DNA from: Acidobacteriota bacterium
GTDB taxonomy: Bacteria > Acidobacteriota > Terriglobia > UBA7540
Reading direction: 5' to 3'
Length of the DNA: 44,400 nt
Assembly: GCA_902812365.1 (NCBI GenBank)
Contig: CADDZC010000027.1
Span: 1 to 44,400, forward strand
In this document: positions 1-44,400 of the stretch, one piece after another
How the letters are laid out: the number at the start of each line of letters is the position of its first letter
Position numbering within the stretch: position 1 is the first letter of the stretch
Made by a program: the position numbers and the translations under genes
The notes under the pieces: model-generated
Seen by the model: only the letters and a program-made list of their open reading frames with translations
The model's database searches: none
Told to the model about the DNA's origin: nothing

Positions 1-1
1 C

Positions 2-1072
2 CCCTGGGCCGCCGAGACGAGCCTCGACCTGCGCCAAAAGATGGCGGCGTTGCGCCGCGAGTACCGGTGCGGCGTGCTGACCCTTGGAGCGCGCGACTGC
101 CAGGGCCTCGATTCCATTTTCGGCTCGCTCCATCGCTGGTCCGAGCTCGCCGCCCGTTCCGTCGCCAGCGCTTTTCTGATCGCCCAGCAGGCCATCGGCC
201 AGCCCGCCGCTTCCCGAGCCTGCTTTCCCCTGGCGGTGATCGCTTTGGGACGGCTGGGGCTTTCCGAGTTTGACCTCGGCTCTGACGCCGATCTGATCTT
301 CGTCGCCCCTTCCGGCGACGCCGCCGGCCCGGCCGAGCTGGCCGGCGCCGTCCGCCTGGCCGAAAAGATGATCGAGGTGCTCTCCAGTTACACGCGGGAC
401 GGCACCGTCTTTGTGGTCGATACGCGCCTGCGCCCGCGCGGCCAGGAAGGCGAATTGGTGGTGAGCGAAAGCGCGCTGGGGCAATACCTGGATGAGGCCG
501 CCCAGCCCTGGGAGGCTCTGACCTATCTGAAAGCCTGGGCGCTGGCGGGTGACGTGGAGCTGGGGGCGCGGGTGGTCGATCAGGCGCTCGCCCGGCTTTT
601 CGCCCGCTTCAGCGTCGATCCGGACCTGGCCGGCCAGCTGCAAGAGATGCGCCGCCGCCTCGAGCGAGAGCTCGAAGCCATGCCCAGCGATACGAAGGTG
701 GCTCCGGGAGGCTACTACGATATTGACTTTGCCGTCTGCTATTTGCGGCTGCTTCATCGCCTCGAATTGCCCCCCGGCGCGAATTGCCCCCAGCAGATCG
801 ACGCTCTCCACGCCCGAGGCCTCCTGAGCGATGCCGACGCCGCCGTGCTCCGCGAAGGTGCCGCCTTCTTGCGCTCCGTCGATCACGCCATTCGCCTGGT
901 TACCGGCAAGACTTTGCGCGGTCTGCCCGAACATACCGGCCATATGGAAGCCGTCGAGGCCCTGGCGCGGAGTTGGGGTCTGGTGAGGGGCGGCGATTCG
1001 CTGGCCGAGCGCCTGCGAGACGTCCAGCAACAGGTGCGGTACGTGTACCGGAGAATCGTGGGGGCGGAATAG
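2..1072 (+). CDS. glnE: Glutamine synthetase adenylyltransferase GlnE, 3' part
   Basis: This is the C-terminal portion of the bifunctional enzyme that adenylylates and deadenylylates glutamine synthetase in response to nitrogen status. The frame is open from base 2, so the gene starts outside the window and the ATG at 41 is internal. The nucleotidyltransferase signature GRLGLSEFDLGSDADLIFV, with the paired Asp residues that bind metal, lies near residue 80 of the visible part. It is followed by DTRLRPRGQEGELV and, near residue 235, by the helical YLRLLHRLEL stretch typical of the GlnD/GlnE-associated helical domain. The visible 356 residues correspond to one adenylyltransferase half. Because this half is at the C-terminus it should be the adenylylating one, as known for the E. 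coli enzyme. The family is certain; activity cannot be judged from a fragment. Confidence 0.93.
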   Translation, partial: PWAAETSLDLRQKMAALRREYRCGVLTLGARDCQGLDSIFGSLHRWSELAARSVASAFLIAQQAIGQPAASRACFPLAVIALGRLGLSEFDLGSDADLIFVAPSGDAAGPAELAGAVRLAEKMIEVLSSYTRDGTVFVVDTRLRPRGQEGELVVSESALGQYLDEAAQPWEALTYLKAWALAGDVELGARVVDQALARLFARFSVDPDLAGQLQEMRRRLERELEAMPSDTKVAPGGYYDIDFAVCYLRLLHRLELPPGANCPQQIDALHARGLLSDADAAVLREGAAFLRSVDHAIRLVTGKTLRGLPEHTGHMEAVEALARSWGLVRGGDSLAERLRDVQQQVRYVYRRIVGAE

Positions 1073-1175
1073 CCGGCCCCCGGCCTTCCCCAGGCAGGGT
1101 AGCGGAGTCTGGTGGCCGGCGCCCCGGGCTCCGTTTGGGGGCTGGCGGAACCCCGGGGGGCGGGGTTTCGAAGGC

Positions 1176-1204
1176 TTGACAATTACCCGAAAATAGTGTA
1201 CTTT
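1176..1204 (+). promoter_or_regulatory. Strong sigma70-type promoter reading into the repeat region
   Basis: TTGACA at 1176-1181 is followed after 17 bp by TACTTT at 1199-1204, in an AT-rich island within very GC-rich DNA. Predicted +1 is near 1211. No convincing gene starts immediately downstream: the next CDS is efp at 1836, which has its own promoter candidate. The transcript would therefore run through the degenerate repeats at 1359-1583, either as a long efp leader or as a separate RNA. Confidence 0.55.
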
Positions 1205-1358
1205 TTGATAAATATGACCACCTCCCCTGCCGCTCCCTTTGCCGTCCAGCCTCTTCCAGCCTTCCTCCAGCCGCGCGCGTGGGTTTGGGTGCGGGGCCCG
1301 CGAGGCATCGAGGCGGCGGTTGGCCGGAGGGAGATGGGGCCCCCCACCCCAGGGGGGT

Positions 1359-1583
1359 GAAGCCACTAGGTTATTGAAAACAAGCAACGTAGCGGCTTCG
1401 CTCAAAAAACGAAGCCGCTAAGTTGTTGAAAATACGCAGAGAGGGTTCGAGAAAGCCACTATATTGTTGAAACTAAATAAGTTAGACTAAAAATGCGGGG
1501 TTCGAACGGCGTGTAAGTGATTGAAAATACGTCCAGACTTCGAATGGGCTCTCCCAGAAAGCCACTATGTCTATGAAAATAAA
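1359..1583 (+). repeat. Cluster of degenerate ~25-bp repeats (GAAGCCACTA..TTGTTGAAAATA)
   Basis: Five direct copies begin near 1359, 1411, 1452, 1507 and 1558, and one inverted copy lies at about 1385-1403. The shared core reads AAGCCRCTAnnTTnTTGAAA, followed by ATA or a close variant. Start-to-start spacing is 41 to 54 bp and irregular. Copies 2 and 4 both end in TTGAAAATACG, and copies 3 and 5 both begin AAAGCCACTAT. The sequence between copies is unique. The composition is AT-rich compared with the flanks. No cas gene is nearby, and spacing and conservation are wrong for a working CRISPR. Two further single copies of the same motif lie at 39141 and, inverted, at 39852-39870, so this is probably a dispersed intergenic repeat family. 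Confidence 0.7.
1385..1425. repeat. Perfect 11-bp inverted repeat within the repeat cluster
   Basis: TAGCGGCTTCG (1390-1400) pairs exactly with CGAAGCCGCTA (1410-1420) across a 9-nt A-rich loop. After one mismatch the stem continues with CAAC (1385-1388) pairing GTTG (1422-1425), so the RNA could form a 16-position stem. It arises because one copy of the repeat unit is inverted against the next direct copy. There is no U-tract on either side, so it is not a standard intrinsic terminator. Confidence 0.75.
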
Positions 1584-1723
1584 CCCAATAACCTGTTTGC
1601 TGCGCTTTCGAACCCTTCGCCCGCCCTCAACCGAGCTCAGGGCTCTTCCCGCGTCCCGGCAGCGATTATCGCCAGCTCCTCAAATCAGGATGCTGAGCGC
1701 CGGCTCCGCCCGGACGAGCGCGG

Positions 1724-1753
1724 TTGACGGCAGCCGAGAGCGGAGGTTAGGAT
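1724..1753 (+). promoter_or_regulatory. Candidate efp promoter
   Basis: TTGACG at 1724-1729 and TAGGAT at 1748-1753 are separated by 18 bp; a second AT-rich hexamer, GATAAT, overlaps at 1751-1756. Predicted +1 is near 1760, giving a leader of about 75 nt before the efp ATG. The match is moderate, so this is a probable rather than certain promoter. Confidence 0.45.
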
Positions 1754-1835
1754 AATAAATCAGGGCTTATGCAGGAAAGGACTCCTTCCTCCCTGGTGTG
1801 ACGCCCAATCCTCAAAGCTGACCGAGGCATTCTGA

Positions 1836-2393
1836 ATGCAGGCCAACGACTTACGACCCGGAATGGTCATCAAGCACAACAACGACCTGTTCTCCATCTA
1901 CAAGGCCGAGCATCGCACGCCGGGCAACCTGCGGGCATTCGTCCAGGCCAAGATGCGCAACCTGCGCACAGGCGCGATGATCGACTTTCGCTTCCGTTCC
2001 ACCGATGAAGTGGAAAAGGCCGTCATCGACGAAGCCGAGATGCAGTATCTGTATGCCGACGGCGACTCGTACTACTTCATGAACACCCAGACTTACGACC
2101 AGGTTCATATCCATAAGGACGTCATCGGAGACCGCGCCCGGTTTCTCGTGCCGGACACGGTGTTGAAGGTGGAGTATTACGAGGGCCGCCCGATCGATAT
2201 CGCTCTGCCTCCGACCGTCGACCTGAAGGTGATAGAGACCGAACCGGGCATCAAGGGCGGCTCGGCCACCAACGTCATGAAGCCCGCCAAGCTCGAGACG
2301 GGGCTGGTCGTGAACGTCCCGCCATTTATCAACGCCGGCGACACGATCCGGGTGGACACGTCGGAAGGAACCTATCTGGAACGGGCGAAGTAA
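1836..2393 (+). CDS. efp: Elongation factor P
   Basis: EF-P binds between the P and E sites of stalled ribosomes and stimulates peptide bond formation at polyproline stretches. The 185-residue length matches the family, and the three beta-barrel domains can be followed: an N-terminal KOW-like domain beginning MQANDLRPGMVIKHNNDLF, a central OB domain and a C-terminal OB domain ending GDTIRVDTSEGTYLERAK. The odd point is the tip of the domain-I loop. Where E. coli has PGKGQ and B. subtilis PGKGA with the modified lysine, this protein reads PGNLRAF, so the tip residue is Asn31. No lysine or arginine is available at that exact position for lysylation, aminopentanolylation or rhamnosylation, although Arg33 is two residues on. 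A GAGG 10 nt before the ATG is the only ribosome site visible. Confidence 0.96.
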   Translation: MQANDLRPGMVIKHNNDLFSIYKAEHRTPGNLRAFVQAKMRNLRTGAMIDFRFRSTDEVEKAVIDEAEMQYLYADGDSYYFMNTQTYDQVHIHKDVIGDRARFLVPDTVLKVEYYEGRPIDIALPPTVDLKVIETEPGIKGGSATNVMKPAKLETGLVVNVPPFINAGDTIRVDTSEGTYLERAK

Positions 2394-2627
2394 AGCGGCG
2401 GGCCGGCTGAAGCGGGAGCGAGCCCGGATTGGGGATTGCGGATCGGCCGACACCCCAACCGGAGGCTCTCGCGGAGCGGATGATTTCGGGGTCGGGCGGC
2501 CAAGGCGGCGTACAACCTGGCTGCTGGAATGCTAATCCAACCGGATGAGGAAAGCGGAGATTGGCCAAAGGATTTCCGCCCGCGGCGGGTGTATACTAAG
2601 CGCCGATCAACAGTCAGGAGCACAGCC

Positions 2628-3605
2628 ATGAAAAGAGCGTCGATGGTGCTGGCCAGCGCGCTGATGGTCGCGGCCCTGGTGCCGGCTTGGGGGTCCGACC
2701 AAAAGGACAACGTCAACGACATCGGCAACCGTCGGGTGGCGCATCGGAGCATCATTTCGGAAGAGAAGGAAATCGCCATTGGTAAAGAATATGCGACCGA
2801 GATCGATCACCAGGCCAAGCTGATCACCGACCCGGTGATCAACGAGTACGTCAACCGCGTGGGCCAAAACCTGGCCCGCAATTCCGATCTGAAAATACCG
2901 CTGACGGTCAAGGTGATCGACGACCCCACGATCAATGCCTTTACCCTGCCCGGAGCGTTCATTTACCTCAACTCCGGCACCCTGCAGGCGGCCGACGAAG
3001 AGGATGAGTTGGCCGGAGTACTGGCCCACGAGATCGGCCACGCGGCCGCCCGCCACTGGGCGTCCCAGGTGACGAAGCAGACGATCCTGCAATACGCCAT
3101 GCTGCCGCTCATGTTCACACCCATGTCCATCGGGACCTATTACGGCGTGGAAGCGGCGATGAACGGCATCCCGATCACCTTCCTCAAATTCAACCGCAGC
3201 GCCGAGCAGGAGGCTGACTTTCTGGGATTGCAGTACATGTACAAGGCCGGTTACGACCCGAATTCGTATGTGACCTTCTTTGGCAAGGTCTTGCAGGAAG
3301 AGCGGCGCAGTCCGGGCAGCGTGCCCTCCATCTTCATGGATCACCCGCCCACGCCGGACCGCATCATCAAGTGCGAAGAAGAGATTAAGGAGATTCTCCC
3401 CAAGCGCCAAGAGTACCTGGTGACGACTTCCGAGTTCAACGATATCAAGGCGCGGATGCAAACGGTTTTGACGGCCCGCCTGGAGAACAAACCGAGCGGC
3501 CCGACGCTCGAACAGCGCAAACCGAGGAGCCAGACGAAAGGCCAACCATCCGCCGGCAGCTCGGGCGACGACAAGCCGCCGGTGCTGCAAAGGCGCGATA
3601 ATTAG
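2628..3605 (+). CDS. M48-family metalloprotease, exported (first of tandem pair)
   Basis: This is a 325-residue zinc metalloprotease of the BepA/LoiP-like M48 group, expected to act in the cell envelope on misfolded or stalled outer-membrane proteins. An N-terminal signal peptide (MKRASMVLASALMVAALVPAWG) is followed by the mature domain. The zinc motif is HEIGH at residues 134-138, and the third ligand is probably Glu193 in AEQEADFLGLQYMY. The start was chosen at 2628 because AGGAG lies 7 nt upstream and the signal peptide begins there; a longer open frame upstream looks spurious. TATACT at 2592-2597 is a good -10 element giving a leader of about 24 nt. After the catalytic domain come SGPTLEQRK, a variable linker and PPVLQRRDN, a tail shared with the next gene. 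Substrate is unknown. Confidence 0.9.
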   Translation: MKRASMVLASALMVAALVPAWGSDQKDNVNDIGNRRVAHRSIISEEKEIAIGKEYATEIDHQAKLITDPVINEYVNRVGQNLARNSDLKIPLTVKVIDDPTINAFTLPGAFIYLNSGTLQAADEEDELAGVLAHEIGHAAARHWASQVTKQTILQYAMLPLMFTPMSIGTYYGVEAAMNGIPITFLKFNRSAEQEADFLGLQYMYKAGYDPNSYVTFFGKVLQEERRSPGSVPSIFMDHPPTPDRIIKCEEEIKEILPKRQEYLVTTSEFNDIKARMQTVLTARLENKPSGPTLEQRKPRSQTKGQPSAGSSGDDKPPVLQRRDN

Positions 3606-3633
3606 GCGCGAAACTGGCATGGAGATGAAAAGA

Positions 3634-3661
3634 GGGCAGTCGAAAGCGGGACTGCCCTTTT
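3634..3661 (+). terminator. Intrinsic terminator between the M48 paralogues
   Basis: GGGCAGTC (3634-3641) and GACTGCCC (3650-3657) form an 8-bp stem with an 8-nt loop, followed by TTTT; an A-rich run precedes the stem, so it could work in both directions. It shows that the second M48 gene is probably transcribed separately or only by read-through. Confidence 0.85.
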
Positions 3662-3725
3662 GCTCTTTGGGGAGCGGGTCAACGCCGCCGGCGCTGCGTG
3701 TCATCCAAGACGAGGGGAGCGGAAG

Positions 3726-4709
3726 ATGGCGTTCCGCGGCACAAGCCGGCTTTTGAGCGTCACGATGGCGGCGGGGCTGATCTGGGCGGTCGGGCTTTCG
3801 GCGCAGGCCCGGCGAGCCAAGGACGACGTCAACCGGATCGGCAACCGCCGCATCGCCCATCGGAGTCTGATTTCCGAGGCGCGGGAGATCGCCATCGGCC
3901 GGCAGTACGCGGAGGAGATCGATCGGCGGGCCAAGCTGATTACGGATCCCGTGGTGAACGAGTATGTGAACCGCGTGGTGCAAAACCTGGCCCGCAATTC
4001 GGACGCCCGGATACCGATCAGCGTCAAGATCATCGACTCGCCGGAAATCAACGCCTTCGCCCTTCCGGGCGGCTTTCTCTACGTCAACAGCGGGCTCATC
4101 GAGGCCGCCACCGAAGAAGACCAGCTGGCCGGCGTGCTGGCCCACGAGATCGCCCACGTGGCGGCGCGCCACTGGGCCTCGACGGTGACGCGGGCGCGGC
4201 TCCTGCAATGGGCGTCGATCCCGCTGGTGTTCATTCCCATGACCTATCCGGTTTACGTGGGCGTCTCGAGCGCCTTCAATTTCGGGGTGCCCGTGGCCTT
4301 CCTGAAGTTCACCCGCAGCGACGAAGCGGAAGCCGATTATCTCGGCCTGCAATATCTGTATAAAGCCGGGTATGACCCGAATGCTTACGTTGCCTTTTTT
4401 GGAAAGGTCAGCGAGGAGGAACGCCGGGAGCCGGGCAGCGTTCCGAGCATCTTCATGGATCATCCTCCGACGCCCGATCGCATCATCAAGGCCGAAGAAG
4501 AGATTAAAACGATCCTGCCCCGGCGCTCCCAATATCTGGTCACGACGTCCGAGTTCGATGACATCCGGGCCCGCCTCGCCTCCATCACCAACCGTCGTCC
4601 GGCGGCGCCAAGCGGGCCGTCGCTCGAGCGGCGAAAGAACGCGAAGCCTGCGCCGCCGGGAAAGGATCAGGGAGACGAGCAGCCTCCGGTGCTGCGCCGG
4701 CGGGACTGA
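3726..4709 (+). CDS. M48-family metalloprotease, exported (second of tandem pair)
   Basis: This 327-residue paralogue of the preceding gene aligns along its whole length. It keeps the shared N-terminal block GNRR(I)AHRS(L)ISE, the zinc motif HEIAH within VLAHEIAHVAARHWAS, and DEAEADYLGLQYLYKAGYDP with the third ligand. The start at 3726 has a GAGGGGAG ribosome site just upstream and gives a signal peptide ending near GLSAQA. The tail is again SGPSLERRK, a short linker and PPVLRRRD at the very end. The coding sequences have diverged strongly at the DNA level, so the duplication is old, and the hydrophobic segment after the zinc motif differs most (LLQWASIPLVFIPMTYPV against ILQYAMLPLMFTPMSIGT). 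Role in envelope quality control is inferred from the family. Confidence 0.9.
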   Translation: MAFRGTSRLLSVTMAAGLIWAVGLSAQARRAKDDVNRIGNRRIAHRSLISEAREIAIGRQYAEEIDRRAKLITDPVVNEYVNRVVQNLARNSDARIPISVKIIDSPEINAFALPGGFLYVNSGLIEAATEEDQLAGVLAHEIAHVAARHWASTVTRARLLQWASIPLVFIPMTYPVYVGVSSAFNFGVPVAFLKFTRSDEAEADYLGLQYLYKAGYDPNAYVAFFGKVSEEERREPGSVPSIFMDHPPTPDRIIKAEEEIKTILPRRSQYLVTTSEFDDIRARLASITNRRPAAPSGPSLERRKNAKPAPPGKDQGDEQPPVLRRRD

Positions 4710-4833
4710 GCGGGCGGCGCAGCCGGCAACCGGGAAGGTGAGAAGCGGGCCGCAGCGCGGAGCCGGCGCGCGATGCGGGGAGCCACCGGCCTCCCCCCCG
4801 GCGCCGGGCGGCGGATTCCGCCGGCGATGCCGT

Positions 4834-4839
4834 TATACT
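4834..4839 (+). promoter_or_regulatory. -10 element (TATACT) placing +1 at the TPR gene ATG
   Basis: TATACT ends 6 bases before the ATG at 4846, so the usual 6-7 nt offset puts transcription start on the A of that ATG. The -35 region is poor. Either the message is leaderless or translation begins at the in-frame ATG at 4861. Confidence 0.4.
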
Positions 4840-4845
4840 GATACC

Positions 4846-6564
4846 ATGCGCAGCGGCCGCATGAGCGGTTTAGTCTCGGCGGCGGCCGGCCTCAGTCGCC
4901 GCGCGGCCCGGGTGGGCGCGGACCGGCGCTCTCGATTGTCTCCTGCCTTGGGCCTGGCGCTGTGCGTCCTCGGCGCGGCCTTTCCGGCGCGCGCGGCCGA
5001 GGCCGGCGCTCATTACACTCTGGGCAAGGCGGCGTACGAAAGGCGCGACTTCGCGACGGCGGTGCGCGAGCTGCGCCTGGCCGTGCGGGACAACCCCAAG
5101 TCGCCCGCGGTCCATAACGCGCTCGGCTTGGCGTTTGAGGCGGCCGGCCAGACGGATGCGGCGGTGGTTGAATTCCGGAAGGCGATCGCGCTCAAGCCGG
5201 ATTTCGGCGAAGCCTATCTGAACATGGGGCGAGCGCTCGAAGAGCGCCGCGACCTCGACGGGGCGATCAGTTTTTACCAGCAAGCCGCCCAACTGCGACC
5301 CGGCTGGGCCGAAGCCCACGACGCGCTTGGCAACCTGCTCGGACATCGGGGAAATCTGCTGGGGGCGAAAGAGGAGTTCGAGGCGGCGATCCTGGCCAAG
5401 CCGGATTTTGCCCCCGGGCATCTGCATCTCGGGGCCACGGAGTGGCTGTTGCACGACGACGCCGGCGCCACGGCGGAGCTCAAGGAAGCTCTGCGCCTGC
5501 GTCCCGGCGACGCCGCGGCGCACTATTACCTCGGACTCATCGACCAGCAAGAGGGGCGGCTGGAAGAAGCCATCGGCGAGCTTCAAGAGGCGGTGAAAGG
5601 GAGTCCGGCAGCGCCCAAAATCCACGTCAGCCTTGGTCTGGCGCTGCAGCGCGGAGGGTATCTCGTCGACGCCGCGCGCGAGTTCCAGAAGGCGATTGAC
5701 CTCCAGCCCGATGATCCCGAGGCTCACAATGATCTCGGCCTAGTGGATTTGACCGAGGGAGACGCCGACGGCGCCATCCTGCAGTTCCAGGCAGCCATCA
5801 AGGCTCGGCCCGACTTCCTCGCCGCCCGCAACAATCTGGGTCTAGCCTACCTGCAAAAGGCGCAGTGGGACCAGGCCATCGAAACCTACCATGAGGTTTT
5901 GCGGCTCTCGCCGGATGACGCCGAGGCCGATTACAACCTCGGCGTGGCGTTGAAGCAGAAAGAAGATTTCGCCGAAGCGACCGAGGCCTTGCAGCGGGCC
6001 ATTCGGGCGGAACCGGCGCTTCCCGAGCCTCATTACACTTTGGGGGTGATTTACTGGCAGGAAGGAAAGCTCGACGAGGCCGCGCGCGAATTTCGAGCGG
6101 CCGTGCAGGCCAAGCCCGACTACGAGCAGGCCCATGCGATCCTGGGCTCGGTGTTGCGCCAGAAGGGCGACGTGGAAGGCGCCGTGGCGGAACTCCAGAC
6201 GGCGCTCAGACTCGATCCTGAGGATGGCGGAGCGCACCAGGCCCTCGGCATGGCGCTCAAGCAAAAAGGCGACGTCGATCGAGCGGTGGAAGAATTTCAC
6301 CGGGCTGAGAAGCTGAACCAGGCGAAGATGAATACCCAGGCGGCGATCCTGGCGACGCATACGGGAACGAAGCAGCTGCGGGCGGGCGACGTCGAGGGCG
6401 CCATTGGGAAGTTCCGGTCGGCCTTGCAGCTCGATCCGCAATTCGCTCCGGCGCACTTCCAGCTCGCGGTGGCGCTTCTGAAGAAGGGCGACCGCGAGGC
6501 GGCGGCGGCGGAATTTGCGAAGGCGCACGAGCTGGATCCGCATTTGAAGCCGCCACGGTCATGA
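4846..6564 (+). CDS. Exported protein of 15 tandem TPR units
   Basis: The 572-residue product begins with an arginine-rich n-region and a hydrophobic segment (LALCVLGAAFPARAAEA, cleavage likely after ARA), so it should be exported. From about residue 57 to the end it is nothing but tetratricopeptide units of 34 residues, 15 by my count, each with the LG..L....G...A...F..A....P pattern; unit 14 carries a few extra residues. TPR superhelices are protein-binding scaffolds, so a partner rather than a reaction is expected. An open frame extends much further upstream inside the M48 gene, but the signal peptide and -10 element support 4846 (or 4861). It is followed by 265 bp before the mra promoter. 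No specific partner can be named. Confidence 0.85.
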   Translation: MRSGRMSGLVSAAAGLSRRAARVGADRRSRLSPALGLALCVLGAAFPARAAEAGAHYTLGKAAYERRDFATAVRELRLAVRDNPKSPAVHNALGLAFEAAGQTDAAVVEFRKAIALKPDFGEAYLNMGRALEERRDLDGAISFYQQAAQLRPGWAEAHDALGNLLGHRGNLLGAKEEFEAAILAKPDFAPGHLHLGATEWLLHDDAGATAELKEALRLRPGDAAAHYYLGLIDQQEGRLEEAIGELQEAVKGSPAAPKIHVSLGLALQRGGYLVDAAREFQKAIDLQPDDPEAHNDLGLVDLTEGDADGAILQFQAAIKARPDFLAARNNLGLAYLQKAQWDQAIETYHEVLRLSPDDAEADYNLGVALKQKEDFAEATEALQRAIRAEPALPEPHYTLGVIYWQEGKLDEAAREFRAAVQAKPDYEQAHAILGSVLRQKGDVEGAVAELQTALRLDPEDGGAHQALGMALKQKGDVDRAVEEFHRAEKLNQAKMNTQAAILATHTGTKQLRAGDVEGAIGKFRSALQLDPQFAPAHFQLAVALLKKGDREAAAAEFAKAHELDPHLKPPRS

Positions 6565-6677
6565 GCCGTCGAAGCCGGCTTTGACGGCAGCCGGCACGAG
6601 CAAGAAGGGATGAAGATCGGTAAGGTGAAAGTGTTCTCATCTTGGCCCCAATGGGTGGGGGCATGACGGCCCGTCGC

Positions 6678-6694
6678 GGCCACAAAATGTGGCC
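6678..6694. terminator. Hairpin in front of the mra promoter, possible terminator
   Basis: GGCCACA and TGTGGCC form a perfect 7-bp stem with a 3-nt loop. It lies 114 bp after the TPR gene and 32 bp before the mraZ -35 element. There is no U-tract directly after it on the plus strand, so it is a weak intrinsic terminator at best. Confidence 0.35.
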
Positions 6695-6725
6695 TGTAAC
6701 CCCTTAAAAAATAGGGAAAAAACGC

Positions 6726-6753
6726 TTGACACCGAGGTAACCGATGTTAGACT
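6726..6753 (+). promoter_or_regulatory. mra (division and cell-wall) operon promoter
   Basis: TTGACA at 6726-6731 and TAGACT at 6748-6753 are 16 bp apart. An A-rich block (6705-6723) just upstream resembles an UP element. Predicted +1 is near 6760, leaving about a 70-nt leader before mraZ. The location in front of the 14-gene cluster supports the call. Confidence 0.75.
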
Positions 6754-6756
6754 GTG

Positions 6757-6790
6757 GTGGTTGGAAGTGGTTTAAAGTGGAGTAAAGTTG
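6757..6790 (+). promoter_or_regulatory. MraZ operator: four boxes at exact 10-bp spacing
   Basis: GTGG occurs at 6757, 6767 and 6777, with a degenerate GTTG at 6787. The units read GTGGTTGGAA, GTGGTTTAAA and GTGGAGTAAA. MraZ proteins in E. coli and Mollicutes are known to bind direct TGG-containing repeats with one-turn spacing ahead of mraZ. The boxes begin just after the -10 element and cover the predicted +1, so bound MraZ would block initiation and autoregulate the cluster. Confidence 0.75.
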
Positions 6791-6829
6791 AGGCCCGGGG
6801 GTTAGCCGAAAGCTCCCAAGCCATTCAAT

Positions 6830-7270
6830 ATGTTGCGCGGCAGACATACAGCGACGGTGGACCCGAAGGGCCGACTCAAAATCCCAGCCGAGTTTAAAGC
6901 CATCCTGGACGCGGAATACGGCCCGGACTTCTACGTCACCAGCCTGAGCGGCGAGAACGTACGGGTCTACCCGTTCGCGGAATGGCGTAAGATTGAAGAC
7001 AAGCTGGCCGCCCTGCCGTCGATGAACAAGGCGAAAAACAAGCTGCTCGATCGCACCAACTTTTGGGGACAGGTAGCGCACATGGACGCGCAGGGCCGTA
7101 TCCTGATTCCGTCCCACCTGCGCGAGTCGGCAGCCATGCTGGGAGAGGTAGCCGTCATGGGCTATCCCGACCGGCTAGAGGTCTGGAATTTGCAGCGCTT
7201 CACCGAACACCTGGATCGGAACCCGATCACCGAGGAAGACGAGAAGACGCTGAGCGACCTGGGAATTTAG
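6830..7270 (+). CDS. mraZ: Transcriptional regulator MraZ
   Basis: MraZ is a DNA-binding protein with two SpoVT-AbrB-like halves that assembles into a ring and regulates the mra/dcw cluster. The 146 residues begin MLRGRHTATVDPKGRLKIPAE, with the first DxKGRxxIP motif near residue 12, and repeat the motif as DAQGRILIPSHLRE near residue 85. The start is fixed by the conserved MxRG opening, since no good ribosome site is visible. It lies directly behind its own probable operator. The C-terminus (ITEEDEKTLSDLGI) is ordinary. The next gene begins 45 bp downstream, consistent with one operon. Confidence 0.95.
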   Translation: MLRGRHTATVDPKGRLKIPAEFKAILDAEYGPDFYVTSLSGENVRVYPFAEWRKIEDKLAALPSMNKAKNKLLDRTNFWGQVAHMDAQGRILIPSHLRESAAMLGEVAVMGYPDRLEVWNLQRFTEHLDRNPITEEDEKTLSDLGI

Positions 7271-7315
7271 GAGCCGAGCCTTGAGGACGGACGAAGTGAA
7301 CGTGGCAGGCGTCAC

Positions 7316-8284
7316 ATGCGGCGACGCAGGAACCGCCCAGAAGCCAGAGAGCAGACCGAAGGCGCCGACCGCCACTCGGCCAGCGCGCACCGCCCCGTCA
7401 TGGTGCGGGAAGTGATGGAGTTTTTGAACGTTCGGCCCGAAGGCATTTACGTGGACGCCACCGTTGGAGCCGGCGGCCACAGCGCTGAAATCGCCCAGCG
7501 ACTGGGCAGCGGGCGGCTGCTGGGAATCGACCGCGACCCCCAAGCCCTGCAAGTGGCCGGCGAGCATCTGGCGCCGTTCCGAGAGAAGCTGATCCTGATG
7601 CGTGGAAATTTTGCCGAGATCGATGCACTGCACGCGGCAAGTGGCCTGCCGCCGGCCGACGGCGTCGTGGCCGACCTCGGCATGAGTTCACTGCAGCTCG
7701 GTGACCGAGAGCGCGGATTCAGCTTTTCGGCTTCGGGTCCGCTCGACATGCGAATGGACCCGGCCGGCCCGGTCACGGCGGAAGAGATCGTTAACCGCAG
7801 CCGCGAGAGCGAGTTGGCGGATCTGATTCAGCGGTGGGGACAAGAGCGCCATTCGCGCCGCATTGCGCGAGCGATTGTGAAGGCCCGCCCAATTCGAACC
7901 ACCACCGAACTGGTGCAGGTGGTGATGCGAGCCATCCCCTCCCGGACGGGCCTTCACCAAATTCATCCCGCGACGCGCACGTTCATGGCTTTGCGGATCG
8001 CGGTCAACCGGGAGCTTGAAAACCTCGAGATGTTTCTGTCGCGGGTGCTGAGGGTGCTGGCTCCCACCGGGCGGCTGGTCATTTTGAGCTTCCATTCTCT
8101 CGAAGACCGGTTGGTGAAACGAACGTTCCGGGCCTGGGAACGCGAGGGGCGAGCCATCCTGCTCAGGCGCAAGGCCGTGCGCCCGAGCGAGGACGAGATC
8201 CGCCAAAATCCGCGCGCGCGCAGCGCCCGATTGCGGGCGGTCGAGAAGCCAGGGGCGGAAGTCAAGGCGGGCGACGGCTCATGA
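7316..8284 (+). CDS. rsmH: 16S rRNA m4C1402 methyltransferase RsmH
   Basis: RsmH (MraW) uses S-adenosylmethionine to N4-methylate C1402 in the 16S rRNA decoding centre. The 322-residue length fits. HRPVMVREVMEFL opens the domain near residue 25, the SAM-binding loop VDATVGAGGHSAEIA is near residue 45, and GVVADLGMSSLQL, AlRIAVNRELENL and the late ILSFHSLEDRLVKRTF are all family signatures. The first 22 residues before HRPVM are arginine-rich and longer than usual, so a later start is possible, but no in-frame start codon lies nearer. It follows mraZ closely and precedes ftsL, the standard order. Confidence 0.95.
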   Translation: MRRRRNRPEAREQTEGADRHSASAHRPVMVREVMEFLNVRPEGIYVDATVGAGGHSAEIAQRLGSGRLLGIDRDPQALQVAGEHLAPFREKLILMRGNFAEIDALHAASGLPPADGVVADLGMSSLQLGDRERGFSFSASGPLDMRMDPAGPVTAEEIVNRSRESELADLIQRWGQERHSRRIARAIVKARPIRTTTELVQVVMRAIPSRTGLHQIHPATRTFMALRIAVNRELENLEMFLSRVLRVLAPTGRLVILSFHSLEDRLVKRTFRAWEREGRAILLRRKAVRPSEDEIRQNPRARSARLRAVEKPGAEVKAGDGS

Positions 8285-8306
8285 GGAAGCGGCTCAGGGA
8301 GGCGTG

Positions 8307-8813
8307 ATGGCGACGACCACGGTAGTGCTGCCGAGCATCGGGCGGCCAGCGCGCGCCGAGCGCGTCGGGGGGCGCGGGCGGGCGGCGGAGATTCACTTCG
8401 TCAAAGCTATTGACAACTCGCAGGTGCGCCGCGAGGTCGACCCGAGAGCGCGCCGCGAAGCTTTTGCCCTGCTCGGCTTGTCGCTCCTGATCTTCAGTCT
8501 TCTGTTTGTGTACGCCTGGCAACATTTTCAATGCGTGCGTTACGGTTACGACCTCGAGCAGCTCCGGCAACAGCAGGCCTCCCTGGAAGAATGGAATCGC
8601 CATCTGCGTTTGGAAAAGGCCGCGCTCGAGAATCCGGAGCGCATTGGCACGCTGGCGCGGGAGCAGCTGGGCCTGGTGCCGTTGGACCCCCGTCAGGTCA
8701 TCCCGCTGGCCAGATCCGCCGACGCTTCGGCGCCTTCGGCCTCCGCGCCGGAGTTGGCGGGCAATCTTCCGGCGGCGGTGCCGCTCGCAGAAGGCGCCGC
8801 ACGAGAGCCGTAG
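8307..8813 (+). CDS. ftsL: Cell division protein FtsL-like
   Basis: This 168-residue bitopic membrane protein sits in the ftsL position between rsmH and ftsI. After a basic cytoplasmic N-terminus of about 50 residues there is one membrane segment (FALLGLSLLIFSLLFVYAW) and then a coiled coil (YDLEQLRQQQASLEEWNRHLRLEKAALENPERI). It ends with AREQLGLVPLDPRQVIPL and an Ala/Pro-rich tail. FtsL forms the FtsQLB complex that activates septal synthesis. Sequence conservation in the family is low, so the call rests on topology and position. AGGGAGG at 8296-8302 favours the ATG at 8307 over the GTG at 8304. Its stop is directly followed by the ftsI ATG. Confidence 0.85.
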   Translation: MATTTVVLPSIGRPARAERVGGRGRAAEIHFVKAIDNSQVRREVDPRARREAFALLGLSLLIFSLLFVYAWQHFQCVRYGYDLEQLRQQQASLEEWNRHLRLEKAALENPERIGTLAREQLGLVPLDPRQVIPLARSADASAPSASAPELAGNLPAAVPLAEGAAREP

Positions 8814-10874
8814 ATGCTCCGCTCCGTACCCACAGGCCGCCACGACGACCCCGTTCGCTTCATCCGACGCACGCTGCTTCTCGGCGGCATTCTCCTCCTG
8901 TGGATGCTCGTGATCATCGGCCGCCTCTATCAGTTGCAAATTATCCAGTACGCGGAGTGGCTCAATCGCGCGCAAAGGCAGCAGCAGCGCACGGTCGAAA
9001 TCAGCGCCCAGCGCGGAACGATCTTCGACCGGCACCTGCAGCCATTGGCCATGAGCGTGGCGGTGGATTCGATTTTCGCGATGCCCATTCAGATACCCGA
9101 CCGAGCCATGGTGGCCAGCCTCCTGGCTCCCATCCTGGGACTGGATGCGGCGGACCTCAACGGACGCTTCAATGCCTACAAGACGTTCTGCTGGGTGAAG
9201 CGCAAAGTCGCACCCGAGGAAGCGGCCCGGGTTGCCGCCCTGAACCTGGCGGGGATTTATTTCCGAAAGGAAATGAAGCGGTTCTATCCCAAGGGCGACC
9301 TGGCCGCCGATGTTCTGGGCTACGTCGGCCTGGATGACAAAGGGCTGGCAGGCCTCGAATATGCGATGGACGGCACCATTCAAGGCACGCCCAGCCGGTG
9401 GCTGGTGGACGAAGACGCCCGGCGCCAAACCTTCCGGTCAAGCGAGTGGAAGGGCGAGCCGGGCAAAAACGTCGTGCTGACGCTCGACGAAAACATTCAG
9501 AACCTCACCCAGGAAGCGCTGGCCGAGGGCGTCAAAAAGTGGCGCGCCGCCGGGGGCGCCGCCATCGTTCAGAATCCCAGCACCGGGGAAATCCTAGCCA
9601 TGGCCAGCGAACCGACCTTTGATCCGAACCGCTATGAAAGAGCGAGCCCGCCGGAGCGCCTGAATCGGGGCATCGCCTGGGTCTACGAACCGGGGTCGAC
9701 GTTCAAGCTGATCACGGTCGCGGCTGCGCTCGATGTCGGCGTAGCCAGACCCAGCGACGTCATCGACTGCCAGATGGGGAGCATTGTGCTGGCCGGGCGC
9801 ACGATTCACGATCACGAACCGCTCGGAGCCGTGACGGTGGACCAGGTGATGGTCCACTCGAGCGACGTGGGGGCCGTGAAGATCGCCTTGCGCTTGGGGG
9901 AGGACCGGTTTTATCGCTACATCCGCGATTTTGGTTTTGGTTCGCGCACCGAGGTGGGATTGCCGGGCGAAGAGCACGGGCTACTGGAGCCTCCTCGGCA
10001 CTGGTCGGGGGTATCCATCGGCGAACTGGCGATCGGGCAGGGCATCGGCGTCACAGCCCTGCAATTGATCAACGCGTACTCCGCGATTGCCAACGGCGGC
10101 GTCATGATTCAGCCGCGCATCGTTCGCGACATCTTTCGGGAGGGCACACACGAGGCCATTCCGCCCGCGCGCGGACGCCGCGTCGTCAGCGAGCAGACGG
10201 CGGAAGAAATGAAGGCCATGCTGGAGCACGTTGTGGAACAAGGCACCGGGCGCACGGCGCAACTTGCAGGTTATACAGCGGCTGGGAAGACCGGCACGGC
10301 GCAAAAGGTCGATCCTTCCGGTCGGTACTCGCATACGCACTACGTCGCCTCCTTCGTGGGCATGGCGCCGGTCGACCATCCGGCCATCACCGTCCTGGTC
10401 AGCGTAGACACACCGGTGGGAGCGTATTACGGCCAGGAGGTGGCGGCGCCGGTCTTCAAGACGATTGCCGAAAAGACTCTTGCCTACCTCAACGTGCCGC
10501 AGGACAAATCCGCACCTTCACCTCTGATTGCATCCTCCCTTACGCCTGCCCCTTCCTGCCGCTTGCGGCGGGGAAAAGCGGCAGGCGTCCCTCCTTCCTC
10601 TCCCACCCCGTCCGTCGCCGAGCAGGTTCGTGTCGAGGCCGTATCGTACGCCCCGCAAGAGCCGGCCGCGCGCGGCACGGTGATGCTGAATACCGGACCG
10701 CTGGTCGTGGTGCCCGACTTCACCGGCCGGGCGGAACGCCAGACGGTCAACGAGTGCGAGCGGCTGGGATTGGATCTGAACGTCGCCGGCTCGGGGCTCG
10801 CCGTCGAGCAGCGCCCTCCGGCGGGTACGAGGCTGCCCGCTGGCAGCCGCATCTGGGTGAGATTCTCGCGCTAG
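8814..10874 (+). CDS. ftsI: Division-specific penicillin-binding protein FtsI with PASTA domain
   Basis: FtsI is the transpeptidase that cross-links septal peptidoglycan. The 686-residue product has a short cytoplasmic tail, one membrane anchor (LLLGGILLLWMLVIIGRLYQ), the dimerisation domain containing RGTIFDRHLQPLA, and a transpeptidase domain with S295-T-F-K298 and K492-T-G494. The second active-site motif, normally SxN, reads S349-S-D351. A low-complexity Pro/Ser linker (about 565-605) leads to a C-terminal PASTA-like module, VVPDFTGRAERQTVNECERLGL to the end. FtsI of E. coli lacks PASTA, whereas SpoVD and PBP2x types carry it. The linker DNA contains a palindrome described separately. The ATG abuts the ftsL stop, implying coupling. 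Confidence 0.94.
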   Translation: MLRSVPTGRHDDPVRFIRRTLLLGGILLLWMLVIIGRLYQLQIIQYAEWLNRAQRQQQRTVEISAQRGTIFDRHLQPLAMSVAVDSIFAMPIQIPDRAMVASLLAPILGLDAADLNGRFNAYKTFCWVKRKVAPEEAARVAALNLAGIYFRKEMKRFYPKGDLAADVLGYVGLDDKGLAGLEYAMDGTIQGTPSRWLVDEDARRQTFRSSEWKGEPGKNVVLTLDENIQNLTQEALAEGVKKWRAAGGAAIVQNPSTGEILAMASEPTFDPNRYERASPPERLNRGIAWVYEPGSTFKLITVAAALDVGVARPSDVIDCQMGSIVLAGRTIHDHEPLGAVTVDQVMVHSSDVGAVKIALRLGEDRFYRYIRDFGFGSRTEVGLPGEEHGLLEPPRHWSGVSIGELAIGQGIGVTALQLINAYSAIANGGVMIQPRIVRDIFREGTHEAIPPARGRRVVSEQTAEEMKAMLEHVVEQGTGRTAQLAGYTAAGKTGTAQKVDPSGRYSHTHYVASFVGMAPVDHPAITVLVSVDTPVGAYYGQEVAAPVFKTIAEKTLAYLNVPQDKSAPSPLIASSLTPAPSCRLRRGKAAGVPPSSPTPSVAEQVRVEAVSYAPQEPAARGTVMLNTGPLVVVPDFTGRAERQTVNECERLGLDLNVAGSGLAVEQRPPAGTRLPAGSRIWVRFSR
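10542..10588. repeat. Palindromic element inside the FtsI linker
   Basis: ACGCCTGCC (10542-10550) pairs with GGCAGGCGT (10580-10588), and a nested GCCGC-TT-GCGGC sits at 10558-10569. The whole 47-bp unit lies in frame in the low-complexity linker between the transpeptidase and PASTA domains, as expected for an inserted REP-like element tolerated in a flexible region. Confidence 0.55.
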
Positions 10875-10971
10875 CCGGCCGTCCAACCTTGGTTTTTAAA
10901 GAATGCGGTCGGCGGCCGCCGGCCGCAGCGGCCGCACCCCGGGTATCGACTGGTTAGAATACAGGAGGATA

Positions 10972-12447
10972 ATGAAGCTCGCCCAGTTACTGCAGACCGT
11001 ACCGGAAGCCGAAATCAACGCCGACCCCGAGCTCGAAATTCACTCCCTAGCCTATGACTCGAGGCGCGTGTCGCCAGGAGCGCTGTTCTTCGCCATCCAG
11101 GGTGAGAAAGCCGATGGCCACAGGTTCATCCCCCAGGCCCTCGCCTCGGGCGCGGTCGCTGTGGTCAGCGAACGAGCGGCGCCCCCGGATCACGGGTCGG
11201 GCTGGATCCGGGTTCCCAAGATTCGGAGGGCCCTATCCGAAGCCAGCCGCACGTTCTATGGAAAGCCTGACACTCGGCTTATCCTCGTCGGCATCACCGG
11301 CACTAATGGCAAGACCACGACCTCCTATCTGGTGGAGAGCATTCTCGCCGCCGCGGGTATCCCATCCGGCCTGTTCGGGACCATCGAATATCGGGTTGCA
11401 GGCCGTCGAATAGCGGCCGCCAATACGACGCCCGAATCCCTCGACCTGGCCGCGTATCTGGCCGAAGTGTTGAACGCCGCCGGCCGGGCAGCCGTCATGG
11501 AAGTTTCGTCTCATGCCCTGGCGCAGGAGCGCGTGTGGGGATTTCGCTTTCGCGTGGCGGTGTTCACCAACCTCACGCACGATCACCTCGATTATCACGG
11601 AACGATCGAGAATTACTTCGCCGCCAAGCGGCGGCTGTTTGAGGGGCTGGGCACCGGGCCGCCGGAAACCGCCGTCATCAACCAGGATGATCCTTGGGGA
11701 GCGAGACTGCTGTCGCTCTCCTATCCGCGCCTGATTACGTACGGCATGAACTCTGAGGCCCACGTAAGGGTCGAGCAGTGGGCGCAAGGTCCGGGAGGGA
11801 TCCAAGCGACGTTGATCACCCCGCGCGGCAAGCTGCCCATTGACTCGCCGCTCGTGGGGCGTCCCAATCTTGCCAACATTCTAGCCTCGACCGCGGTCGC
11901 CGAAGCCCTCAGCCTCCCGGTCGAGAGCATTCGGGCGGGCATCGCGGCGCTGCGGTCCGTACCCGGGCGTTTTGAGCGCGTCGAGGAAGGACAACCGTTT
12001 CTGGTCATCGTCGATTACGCCCACACCGATGACGCGCTCCGCCAGGTCCTGGAAACGGCCCGCGGACTCGCGCGCGGGCGCGTTATCGTGGTCTTTGGCT
12101 GCGGAGGCGACCGCGACCGCACGAAACGCCCCGTCATGGGCGAAGTGGCTGGTTCCCTGAGCGACCTAGCCGTCCTGACCTCGGACAACCCTCGCAGCGA
12201 AGACCCGCTGGTGATCATGAACGATGTGATGGTGGGCTTGCAGAAGGCGGGGAAACCGTACGTTGCCGAAGTCGATCGTCAGACGGCCATTCGCACCGCG
12301 CTTGAACGAGCCCGCCCGGGTGATGTGGTGGTGATCGCCGGCAAGGGTCACGAAAGCTACCAGATCCTAAAAGATCAGACGGTCCCGTTCGATGACCGTC
12401 AGGTGGCAAGAGGCCTGCTCAGGGACTTGGGATATGGAAAGCAGTAA
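10972..12447 (+). CDS. murE: UDP-MurNAc-L-Ala-D-Glu:meso-diaminopimelate ligase MurE
   Basis: MurE adds the third residue of the peptidoglycan stem peptide in the cytoplasm using ATP. The 491-residue product has the N-terminal UDP-binding domain (HSLAYDSRRVSPGALFFAIQG), the ATP loop GTNGKTT with Lys114, the VMEVSSHAL and FTNLTHDHLDYHG blocks, and the C-terminal domain. D405-N-P-R408 is the signature of enzymes that add meso-diaminopimelate rather than lysine, so this organism should have the Gram-negative type stem. AGGAGG three bases before the ATG at 10972 fixes the start; an upstream in-frame ATG gives an unrelated 23-residue leader. It follows ftsI by about 100 bp. Confidence 0.96.
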   Translation: MKLAQLLQTVPEAEINADPELEIHSLAYDSRRVSPGALFFAIQGEKADGHRFIPQALASGAVAVVSERAAPPDHGSGWIRVPKIRRALSEASRTFYGKPDTRLILVGITGTNGKTTTSYLVESILAAAGIPSGLFGTIEYRVAGRRIAAANTTPESLDLAAYLAEVLNAAGRAAVMEVSSHALAQERVWGFRFRVAVFTNLTHDHLDYHGTIENYFAAKRRLFEGLGTGPPETAVINQDDPWGARLLSLSYPRLITYGMNSEAHVRVEQWAQGPGGIQATLITPRGKLPIDSPLVGRPNLANILASTAVAEALSLPVESIRAGIAALRSVPGRFERVEEGQPFLVIVDYAHTDDALRQVLETARGLARGRVIVVFGCGGDRDRTKRPVMGEVAGSLSDLAVLTSDNPRSEDPLVIMNDVMVGLQKAGKPYVAEVDRQTAIRTALERARPGDVVVIAGKGHESYQILKDQTVPFDDRQVARGLLRDLGYGKQ

Positions 12448-12560
12448 GCCGCCACGAAACCCGGGAACGGTCGGAAGCGCGGCGGCCTTCCGGATTGGCC
12501 ACCGACCCGGCTTCCCCTGGGTTGTTGACCGGCTGCCGGTTGCCGGTTCAAGCTCGAGTT

Positions 12561-14000
12561 ATGAAGCTGTACCTCGATGAGATCGCGACCATCCTCGGTT
12601 CGCCGACTCGGCCGCCGAACGGAGCCGCCGAGCACGCAGCGATTGATTCGCGGACGCTCACGCCGGGCTCGCTCTTCTTTGCGATTCGAGGCGCGCGCCT
12701 GGACGGCCACCGGTTCGTGGTCGAGGCGTTGAATCGCGGCGCTGTGGCCGCGGTGGTGGAAGAAACTTTCCACGCGCAGGCTTCGCCAAACATCCGCGAC
12801 CGCCTGATTCCGGTTCCCGACACGTTGCAAGCGCTGCATCAGCTAGCCCGCGCGGTACGGCGCAGGTGGAACCGGACCCTCATCGCCGTCACCGGCAGCA
12901 CCGGTAAAACGATCACCAAAGAACTGATCGCCGCCGTCCTGGCTACGCGCTGGACGGTACACAAGTCAGCCGGCAATTTGAACAATCAATTTGGCGTGCC
13001 GCTGACGTTGCTGGGTCTCGACCGGCACCACGACGTCGCGGTCGTCGAAATGGGGATGTCGGCAGGAGGTGAGATCACCCGGCTCGCGCGCATGGCCGAG
13101 CCCGAGATCGGCGTGATCACGAACGTCGCGCCCGTGCATCTGGAGTATTTCGAATCCTTGGATGCGATCGCGGCCGCCAAGCGCGAGCTTATCGAAAATC
13201 TGAAGGCCCCGGCCACCGCGGTGCTGAATTACGATGACCCGCGCGTCCGGCGATTTGCGGATGGCTTTGAGGGGCGCGTGGTGACCTATGGGTTGAATCC
13301 GGGGGCGGATTTTTACGCGAGCCGCGTGGAGCTGCGGCTTGGCCAAACCCCTCATCAGATCGGCACGAGCTTTCAGGTACGGGGCCCTGATATCTATGGC
13401 GATTTCTACTTGCCACTGCCCGGGCGTCACAGTGTGGAAAACGCTTTGGCGGCGATTGCGACCGCCAGGGCGTTCGCCGCTCCCGGCTCGGCGGATGCTA
13501 TCGATCCAGAGGATCTCCGTCGCGCCTTCCAAGGTTTCAAGCCCGTGCGGCAGCGGATGGAGATTTCCGTCCTGCCATCTGGTGCCACGGTCATCGACGA
13601 TTCATATAATTCGAACCCACGCGCCATGGAGCAGATGCTCGACACGCTTGCCAACTGGCCTGGAGCCCAGCGCCGCATCGCTGTGGCCGGCGAAATGCTG
13701 GAGCTCGGACCCTCATCGCCCGATTGGCATCGGGCCATCGGTCGCCAGTGTGGAGGGGGAAAGGTGGACTGGCTGATCGCGGTTCAGGGTGACGCGCGTT
13801 ACTTCCTGGAAGGAGCCCGCGAGGCGGGATTGCGCGTCGAACAGGGACGATTCTTTGCCACGGCGAAAGAGGCTGGGGCATTCTGCCGGAGGCTAGTTCA
13901 CGCGGGCGACGTCGTGCTGGTCAAGGGTTCGCGCGGCGTGCATTTGGAAGAGGTCGTCGAGATGTTGCGCGCTGCGGCCACGGCGGAGCCAGGTTCCTGA
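12561..14000 (+). CDS. murF: UDP-MurNAc-tripeptide:D-Ala-D-Ala ligase MurF
   Basis: MurF completes the pentapeptide by ligating D-Ala-D-Ala to the MurE product. The 479-residue protein shows IDSRTLTPGSLFFAIRG in the N-terminal domain, the ATP loop GSTGKT with Lys116, LNNQFGVPLTLL, VVEMGMSAGGEI, NVAPVHLEYF, PGRHSVENALAAIA and VIDDSYNSNPRAM, all in the expected order. MKLYLDEIATILG is a natural opening, so the ATG at 12561 was chosen over one 66 nt upstream; the ribosome site is weak at both. The 113-bp interval after murE holds nothing recognisable. The partner ddl, which makes D-Ala-D-Ala, is not in this window. Confidence 0.95.
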   Translation: MKLYLDEIATILGSPTRPPNGAAEHAAIDSRTLTPGSLFFAIRGARLDGHRFVVEALNRGAVAAVVEETFHAQASPNIRDRLIPVPDTLQALHQLARAVRRRWNRTLIAVTGSTGKTITKELIAAVLATRWTVHKSAGNLNNQFGVPLTLLGLDRHHDVAVVEMGMSAGGEITRLARMAEPEIGVITNVAPVHLEYFESLDAIAAAKRELIENLKAPATAVLNYDDPRVRRFADGFEGRVVTYGLNPGADFYASRVELRLGQTPHQIGTSFQVRGPDIYGDFYLPLPGRHSVENALAAIATARAFAAPGSADAIDPEDLRRAFQGFKPVRQRMEISVLPSGATVIDDSYNSNPRAMEQMLDTLANWPGAQRRIAVAGEMLELGPSSPDWHRAIGRQCGGGKVDWLIAVQGDARYFLEGAREAGLRVEQGRFFATAKEAGAFCRRLVHAGDVVLVKGSRGVHLEEVVEMLRAAATAEPGS

Positions 14001-14064
14001 AATGAGCCTCGACGTGGAAACCGACCCAGGGCAGAATGGTTATTGACGAGTCAACGAGAAGGAC

Positions 14065-15195
14065 ATGTTCTATTTTCTTTACCTCAAGTTTCACGCTCAG
14101 TTCCACATCTTCAATCTTTTCCGCTACATCACCTTTCGTACGGCCTACGCCTCGATCACCGCCCTGGCCCTCTCCCTTTTGCTCGGGCCCTGGCTCATCC
14201 GCAAGCTGCAGGAGTTTCAGATCCGGCAATACATCCGCGAAGACGGGCCGCAATCCCACCAGAGCAAGGCGGGAACGCCGACGATGGGTGGCGTTCTCAT
14301 CAACTTGTGCATCGTCGTGCCCACGCTGCTGTGGGCCGATCTGAGCAACGTGTTCGTATGGCTCGTGATGGGCGTGACCGTCGCGTTTGCAGCCATCGGC
14401 TTCTGGGATGATTATCAGAAGGTCCGCCAGCGGCGGAACCTGGGCCTGACGGCGCGACGCAAGCTCTTGTTGCAAGTCCTGGTGAGCTTTCTGTTCGGCA
14501 TCGCTCTCATTGTGCTAACGTCCAAGGGGCTCTATTCCACCGACCTTACCTTTCCATTTTTCAAGCGCATTCATCCAGACTTCTTAATCCCGTTTTTTTT
14601 TCGCAGTCCGTGGACTTATCCGCTCGCCTTCCTGCCGTTCTTAGTCTTTATGATCTTCATTCTGGTCGCTTCGTCCAATGCCGTGAATCTCACCGACGGC
14701 CTCGACGGCCTCGCCATCGGGTGCGTCATCGTTTCGGCGTCGGCGCTCACGGTCCTGACTTATGTGGCCGGCAATGCGGTGTGGGCCAGCTACCTCGACG
14801 TGGAACATTTGCCCCGGGTCGCTGAGCTCACCACATTTGATGGGGCCATGGTCGGATCGAGCCTCGGCTTTCTCTGGTACAACGCTTATCCGGCGGAGAT
14901 CTTCATGGGCGACGTCGGTTCACTCGCTCTGGGCGGCGGGATCGGAAGCGTAGCGATCATCATCAAGCAGGAGTTGTTACTGCCCTTCATCGGCGGCATT
15001 TTTATGATTGAAGCGCTGTCGGTCATTCTCCAGGTCACTTCGTACAAACTGCGGCGCAAGCGAATCTTTCGCATGGCGCCCATTCATCATCATTTTGAGC
15101 TCGAGGGGTGGAAGGAATCGAAAATCATTGCCCGGTTCTGGATCGTCGCGCTGGTCTCCGCCCTGTTCGCATTGACGACTCTGAAACTGCGGTGA
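14065..15195 (+). CDS. mraY: Phospho-MurNAc-pentapeptide transferase MraY
   Basis: MraY transfers phospho-MurNAc-pentapeptide from UMP to undecaprenyl phosphate, forming lipid I at the inner membrane. The 376-residue product has about ten membrane segments. Catalytic blocks are visible in order: SHQSKAGTPTMGG near residue 70, FWDDYQK with the paired aspartates near residue 115, NLTDGLDGLA near residue 210, FMGDVGSLALGG near residue 280, and the carboxy-terminal APIHHHFELEGWKESKI histidine cluster. AGAAGGA precedes the ATG. It follows murF in standard order. Confidence 0.97.
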   Translation: MFYFLYLKFHAQFHIFNLFRYITFRTAYASITALALSLLLGPWLIRKLQEFQIRQYIREDGPQSHQSKAGTPTMGGVLINLCIVVPTLLWADLSNVFVWLVMGVTVAFAAIGFWDDYQKVRQRRNLGLTARRKLLLQVLVSFLFGIALIVLTSKGLYSTDLTFPFFKRIHPDFLIPFFFRSPWTYPLAFLPFLVFMIFILVASSNAVNLTDGLDGLAIGCVIVSASALTVLTYVAGNAVWASYLDVEHLPRVAELTTFDGAMVGSSLGFLWYNAYPAEIFMGDVGSLALGGGIGSVAIIIKQELLLPFIGGIFMIEALSVILQVTSYKLRRKRIFRMAPIHHHFELEGWKESKIIARFWIVALVSALFALTTLKLR

Positions 15196-15479
15196 TGATC
15201 GCACCGGAAATGTTGGCGCACGAATCGAAATTGACGTTCTGACGTTCTGACCGCAGAATAACTCTCGGCGGGCCAGAGAGAAATTCGACGCACTCAACTC
15301 TGAACATTGGGCTTCGAGGCGCAAGGGGCCCGAAGTCAGGGCCGGGAGCATAAGGATATGGCGGCGAACTCCGTGGCGGGGCGCGAGCTGCCCCGTTCAA
15401 CACAGGCGAAAATGGCTGTGGGCTCCCTTTTTCAAGTGCCGATTCCGCAGCTTTCGGCTCCGACGCCCGACTGGCTGAT
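15196..15479. other. Intergenic stretch between mraY and murD
   Basis: This 284-bp gap is the longest inside the division cluster. It contains a tandem direct repeat GACGTTCT (15233-15240 and 15241-15248). A 62-codon open frame (15307-15495) overlaps the murD start but has no recognisable product or ribosome site, so I do not call it. No clear promoter or terminator was found. Confidence 0.5.
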
Positions 15480-17339
15480 GTGGGTCTGCTCGTGATCTCC
15501 GTTCCGGGTAAGCGCGCTTTGGTCGTGGGACTTGCCCGCAGTGGGCGGGCGGCGGCCGCTTTCTTGCGCCGGCACGGCGCCAACGTCGTTGTGACTGATT
15601 CCCGCGCACCCTGGATGTTTCAGGCGGAGATACCGGAACTGCTCGCCACCCAAATCGGCCTGGAACTCGGTACCCATCGCGAAGGCAGCTTTCTTGCCTC
15701 GGATCTAATTGTCGTGAGCCCCGGCGTTCCCTGGGAGCTCGCACCGCTGCAGGCTGCGCGCGCCCGCGGAATTACGGTAATTCCCGAGGTCGAGCTGGCG
15801 GGCTGGTTCCTGAAGGGGCGGATGGTGGGCGTAACTGGGTCAAACGGCAAAACGACCACAACGACGCTTATCGCCCAAATGCTCGAAGCGGCGGGGGTGC
15901 CAGCGTTTGTGGGTGGCAATATCGGCGTCCCACTAATCGCGGGTGTTGAAAAGGTTCCGCCGCCGTCAGTTGTGCTGGCTGAGCTGTCCAGCTTTCAGCT
16001 TGAGGCCATTCAAACCCTTCATCCGCATATTGCGGTGCTCCTCAATGTTACGCCCAACCATTTGGATCGTCACCATTCGTTCGAAGCCTACATCGAGGCG
16101 AAAGCGCAAATTTTTCGCAACCAGACGGCGGACGATTGCGCGGTGTTAAACGCCGACGATCCGATTGTGATGAGCCTTGTGCCCCGGATCAAAAGCCGGA
16201 AACTCTACTTCAGCGGCCGTCAGAACCTCCCCGAAGGATGGTTGGTCAGCCATGACCAGATCCTTTACCGCACGAACAATCTGGAGCGGCCGCTGATGGC
16301 GGTCCGTGATCTCCCCCTGCGAGGGGCGTTTAATCGGGAAAACGTCCTCGCCGCGGCCGCCGCTGCCGGCGCGCTCGGAGTGAATTTCGAGGCCATCGCC
16401 CGCGTGGTGCGGGAATTTCGTGGCGTCGAACACCGGCTGGAATTTGTGAGTACGATCGAGGGCGTGGAGTTTTACAATGACTCAAAGGCGACGAGCGTGG
16501 ATGCCACGGTGAAAGCCCTATCGGCATTCGAGAGCGGCGTCCACCTGATTTTGGGCGGCCAGGATAAAGGAGCACCTTACACTCCGGTGCGCAACTGGAT
16601 TCCCGGTCGGGTGCGCGAAGTTCTATTGATCGGCGCGGCTGCCGAGCGAATCGAGCGAGAGCTTCTCAACGTTGTCGAGCTTGTCCGAGCCGACGACCTT
16701 GAGACGGCCACCCGGACCGCCCTCGAGCACGCTCAACCCGGCGACGTCGTACTGCTATCTCCGGCCTGTGCCAGCTACGATCAGTTCCAAAATTTCGAAC
16801 ATCGCGGACGCGTATTCAAGGAGATTGTGGCACGACTGGCCCAAGAACGCCGGAGCTCGGCCGTCAGCATGTCCGGGGCCAGCGGAGCCACAAGGTCGAA
16901 TGAAACGCCGGCTGGTGATCGACCAAAGCCAAACTGGCAGCCCGATGGACTCGAAGGCGGCAAAGTGCCCCCGAGCGGAGCCGAGCCAGCGAAAGATGAG
17001 TCTCATCAACCTTCGACCCAGACAGGTGTGGGTTCTGGCTCGGCTTTTTCCGCTCGCCCGGTTCTGGATCCTCGTGAACTCACCTGCACTTACGAAGTGA
17101 GAGCGGCAGAAGTCGAGCCGCTTCCCATCGACGTAAGGGCAGCCCCCGAAAACCAGATGTGGCTTGGATTGCAGGGTCTCGGCGGTGTGTATCACTCGGG
17201 TGGGCCAGCGGCCAACACAGGGGATCCGCTGATATTCGAAATTATCGGCAATGGGGAGGCTGACGAGCAGGCTCTACGGCGAAAGGAAGATCAGCCGAAC
17301 GGCCACAAGCCACGGGCGGGACACACACGTTTCGTCTGA
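15480..17339 (+). CDS. murD: UDP-MurNAc-L-Ala:D-Glu ligase MurD with long C-terminal extension
   Basis: MurD adds D-glutamate to UDP-MurNAc-L-alanine. The first 455 or so residues are a complete ligase: VVGLARSGRAAA, SPGVPWELAPL, the ATP loop GVTGSNGKTTTTTL, LAELSSFQLE, LNVTPNHLDRH, FYNDSKATSVDAT, LILGGQDKGAPY and LLSPACASYDQFQNFEHRG. MurD normally ends about here (around 440-460 residues), but the frame runs on for about 165 codons without a stop. The first half of this extension is Ser/Pro/Gly-rich and linker-like; the last 85 residues (DPRELTCTYEVRAAEVEP to HTRFV) look more compact. I recognise no domain in it. Translation probably starts at the GTG at 15480 or the GTG at 15492, as no in-frame ATG fits. 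Confidence 0.9.
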   Translation: MGLLVISVPGKRALVVGLARSGRAAAAFLRRHGANVVVTDSRAPWMFQAEIPELLATQIGLELGTHREGSFLASDLIVVSPGVPWELAPLQAARARGITVIPEVELAGWFLKGRMVGVTGSNGKTTTTTLIAQMLEAAGVPAFVGGNIGVPLIAGVEKVPPPSVVLAELSSFQLEAIQTLHPHIAVLLNVTPNHLDRHHSFEAYIEAKAQIFRNQTADDCAVLNADDPIVMSLVPRIKSRKLYFSGRQNLPEGWLVSHDQILYRTNNLERPLMAVRDLPLRGAFNRENVLAAAAAAGALGVNFEAIARVVREFRGVEHRLEFVSTIEGVEFYNDSKATSVDATVKALSAFESGVHLILGGQDKGAPYTPVRNWIPGRVREVLLIGAAAERIERELLNVVELVRADDLETATRTALEHAQPGDVVLLSPACASYDQFQNFEHRGRVFKEIVARLAQERRSSAVSMSGASGATRSNETPAGDRPKPNWQPDGLEGGKVPPSGAEPAKDESHQPSTQTGVGSGSAFSARPVLDPRELTCTYEVRAAEVEPLPIDVRAAPENQMWLGLQGLGGVYHSGGPAANTGDPLIFEIIGNGEADEQALRRKEDQPNGHKPRAGHTRFV

Positions 17340-17458
17340 CCATGGATTTAAAGGGGTGCGAATCGAAATCGGCCGTGTGGATTGTACCGACCCCTTTTCG
17401 AAACCCCATGGTCACCATCGCGTTCGATCGCCTGCGCGCGCCCGGCGAATAAGCGAAC

Positions 17459-18553
17459 ATGGCAAGAAAACTCCAGCCGGACAACATTCTTTTTGGAACG
17501 GTCATCCTTTTAGTGCTGTTCGGCACCTTGATGGTCTTCAGCGCCTCCGCGGTGATGGCGACCGAACGGTACGGCCACAGCTACTACTTCGTAATCCGCC
17601 AGGGGATAGCGGCGATCCTCGGCTTGGGGGCTATGGTCTGGCTGATGAACGGCGATTATCGCCGCCTGGCCAGTTCGCCGGTGGTCTTCCCCGCGGTGAC
17701 CCTGCAATTGATGTTGTTAGCTGGCGTGCTGCTTGCCCGTCGGACTCACAACGCTCACCGCTGGATTCATCTCGGCATGTTCAGCTTCGAACCCTCTGAG
17801 GTTTCAAAGATCGTTCTGGTGGTATTCCTAGCTTACTTTCTCAGTTCGCGAAGGCACGCCGTCAACGACGTGCGTCACACGCTCGCGCCCGTCGCGCTGG
17901 TCGCGGCAACTATGATCCTGTTGGTCTTGAGCGAGCCGGATCTTGGGACCTCCCTCGCGCTGTCGCTCATCGTGGTTACGATGCTCCTCGTGGCTGGTCT
18001 GAGCTGGAAATACATTCTCGGCCCGCTTTGCGCCGTGTCCCCGATACTTTACTGGCTCGTCGTTCATGTAGGGTACCGGTATAATCGCTTGCTCGCATTT
18101 CTGCACCCCGACCAGGATCCGCTCGGCAAAGGGTTTCAGATTATCCAATCCACAATCGCGGTCGCAACGGGTGGCCTGGACGGCGTCGGTTTGATGAACG
18201 GGAGGCAGAAGCTCTTCTTTCTACCTGAACCCCACAATGATTTCATCTTCGCAGTTGTCAGTGAGGAGTTCGGTTGGTTGGGCGACCTTGCAGTGCTCAC
18301 CCTGTTTGCCGTCATCCTGTGGCGTGGCACTCGAGCGGCCCTGAAGTGTCAAGATGAGTTTGGTCGTTTGCTCGCTTTCGGAATCACGATGATGCTCGTC
18401 GGGCAGGCCTTGGTGAACATCAGCGTGGTCGTCGGACTGATGCCGACAAAGGGGATTCCGCTGCCTTTCATCAGTTATGGCGGTTCGTCACTCGTGACCA
18501 ATCTTGTCGCTACGGGCATTCTGCTAAACGTTTCCCAACAGGCGGACGGCTGA
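17459..18553 (+). CDS. ftsW: Septal peptidoglycan polymerase FtsW
   Basis: FtsW is the SEDS-family glycosyltransferase that polymerises lipid II at the septum together with FtsI. The 364-residue product has around ten membrane segments. Recognisable blocks include FSASAVMATERYG, HRWIHLGMFSFEPSEVSKI, SEPDLGTSLAL, RYNRLLAFLHPDQDPLGKGFQIIQS, FLPEPHNDFIFAVVSEEFGWLG and the closing PTKGIPLPFISYGGSSLV. The conserved catalytic-loop aspartate is in SEPDLGTS or nearby. It lies 119 bp after murD and precedes murG, the usual order. The ATG at 17459 is the natural start. Confidence 0.96.
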   Translation: MARKLQPDNILFGTVILLVLFGTLMVFSASAVMATERYGHSYYFVIRQGIAAILGLGAMVWLMNGDYRRLASSPVVFPAVTLQLMLLAGVLLARRTHNAHRWIHLGMFSFEPSEVSKIVLVVFLAYFLSSRRHAVNDVRHTLAPVALVAATMILLVLSEPDLGTSLALSLIVVTMLLVAGLSWKYILGPLCAVSPILYWLVVHVGYRYNRLLAFLHPDQDPLGKGFQIIQSTIAVATGGLDGVGLMNGRQKLFFLPEPHNDFIFAVVSEEFGWLGDLAVLTLFAVILWRGTRAALKCQDEFGRLLAFGITMMLVGQALVNISVVVGLMPTKGIPLPFISYGGSSLVTNLVATGILLNVSQQADG

Positions 18554-18631
18554 AGAGTGAACATTAGAAAAAACGCACTTGAAACTGGCCACCGGATTGA
18601 GGGCCGGCATGCCGAGTGAAAGACCGTGAGC

Positions 18632-19897
18632 ATGGATTCAGCAGAAATCAAGGTAATGTTTCAGCGGCGGGCTGTCTTCCGTTTGGACTCTCGAGCTCCG
18701 ATCTCTCGGAGACAATCGGAGGATTCATTCCGCGTTTTTTCAGGATATGCGTCAAGGTCAGTCCCGGACCAGGCGGGTCTGCGGGTGCTGATGGCCGCGG
18801 GGGGTACGGGTGGCCACCTTTTCCCCGCCCTGGCGGTCTGCGACGAGCTACGGGCGAGGGCGGTGCGGCGCGGACCGTGGGATTCCGGTTGCACGATCCA
18901 GTTTCTTGGCACCACCCGAGATCTCGACTCCCGGGTGGTGGAGAGAGCTGGTTTTCCTTTTTCACCTGTCACGGGCGCTGGGCTCAAAGGTGTAAAAGGC
19001 TGGCGAAAGGTCGAAAGTCTCGCGCTTCTGCCACAAAGTGCCTGGCAAGCGTGCGCGGTTCTTCGGAGGTTTCGACCCAATATCGTCGTGGGGATGGGCG
19101 GCTACATCGCGGGTCCCGCTGTTCTGGCCGCAGCGCTTAGCGGCATACCGACGTTACTGATCGAGCCCAACACCGTCCCGGGCCTTACCAATCGAATTCT
19201 CCGGTGGTTTGTTCGTTTGGCAGCTGTCGGCTTTGAAGAGACGGCCTCGTTTTATGGAGCGAAGGCCCGCGTCACAGGACATCCTGTCCGGAAGGCATTC
19301 TTCTCTGTTCCGCCTAAGATGCACGCTGCACCATTTACGGTGCTGGTTTTCGGCGGCAGCCAGGGTTCGTCGGCGATCAACCAATGCATCATGGGAGCTT
19401 TGCCATATTTTCGTCCCGCGGTGTTGCCCGTGCGTCTGATCCATCAGACTGGCCAGCGCGATTATGAAGTTGTGCGTCAGGCGTATGCGACTCACGGCGT
19501 TGAAGGCGACATTCATCCCTTCATCGACAATATGCCGGAGGCTTTCGCGCGGGCGGACCTGATCGTGTGTCGCTCGGGCGCCACAACCGTGGCAGAACTC
19601 GCAGCGGCCGGCAGGGCCGCCCTGCTGATTCCCCTTCCCGGTTCAGCCGACGAACATCAGCTTCATAATGCCCGAGCGCTTGAACGGGTCGGAGGCGCCC
19701 GCGTGATCGAGCAGCGCGAACTCTCCCCGGGACGCCTGGCCCAGGAAGTTGCTGAATTGCTGAACTCCGGCGAGCAACTCGCCGAAATGGAGAGGCGGGT
19801 GCGATCGCTGGCACGACCCGACGCGGCCGAGCGTATCGCGGATCTGATCGAACAACTAGCCCTGGGCGGTCAAGTATCAATGCTCCCGCCCCGGTGA
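18632..19897 (+). CDS. murG: Lipid II synthase MurG
   Basis: MurG transfers GlcNAc from UDP-GlcNAc to lipid I on the inner face of the membrane. The GT-B fold begins at VLMAAGGTGGHLFPALAV near residue 50 and continues with VVGMGGYIAGPAVLAAAL, PTLLIEPNTVPG, VFGGSQGSSAINQ, and the nucleotide-binding region CRSGATTVAELAAAGRAALLIPLP. The domain would normally start within about ten residues of the N-terminus, so the roughly 48 residues in front (from the ATG at 18632; GTG at 18626 also possible) are either an extension or a mis-chosen start; GTG or ATG codons at the domain edge are alternatives. No strong ribosome site decides it. Confidence 0.93.
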   Translation: MDSAEIKVMFQRRAVFRLDSRAPISRRQSEDSFRVFSGYASRSVPDQAGLRVLMAAGGTGGHLFPALAVCDELRARAVRRGPWDSGCTIQFLGTTRDLDSRVVERAGFPFSPVTGAGLKGVKGWRKVESLALLPQSAWQACAVLRRFRPNIVVGMGGYIAGPAVLAAALSGIPTLLIEPNTVPGLTNRILRWFVRLAAVGFEETASFYGAKARVTGHPVRKAFFSVPPKMHAAPFTVLVFGGSQGSSAINQCIMGALPYFRPAVLPVRLIHQTGQRDYEVVRQAYATHGVEGDIHPFIDNMPEAFARADLIVCRSGATTVAELAAAGRAALLIPLPGSADEHQLHNARALERVGGARVIEQRELSPGRLAQEVAELLNSGEQLAEMERRVRSLARPDAAERIADLIEQLALGGQVSMLPPR

Positions 19898-19955
19898 CAG
19901 CACCTGGGTCCGGCCGACGGTGGCGATTTTGGGCGACTGCTGGTCGCCATGGTCA

Positions 19956-21407
19956 ATGGAGAATTGGCGCGTGCTCGGTAAAATTCGCAGGGTTCACTTT
20001 GTGGGTATCGGCGGGATCGGTATGAGCGGGATTGCGGAGGTCCTGCTGAATCTCGGATTCGTCGTCTCCGGCTCGGATTTAAAAACCAGTCCCATCACCG
20101 AGAGGCTGGTACGTCTGGGAGCCCGCATCGCCGAGGGCCATCGATCCGCTAATGTCGGCGACGCGCAGGTCGTCGTGGTGTCGGCCGCGATCCCGCCTGA
20201 CAATCCAGAGATTGTGGAGGCGCAGCGACTTCAGATTCCCGTCATCCCCCGAGCTGAAATGCTGGGGGAGTTGATGCGACTGAAATTCAGTGTAACCGTG
20301 GCTGGAGCGCACGGAAAGACCACGACGGCGTCCATGATCGCGGTCATGCTGGCCAGTGCCGGACTCGATCCCACGGTGGTGATCGGCGGCCGACTCGATG
20401 CGTTCGGATCGAGCGCTCGACTGGGCAAAGGCGAGTTGATGGTGGTGGAAGCCGATGAAAGCGACAAGTCGTTCCTTCGCCTTTTCCCTTCGATCGCTGT
20501 CGTTACCAATATTGACCACGAGCACCTGGAACACTACAGCGACGTCGGGGAAATTATTTCGGCCTTCGTCTCGTTCATGAACATGGTGCCGTTTTACGGA
20601 GCCGTAGTGCTCTGCACTGACGCCGTCGCGGCGGCCACCGAAGTGCCCCTGACGAGCTTGCTTCCTCGCGTCCGCCGGCGCGTCATCACCTACCGCATCG
20701 AGCCCGGCGCCGACGTCACCGCCACGCGCGTCGAACGCGGCCCGCGCGGCTGGAGTTTCGAGGCCCTCGCCGCAGGGCAGTCCCTGGGCCGAATGACCTT
20801 GCACGTTCCGGGCCGACACAACGTGCAGAACGCGCTCGCCGCCATTGCCGTCGGACTCGAGCTCGGACTCACAGCGGAACAGATTCGTTCCGGTTTGGCG
20901 CACTTTCGCGGCGCCGAGCGCCGCTTTCAGGTCAAGGCGGAATACGGCGGCATTACTGTGGTGGATGACTACGGGCACCATCCCACCGAAATTCGGGCCA
21001 CGCTAGCCGCGGCTCGCGACCGCGAGCCGCGGCGCATTTGGGTGATTTTTCAACCGCATCGCTATACGCGGACACAGTTTCTCATGGACGAGTTTGCCCG
21101 CTGTTTTGACGGTTGCGAGCGAGTTTGGATTTTGGATATCTATCCGGCCAGTGAGTCGCCGATTCCTGGGATTACGTCGCAGCGCCTCGCCGACCGGATG
21201 CGCGAACTCGGATTCGATCGTGCCCGCTATGTGGTTTCTGAAGAACAGGCCGTCCATGAAGTTCTCGATCTGGCGAAACCCGGCGACTTGATTTTGACGA
21301 TTGGCGCAGGAAGCGTAGGCAAAGCCGCGGAAGCCTTGGCAGAGTTGCTGGCGGGGCATGAGCGATCGGCTGGGCGCGGCCAGCCAACAGAAACCGGAGG
21401 AAACTGA
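19956..21407 (+). CDS. murC: UDP-MurNAc:L-alanine ligase MurC
   Basis: MurC attaches the first amino acid, L-alanine, to UDP-MurNAc. The 483-residue protein carries VHFVGIGGIGMSGIAEVL at its N-terminus, the ATP loop AGAHGKTTTASMIA, VVEADESDKSFL, TNIDHEHLEHY, PGRHNVQNALAAIAV, and VVDDYGHHPTEIRATL with FQPHRYTRT in the C-terminal domain. The ATG at 19956 gives MENWRVLGKIRRVHF, a natural opening, although a GTG at 19920 is in frame. In many bacteria murB and ddl follow; here ftsQ comes directly after, 83 bp downstream. Confidence 0.96.
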   Translation: MENWRVLGKIRRVHFVGIGGIGMSGIAEVLLNLGFVVSGSDLKTSPITERLVRLGARIAEGHRSANVGDAQVVVVSAAIPPDNPEIVEAQRLQIPVIPRAEMLGELMRLKFSVTVAGAHGKTTTASMIAVMLASAGLDPTVVIGGRLDAFGSSARLGKGELMVVEADESDKSFLRLFPSIAVVTNIDHEHLEHYSDVGEIISAFVSFMNMVPFYGAVVLCTDAVAAATEVPLTSLLPRVRRRVITYRIEPGADVTATRVERGPRGWSFEALAAGQSLGRMTLHVPGRHNVQNALAAIAVGLELGLTAEQIRSGLAHFRGAERRFQVKAEYGGITVVDDYGHHPTEIRATLAAARDREPRRIWVIFQPHRYTRTQFLMDEFARCFDGCERVWILDIYPASESPIPGITSQRLADRMRELGFDRARYVVSEEQAVHEVLDLAKPGDLILTIGAGSVGKAAEALAELLAGHERSAGRGQPTETGGN

Positions 21408-21490
21408 CGGGTTCCGCGAACTCGGAAACCTTTACCGCGATTGAAGGCTGGCCCTTTCAAAAACGTCTTTTGTTGTTCGTGCCTGGACTT

Positions 21491-22369
21491 ATGGCTGACA
21501 TCGAACCCACTCCGATTACGGATGAATTGGCGCCCGAGCTCTCGTCGCCGTTTCGGAGGCGTCACACCGCTGTGCCCGTGGCACGCCGGAGGACTCCTCG
21601 GCTGGGAGTCGGATTAAAATGGTTGGCTGTCGTCGGGATAGTGCTGGCAGCTCTGTACAGCGGCTATCAGATTGCGACTCGCGGCCAGACCGCGGAACTG
21701 TTTCGCTTGAGGCCGGCAGACGATATTACGGTGACTGGAAACCACTTCGTCGGTACCGACGAAGTGGTCGCCGCTATAGGACGCACCCGACGCCGCCGTC
21801 ATGGCGCCGAGGAGAGCATGAACGCATTTCAGTTGTCGCTGCAGGACGACGGTCGCGAGATCGCCTCCATTCCCTGGGTGCTCTCGGCCACGGTGATGCG
21901 ATTATACCCCCATCAGTTGTTCGTTAAAATCGTAGAGCGTGTTCCCCTGGCTTTCATCAACATCGGCGGGCATGTGCAACTCGTGGACGGGGAAGGCGCG
22001 CTTCTGGAGAAGCCGGAGAAAGCGACGTTTGATTTTCCCGTAATCGATGGTCTGGATACCGCGGACACTCAAGCCGAACGTCGATCACGGCTGGCGATTT
22101 ACGAGGAATTCAACCGGCAGCTCGCCGGCCAATGGGCAACGTCAGGATGGCTGCTCTCCGAAGTCAATCTCGCCGATCCGGACGATCTGCAGGCGCTGCT
22201 CGTCCGCGGCAAGGATACGGTCCTCGTCCACTTTGGCCATCAGGATTTCGGTGAGAGGTTTCGCACGTTTTTAAAACTGTTGCCGGCCGTACAGAAGGCG
22301 TCGCCGAAGATTGCCTCGGTCGATTTGCGCTACGCGGGCGAAATTGTGGTTGATCCTGAAAGCCCGTGA
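21491..22369 (+). CDS. ftsQ: Cell division protein FtsQ
   Basis: FtsQ is a bitopic division protein linking FtsL/FtsB with the early divisome. The 292-residue product has a cytoplasmic basic region (RRRHTAVPVARRRTPRLG), one membrane segment (LKWLAVVGIVLAALYSGYQIA) and a periplasmic POTRA-type domain beginning DDITVTGNHFVGTDEVV, followed by the FtsQ domain with RLYPHQLFVKIVERVPLAFI and VDGEGALLEKP. The ATG at 21491 was preferred to a TTG 21 nt upstream. Position between murC and ftsA supports the call. Its C-terminal SVDLRYAGEIVVDPES matches the usual FtsQ ending. Confidence 0.92.
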   Translation: MADIEPTPITDELAPELSSPFRRRHTAVPVARRRTPRLGVGLKWLAVVGIVLAALYSGYQIATRGQTAELFRLRPADDITVTGNHFVGTDEVVAAIGRTRRRRHGAEESMNAFQLSLQDDGREIASIPWVLSATVMRLYPHQLFVKIVERVPLAFINIGGHVQLVDGEGALLEKPEKATFDFPVIDGLDTADTQAERRSRLAIYEEFNRQLAGQWATSGWLLSEVNLADPDDLQALLVRGKDTVLVHFGHQDFGERFRTFLKLLPAVQKASPKIASVDLRYAGEIVVDPESP

Positions 22370-22420
22370 AGTCAGCATCTCGTTGTTGCTGATCACGGGT
22401 GGTCGTTCTTGAACTGAGAA

Positions 22421-23644
22421 ATGGCGCGGAACCCATGCTATCTCGTTGGATTGGATCTGGGCGACAACAAGACGTGCGCTCTCATATGCCAACTGGGTCA
22501 GGCCGGAAAGCTCGAGGTGGCCGGATTCGGCGAGGCGGAGTCCAAGGGTTGGCGCAAGGGAGTGGTGGTCAACCTCGACTCCGCCGCCCTCGCTATCAAG
22601 AAGGCTGTGGAGGCTGCTGAAGATGCGGCGGGTGTCCCGGTGGATGCGGCTTATATCGGTGTGGGCGGACCTCACCTCAAGGGCATGAGTTCGAGAGGTC
22701 AGGTAGCTCTAGGACCCCACGGACGCGAGGTGACCGGCGAAGATGTCAAACGAGCTTGTCAGGCGGCGCAGAGTATCACACTGCTTCCCGATCGCAAGCT
22801 GATTTACGCGGAGCGCCAGGAATACTTGCTGGATTCGCAGGACGGAATTCGCAACCCGGTCGGCATGAGTGGAGCGCGCTTGGAAGTAAACCTCCACCTC
22901 ATCACCGGGTCCACCACGGCCCACGACAACGTCGTCAGGGCCGCGAATCGAGCTGGTATCGAAGTGCTGGACACCATATTCGAGGCTTTGGCCGCGGCCG
23001 AGGCCTGCCTGGCTCCGGACGAGCGCGAGTTGGGCGTGGCTCTGGTGGACGTCGGCGCAGGATCGTCGGAGCTCATTGTTTACCGGGAAGGAAGCGTCCG
23101 GGCCAGCGCCGTCATCCCGGTGGGGGGCGAATACTTTACAAACGACATAGCGGTCGGACTGCGCACCCCGATCCCGGAGGCCGAGAAGATGAAGATTGCC
23201 TGGGGAGCGCACGACCTCCTGCAGACTCCCGAGACGGCCGTGGAAGTCCCGAGCGTCGGCGGGCGCCCGGCGCGCGCTGTGACTTACGCGATGCTCAATG
23301 ACATCATAGAGCCCCGCGCCAGCGAATGGGTGGAGCTGGTCGGAGCGGAACTCGAGCGATCCGGCTATGCGAACCAGCTCGGCGCGGGACTGGTGCTGTG
23401 CGGCGGCGGCGCGAAGCTGGGGGGCTTGGCGGCCCGGGCCGAAGAGACTTTGGGCCTGCCGGTGCGCATCGGCAAGCCCTTGGGGCTGGAAAAAATGGGC
23501 GAGGTCCTGCCCGATCCCGCGTACGCCGCTCTGGTCGGCCTTGTCCTTCATGGCAACCGGTTGCGGTTGTTCCGCGAGTCGCACGAACAAGGTCTCGCCA
23601 GGAAGCTAAAGAATATTTTCGGCGGCGGCCGAAATAGCCTCTGA
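22421..23644 (+). CDS. ftsA: Cell division protein FtsA
   Basis: FtsA is the actin-like ATPase that tethers FtsZ to the membrane. The 407-residue product contains VGLDLGDNKTCALIC (phosphate 1 motif), YIGVGGPHLKGM in the 1C subdomain, LVDVGAGSSELIVYREGSV (phosphate 2), VIPVGGEYFTNDIAVGL and GLVLCGGGAKLGGL (adenosine motif). It ends with ARKLKNIFGGGRNSL, a short basic amphipathic tail fitting the membrane-targeting helix. Note that the family residue T/S in DxGxxxT is D-N-K-T here. It lies 51 bp after ftsQ and 138 bp before ftsZ. Confidence 0.95.
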   Translation: MARNPCYLVGLDLGDNKTCALICQLGQAGKLEVAGFGEAESKGWRKGVVVNLDSAALAIKKAVEAAEDAAGVPVDAAYIGVGGPHLKGMSSRGQVALGPHGREVTGEDVKRACQAAQSITLLPDRKLIYAERQEYLLDSQDGIRNPVGMSGARLEVNLHLITGSTTAHDNVVRAANRAGIEVLDTIFEALAAAEACLAPDERELGVALVDVGAGSSELIVYREGSVRASAVIPVGGEYFTNDIAVGLRTPIPEAEKMKIAWGAHDLLQTPETAVEVPSVGGRPARAVTYAMLNDIIEPRASEWVELVGAELERSGYANQLGAGLVLCGGGAKLGGLAARAEETLGLPVRIGKPLGLEKMGEVLPDPAYAALVGLVLHGNRLRLFRESHEQGLARKLKNIFGGGRNSL

Positions 23645-23782
23645 GGAGCTGGGAGCATCTCCGTTGCAGCCCCAGCAGGTGGGCGGTGGTCATGGATTCA
23701 ATGGGGGACGGCAGCCGCTGTTCGGTGCTGAGGGAGAGCACCGGGCTTCGCCGACCACCGTCGGTGCGGTTAAGGAGCGACA

Positions 23783-24973
23783 ATGCCAGCTAATCCTGAC
23801 AATGGCCTTCATGATAGCGACTTGCGAGTAGACTTTTCCGAAGACTTTCGGCAGGGCGCGAAGATCAAGGTAATTGGTGTCGGCGGTGGCGGCGGAAACG
23901 CAGTCAATCGCATGATTGATGCCAAGGTGGAAGGCGTCGAGTTTATGGTCGCGAATACCGACTTGCAGGCGCTCCGCACCTCGCGTGCCCCGGTCAAAAT
24001 CCAGTTGGGAGCCAAACTGACCAAGGGACTGGGCGCGGGCGCCAATCCGGAGATCGGCCGACGGGCGGCGCTGGAGGACACCGATAAGATTATCGATGCG
24101 CTCGAGGGTGCGGACATGGTTTTTATCACCGCCGGTCTCGGCGGTGGAACCGGGACGGGCGGTGCCCCCATCGTTGCCGGTCTGGCGCGCGAGCTCGGCG
24201 CGCTGACGGTTGCCGTGGTCACCAAGCCCTTTGCTTTCGAAGGCAAACGGCGCATGGCGCAATGCGAGCAGGGTCTGGCCGAGCTGAGCGAAGCCGTGGA
24301 TACCGTCATTTGCATCCCCAATGAGCGCCTGATGCAGTACGTCGACCGCGGCACGAGCTTTTTCGAGGCCTTCCGCATTGCCGATGACATTCTCCGCCAA
24401 GGAGTGCAAGGCATCTCCGACATCATCACCATTACCGGCATTATTAATCGCGACTTTGCCGACGTGAAGACCATTATGGAAGGCATGGGCTACGCGGTGA
24501 TGGGCACGGCGAGTTCGCGAGGGGAAAATCGAGCCGTCAATGCGACCAACCAGGCCATCTCCAGCCCCCTGCTCGAGGACGCTTCGATTAACGGCGCGCA
24601 AGGCATTCTGCTGAATATCACGGGCTCGAGCAAACTGACCCTGCATGAGGTGCATGAAGCTTCGTCGATCGTGCAGCAGGCGGCCGCCGAGAACGCCAAC
24701 ATCATTTTTGGCGCCGTCCACGATGAGTCCATGCAGGACGCCGTCAAGGTCACGGTCATCGCCACCGGCGTCAAGCCGGAACGCCTGGGAATATCTCGGC
24801 TTCCTTCCGTCTCCACTGCGGCCCGCAGCGCCCAGCAGAGTGTAAAGAACGCGATTCTCAAAAAAGAGAAACTTCCGATCGAGACTCAGGCTAAGGAAGT
24901 GGCGGCCGAACTTGCGGCGGACGATCTCGAAGTTCCGGCGTTTATTCGTCGCCGGAAGACTGAGCCGCAATAG
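23783..24973 (+). CDS. ftsZ: Cell division GTPase FtsZ
   Basis: FtsZ is the tubulin homologue that forms the division ring. The 396-residue product has an N-terminal segment of about 28 residues, then [18 protein letters not shown], the nucleotide contact NTDLQAL, the tubulin signature [15 protein letters not shown], and the catalytic T7-loop region [18 protein letters not shown]. The C-terminal linker is short (about 60 residues) and the protein ends [16 protein letters not shown], the conserved peptide that binds FtsA and other partners, with a basic variable tail. AAGGAG before the ATG at 23783 confirms the start. Confidence 0.97.
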
Positions 24974-25114
24974 CGGTTGCTCGAGCGGCCCGCCCCTGTT
25001 GAGCGCGGGGACGTGGAAGCCAGGCGCATCGACTTCCCGATCCCGTAAGCTGCGGCTGATTTCTGACGCGGCCGCTCGCTGCAACCAAACCTGACGGCGC
25101 ACAGCCCTTCCGGT

Positions 25115-25120
25115 TACAAT
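25115..25120 (+). promoter_or_regulatory. -10 element for ftsY
   Basis: TACAAT at 25115-25120 follows a CTGACG -35 candidate (25091-25096) by 18 bp. Predicted +1 is about 25127, two bases before the ATG at 25129. AAGGGG lies between the -10 and the ATG, so a ribosome site exists for any longer transcript from upstream but would be lost from this one. Confidence 0.45.
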
Positions 25121-25128
25121 CAAGGGGT

Positions 25129-26091
25129 ATGGTCCAAACGCTTTTTGGAGGGCCGGAGAAGAAGGCCGGCCTATTCGAACGGCTTAAGAAAGCCGTGGCT
25201 TCCACCAAGGCGCAACTTGTCGAACGCCTGGACGAGATCACGACAGGCAAGCACACGGTCGACCGCGCCGTACTCGACGAACTGGAAGCCACGTTGATCC
25301 AGGCCGACCTCGGGGTGAAGACGACGAAGGAAATTATCGAGCATCTCCGGGAAAAAATCGATCGCCGCGAACTTCGCGAAGCGCGTGAACTGCGCCCGGC
25401 GATCGAGCGGGAGATTTTGGGCGCCCTGGAACGGGCTGCCGCACAGGCCGGCACACCGCGCCTGCCCCCGGCTGGGCAGCCGGAGGTGATCTTCGTGGTT
25501 GGCGTCAACGGCGTCGGCAAAACCACCAGTATCGCCAAACTGGCCAACTTTTACTTGCAGCAGGGCCGCCGCCCGCTTCTGGCCGCGGCCGACACGTTTC
25601 GCGCTGCCGCCAATGAGCAGCTCGAAATCTGGGCCCGACGGCTGGGCATCGAGATCGTCGGCCAGAAAAGCGGCGCGGACCCCGCTGCCGTGATCTTTGA
25701 CGCGCTCGCCGCCGCCAAGAAACGCCACGACGATCCGGTCATTGTGGATACCGCCGGCCGGTTGCACACCAAGTACAACCTCATGGCGGAGCTTGAAAAA
25801 ATGATCCGCATCGCGGGCCGCGAGGTCGCGGGCGCGCCTCACCAAGTCCTGCTGGTGATCGACTCGACGACGGGTCAAAACGGCCTGCAGCAAGCGCGTC
25901 AGTTTACCGAACGCGCCGGAACGACCGGGATCATCCTGACTAAACTCGACGGCACCGCCAAAGGGGGTGTTACCGTGGCCATCGCCCGCGAACTCGGCTT
26001 GCCCATCCGCTTTGTCGGGGTGGGCGAGAAAGTGGACGACCTGCTGCCTTTCGACCCCCGGGAGTTTGTGGAGTCGCTGTTCGAGGGATAG
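25129..26091 (+). CDS. ftsY: Signal recognition particle receptor FtsY
   Basis: FtsY is the SRP-receptor GTPase that delivers nascent membrane proteins to the translocon. The 320 residues are essentially only the N and G domains: a four-helix N domain ([23 protein letters not shown]) and a G domain with [67 protein letters not shown] and the closing [22 protein letters not shown]. The acidic A domain of E. coli FtsY is absent, as in many bacteria. It sits 155 bp after ftsZ with its own promoter candidate, so it may be transcribed apart from the wall genes. Confidence 0.96.
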
Positions 26092-26403
26092 GCCGAGAAC
26101 TGTCTCCGCGGAGAGAGCTGCATCGATGGGCGCGAAACAGGCGGCGTGACAGCGGTCGTCCTCGAGGCAGGTATCCCAGGGCCCTTGTTCCCGCCGCTCC
26201 GGGCGTTCAACGGCTCCCTGCCGCCCTCGCCCCGGGGGCTCGGTCGGTCCTCAACCGCAGAACTGACTCCGGGACCAAGCCCCCGCCCGCTTCGGCGGAA
26301 GCTCGGCCCGCGCCTCCCTGCCCTGGCCGCGGCCGACGCATGGGCGCATCACTCGTTGTAAGATGAGAATCAGCCGGCCGGGGACGCCGTTCGGCTGGAA
26401 CTC
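26092..26403. other. Intergenic stretch between ftsY and the histidine kinase
   Basis: The 312 bp are GC-rich and hold no gene I can support; a 71-codon open frame at 26146-26361 is proline-rich noise. TAAGAT near 26360 is a possible -10 for the kinase gene, with about 40 nt of leader. No terminator was recognised. Confidence 0.4.
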
Positions 26404-27750
26404 ATGAACTCCAACACCCGCACCCCAAAAAAACGATTGCGGTACGAAGGTCGTATTCTGTTGCTCGCCGTTCTGGCCGGCGTCCCGGGATCATGCACAG
26501 CCTTGTTTCTGCTGTGGCTAGGAGGCTACAGCAGGCAGCTGCAGTGGACTCTCACGGTCATGATCGTTAGCCTGTGGCTGGGATTCGCTTTCGCGTTGCG
26601 CCGGCGGGTTGTGATGCCCCTGCAAACCCTATCCAACCTCCTCTCAGCGGTGCGGGAAGGCGATTACTCCGTGCGAGTGCGGGGCGCCCGCGTCGACGAC
26701 CCTTTGGGCGAGGTTATGCTGGAAGCCAACGCCCTTGCCGAAACCTTGCGTGATCAGCGATTGGGCGCACTCGAAGCGACCACCCTGTTGCGCAAGGTGA
26801 TGGCAGAAATCGACGTGGCCGTGCTGACCTTTGATGCCCAGCAACGCCTGCGCCTGATCAACCGCGCCGGCGAGCGATTGCTGGGCCAACCCGCCGAACG
26901 ATTGCTCGGCGCCACGGCGGCGGATTTGGGGCTCGCGGAATGCCTCCGCGGGGAGCCCAATCGCATCGTGGAGATCAGTTTTCCGCGAGCGCCCTCGCCC
27001 AGCACGCGTTGGGGCATGAGCCGCAGCGTACTCCGAGAGGGTGGCCTTCCTCTCCACTTGGTGGTGATTGCCGACCTGAGCCGCCCTCTGCGGGAGGAGG
27101 AATTGCAAGCCTGGCAGCGTCTGGTCCGGGTTATGGGGCACGAGCTCAACAACTCGCTCGCGCCCATCAAATCTGTCGCCGCAAGCCTCGAAACCCTGCT
27201 CACCCGCCCGTCGCGGCCCCCGGACTGGGAGCAAGACCTGCGGCATGGCCTGCGCATCATCGCCTCGCGCGCCGACGCGCTGATTCGTTTCGTGGAAGCT
27301 TATGCGCGCTTGGCCCGCCTGCCCAAACCACGGCCGCAGCCGCTCGATGTGGGCGCTTGGATTCGCCGTGTCGTCGGCCTCGAAACCCGCCTGGCCGTCG
27401 AAGTTGACCCGGGACCCGAGATGACGATTCAAGCCGACGGCGACCAGCTCGAACAACTGCTCATCAACCTTCTCCGCAACGCGGTCGACGCCGCGCTCGA
27501 AACCCAGGGCGCGGTGCGAGTGAGATGGGCGAAGAACGGCCGATTTTTGGACGTATGGATTGAGGACGAAGGGCCCGGCCTCTCGAATACCGGTAACCTG
27601 TTTGTTCCGTTTTTCACGACCAAACCCGGCGGCTCAGGTATCGGGCTCGTCCTCAGCCGCCAGATCGCCGAGGCTCACGGCGGGTCTCTCACGCTCGCCA
27701 ATCGTACCGCCGGACCGGGTTGCGCAGCGCGCCTCCGCCTGCCCTTATGA
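26404..27750 (+). CDS. Membrane sensor histidine kinase, NtrY-like
   Basis: This is a 448-residue sensor kinase. Two membrane segments lie close together near residues 17-39 and 46-66, with almost no periplasmic loop, so it probably senses a membrane or cytoplasmic signal. A HAMP domain follows (RRRVVMPLQTLSNLLSAVREGDY), then a PAS domain (about 135-235; VMAEIDVAVLTFDAQQRLRLINRAG). The H-box MGHELNNSLAPIKS, with His246, is the form typical of NtrY-type kinases. The ATPase domain has LLINLLRNAVDAA (N), WIEDEGPGLS (G1) and GGSGIGLVLSRQIAEAHGG (G2), so it looks catalytically intact. No response-regulator gene is adjacent, which is unusual for NtrY (usually paired with NtrX). Its 3' end is followed by the TPR gene, 103 bp on. 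Confidence 0.92.
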   Translation: MNSNTRTPKKRLRYEGRILLLAVLAGVPGSCTALFLLWLGGYSRQLQWTLTVMIVSLWLGFAFALRRRVVMPLQTLSNLLSAVREGDYSVRVRGARVDDPLGEVMLEANALAETLRDQRLGALEATTLLRKVMAEIDVAVLTFDAQQRLRLINRAGERLLGQPAERLLGATAADLGLAECLRGEPNRIVEISFPRAPSPSTRWGMSRSVLREGGLPLHLVVIADLSRPLREEELQAWQRLVRVMGHELNNSLAPIKSVAASLETLLTRPSRPPDWEQDLRHGLRIIASRADALIRFVEAYARLARLPKPRPQPLDVGAWIRRVVGLETRLAVEVDPGPEMTIQADGDQLEQLLINLLRNAVDAALETQGAVRVRWAKNGRFLDVWIEDEGPGLSNTGNLFVPFFTTKPGGSGIGLVLSRQIAEAHGGSLTLANRTAGPGCAARLRLPL

Positions 27751-27853
27751 TCTCGAGGGGCGGACGCGGCGCGGCCAGCTCGCATCCAATACGGTGTTTC
27801 GGACATCCACGGTTCGAGGCGCGCCCGACGTTGCCGCGGCGGAGACAAATCAG

Positions 27854-29050
27854 GTGAGGAACGATCGGCGGAAGAATTCGATCAGCACGGCGCTGCTGGC
27901 CCTTGTTGCCGCATCGACGATCAGCGGTGCTGGCCTCGCCGCAAGCACGGCCGATCCTTTCGCCGGCGTGCTGGATCACATGTATAACCTTGAGTTCGGG
28001 CCGGCCCGCCGATGGCTCGAAACCTGGACCCAGCAGCACCCCGAAGACCTGCGCGCCTGGAACTATCTGGCCGAATCGATTCTCGATCAAGAAATGCTCC
28101 GAGAGGGCTTGTTATCCACTGGCGCTTACGTAGATCGCGGCGAAGCCTTCCGCAAGCGCCAGAGGCCCCTCCAGGCCCGCTTTGAGGAGACGCTCTTCGC
28201 CGCGCTCAACAAGGCTCAGGAGCTGGCCGAACAGCGGCTGGCCCGGAATCCCCGCGACGCGGACGCGCTCTACTGGGCCGGCGTCCAACACGGCACGCGC
28301 GCTGAGTTCTACTTCGCGCTGGAGCGGAAGTACGTTGCCGCCGCCCACGAAGGTGTCGAGGCGCGCCGATACGAGCTGCGGCTCGCCAGGCTGGATCCGG
28401 CTGCCGCTGACCCTCTGCTGATCCTCGGGCTGGCCGACTACGCCCTGGGCAGTCTTCCCTGGTACGTGAAGGTCTTCCTGTCGGTAGCCGGCTTGCATGG
28501 CAACCGCGCGCGCGGCCTCGAAGAGATGGAACGCGCTAGCCGGGACGGCCATTGGGCGCGTGAGGACGCCAAGTTCGTTTTGGTAGCCATCTATCGGCGC
28601 GAGAAGATGTATCGCCAAGCTCTGGCCGACCTGGACGAACTGGCGCGATCGTATCCGCGCAACTACTTGCTGGACTTGGAAAGGGCCCGAATTTTCAAGG
28701 ATCAGGGCGACTGGAGGTCCGCCGCTCAGGTGTACGACGGATTAGTCGCGCGCTTGGCATCGAACGATCCGGGCGGTCCGCAGTTGCCGGCCGCGAAGAT
28801 TCTCTACCAGGCGGGACAGGCTTACGAACACCTCGGAGACTTGGAACGCGCGCTGCGCCTATATACCAAAGCCGGAAACCTGCCGGGCGACTCCCTGGAA
28901 ATCGACCGCGCCCTGCTGGCCGCGGCGGCGATCGAGGCTCGCACCGGCCGGATGGCCGACGCCCGGCGAGACTATCAGCGTGTGGCCGCTGCCGTGCCGG
29001 ACGCGCCGGAAGGCAGGTCGGCGGCGAGCGCACTGAAGGACTTGCACTGA
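27854..29050 (+). CDS. Exported tetratricopeptide-type protein
   Basis: The product is about 398 residues and begins with a signal peptide (KNSISTALLALVAASTISGAGLAA). TPR-like helical repeats cover the rest. They include ALYWAGVQHGTRAEFYFALERKY, a non-canonical middle (ADYALGSLPWYVKVFLSVAGLHG), LVAIYRREKMYRQALADLDELARSYPRN, ILYQAGQAYEHLGDLERALRLYTKAG and a last unit ending YQRVAAAVPDAPEGRSAA. I recognise no enzyme motif. The GTG at 27854 was chosen because the signal peptide starts there; the frame is open upstream into the kinase gene but gives no sensible protein. It is convergent with the amidase gene, the stops being 13 bp apart. Role is unknown; an envelope scaffold or tetratricopeptide partner is likely. 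Confidence 0.8.
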   Translation: MRNDRRKNSISTALLALVAASTISGAGLAASTADPFAGVLDHMYNLEFGPARRWLETWTQQHPEDLRAWNYLAESILDQEMLREGLLSTGAYVDRGEAFRKRQRPLQARFEETLFAALNKAQELAEQRLARNPRDADALYWAGVQHGTRAEFYFALERKYVAAAHEGVEARRYELRLARLDPAAADPLLILGLADYALGSLPWYVKVFLSVAGLHGNRARGLEEMERASRDGHWAREDAKFVLVAIYRREKMYRQALADLDELARSYPRNYLLDLERARIFKDQGDWRSAAQVYDGLVARLASNDPGGPQLPAAKILYQAGQAYEHLGDLERALRLYTKAGNLPGDSLEIDRALLAAAAIEARTGRMADARRDYQRVAAAVPDAPEGRSAASALKDLH

Positions 29051-29063
29051 ACCGTTCCCGGAG

Positions 29064-30488
29064 TCAAGCAACGGGCGGAGGCTTGAAGCCGCCAGTCGCC
29101 CGCTCGATCTCCTCCGCAATGGCGAGCACCCGCTCCTCTTCCCACGGCCTCCCCACCACCTGCACTCCGATCGGCAAGCCTCCCGGCGCCTGTCCGACCG
29201 GAACCACGGCCGCCGGATTGCCGAGCACATTGAACCACTGCGTGTAGGTCATCACATCCGGCTCTCGAAGGTAACGCGCTACTCGTCCTGCGATCTGCCA
29301 CTCGCGCTCCCCGTGACGAAATGCCGGGATGGAGCACACCGGACACAGCAGGACGGTAAAGCGGTTCATCTCGGCGAGGAACTGGGCGCGCAACGTGTCA
29401 CGGGCTATCCAGGCGTTCATAAACGGTTCAAGGGCGAGGGGCGGGCCAGCTTCGACCAGGCTCATAAACTCTTTAAGAAGCGGGCTGATCTCAGCCTCGC
29501 GCCCGGCCACCGCCGGCTTCAGCACCAAGGCTCCCGCCTGTGCGAAGAAGGTCCACCAGAGGCGCCGCGCTTCCGCCAGCCCTCGGGGGCGAAACGGTTC
29601 CACCTCAAAGCCCGCCAGCCTCAAGGCTTCCGCGGCTCGGCGGACGGCGGCGCGCGTCTCGACGGTTACAGGGGTCTCGCCATCGTCTTCAAACCAGCCG
29701 ATGCGCGTGGCGCGAAGCTCCCTCTCGGCCAGGGCGCGAACCGGCACAGGAGCGGCGCAGGCATCGCCGTCGTCGGGGCCGGCCATCACCTCCAGCATTA
29801 AACGTAAGTCACCCACGTTGCGAGCCATCGGGCCGACGACGCCGATCATCGCAAAAGGTCCGACTGAAGGAGGAAAGTGGCCGGTGGAGGGAATGCGGCC
29901 GGGCGTCGGTTTCAACCCGCAGATACCGCTGAAATGAGCCGGGACGCGAATCGAGCCGCCTCCGTCGCTGCCCACGCCCGCCGCCGCGCAGCCGCTGGCG
30001 ATGGCCGCGGCTTCACCACCGCTCGAGCCGCCCGGGGTGCGCGACAGGTTCCAGGGATTGTGGGTACGGCCGTACAGCCGATTGTCCGTCTCGTAAGCCA
30101 TCAGGAACTCGGGAGCGTTGGTCGTGCCGAGCACGATCGCCCCTGCGGCCTTGAGCCGGGCGACGAGCGGAGCATCCTGCTGGGCCACGTGGCCGGCGCG
30201 GAGCCGCGACCCGCACTCGGCGCGCAAGCCGGCCACCTGAAGGGAGCTTTTAATGCTGACGGGTACGCCGAGCAAAGCCCCTTCGGCGTTACCGGCTCTG
30301 AGAGCCGCCTCCGCATCGAGCGCCTGGAGACGGGCGCGCTCCGCGTCGACCTCGACGAAGGCATGGAGTTGCGGGTCGAGACGCTGGATCCGCTCGAGGT
30401 GAGCCTCCAGCAGCTGCCGCGGTGAAACCTCTTTCCGCCGCACCATAGCCGCCATTTGCGCGGCCGAAAGCCAGGTCAGCTCCTCCAT
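29064..30488 (-). CDS. Amidase-signature family hydrolase
   Basis: This 474-residue enzyme belongs to the amidase-signature family (GatA, fatty-acid amide hydrolase and similar). The catalytic Lys lies in GVPVSIKSSLQVAG near residue 80, the cis-Ser in GGSSGGEAAAIASG near residue 157, and the nucleophile Ser in GSDGGGSIRVPAHFSG; the family usually has GSDTGGS, so one glycine replaces threonine. NVLGNPAAVVPVG and GLPIGVQVVGRPWEEE close the protein. AAAGGAG before the ATG at 30488 fixes the start. There is no gatB or gatC nearby, so a role in Glu-tRNA amidation is not indicated and the substrate is unknown. Its first 13 bases overlap the end of the upstream glycosyltransferase gene, implying translational coupling. 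Confidence 0.88.
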   Translation of the reverse strand: MEELTWLSAAQMAAMVRRKEVSPRQLLEAHLERIQRLDPQLHAFVEVDAERARLQALDAEAALRAGNAEGALLGVPVSIKSSLQVAGLRAECGSRLRAGHVAQQDAPLVARLKAAGAIVLGTTNAPEFLMAYETDNRLYGRTHNPWNLSRTPGGSSGGEAAAIASGCAAAGVGSDGGGSIRVPAHFSGICGLKPTPGRIPSTGHFPPSVGPFAMIGVVGPMARNVGDLRLMLEVMAGPDDGDACAAPVPVRALAERELRATRIGWFEDDGETPVTVETRAAVRRAAEALRLAGFEVEPFRPRGLAEARRLWWTFFAQAGALVLKPAVAGREAEISPLLKEFMSLVEAGPPLALEPFMNAWIARDTLRAQFLAEMNRFTVLLCPVCSIPAFRHGEREWQIAGRVARYLREPDVMTYTQWFNVLGNPAAVVPVGQAPGGLPIGVQVVGRPWEEERVLAIAEEIERATGGFKPPPVA

Positions 30489-31195
30489 TGCACGCTCCTT
30501 TTCACCCGCCCGCCGATCCGAAACGCGGTCTGGATGAATTCCCAGACGGCCGGGCATCGATCCCGGGCGGCCGCGCGGCGCATGAGGGTCGCCGCCAGCC
30601 GCCGCAGGTCGGCCGGCCGATCGACGTCCTCGAGCGGCTCCAGCAGTACCCAGGAGAAGCTTCGTGCGGCCAGATTGGCGAGCGTATCGTCGAGCGCGAA
30701 GCGGCTCCCCCAACGAATGCCGCTGAATAACCCTCGCCGGTAACGCCGCAGGCCGATCAGATAGTATCCGCCGTCAGGGCAGGGGCCAAGAACCGCATCG
30801 GCGCGGCGAAGGCTCTGCAGCGCCCGCTCGAGCGTGGGAGCTGACAGGCCGGGCGAGTCGGCGCCGATGATGATCGCGCTCGGGTGTCGCGCCAGGAGCT
30901 GCCGAAAGGCACCGGCGAGCCGCGCGCCGAAGTTCCGGCCCTGTTGCTGGAGAAGGGTGAAGCGGGACGATCCGCCAGCCACGCGGCCGCGGGCGAAAAC
31001 GTACCGCGCCACGGGCCGGCGCAGTCCGGCCACCTTGCCGAGCGTGTCGCGCAGCATGGCCGCGTGCAAAGCGGCGGCCCCCCGCGCCCCCAGGAGGGGG
31101 ATCAATCTGGTCTTGGTCGCCCCGGGTCTGGGTGCCCGCGCGAACACGGCGATCGCGGGGCGGCGGGGCGGCGTCTTGGGGCGCAGGGGTAACAA
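30476..31195 (-). CDS. TIGR04282-type (DUF2064) glycosyltransferase-like protein
   Basis: The product resembles the DUF2064/TIGR04282 family, a GT-A-like nucleotidyl or glycosyl transferase group often found near cofactor or natural-product genes. Motifs are VFARAPRPGATKTRLIPLLG at the N-terminus, IIGADSPGLS near the middle, and LGPCPDGGYYLIGLRR, followed by the DDTLANLA and LEDVDRPADL blocks. The frame is open far upstream across the preceding gene, and no ATG exists just before the domain. A TTG at 31195 with GGAAG 13 nt upstream is my best start, giving about 239 residues. It overlaps the amidase start. Substrate is not known for the family here. Confidence 0.78.
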   Translation of the reverse strand: MLPLRPKTPPRRPAIAVFARAPRPGATKTRLIPLLGARGAAALHAAMLRDTLGKVAGLRRPVARYVFARGRVAGGSSRFTLLQQQGRNFGARLAGAFRQLLARHPSAIIIGADSPGLSAPTLERALQSLRRADAVLGPCPDGGYYLIGLRRYRRGLFSGIRWGSRFALDDTLANLAARSFSWVLLEPLEDVDRPADLRRLAATLMRRAAARDRCPAVWEFIQTAFRIGGRVKRSVQWRS

Positions 31196-31247
31196 CCGCA
31201 GGAATCTTCCGGCAGGGAGCCTGTCCGCGTCCTGCCGGCCGGTGAGT

Positions 31248-31760
31248 TCAGATAAACAGGTTCTCGTCTTCGCCCGCGGAGCGCGCCGTGGTGGCCCGCC
31301 GGCGCGCGAACAGGAAGTCAAGTCCGGTGCGGACTCCCGCCAGCACGGCCGAGACCTCCCGAACCGGAGCCATGACCTTGCTCTGCACAACCCCGGCCGT
31401 GGACTCGATGCTGGCGACGAGCCTTGAAACCAGCTCGTCGGCGCGCGCGATCTGCAAGCGACACCTCTCAAGCAGATCCGCCATCACCACGTCCGCCTGC
31501 CGCACGCGGTCTCGCAGCGTGCCCGTGACCTCGACTAGGTTCTCCCCCATGGCGCGGACAGGCCCGCGGGCGCTCTGGATGATCTCCGTCACACCCGCCG
31601 CTATCGGATCCACTATGGCCTTCGCCTCGGCGTGAATCTGCACGAATTCCCGATACCAGCGCCGGACGACCAGAAGCAGCCCCGTAATCACCACCGCCTG
31701 CGCCACAAACGCAATGGCAATGATGATGACAAACACCCTCAGCACTGTGTCATGGGCCAT
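31248..31760 (-). CDS. DUF948-like membrane protein with coiled coil
   Basis: The 170-residue protein has one N-terminal membrane segment (VLRVFVIIIAIAFVAQAVVITGLLLVV) and then a long helical region (HAEAKAIVDPIAAGVTEIIQS to the end) rich in heptad-like hydrophobics. This matches the small DUF948 or methyl-accepting-like helical proteins often placed beside YtxH genes. It follows the second YtxH gene by 24 bp in the same direction and is probably in its operon. No enzymatic motif is present. It is likely part of a membrane-associated stress or envelope module, by association only. Confidence 0.75.
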   Translation of the reverse strand: MAHDTVLRVFVIIIAIAFVAQAVVITGLLLVVRRWYREFVQIHAEAKAIVDPIAAGVTEIIQSARGPVRAMGENLVEVTGTLRDRVRQADVVMADLLERCRLQIARADELVSRLVASIESTAGVVQSKVMAPVREVSAVLAGVRTGLDFLFARRRATTARSAGEDENLFI

Positions 31761-31784
31761 CTCAAACCCCTGGCGTCCCGTCGC

Positions 31785-32087
31785 CTAACGCGCCTGGGCC
31801 TTGCTCTTCTCTTCCTGGTACGCGTGCTTGCCGGCTTCCAAGGCCGCCGAGAGCTGCTCCTTCTGCTGGTTGACCAGTTCCTTCGCCTTTTCCACCAATT
31901 CCTCGGCTTGCTTGCGGAGCTCCTTGCTCTTGCCCGCCACGTACTCCCGGCCTTCCTCCGCCTTGCGCGTCAGCAACTCGCGCGTCTCTTCGCCCGATCG
32001 AGGCGCAAATAGCAGGGCCACGATGGCTCCGATGCCTAACCCGGCGAGAAAGTAGGTGAACTTCGATCCTCCATTGCCTTCACTCAT
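31785..32087 (-). CDS. YtxH-like small membrane protein (downstream copy)
   Basis: The 100-residue product begins with a glycine-rich membrane segment, FTYFLAGLGIGAIVALLFAP, followed by the YtxH signature RSGEETRELLTRKAEEG and a charged helix with repeated VEKAKELV elements. The same 20-residue block occurs almost unchanged in the upstream gene. YtxH is a general-stress protein in Bacillus; function is not established. GGGAGG before ATG (32087) supports this start. A diverged copy of the 20-bp palindrome lies upstream, between the two YtxH genes. DUF948-like gene follows. Confidence 0.85.
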   Translation of the reverse strand: MSEGNGGSKFTYFLAGLGIGAIVALLFAPRSGEETRELLTRKAEEGREYVAGKSKELRKQAEELVEKAKELVNQQKEQLSAALEAGKHAYQEEKSKAQAR

Positions 32088-32127
32088 GGCCATCCTCCCA
32101 ATCCACTGATCAGTCGAACCTTATTAA

Positions 32128-32147
32128 TAAACCATCCAGACTGTTTA
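32128..32147 (-). promoter_or_regulatory. Diverged palindromic operator ahead of the downstream YtxH gene
   Basis: TAAACCATCCAGACTGTTTA matches 17 of 20 bases of the perfect palindrome at 32484-32503. Like that copy it directly abuts the stop of the preceding gene and is flanked on one side by TTATTAA. The half-sites pair at 7 of 10 positions. Confidence 0.6.
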
Positions 32148-32414
32148 TCATGAGGTCGCCCTGGCCACCAAGTTTTTCCCCTTCTCCACCAGCTCTTCGG
32201 CGCTCCGCTTCCCCTTCTCCACCGCTTCCTCCGCATGCCGCCGAAGCTCGCGCCCCTTGTTCTCGATGTACTCCCTGCCCTTCTCCGCCTTTCGGCCAAT
32301 CAGTTCCCGCGTCTCTTCACCGGACCTCGGCGCGAACAGCAGCGCAATAATGGCCCCGATGCCCAAACCGGCCAGAAATACCGTAATCCGTGACGGACCT
32401 TTTGAACTGCTCAT
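32148..32414 (-). CDS. YtxH-like small membrane protein (upstream copy)
   Basis: The 88-residue protein opens with ITVFLAGLGIGAIIALLFAP, one glycine-zipper-like membrane segment, then RSGEETRELIGRKAEKG and a lysine/glutamate-rich helix (EEAVEKGKRSAEELVEKGKNLV). GGGAGG seven bases before the ATG at 32414 sets the start. It is a paralogue of the next gene; both keep identical GLGIGAI and LFAPRSGEETREL blocks. Two YtxH genes in a row, each with the same palindrome in front, suggest a duplication that carried its control region along. Confidence 0.85.
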   Translation of the reverse strand: MSSSKGPSRITVFLAGLGIGAIIALLFAPRSGEETRELIGRKAEKGREYIENKGRELRRHAEEAVEKGKRSAEELVEKGKNLVARATS

Positions 32415-32483
32415 AGTAGCCTCCCTCTCCGTCCCCATCCTACATATGATCCTTAACTTCCAGCTTGTCAATAGATTTATTAC

Positions 32484-32503
32484 TAAACAGTCCGGACTGT
32501 TTA
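32484..32503 (-). promoter_or_regulatory. Perfect 20-bp palindrome, probable operator
   Basis: TAAACAGTCCGGACTGTTTA is a perfect 20-bp inverted repeat centred between 32493 and 32494, lying 3 bp after the uvrC stop and in front of the YtxH gene. A TTGACA -35 candidate (minus strand, 32466-32471) lies 12 bp further on; the matching -10 is poor. Length, symmetry and lack of a spacer resemble TetR-family operators. No TetR gene is in the window. Confidence 0.65.
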
Positions 32504-32506
32504 TGT

Positions 32507-34318
32507 TTATCTGCCCTCCTGTCCGAAATGCGCGTAGATCATCCGCGCTTGCGCCGGCTTGACCACCTGGCTCAACTCCTCCGGCGACAGGGACTTGAGC
32601 GCGCGCACGCTCCCAAAGTGCGCCAGCAGCTTCCGGGCGGTCTTCTCGCCAATGCTGGGGATTTCCAATAGTTCCGTGGTCAGTTCTCGGCGCGACCGCC
32701 GGAGTCGGTGGAAACCGACGGCAAATCGGTGGGCCTCATCCCGAATCTGCTGAATTAGGCGCAGGGCGGGCGAGTGGGGATCGAGCGTCACCGGCTCTTG
32801 CTCGCGGCCCAGAATGTACAGAATTTCCTCCTTCTTGGCGATGCTGGCCATCGGCCGGTTGATGACCTGCAACTCCTCGAGGGCCTCGGCAGCCGCATGG
32901 AGCTGTCCGATTCCGCCGTCGATCAGGATCAGGTCCGGCAGCGGCTTTTGCTCGTCCCGCAGCCGCCGATAGCGCCGGCTGATCACCTCTTTCATGCTGG
33001 CCAAGTCGTCGTTCTGGGAAATGGCCTTGATGATGAACTTCCGGTAGTCGCTCCTTTTCATCTTCCCGTCTTCCCAAACCACCATCGAGGCCACGACGTC
33101 GCTGCCCTGGATATGCGATACGTCAAAGCATTCCACGCGCCGCGGCGGTTTTGGCAGGTCGAGCGCCTCGGCCAGGCTCTCGAGCATCTCGCGCCCCCCC
33201 GGTTTCCGCACGCGGAACCGCCGCTCGAAGGAATGGCGGGCGTTGCGGGCCACCAGCTCCATCAGGGCGCGCTTGCGTCCCGCCTGGGGCGTATGAATGC
33301 GCACCCGCTCGCCGCGTCTTTCGGAAAGAATCTCTTCCAGCACCTCGCGGTCGTCGAAATCCACCGGCACGTCGATTTCGCCGGGCAGATACTGCTGGTC
33401 AAGGTAAATCTGTTTCAGCAGCGACGAGAACAGGCTCGGAGCATCGAAATCGTCGAGGTCTTCCCAGAAAAACTCCCGGCGGTCGACGGCCCGTCCGCCG
33501 CGCACGTGAAACAGGTTGACGGCCACGAGCGGGCCTTCCCGGTGAAAGCCAAAGATATCGGCGTCGGTGCCCTCCGAACTGGCCATCTTTTGCCGTTCGC
33601 GGAGCTGCTCGAGCGTGGAAAGCTGATCGCGGTAGCGAGCCGCTTCTTCGTAAGCCTGGCGCGCGGAGGCCTCCTCCATCGCCCCCTTCAGTTCGCGGAC
33701 GAGATCGTTCACCCTCCCCTCGAGCAGCAGCCGCACGCGCCGCACGTTCTGCGCGTACGCTTCCGGCGTCGTGTAACCTTCCACGCACGGACCCACGCAG
33801 CGCCGGATGTGATACTGCAAGCAGGGGCGCGGGTGGTAGCGGGTGAGATCGACGTTGCAGGAGGGCACGAGAAAGCAGCGATGAATAAGGTCCACCAGCC
33901 GGTAGGCGAGCCCGGCCGGAAAGTACGGCCCATAATAGGCCGAGCCGTCCCGCTTCAGGCGGCGGGTGACGTAAACGCGGGGGTAGCGTTCGGCCAGCGT
34001 CAGCTTGATGTAAGGGTAAGTCTTGTCATCGCGGAGCAGAACGTTGTAGCGGGGCTGGAACTGCTTGATGAGGTTGTTCTCGAGTGCCATCGCTTCGCGC
34101 TCGTTGTCCACCAGGATGGTTTCCAAGTCCCGCGCCGCCTCCAGCATCCGCTCCCGCTTCTCGTCGGCCGGCCGCGATTCCTGAAAGTAAGAGCGCAGCC
34201 GCTGCCGCAAGGACTTGGCTTTGCCGACGTAGAGGGGCCGGCCGGCGGCGTCCTTGAAGATGTAGACGCCGGGCGCACCGGGGGCGGCTTCCGCCCGGTC
34301 TTGCAGGGTTGAAACCAT
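32507..34318 (-). CDS. uvrC: Excinuclease ABC subunit C
   Basis: UvrC makes both incisions in nucleotide excision repair. The 603-residue protein shows all four parts: the GIY-YIG nuclease (GVYIFKDAAGRPLYVGKAKSL near residue 20), the UVR helical hairpin that binds UvrB (about 195-230), the RNase-H-like nuclease with RRVECFDVSHIQGSD and LILIDGGIGQLHAA, and C-terminal helix-hairpin-helix motifs (IPSIGEKTARKLLAHFGSVRAL). GGAAGGAG before the ATG at 34318 is a good site and decides against an ATG 21 nt upstream. A Cys-rich patch (CLQYHIRRCVGPCVEGY) matches the iron-sulfur site known in UvrC. It is the first gene of the minus-strand run. Confidence 0.97.
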   Translation of the reverse strand: MVSTLQDRAEAAPGAPGVYIFKDAAGRPLYVGKAKSLRQRLRSYFQESRPADEKRERMLEAARDLETILVDNEREAMALENNLIKQFQPRYNVLLRDDKTYPYIKLTLAERYPRVYVTRRLKRDGSAYYGPYFPAGLAYRLVDLIHRCFLVPSCNVDLTRYHPRPCLQYHIRRCVGPCVEGYTTPEAYAQNVRRVRLLLEGRVNDLVRELKGAMEEASARQAYEEAARYRDQLSTLEQLRERQKMASSEGTDADIFGFHREGPLVAVNLFHVRGGRAVDRREFFWEDLDDFDAPSLFSSLLKQIYLDQQYLPGEIDVPVDFDDREVLEEILSERRGERVRIHTPQAGRKRALMELVARNARHSFERRFRVRKPGGREMLESLAEALDLPKPPRRVECFDVSHIQGSDVVASMVVWEDGKMKRSDYRKFIIKAISQNDDLASMKEVISRRYRRLRDEQKPLPDLILIDGGIGQLHAAAEALEELQVINRPMASIAKKEEILYILGREQEPVTLDPHSPALRLIQQIRDEAHRFAVGFHRLRRSRRELTTELLEIPSIGEKTARKLLAHFGSVRALKSLSPEELSQVVKPAQARMIYAHFGQEGR

Positions 34319-34337
34319 CAGGCGCTCCTTCCCTATC

Positions 34338-34365
34338 ATTATGCGTCAGGCGGCGGGTTTTGCAA
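34338..34365 (-). promoter_or_regulatory. uvrC promoter
   Basis: On the minus strand TTGCAA (34360-34365) and CATAAT (34338-34343) are 16 bp apart. Predicted +1 is near 34331, leaving a 13-nt leader that just covers the GGAAGGAG ribosome site. No SOS-type palindrome was seen beside it. Confidence 0.55.
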
Positions 34366-34491
34366 CGCGGGCGGCCGGCCCGCCCCGGACCGGCTTGCCC
34401 TTACGGCAATGGCCGAAATATCGCCCAGTTGAGCCTCGCCGGGACCAGCCGCCGTTGCCTCGTCGGGTAAAGACGTCTGCCCTTCCGTTCA

Positions 34492-34520
34492 TTGACACGC
34501 CGGCTCGATGCTTGCAGACT
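34492..34520 (+). promoter_or_regulatory. Candidate promoter for the PEP-CTERM gene
   Basis: TTGACA at 34492-34497 is followed after 17 bp by CAGACT (34515-34520), which resembles the TAGACT -10 of mraZ. The predicted leader is about 100 nt. Confidence 0.4.
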
Positions 34521-34626
34521 GATGCCGGCGAAGGTGGCCCTCTCGAGGCCGTCATCGGCAACGCTCAGGGCTGGTCACCCGAGTCGGCATTTTCCATCGC
34601 CGCGGACTGAACTCAAGAAGGGGAGA

Positions 34627-35352
34627 ATGATCGCCATGAGGAGCAAGACCAGGTGGGCAGTGGTTTTGACCGGCGTCGCGTTGCTGGTCGCTTCTTCACC
34701 CATGTGGGCAGTAGGAACCTTCTATGACCTCAGCCAGTGCAGCAATGTCGTTTCGCCACCCAATGGATGTACGGCAGGGTCGGTGAACGGCGTCAACGGC
34801 ATCCTGCTGACCAACGTGCCCGGCGTGAGCAAGGTCGTCTATAACAGCGCCACGGACAACATTCAGGCCGAAGCCTTTCAGTTGAGCAACGGAGCGAATG
34901 TCAACGTCTTTGACAAACGGGGGGGTGCCGATGAAACCGGGCTGGGCATCGACCCCAACCTGGAAATTCACGGTGAGATCAATCAGAACTTTGCCCTGGA
35001 ATTATATATCCCGGGTCTCGGAAGCGGTTGGCAACTTCAAATCGAAAGTGAGCAACTGGGCGAGTCGGCGATCATCTGCCTGGAGTCCGGCTTTTCCGGC
35101 AACCCATCGGCGGCCGATTGCATCGCCTCCACGGGTTCCGGCTCCTCGGCCTCCGTCAATGTTGACCTGTCACCCTTGTTCACCGGAGGGCATTCCGGAA
35201 GCTATCTGGCCATCACGGGGGGAGGCAGCGGAGGAAGCGAAGACGTTTTGGTGGATGGCGTTACACCGACTCCTGAGCCGGGCTCGATGCTGTTGTTTGG
35301 TTCCGGCTTGCTTGGCCTCGGAGGCCTTCTGCGCCGGAGATGGTGCCGGTAG
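34627..35352 (+). CDS. PEP-CTERM anchored secreted protein
   Basis: The 241-residue product has an N-terminal signal (RSKTRWAVVLTGVALLVASSPMWA), a mature region of low charge rich in Ser, Gly and Asn, and a C-terminal sorting signal, PTPEPGSMLLFGSGLLGLGGLLRRRW. The PEP motif, hydrophobic helix and basic end are processed by an exosortase in other bacteria. No exosortase or EPS genes are in the window. Two Cys pairs (CSNV..NGC and ICLE..DCI) could form disulfides. AAGGGGAGA before the ATG at 34627 supports the start. The gene reads divergently from uvrC and convergently with the next. Function of the mature part is unknown. Confidence 0.88.
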   Translation: MIAMRSKTRWAVVLTGVALLVASSPMWAVGTFYDLSQCSNVVSPPNGCTAGSVNGVNGILLTNVPGVSKVVYNSATDNIQAEAFQLSNGANVNVFDKRGGADETGLGIDPNLEIHGEINQNFALELYIPGLGSGWQLQIESEQLGESAIICLESGFSGNPSAADCIASTGSGSSASVNVDLSPLFTGGHSGSYLAITGGGSGGSEDVLVDGVTPTPEPGSMLLFGSGLLGLGGLLRRRWCR

Positions 35353-35392
35353 CCCGGTCTGAGGCCGGCTGAGTTCCAACCCCCTTTCAGCC

Positions 35393-35466
35393 TCGTCTGC
35401 GCACCGCCCTCGGCGGGATGCCGGTGAAGCGGCATCTCCCCGAAGGGCGGCTTCGGGAGCAGACGA
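35393..35466. terminator. Long nested hairpin between convergent genes
   Basis: TCGTCTGC (35393-35400) pairs with GCAGACGA (35459-35466); inside lie CCGCCC/GGGCGG (35404-35409 and 35445-35450) and GATGCCG/CGGCATC (35417-35423 and 35430-35436) with a 6-nt loop. It could serve as a two-way terminator for the convergent genes, though no U-tract is present, or be a REP-like element. Confidence 0.5.
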
Positions 35467-35523
35467 AGAGAACTGACCACGAGGAGCCGCTCGCAGCCCC
35501 CGGATCACTTCCCTACTTCGGCG

Positions 35524-36096
35524 TTATCTTGCCCACAAGGCAATTTTCTGGCGGATTTCCTGGGCGGTTAGGAAAGGCTGTCCCGCTTGCTGGGCGGTGG
35601 TTGCATAAACCGGGTGCGTCGTACCGTGGTACGTCGGGCCGACGTACTTGGAGCCAACGTATTGATCCGCCGCCACCCGGCAGAACAGGCACCAGATCCT
35701 CGGGTAGCGCAGGTTCTGGCGATCGAGCAGAGTCAGCACCTGCCCTAGGGTGGTGCTCCGGTGGCGGCGAATGACGAGCACGTTGAACTTGGTGCCGTTC
35801 AGCAAGCCGGCGATGGCGTGCTTGCGGGGATCGCCTTCGAAGTAGCTTAGGTCATAGTCGTGTATGGTCGGCCCTGGATCGGGATTTTCGGCGGGCTGCA
35901 CCAGTCCCTGAATGGCACTCCCTAAACCGGCCACCAAAGCGGTGCTGGACGGCGTACAAAAGGCAATCGCCGTGCCAAACGGTGTCATAATCGTGTTCGC
36001 CGACTTGAACCCATGACTGGATATGATTAGCGTGAACGTGGCGTTCGGCTTGCCGGAACTGATGATCGTGCCGACATGGCCCAGTGGCGTTTCCAT
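35524..36096 (-). CDS. Small protein, possible Stv-type putative adhesin domain
   Basis: The 190-residue product starts at the ATG at 36096, where GGAGG lies 8 nt upstream; the frame is open further but lacks a better site. The first 60 residues, especially TFTLIISSHGF and FGTAIAFCTPSSTAL, remind me of the Stv putative adhesin domain, where a SAHG-like motif is followed by a P.GT...FY.P.G..L block; this is from memory and tentative. The rest includes VLVIRRHRSTTLGQVL and RYPRIWCLFCRVAADQ, where a CLFC pair could bind metal or form a disulfide. No signal peptide or membrane segment is apparent. Function unknown. Confidence 0.6.
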   Translation of the reverse strand: METPLGHVGTIISSGKPNATFTLIISSHGFKSANTIMTPFGTAIAFCTPSSTALVAGLGSAIQGLVQPAENPDPGPTIHDYDLSYFEGDPRKHAIAGLLNGTKFNVLVIRRHRSTTLGQVLTLLDRQNLRYPRIWCLFCRVAADQYVGSKYVGPTYHGTTHPVYATTAQQAGQPFLTAQEIRQKIALWAR

Positions 36097-36332
36097 GAGA
36101 GTCGCCTCCAAAGTGTAGTTCCATTTACGAACAATAACTCCTTCTTCCAGAGCATGGCCGCGATCGTCCAGCCGTCCTCGAGCGTACCTTTGCGACGCGA
36201 ACTCAACAGAAACTCCCGGCCCCGGTTCGGAGGCCGGGCCGCGCCGAGGGCCGCCGCCCCTGCAACCCGGTCTTTCCTCATTCGGCATTCACAATTCCGC
36301 GCTCATCGTTCATAATTCATGCTTCCTTGAAT
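36097..36332. other. Intergenic stretch upstream of the acyl-ligase fusion gene
   Basis: This divergent gap holds a 7-bp GC hairpin (CCCGGCC 36215-36221 with GGCCGGG 36232-36238) and two near-identical AT-rich words, ATTCACAATTC at 36287-36297 and GTTCATAATTC at 36308-36318, just before the ATG at 36333. No consensus promoter was found for either gene. Confidence 0.4.
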
Positions 36333-39140
36333 ATGACCGCCACTCCGCGACACGCCGTCACCCCTGCGGTGGAAGAGCAAGTGCTCGAGCTGGTGCGGGA
36401 ACTCCTGCGCGAACTCGGGGCGCATGCGGCCGCCGCCCACACCACGCTCGATTCGTCTTTGGAGCGCGATCTGGGGCTCGGCAGCCTGGAGCGCGTCGAG
36501 CTCCTGGTGCGGGCCGAGGCGCGCTTCAACGTGCGCCTGCCTGATGAGGTAGCCGAGGAGGCGGAAACCCCGGGCGAGTGGGCGAAGGCTATTTTGGCGG
36601 GGGGGCGGCCGCAGGCCTCCGCGCCGCCCCGTTACCAGATCCGGCAGCCGGCGCGCGAGGCCCCGACGGCCCCCGAAACCGCCTCGACCTGGGTGGAAGT
36701 CCTGCGCCATCACGCCGAGCTCGAGCCGGAACGCGTGCACATCCACCTGCTCGAAGAAGAAGCCGGGCAGGACATCACTTACGGCCAACTGCTCGAGACG
36801 GCGTCGGCGGTGGCGGCCGGATTGGTTGCCAAGGGCCTCCAGCCCAACCAGACGGTGGCCATCATGCTGCCCACCTGCGCCGATTTCTTCTACGCCTTCT
36901 TCGGGGTGATGCTCGCGGGCGGCATCGCCGTGCCCATCTACCCTCCGGCGCGGCTGGACAAAATCGAAGAGTACGTCCGCCGCCAGGTGGCCATTCTCCG
37001 CAACGCCGAGGTTCGCTTTCTCATCAGTTTTGGCCAAGTCAAGGCTGTCTCGAAGATCATCGGGGTGAGCCTGCCGAGCCTGGTGGAAACAACCAGCGTG
37101 GAGGCGTTGCGCCGGGCGGGAGCCGGCGCTTCGCGGCGCCTGGAGGCTCCGCCTTCCGACACGGCGTTTATCCAGTACACCTCGGGCAGCACGGGAGATC
37201 CCAAGGGCGTGGTGCTGAGCCAGGCCAACGTGCTGGCCAACGTGCGCGGCATCGGCTGGGCGGTTAAGTTCCAGCCGAGGGACGCAGTGGTGAGCTGGCT
37301 GCCGCTCTATCACGACATGGGATTGATCGGCTCGTGGCTCTTCAGCGTCTATTTCGGCGCCCCGATCACGATCCTGTCGCCACTGGCCTTTCTGAGCCGT
37401 CCCGAGCGCTGGTTGTGGGCGCTGCACGACTCGCGCGGGACGCTCTGCCCGGCTCCCAACTTCGCCTACGAGCTCTGCGCCCGCAAGGTTCCCGATCAGG
37501 CGCTCGAAGGGCTGGATCTGAGCGCCTGGCGCGTCGCCATCAACGCCGGTGAAGCGGTGCTCCCCGGCACCTTGGAGCGTTTCGAAGAGCGCTTCAAACC
37601 CTACGGCTTCCGCGCCGAAAGCTTCGTGCCGTGCTACGGCCTGGCGGAATCCTCGGTCGCCCTGGCTTTTCCGCCGATCGACCGGCGTCCGGTGATTGAC
37701 GTGATTTTCCGCGACCTCTTCGAGTCGGAAGGCCGCGCCGTGCCGGCGGGCAACGCGGGCTCCGCCGAGAACCGGGTACTCCGCTTCGTTCTGAACGGGA
37801 AGCCCTTGCCCGGCCATGAAATTCGTGTGGTGGATGGCGAGGGCCGGGACCTGCCGGAGCGCGTCCAAGGCCGAATCCTTTTCCGGGGTCTGTCGCGGAC
37901 GCCGGGCTATTATCGCAACCCTGGGGCCACGGCCGCGGTCATGAGCGCGGACGGGTGGATGGACACGGGCGATCTGGGTTACTGGGCGAACGGCGAGATC
38001 GTGGTGACGGGAAGGTCCAAGGATCTCATCATCAAGGGCGGCCATAACCTGGTGCCGCAGGAGATCGAGCGCGCCGCGGCCGAGGTCCCGGGTGTGCGCA
38101 AGGGCTGCGTGGCGGCGTTTGGGACGCGCGAGGAGGCTACCGGAACCGAGAAGCTGATCGTCGTGGCCGAGACCCGGGCCACGGGCCGCGAAGAACGCGA
38201 GCGAATTGAGGCCGCGATCGTCCAGAGCGTGGACGCGGCGGTCGGCACGCCCCCCGACAGAGTGGTCCTGGTGGCTCCCCAGACGATCCCGAAGACTTCC
38301 AGCGGGAAGATTCGGCGTAGCGAGACGCGCCTCCGGTACGAAAGCGGGCGACTGGGCACCGGGCGGCGGCCTCCGTGGCTGCAGCTGGTCCGGCTCTGGC
38401 TGGGTAATTCCGGAGCTTGGCTAGGTAAGCGGATGGAACGCGCCGGCGGCGGACTGCGGAAGCTGTACGCTGCGGCCCTGCTGGCGTTCATGGGTTCGGC
38501 CACTGTGGCACTGAGCCGGCTGATGCCCGGTCAGCGGGCGGCTCAGAGCTTGGCGCGGCAAGCGGCGCGGGCGTTGCTGTGGCTCAGCGGGCATCGGGTG
38601 AGCGGGCCGCCCCGGGAAGCGATCGGCCGGCACCGGCCGGCGGTTCTGGTGGCCAATCGCGCCGCGCGGTTCGACCCCGTCGTCCTGGCTGCGGTGCTAC
38701 CCGAACGCTTTCTGTTTGCCGACGCAGGTGCCCTGGCAGGTCTGCCGGCACGCGCCGCCCAGATGTTGAAACCCTTGGTCGTGCCGGAAATCAAGGGCGA
38801 GCGGAAGCCACCGGGCGGGACGCCAAGGGCACGCATCCGGAAGGCGCTCGAAAGCGGCCACACGGTGCTCGTGCTGTCGGACGGCCCGCCGAGCATCCCA
38901 CCGCATCTGAGCCGCTACCGCTTGGACGCCCTGCAGGCGGCGGTGGCGACGGGGCGGCCGCTGGTGCCCGTTGCGATCCGCGGGACAGGACGTATCTTAC
39001 AGATAGGAAGTCACTTAGTTCATCGCAGCGAGGCGAGAATCGCGGTAGGGGCTCCGATTCACGCCGAGCCCGACGGCGGTCGGGAATTGGTCAGCTTGCG
39101 GGACGCTCTGCGCGAGGCCATCGCGGAACTTTGTCGTTAA
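36333..39140 (+). CDS. ACP - acyl-AMP ligase - degenerate acyltransferase fusion
   Basis: The 935-residue protein has three parts. Residues 1-90 form an acyl-carrier domain with LGLGS51LERVEL, where Ser51 should carry phosphopantetheine. Residues about 110-680 are an adenylate-forming ligase of the fatty-acyl-AMP/CoA type: YTSGSTGDPKGVVLS, WLPLYHDMGLIGSWL, CYGLAESSVALAFP, DTGDLGYWANGEIVVTGRSKDLIIKGG and PKTSSGKIRRSETRL. Residues about 740-935 resemble a PlsC-type acyltransferase, but the catalytic NHxSxxD reads N775-R-A-A-R-F-D781, losing His and Ser, and FPEGTRS reads L848-S-D-G-P-P-S854. The last part is therefore probably inactive or used for binding. Start: ATG 36333 inside an AT-rich leader; TTG 36327 is also in frame. 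plsY follows 42 bp on. Confidence 0.85.
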   Translation: MTATPRHAVTPAVEEQVLELVRELLRELGAHAAAAHTTLDSSLERDLGLGSLERVELLVRAEARFNVRLPDEVAEEAETPGEWAKAILAGGRPQASAPPRYQIRQPAREAPTAPETASTWVEVLRHHAELEPERVHIHLLEEEAGQDITYGQLLETASAVAAGLVAKGLQPNQTVAIMLPTCADFFYAFFGVMLAGGIAVPIYPPARLDKIEEYVRRQVAILRNAEVRFLISFGQVKAVSKIIGVSLPSLVETTSVEALRRAGAGASRRLEAPPSDTAFIQYTSGSTGDPKGVVLSQANVLANVRGIGWAVKFQPRDAVVSWLPLYHDMGLIGSWLFSVYFGAPITILSPLAFLSRPERWLWALHDSRGTLCPAPNFAYELCARKVPDQALEGLDLSAWRVAINAGEAVLPGTLERFEERFKPYGFRAESFVPCYGLAESSVALAFPPIDRRPVIDVIFRDLFESEGRAVPAGNAGSAENRVLRFVLNGKPLPGHEIRVVDGEGRDLPERVQGRILFRGLSRTPGYYRNPGATAAVMSADGWMDTGDLGYWANGEIVVTGRSKDLIIKGGHNLVPQEIERAAAEVPGVRKGCVAAFGTREEATGTEKLIVVAETRATGREERERIEAAIVQSVDAAVGTPPDRVVLVAPQTIPKTSSGKIRRSETRLRYESGRLGTGRRPPWLQLVRLWLGNSGAWLGKRMERAGGGLRKLYAAALLAFMGSATVALSRLMPGQRAAQSLARQAARALLWLSGHRVSGPPREAIGRHRPAVLVANRAARFDPVVLAAVLPERFLFADAGALAGLPARAAQMLKPLVVPEIKGERKPPGGTPRARIRKALESGHTVLVLSDGPPSIPPHLSRYRLDALQAAVATGRPLVPVAIRGTGRILQIGSHLVHRSEARIAVGAPIHAEPDGGRELVSLRDALREAIAELCR

Positions 39141-39161
39141 GTAAGTTATTGATAATATTAG
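39141..39161 (+). repeat. Dispersed repeat copy (TAAGTTATTGATAATA) ahead of plsY
   Basis: TAAGTTATTGATAATATTAG just after the stop of the fusion gene resembles the TAAGTTGTTGAAAATA core of the repeat cluster at 1359-1583. Here the TTGATA part also forms the plsY -35 element. Confidence 0.5.
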
Positions 39162-39176
39162 ACTTACGATTAGAAT
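39149..39176 (+). promoter_or_regulatory. plsY promoter with +1 at the ATG
   Basis: TTGATA (39149-39154) and TAGAAT (39171-39176) are 16 bp apart. The normal offset of 7 bases from the end of the -10 places +1 on the A of the plsY ATG at 39183, and no ribosome site is visible. A leaderless message is therefore predicted. Confidence 0.55.
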
Positions 39177-39182
39177 GGCGAT

Positions 39183-39830
39183 ATGGTAGGGGCTGTGATC
39201 CTGCGATTTGCCGTCTGCTTTGCGCTCGGATCCATTCCGTTTGCCGTGATCTCGATGCTCGGCACGGGCATCGACATTAGGAAGGTGGGGTCAGGGAATC
39301 CAGGGTTCAATAACGTCTTGCGGGTCAATAAGAAACGGGCGATCCTGGCCCTGTCGGGGGACCTGGGCAAAGGCCTTCTGGCCATCTGGCTGGTGGTGCG
39401 GGCGTGGCCTGCGCCTTTGTCGCCGATTAGCGCGGTGGCGCTCGGCTGGCTTTATGGATTTGGCGCCGTGCTCGGACACTGCTTCTCACCATTCCTTAAG
39501 TTCAATGGCGGCAAAGGGATAGCGACGTCCGCGGGAGTCATGCTGATCCTCTATCCTCGCTGGGCGGTCATTGGATTGGCGTACTTTACTGCCGTGCGGC
39601 TGGCGGGTGCCAAATTGAAATGGAGAGAGGCCGGAACTATCGCATCCTTAACCACTTGGGTGCTGTTTACGCTGCTCATGTTGCTCTTCGTCGGCCGCCT
39701 TGACGCTCTTTATGCCGCTCTCATGACGCTGTTTCTCGTCTGGCGGCATCAGTCGAACCTGCGGCGGCTGAAGTCCGGCGAATCGCCCGCTCTCGGAGCG
39801 GAAGCCATCGGGAGGGAGAAGGGCGCCTGA
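39183..39830 (+). CDS. plsY: Acyl-phosphate:glycerol-3-phosphate acyltransferase PlsY
   Basis: PlsY makes 1-acyl-glycerol-3-phosphate from acyl-phosphate and glycerol-3-phosphate at the inner membrane. The 215-residue length and several membrane segments fit. The three family motifs are present: GSIPFA..., VGSGNPGFNNVLRVNKKRA (usually GSGNxGATN, so GATN is FNNV-like here), GDLGKG, and GHCFSPFLKFNGGKGIAT. FGAVLGHCFSPF and LVWRHQSNLRRL also match. It follows the acyl-ligase fusion; PlsX is not in the window. The C-terminal 20 residues are charged and unconserved. Confidence 0.88.
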   Translation: MVGAVILRFAVCFALGSIPFAVISMLGTGIDIRKVGSGNPGFNNVLRVNKKRAILALSGDLGKGLLAIWLVVRAWPAPLSPISAVALGWLYGFGAVLGHCFSPFLKFNGGKGIATSAGVMLILYPRWAVIGLAYFTAVRLAGAKLKWREAGTIASLTTWVLFTLLMLLFVGRLDALYAALMTLFLVWRHQSNLRRLKSGESPALGAEAIGREKGA

Positions 39831-39851
39831 TCGTGATGAATAAAAACCATA

Positions 39852-39870
39852 CTTATTTGCAACAGCTTAG
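39852..39870 (-). repeat. Inverted copy of the dispersed repeat before the HAD gene
   Basis: On the minus strand this reads CTAAGCTGTTGCAAATAAG, close to CTAAGTTGTTGAAAATACG in the cluster near 1411. It ends 8 bases before the ATG of the HAD gene. Confidence 0.45.
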
Positions 39871-39878
39871 CAGGATCT

Positions 39879-40565
39879 ATGGCTCGTCTAGCCTTCTATG
39901 ACTTGGATGGCACCCTGGTTTCAGGCAACGTTGTTGAACGCTACGCCTTCTTCGTTCGCCACCTGCCTTCAAAAGTCCGGGCGATTCTGAAGTTCTCGAA
40001 GTTGCTGGCTAGCCTCCCCCTTTACGCCGGTCTCGATTTCTATTCGCGGGGGGTTTTTAACCGAGTGTTCTTCCGAGCCTATCGCGGCATGGACGAAGGG
40101 TGGCTGCGATCGATGGAAGCAGCTTTGTTTCAACGAGTTATACTGCCGAGCCTGTACCCGGGCGCCAAGCCCTTGGTCGATTGCGACCGCGCCGCCGGAT
40201 TCCATCCCGTGCTGGTAACGGGCGAACTCGATTTCGCCGTCGCGCCGCTCGCCGATTACTTCGGATTCGAAGCCGTTGTCGCCAACTCGTTGATTTTCAA
40301 AAATGGTGCGGCAACCGGCGAGGTTGCCCAACCCTTGGTGGCCGGCCGCGAGAAGGTTGGGGCTATCCTCCGCCTCTGCCGCGAACGCGGCGTGGCTCCC
40401 TCGGACTGCAAGGCTTACTCTGATAGCTTCTCCGACGCCCCCATGCTAGAATCCGTGGGTTATCCTGCGGCTGTGAACCCGGATCGGCGCTTGCGGCGTG
40501 TGGCGGCTGAGCGTGGCTGGCCCATCCTGGATTTGAAAGGAAACCACCATGTCCGAACCGGCTGA
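39879..40565 (+). CDS. HAD-IB family phosphatase
   Basis: The 228-residue product belongs to the haloacid-dehalogenase superfamily, subfamily IB (SerB-like). Motif I is FYDLDGTLVSGN with the nucleophile Asp8 and acid-base Asp10; motif II is LVTGELDFAV; motif III Lys is in AGREKVGAIL; motif IV is YSDSFSDAPML. An inserted helical cap (about 15-110) follows motif I. HAD-IB enzymes include phosphoserine and lysophosphatidate-type phosphatases, and those beside acyltransferases are plausible lipid phosphate phosphatases, which is my inference. Its last 17 bases overlap the next gene, so the two are coupled. Start at 39879 with CAGGAT as a poor ribosome site. Confidence 0.85.
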   Translation: MARLAFYDLDGTLVSGNVVERYAFFVRHLPSKVRAILKFSKLLASLPLYAGLDFYSRGVFNRVFFRAYRGMDEGWLRSMEAALFQRVILPSLYPGAKPLVDCDRAAGFHPVLVTGELDFAVAPLADYFGFEAVVANSLIFKNGAATGEVAQPLVAGREKVGAILRLCRERGVAPSDCKAYSDSFSDAPMLESVGYPAAVNPDRRLRRVAAERGWPILDLKGNHHVRTG

Positions 40566-42279
40566 CAGAGGCGGCGCGGCGGCTGCCGGGCCCGATTCCG
40601 CCCGGCCCGAGCCAAGTTTCGGCTTTCCGATTCCGGACTTTGGCGATCCGGCGCCCAACGCCGTCGGACGCCGGGCGTTGGTGCCGCACGAGGGTTGCGT
40701 GGTTCACCTCGAGGCGAACTCTGCGCCGCGCCTGATGTGGTTCGGAGAGGACCTGCTGGCCGTCAAGTTTCCCGCCGGGACGCGCGTGATGTACCCTAAG
40801 CCCACCGTCCCGGGCCTCACGGACTTTGACGCCGCCATCCGTTACGCCATTGCCCACCCCGAAGGCATGGAGCCGCTCGCCGCCCTGCTGCGGCCGGGCA
40901 TGAAGGTTACGATTGCCCTCGATGACATCTCTCTGCCCCTGCCCCAGATGGTGCGGCCCGACGTCCGGGAGTCCGTCTTGAGGGTTCTTCTGCCGCTGCT
41001 CGCCGCAAAAGGGGTCGACGACCTCCACCTGATCATCGCCACGTCGTTTCATCGCCGCATGCACGAATTCGAGATTCGGCGCGTCGTCGGATCGAGGATT
41101 TTCCGGCAATACTATCCGCACCGCCTTTACAACCACGACGGCGAAGCTCCCGGCGGCATGGTCGAGCTGGGCACCACCGATCACGGCGAGCGCGTGCGCC
41201 TCAACCGCCGCGCTGCCGAATCGGACCTGCTGATCTATGTCAACATCAACCTCGTGCCCATGGACGGCGGCTCGAAATCCGTCGGCGTGGGGCTGTGCGA
41301 CTATCCGACGCTGCAGGCTCATCACACGCCCCAGACCATTCGGGCCTGCGACTCCTATTTCGATCACACCCGCTCGGCCATGAACCGCTCCTGCGACCGC
41401 ATCGGCCAGGTCATCAATCGCCATCTGAAGGTGTTTCATATCGAAACCGTCCTCAACAACCGCATGTTCGATCCCCGGCTGAGGTTTTTCACGCGCCCCG
41501 AGGATCGCTACAGCGCCGCTGACCGCGCCCTGTTCGCCGCCACGCGGCGCGCCCTGAGCCGGTTGCCGCGGCCTTGGAAGCGCCGGATGCTGTTTGCCGT
41601 TCCAGCGCCGTACCAGCCCATCGCCGTCCACGCCGGAGCCACGCTGCCGGTGCACGAGAAGACGCTGGCCTACTGCTATGCGCAGTATTGCTGTCCGATG
41701 GAGGGCCAGAGCGATGTGGTGGTCTACGGCATTCCGTTTATCTCGCCTTACAACGTCAACTCCATTTTGAACCCGCTGCTGGTGCAAGTCATGGCGCTCG
41801 GATATTTCCATAACATGTACCGCGGCATGCCGGTGGTGAAGAAGAACGGCGTGCTCATCCTCACCCATCCCCTTTACGACGAGTTTCATCCCCGGCACCA
41901 TCCCTCCTACATCGAGTTCTTCCACCGCATCCTGCCCGAAACCCGCGACGCGCTCGAGTTGCAGCGAAAATACGAGGAGGAATTCGCCCGCCATCCCGAT
42001 TACATCCGCCTCTACCGCACCGGCAACGCCTATCATGGCGTCCATCCGTTCTACATGTGGTACTGGGGCGAGAACGGGCGGGCGCACGTCGGCAAGGTGA
42101 TCTGCGTGGGCGCGGAGTCGAAACGCGCCGCCGAAATCATGGGCTGGGAAACCGCTCCGAACATGGACGAGGCGCTCGACAGAGCCCAGTCCTACCTCGG
42201 CCGCAAGCCCAGTATCACCCTGATGCACTTCGCTCCCATCCTGATGGCCGACGTGGCCGGGACGCCGCAAAGCGTCTGA
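40549..42279 (+). CDS. Large LarA-like (DUF2088) protein
   Basis: The 576-residue protein matches the LarA/DUF2088 N-terminal domain: VTIALDDISLPLP, IIATSFHRRMHEFEIRRVVG, YNHDGEAPGGMVELGTTDHGERVRLNRRAAESDLLIY. LarA uses a nickel pincer cofactor tethered to Lys184 with His108, His174 and His200 (L. plantarum numbering). Here His168 in SFHRR should correspond to His108, and Lys243 in PMDGGSKSV to Lys184, but the PH in the LarA motif is PM, so His174 appears missing. A ~290-residue C-terminal half (VYGIPFISPYNVNS, HHPSYIEFFHRILPETRD, KVICVGAESKRAAEIMGW) does not match LarA from memory. The first 35 residues are a low-complexity extension. Start overlaps the HAD gene. No larB, larC or larE is present. 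Confidence 0.8.
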   Translation: MSEPADRGGAAAAGPDSARPEPSFGFPIPDFGDPAPNAVGRRALVPHEGCVVHLEANSAPRLMWFGEDLLAVKFPAGTRVMYPKPTVPGLTDFDAAIRYAIAHPEGMEPLAALLRPGMKVTIALDDISLPLPQMVRPDVRESVLRVLLPLLAAKGVDDLHLIIATSFHRRMHEFEIRRVVGSRIFRQYYPHRLYNHDGEAPGGMVELGTTDHGERVRLNRRAAESDLLIYVNINLVPMDGGSKSVGVGLCDYPTLQAHHTPQTIRACDSYFDHTRSAMNRSCDRIGQVINRHLKVFHIETVLNNRMFDPRLRFFTRPEDRYSAADRALFAATRRALSRLPRPWKRRMLFAVPAPYQPIAVHAGATLPVHEKTLAYCYAQYCCPMEGQSDVVVYGIPFISPYNVNSILNPLLVQVMALGYFHNMYRGMPVVKKNGVLILTHPLYDEFHPRHHPSYIEFFHRILPETRDALELQRKYEEEFARHPDYIRLYRTGNAYHGVHPFYMWYWGENGRAHVGKVICVGAESKRAAEIMGWETAPNMDEALDRAQSYLGRKPSITLMHFAPILMADVAGTPQSV

Positions 42280-42303
42280 TCGGCGAGCGAAGCCCGCCCG
42301 TTA

Positions 42304-42309
42304 TACAAT
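42304..42309 (+). promoter_or_regulatory. -10 element ahead of the SDR gene
   Basis: TACAAT at 42304-42309 lies 25 bp after the LarA-like stop; no clear -35. Predicted +1 at about 42316. Confidence 0.35.
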
Positions 42310-42375
42310 GAATTCTTGCCGCTCCTCATGGCGGAGGCGGCGGCTGGGCCAGCCGCCGCGCCGCGGCACGCGGAC

Positions 42376-43395
42376 ATGAAACCCATTCTCGTCACCGGGG
42401 CCACGGGATTCCTCGGCCGGCATCTGGTTGAACAACTGCAAACGTCGCTCCGCCGCGAATCCCCCGCGCCGGTTGCCCGGCTGCGGCTGCTCTACCGCGG
42501 GCCGTCGCCCGGGCCGGCCGACCCGGCCATCGAGGTGGTGCGCGGCGACGTCACCTCGCGCGGCGATGTGGAGCGCGCTGCCGAGGGAGCGGGCGAAATC
42601 TATCATCTGGCGGGCGTCGTGTCCCGCGATCCGCGCGACGCCGAGCTGCTCTACCGGGTCCACGTCGAGGGCACCCGCAACGTGTGCGAGGCGGCGCTCC
42701 GGCACGGAGCCGGCAAGGTCGTGGTGGTCTCGTCGTCGGGCACGATCGCCGTGAGCCGCGAGCCGGTGGCCCGCCACGAAGAGTCCGGTTACCAGCACGA
42801 CCTCGTCGGCGACTGGCCGTATTACCTGAGCAAGATTTTCGCCGAAAAGCTGGCCTTGCGGTATTTCGAGCGCGAGCGGCTGCCGGTGGTGGTGGTGAAT
42901 CCGAGCCTCGTGCTCGGCCCGGGCGACGAGCGGAATTCTTCGACCGGAGACGTGGCGCTGTTTCTGAAGGGGCAGATTCTGGCCTTGCCGCGCGGCGGCT
43001 TGAACTTTGTCGACGCCCGCGACGCCGCCGCCGGCCTGATCGCGGCGATGCGCCGGGGGCGTCCGGGCGAGCGCTACCTGCTCGGGGCGGTCAACTGGAG
43101 CTTTCGGGAGCTGATCGCCCAGACGGCGCGGATCGCCGGCCGGCGGCCGCCCCGACTGCAGCCTTCGCTCCGAACTTCGCTCTGGAGCGCCCGCCTGCTC
43201 CGCCGGCTTTATCGGCTGGCCGGCCGGCGGTTCGAGCTCGACGACGAATCCATCAAGATGTCGGCGCTGTTCTGGTATTGCGACACGGCGAAAGCGCGCC
43301 GCGAACTGGGATTTCAGACGCGCGACCCGCTCGAGACGTTGCGGGCCACGGTCGACGACTTGCGCCGCCGCCGGGGAAAACCGGAAAATGAATGA
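42376..43395 (+). CDS. Extended SDR NAD(P)-dependent reductase/epimerase
   Basis: The 339-residue product opens MKPILVTGATGFLGRHLVEQL, the Rossmann GxxGxxG motif, followed by VVRGDVTSRGDVERA, EIYHLAGVVSRDP, VVVVSSSGTIAV and the catalytic YYLSKIFAEKLALRYF with Tyr and Lys in YxxxK. VVNPSLVLGPGD and the C-terminal FQTRDPLETLRATVDDL are typical of dihydroflavonol-reductase-like or epimerase members. Substrate cannot be told. The start was set at 42376 because the fold begins there; in-frame ATG at 42328 and TTG at 42316 would add a low-complexity leader. It precedes the lipid kinase in the same direction. Confidence 0.87.
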   Translation: MKPILVTGATGFLGRHLVEQLQTSLRRESPAPVARLRLLYRGPSPGPADPAIEVVRGDVTSRGDVERAAEGAGEIYHLAGVVSRDPRDAELLYRVHVEGTRNVCEAALRHGAGKVVVVSSSGTIAVSREPVARHEESGYQHDLVGDWPYYLSKIFAEKLALRYFERERLPVVVVNPSLVLGPGDERNSSTGDVALFLKGQILALPRGGLNFVDARDAAAGLIAAMRRGRPGERYLLGAVNWSFRELIAQTARIAGRRPPRLQPSLRTSLWSARLLRRLYRLAGRRFELDDESIKMSALFWYCDTAKARRELGFQTRDPLETLRATVDDLRRRRGKPENE

Positions 43396-43447
43396 TCGAG
43401 GCCAGGCTCGTCGGCCGGGGCGGCTCGGCCGGTCTTCGTGAGTCACG

Positions 43448-44400
43448 ATGAGCGACACGCGGCGCATGGCCGCCATTGTCAATCCGCATTCGGCGCGCGG
43501 CCAGACGGCCCGTCGCTGGGGCGAGCTCTCGCAGGAGCTCGAGCGGCGGCTGGGCCCGGTGACGGCACGCTTCACGGAATCGGCCGGCCACGCCACGCGC
43601 CTCGCCCGCCAGCTCCTCCAGGAAGGCTTTGACCTGATCATCGCCGTCGGAGGAGACGGCACGATCAACGAGACGGCCAACGGCTTTATTGAAGACGACC
43701 GGCCCGTGCGGCCCGCCGCCTGCCTGGGCCTGCTCCCGCTCGGCACCGGCGGCGACTTTCAGCGCACGGTGGGCGTACCGTCGCGGCCCGCCGAGGCCAT
43801 CCAGATTCTGGCCACCGGAGCGCCCCTCGAGATCGACATTGGGAAGATTTGCTACACCAATCCTCGCGGCGCGGCCGAATCCCGCTATTTTGTCAACCTG
43901 GTCAGCTTCGGCATGGGCGGGGACGTGGCCGAACGGTCCAAGAACTTCCTGACGCCGCTCGGCGGCAAGGCGGCGTTCTTCTGGGCGACGCTCGTCACCA
44001 TGCTCGACTATCGCGGCCAGCGCGTCGAGCTCGAGCTCGACGGACAGCCTTTGCCCCAGCCCTGCTTCATGACCAACGTGGCGGTGGGCAACGGCGAGTT
44101 TCACGGCGGCGGCATGCATCCCTGCCCGAAGGCGCGGCTCGACGACGGCTGGCTCGACGTGACCGTGATCGATTATCTGAATCTCTTCGAGCTGCTGCGT
44201 GATATCCGCGTCCTCTATTCCGACAACGTTTACCGGCATCCCAAGACGCATCATTTCCGCGCCCGCCGGCTGGTGGCGAGAAGCGACGAACGGACGCGCA
44301 TCGAAGTGGATGGCGAGGCCTTGGGCTCGCTGCCGGTCGAGATCACGCTGCTGCCCCGGCGGCTCCGGGTCATCGTTCCCCGCGCCCGCCCGCCCGCGAG
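43448..44400 (+). CDS. Diacylglycerol kinase-family lipid kinase, 5' part
   Basis: The frame opens at ATG 43448 and stays open to the window end (317 codons), so the 3' end is not seen. The catalytic domain is clear: AAIVNPHSARGQTARRW at the N-terminus, LIIAVGGDGTINETANGF near residue 62 with the nucleotide-binding GGDGT, and LGLLPLGTGGDFQRTVG near residue 100 (the GTxNDF motif is GTGGDF, with Gly for Asn). NVAVGNGEFHGGGMHPCPKA and LDVTVIDYLNLFELL lie in the second domain, and VDGEALGSLPVEI near the end matches the family closing. DagK-type enzymes phosphorylate diacylglycerol, sphingoid or related lipids. Nearly the full length (about 300 residues) appears to be present. Confidence 0.9.
   Translation, partial: MSDTRRMAAIVNPHSARGQTARRWGELSQELERRLGPVTARFTESAGHATRLARQLLQEGFDLIIAVGGDGTINETANGFIEDDRPVRPAACLGLLPLGTGGDFQRTVGVPSRPAEAIQILATGAPLEIDIGKICYTNPRGAAESRYFVNLVSFGMGGDVAERSKNFLTPLGGKAAFFWATLVTMLDYRGQRVELELDGQPLPQPCFMTNVAVGNGEFHGGGMHPCPKARLDDGWLDVTVIDYLNLFELLRDIRVLYSDNVYRHPKTHHFRARRLVARSDERTRIEVDGEALGSLPVEITLLPRRLRVIVPRARPPA

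Follow-up and report, generated by a model that had tools for sequence, protein, structure and literature searches.

A split Elb-type gene cluster in an Acidobacteriota bacterium places a probable nickel-pincer protein among predicted ether-lipid genes

In Myxococcus xanthus, ElbD is required for ether lipids and its ACS and ACP are active in vitro (PMC9131029). The i15:0 aldehyde is missing from ElbD mutants, and the ElbD reductase has been proposed to yield an aldehyde, with the steps leading from fatty acid to alkyl ether listed as unresolved (PMC9131029). ElbC, encoded between elbB and elbD, is a protein of unknown function in a published review of the elb operon, which does not describe an elbC mutant and puts the effects of elbB down to polarity. 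The glycerol ether-bond step of the main (ElbD) pathway in aerobic bacteria is thus far an unsolved question, and the same question underlies the soil brGDGT paleothermometers, which are made by Acidobacteria; it is addressed here by a link between ElbC and LarA. The known ether-forming enzyme is AGPS, a flavin alkyl-DHAP synthase.

The window analysed here (44 400 nt) is one entire contig. From position 36333 to its end, six ORFs follow one another on the + strand (Table 1); both this run and the encoded families, as given by the sequence-only reading, were confirmed from the ORF list and with Pfam and NCBIfam. The overlap of the HAD and LarA-like ORFs reported in that reading amounts to 17 bp (40549-40565). 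Since the contig ends where the window ends, the kinase ORF runs into the end, but the kinase is nearly complete because the YegS_C match spans 2-158 of 158.

Table 1. Features of the gene run at the 3' end of the window
Feature	Coordinates	Strand	Evidence
ACP - fatty acyl-AMP ligase (FAAL) - degenerate PlsC-like fusion, 935 aa	36333..39140	+	PF00550, PF00501, weak PF01553
PlsC-like domain of the fusion	38616..38978	+	NHX4D -> NRX4D (alignment of 14 fusions)
PlsY, acyl-phosphate:glycerol-3-phosphate acyltransferase	39183..39830	+	PF02660, 136.8 bits
HAD-IB phosphatase, ElbB homologue	39879..40565	+	TIGR01490 above cut-off; 41% to M. xanthus ElbB
LarA-like nickel-pincer protein (predicted), ElbC homologue, 576 aa	40549..42279	+	NF052592, 804 bits
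Extended SDR (HpnA/3Beta_HSD-like), ElbE homologue	42316..43395	+	PF01370; 41.7% to ElbE
YegS/DAGK-type lipid kinase, cut by contig end	43448..44398	+	TIGR00147 above cut-off; PF00781, PF19279

The M. xanthus AM003 locus (L107) reads SDR-HAD-LarAH-ElbD-SDR, the elbA-E order, with the ends of elbC, elbD and elbE overlapping by 4 bp. The LarA-like protein of the window is 58.5% identical to M. xanthus ElbC over 528 aa, the HAD protein is 41% identical to ElbB, and the SDR is closer to ElbE (41.7%) than to ElbA (31.3%). A fatty acyl reductase (FAR), searched for in the window and absent from it, is encoded elsewhere in this genome (contig C42, 24030-25631) and is 36.9% identical to the ElbD N-terminus over 559 aa. 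Because the HAD, LarA-like and SDR proteins match ElbB, ElbC and ElbE and the FAR corresponds to the N-terminal part of ElbD, we consider it highly likely, on sequence grounds, that the window carries a split Elb-type ether-lipid module. A split version of such a pathway had been one hypothesis of the sequence-only reading, and these identities (58.5, 41, 42 and 37%) support it. The same reading had called the pathway undescribed; pathways of the Elb kind have been described already, and it is the split form that appears to be new. The window encodes no ElbD protein, and its fusion lacks a FAR, begins with the ACP and has a degenerate AT domain; the module is therefore better called split and Elb-like than a strict elb operon.

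The best NCBIfam match of the fusion is the fatty acyl-AMP ligase PRK09192, below its cut-off, and its C-terminal PlsC-like domain likewise falls below the Pfam cut-off. Its ligase is only 26.8% identical to the ligase domain of ElbD, a distant superfamily relationship that rules out the fusion as a rearranged ElbD. Among 13 other fusions, 12 have the ACP domain and all 12 keep its serine. The histidine of the PlsC-like NHX4D motif is replaced by arginine in 13/14 aligned fusions and the EGTRS motif is degenerate as well, while the AT domain of M. xanthus ElbD retains NHSSHLD and EGTRS; the PlsC-like domain is thus probably without acyltransferase activity. We propose that the fusion stands in for the ACS-ACP-AT part of ElbD. 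The PlsY gene is the sole PF02660 match of the genome, and its place in the cluster may reflect housekeeping, this being the cell's only PlsY.

In related Acidobacteriota the cluster has a seventh gene, the FAR, and the order is FAR, ACP-FAAL-PlsC fusion, plsY, HAD, LarA-like, SDR and lipid kinase. The FAR lies immediately upstream of the fusion in seven split-type loci of related genomes, and the lipid kinase follows the SDR in split-type loci L064, L065, L072, L074, L077, L078 and L085. For a wider count we took 60 distinct LarA-like loci, each flanked by 5 kb or more on either side. A HAD gene was found near the LarA-like gene in 58 of them and a FAR in 43, on the same strand throughout; around 22 other LarA homologues, mostly from the same genomes, both were absent (0/22), which rules out a chance neighbourhood. 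The HAD-LarA-like order extends to further classes of Acidobacteriota and to Myxococcota and Gemmatimonadota, so that conservation, one of the checks suggested with the original annotation, holds beyond close relatives. The other check was for non-lipid contexts: no locus examined placed the LarA-like gene among genes of a different metabolism. Of 63 full loci, however, 17 lacked a FAR within 8 kb, and many of these show the HAD only. An SDR was present at that distance in no more than 38 of the 63. Plasmids, considered as a source of other ElbC contexts, gave only weak LarA matches.

As judged by its family match, ElbC is a member of the nickel-cofactor LarA family: the protein of the window scores 804.4 bits against NF052592 (LarAH group 14/15/16; cut-off 740). 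The nickel-pincer (NPN) lysine (K243), the nickel histidine (H259) and the equivalents of the catalytic His108 (H168) and of Asp72 (D126) are invariant in 40/40 homologues. An AlphaFold model (pLDDT 89) aligns with the single-His LarA 9q3k (Z 37.0, 2.4 A over 454 residues) and with 5huq (Z 28.5). We therefore expect with considerable confidence that ElbC binds NPN. LarB scored over its cut-off in 29/30 ElbC genomes and LarE in 28/30; the source genome has both. M. xanthus has LarB, LarC and LarE, with LarC adjoining LarB, and there, as in five more Myxococcus genomes, ElbC is the sole Lar_N protein. As ElbC is the only LarA homologue of M. xanthus and LarB, LarC and LarE are present, it is plausible that the NPN made there is used by ElbC. 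In the literature searched, we found nothing related that joins ether lipids with nickel-pincer; that ElbC is a nickel-pincer protein thus appears not to have been described, though an earlier mention is possible.

What ElbC does with such a cofactor can be stated with decreasing confidence. That an NPN-dependent ElbC works within the ether-lipid module is probable; that it acts at the ether-forming step we regard as evenly balanced; and that it forms the ether bond by a hidden-redox exchange of acyl for alkyl, the exact chemistry of which is inferred, is a tentative proposal. More tentative still is the full picture of ElbC as an NPN hidden-redox ether-lipid synthase acting on glycerophosphate, an aerobic, flavin-free counterpart of AGPS and a main ether route in myxobacteria and many Acidobacteriota. 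In such a scheme the FAAL domain would adenylate a fatty acid and load the N-terminal ACP of the fusion, an activity reported for ElbD, and the FAR from contig C42 would, from its family, convert acyl-ACP to a fatty aldehyde or alcohol. PlsY would yield 1-acyl-glycerol-3-phosphate, standing in for the decayed acyltransferase domain. ElbC with NPN would then take a hydride off C2 of the acylated glycerol backbone to give a transient ketone, as in acyl-DHAP, which would permit the acyl group to be swapped for a fatty alcohol before the hydride is returned; ElbC would thereby substitute for AGPS, with no need of flavin and with the configuration at the centre retained. The SDR would reduce a carbonyl intermediate, the HAD protein would remove a phosphate, and the lipid kinase would re-phosphorylate alkyl(acyl)glycerol for phospholipid synthesis. 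A FAR reported to give an aldehyde, not an alcohol (PMC9131029), is a poor fit with alcohol exchange, and LarA enzymes are known to act on alpha-hydroxy acids only, which speaks against an ether role for ElbC. The 17/63 full loci with no FAR nearby, and a fusion ligase that is not an orthologue of the ElbD ligase, also weigh against the proposal.

Every LarA homologue with an assigned activity racemises or epimerises 2-hydroxy acids (PMC7583248, PMC11770544), and single-His LarAs have been proposed to work one way on D-substrates (PMC12611868). ElbC might accordingly racemise or epimerise a 2-hydroxy acid, such as glycerate, a hydroxy fatty acid or a sugar acid, and so provide the ether lipid with a head group or backbone, while another component forms the ether. 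We think this unlikely: the equivalents of the second catalytic histidine (His174) and of the substrate-binding Arg75 are gone in 40/40 homologues, the Frankia group-14 enzyme was inactive in all seven reactions tested (PMC7583248), and the genes around ElbC belong to fatty acid and glycerolipid metabolism rather than to that of hydroxy acids. An ordinary 2-hydroxy-acid racemase is ruled out by the same two losses. Less likely again is that ElbC helps to form the ether by reducing a hemiacetal of fatty aldehyde and glycerol phosphate, in which case NPN would carry the hydride and the SDR would regenerate it, in place of an acyl-alkyl exchange. This would suit the aldehyde phenotype of the ElbD mutants and the proposed aldehyde-making reductase (PMC9131029), as well as the SDR that accompanies the module, but an external hydride donor for NPN is not known and the SDR is within reach in only 38/63 full loci.

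The ether bond could also be made by another route. As to AGPS, only 4/30 ElbC genomes carry a close orthologue and 2 more a distant one, which favours the ElbC reading; the source genome gave only partial matches (best 29%, ~230 residues) to generic FAD oxidases. It does encode a 1216-codon DUF2229 protein, by sequence a candidate for a PlsA/Ger-like ether route. In split-cluster organisms a PlsA/Ger-like activase-dehydratase might thus make the bond and the split cluster act downstream; a DUF2229 protein occurs in the source genome and 8/20 other ElbC genomes tested, and a PlsA-type route has been proposed for Solibacter usitatus, an ether producer in which ElbD is reported to be missing (PMC10087280). 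We nonetheless give this reading a low probability, since the protein is missing in 12/21 ElbC genomes including M. xanthus, which makes ether lipids via Elb. That the cluster serves housekeeping synthesis of glycerolipids through PlsY, phosphatase and kinase, with a lipid-modifying enzyme added and no tie to ethers, as the single PlsY and the functionally broad HAD and kinase families might suggest, is very improbable given the conservation of ElbB, ElbC, ElbE and ElbD-FAR relatives as a module across phyla.

Its place in the nickel-pincer family makes ElbC a candidate for the ether-bond step, so that the question becomes testable. It would also provide a physiological role for LarA homologues of group 14/15, to which no substrate has yet been assigned. 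If the hidden-redox reading is true, this would be both the first membrane-lipid role of the NPN cofactor and its first non-isomerase reaction. Given the split form, a search keyed on ElbD overlooks producers: FAR, ElbB, ElbC and ElbE may still be present where ElbD has been recorded as absent.

Compared with the elb operon, the locus has homologues of ElbB, ElbC and ElbE in one gene run with HAD and LarA adjacent, a homologous FAR in the genome, and the ACS, ACP and AT-like functions represented. It differs in that no single ElbD joins FAR, AMP, ACP and AT: the FAR is a protein of its own, encoded on contig C42, the ligase is not that of ElbD but a FAAL-type protein that has its ACP at the N-terminus and a degenerate AT domain, and PlsY and a lipid kinase are added. 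A second M. xanthus operon (AGPS, which is MXAN_1676 in strain DK1622, FAR-AT and an ElbE-like SDR) shares the partner families FAR, AT and ElbE-like SDR with the Elb module and has AGPS in the place of ElbC; there a flavoprotein forms the ether, and LarA, HAD, ligase and ACP are lacking. With LarA group 14/15/16, ElbC shares a score above the NCBIfam cut-off, the NPN lysine, the nickel histidine and the His108 and Asp72 equivalents, but the member described here is placed in an ether-lipid operon. The nearest solved folds are the single-His LarAs of Streptococcus plurextorum and Blautia wexlerae (9q3k and 9q3j; Z 37.0 and 33.5), which like the ElbC type have one catalytic histidine. They carry Asn at the lost histidine and Lys at the Arg75 position, sites at which the ElbC type shows a deletion of 4 residues and Leu/Val, and, unlike the ElbC type, they are linked to carbohydrate genes.

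At the right end of the window, a complete contig within a 3.5 Mb acidobacterial genome, we found the six consecutive same-strand, lipid-type genes claimed by the sequence-only reading, with matching families; the claimed overlap of the HAD and LarA-like genes measures 17 bp. A split Elb-type pathway had been put forward as a hypothesis. To compare the cluster with the elb genes of Myxococcus xanthus, we identified elbC in strain AM003 from gene order and families rather than via the DK1622 locus tag. In that strain the LarA-like gene is flanked by the genes for an ElbB-type HAD and for a protein of 1474 aa with FAR-AMP-ACP-AT domains, the full order being SDR-HAD-LarA-ElbD-SDR; Pfam confirmed the FAR-AMP-ligase-ACP-acyltransferase architecture of ElbD on acidobacterial homologues. 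Direct BLAST paired ElbC with the window's LarA-like protein (58.5% identity over 528 aa), ElbB with its HAD (41%), ElbE and ElbA with its SDR (42% and 31%) and the ElbD N-terminus with the FAR of the same genome (37%); ElbD and the fusion ligase share only 27%. Judged by these matches, the cluster is very probably a split variant of the known Elb module. An elb locus near-identical to the Myxococcus one (branch 0.0065 in the ElbC-type tree) occurs in a record named Comamonas sp. KCTC 72670 (L112), an assembly that is probably mislabelled or contaminated.

Genes of the cluster at the right end of the window
Feature	Coordinates	Strand	Place in cluster	Basis
ACP-AMP-ligase-PlsC-like fusion	36333-39140	+	first of six	
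PlsY		+	second	gene calling and family profiles
HAD-IB phosphatase		+	third	gene calling and family profiles
LarA-like protein		+	fourth	gene calling and family profiles
Extended SDR		+	fifth	gene calling and family profiles
YegS-type lipid kinase		+	sixth, open at contig end	gene calling and family profiles

The nearest family of the fusion's ligase is the fatty acyl-AMP ligases. At the C-terminus of the fusion, the acyltransferase domain seems to be inactive, because NHX4D reads NRX4D in 13/14 aligned fusions; in ElbD, unlike the fusion, the NHSSHLD and EGTRS motifs are intact. Although 13/14 of these fusions (L062-L095 and the window) have lost the catalytic histidine, the PlsC-like domain is still recognisable; it may persist as a remnant with a role in structure or docking. 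The window's PlsY is the only one in its genome. A minus-strand ORF at 35524-36288, immediately upstream of the cluster, carries a putative adhesin Stv domain (PF21527) and lies beside a PEP-CTERM protein (34492-35352).

Conservation was scored within 8 kb of 63 ElbC-type genes with at least 5 kb either side (60 once three contigs fetched twice are removed). HAD was found at 61/63 loci (58/60), FAR at 46/63 (43/60), SDR at 38/63 (35/60) and ElbD at 33/63 (32/60), always on the same strand; around 22 control LarA homologues, mostly from the same genomes, each scored 0/22. The contrast is very large, though related species are not independent. No FAR was nearby at 17/63 loci, and Bryobacterales and part of Archangiaceae retain chiefly HAD and LarA. 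Four Bryobacterales loci (L081, L084, L090, L092) are tight ElbC-HAD pairs with no FAR, SDR or ligase near. Gene order extends beyond close relatives, with HAD-LarA pairing in other Acidobacteriota, Myxococcota (M. xanthus) and Gemmatimonadota (L105).

LarAH14/15/16 proteins exceeded the NCBIfam cut-off in 26 of 297 Acidobacteriota genomes; the named-genome scan used the best 80 of >570 matches, so the survey is biased to close relatives. At seven split-type loci (same family and order as the window's genome) a separate FAR gene directly precedes the fusion, followed, as far as contigs extend, by PlsY, HAD, LarA, SDR and kinase. The FAR of the window's genome (67% identity to the query FAR) lies on another contig, C42, amid unrelated genes. 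Four other acidobacterial loci (L082, L087, L089, L094) read HAD-LarA-FAR-SDR-kinase, without the fusion. At L105 (7236-15035) all genes are separate: fatty acyl ligase, HAD, LarA-like, FAR, and reductase-like and CDP-alcohol phosphatidyltransferase-like ORFs, the last two assigned by eye. In a quick tree of 101 ElbC-type proteins, rooted for drawing only, split and FAR-only acidobacterial loci form one supported group (34 rows, none with adjoining ElbD), and ElbD-linked sequences fall mostly outside it. L087 (9270-15300), from a Candidatus Sulfopaludibacter (Solibacteraceae), places such an ElbD-less run in a Solibacter relative. Since Solibacter usitatus produces ether lipids with ElbD reported absent (PMC10087280), a split set may have been overlooked there.

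The AlphaFold model of the window's ElbC-type protein (pLDDT 89) matched single-histidine LarA 9q3k (Z 37.0) and LarA 5huq (Z 28.5). All 40 homologues compared keep the equivalents of Lys184 (NPN anchor), His200 (nickel), His108 and Asp72, whereas Leu, Val, Gln or Met stands at the Arg75 position and four residues are deleted from the His174 loop. LarA groups 14 and 15 lack His174 (PMC12611868); proteins of such groups may catalyse another hydride-mediated reaction, and a Frankia group-14 protein was inactive in seven reactions assayed (PMC7583248). LarB (over cut-off) and LarE occur in 29/30 and 28/30 ElbC genomes. In M. xanthus and five further Myxococcus genomes ElbC is the sole Lar_N protein, and LarB, LarE and LarC are all retained. 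Among 193 Myxococcota genomes, LarC is present in 148/152 with a Lar_N protein and 20/41 without. This distribution is consistent with a nickel-pincer ElbC. A limited search found no literature linking nickel-pincer enzymes to bacterial ether-lipid synthesis; the ElbC-LarA link may have been noticed earlier.

We tentatively propose that ElbC is the ether-forming enzyme, acting by an exchange mechanism that we put at less than an even chance. Its pincer would remove hydride from C2, the transient ketone would permit acyl-to-alkyl exchange at C1, and ElbC would then return the hydride. The adjacent PlsY would supply 1-acyl-glycerol-3-phosphate, the fusion's acyltransferase domain being apparently dead, and the kinase could work like alkylglycerol kinase. 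A reaction that does not invert the centre, on a substrate other than a hydroxy acid, would be in keeping with the loss of both the second base and the arginine that binds the carboxylate. ElbD, however, is reported to yield an aldehyde, not an alcohol (PMC9131029), which better suits ether formation via a hemiacetal than alcohol exchange. A PlsA/Ger-type route through a DUF2229 protein may also operate in the window's genome; the protein occurs in 9/21 ElbC genomes tested, this one included, and is absent from M. xanthus. The domain (CoA-enzyme activase, PlsA/Ger-like; contig C23:32818-33513) sits in a 1216-codon open frame, a candidate for a second ether or plasmalogen route.

For ElbC function, the analysis gives a strong and testable lead. 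An ether-forming role is proposed because ElbC stands where AGPS stands and AGPS is rare in ElbC genomes, close orthologues occurring in only 4/30 and distant ones in two more. In animals, AGPS performs the ether-forming step, swapping the acyl chain of acyl-DHAP for a fatty alcohol. A second M. xanthus operon, with overlapping genes, encodes AGPS, a FAR-AT and an ElbE-like SDR; the elb operon has the same partners, but there the position of AGPS is filled by ElbC, along with the HAD, ligase and ACP.
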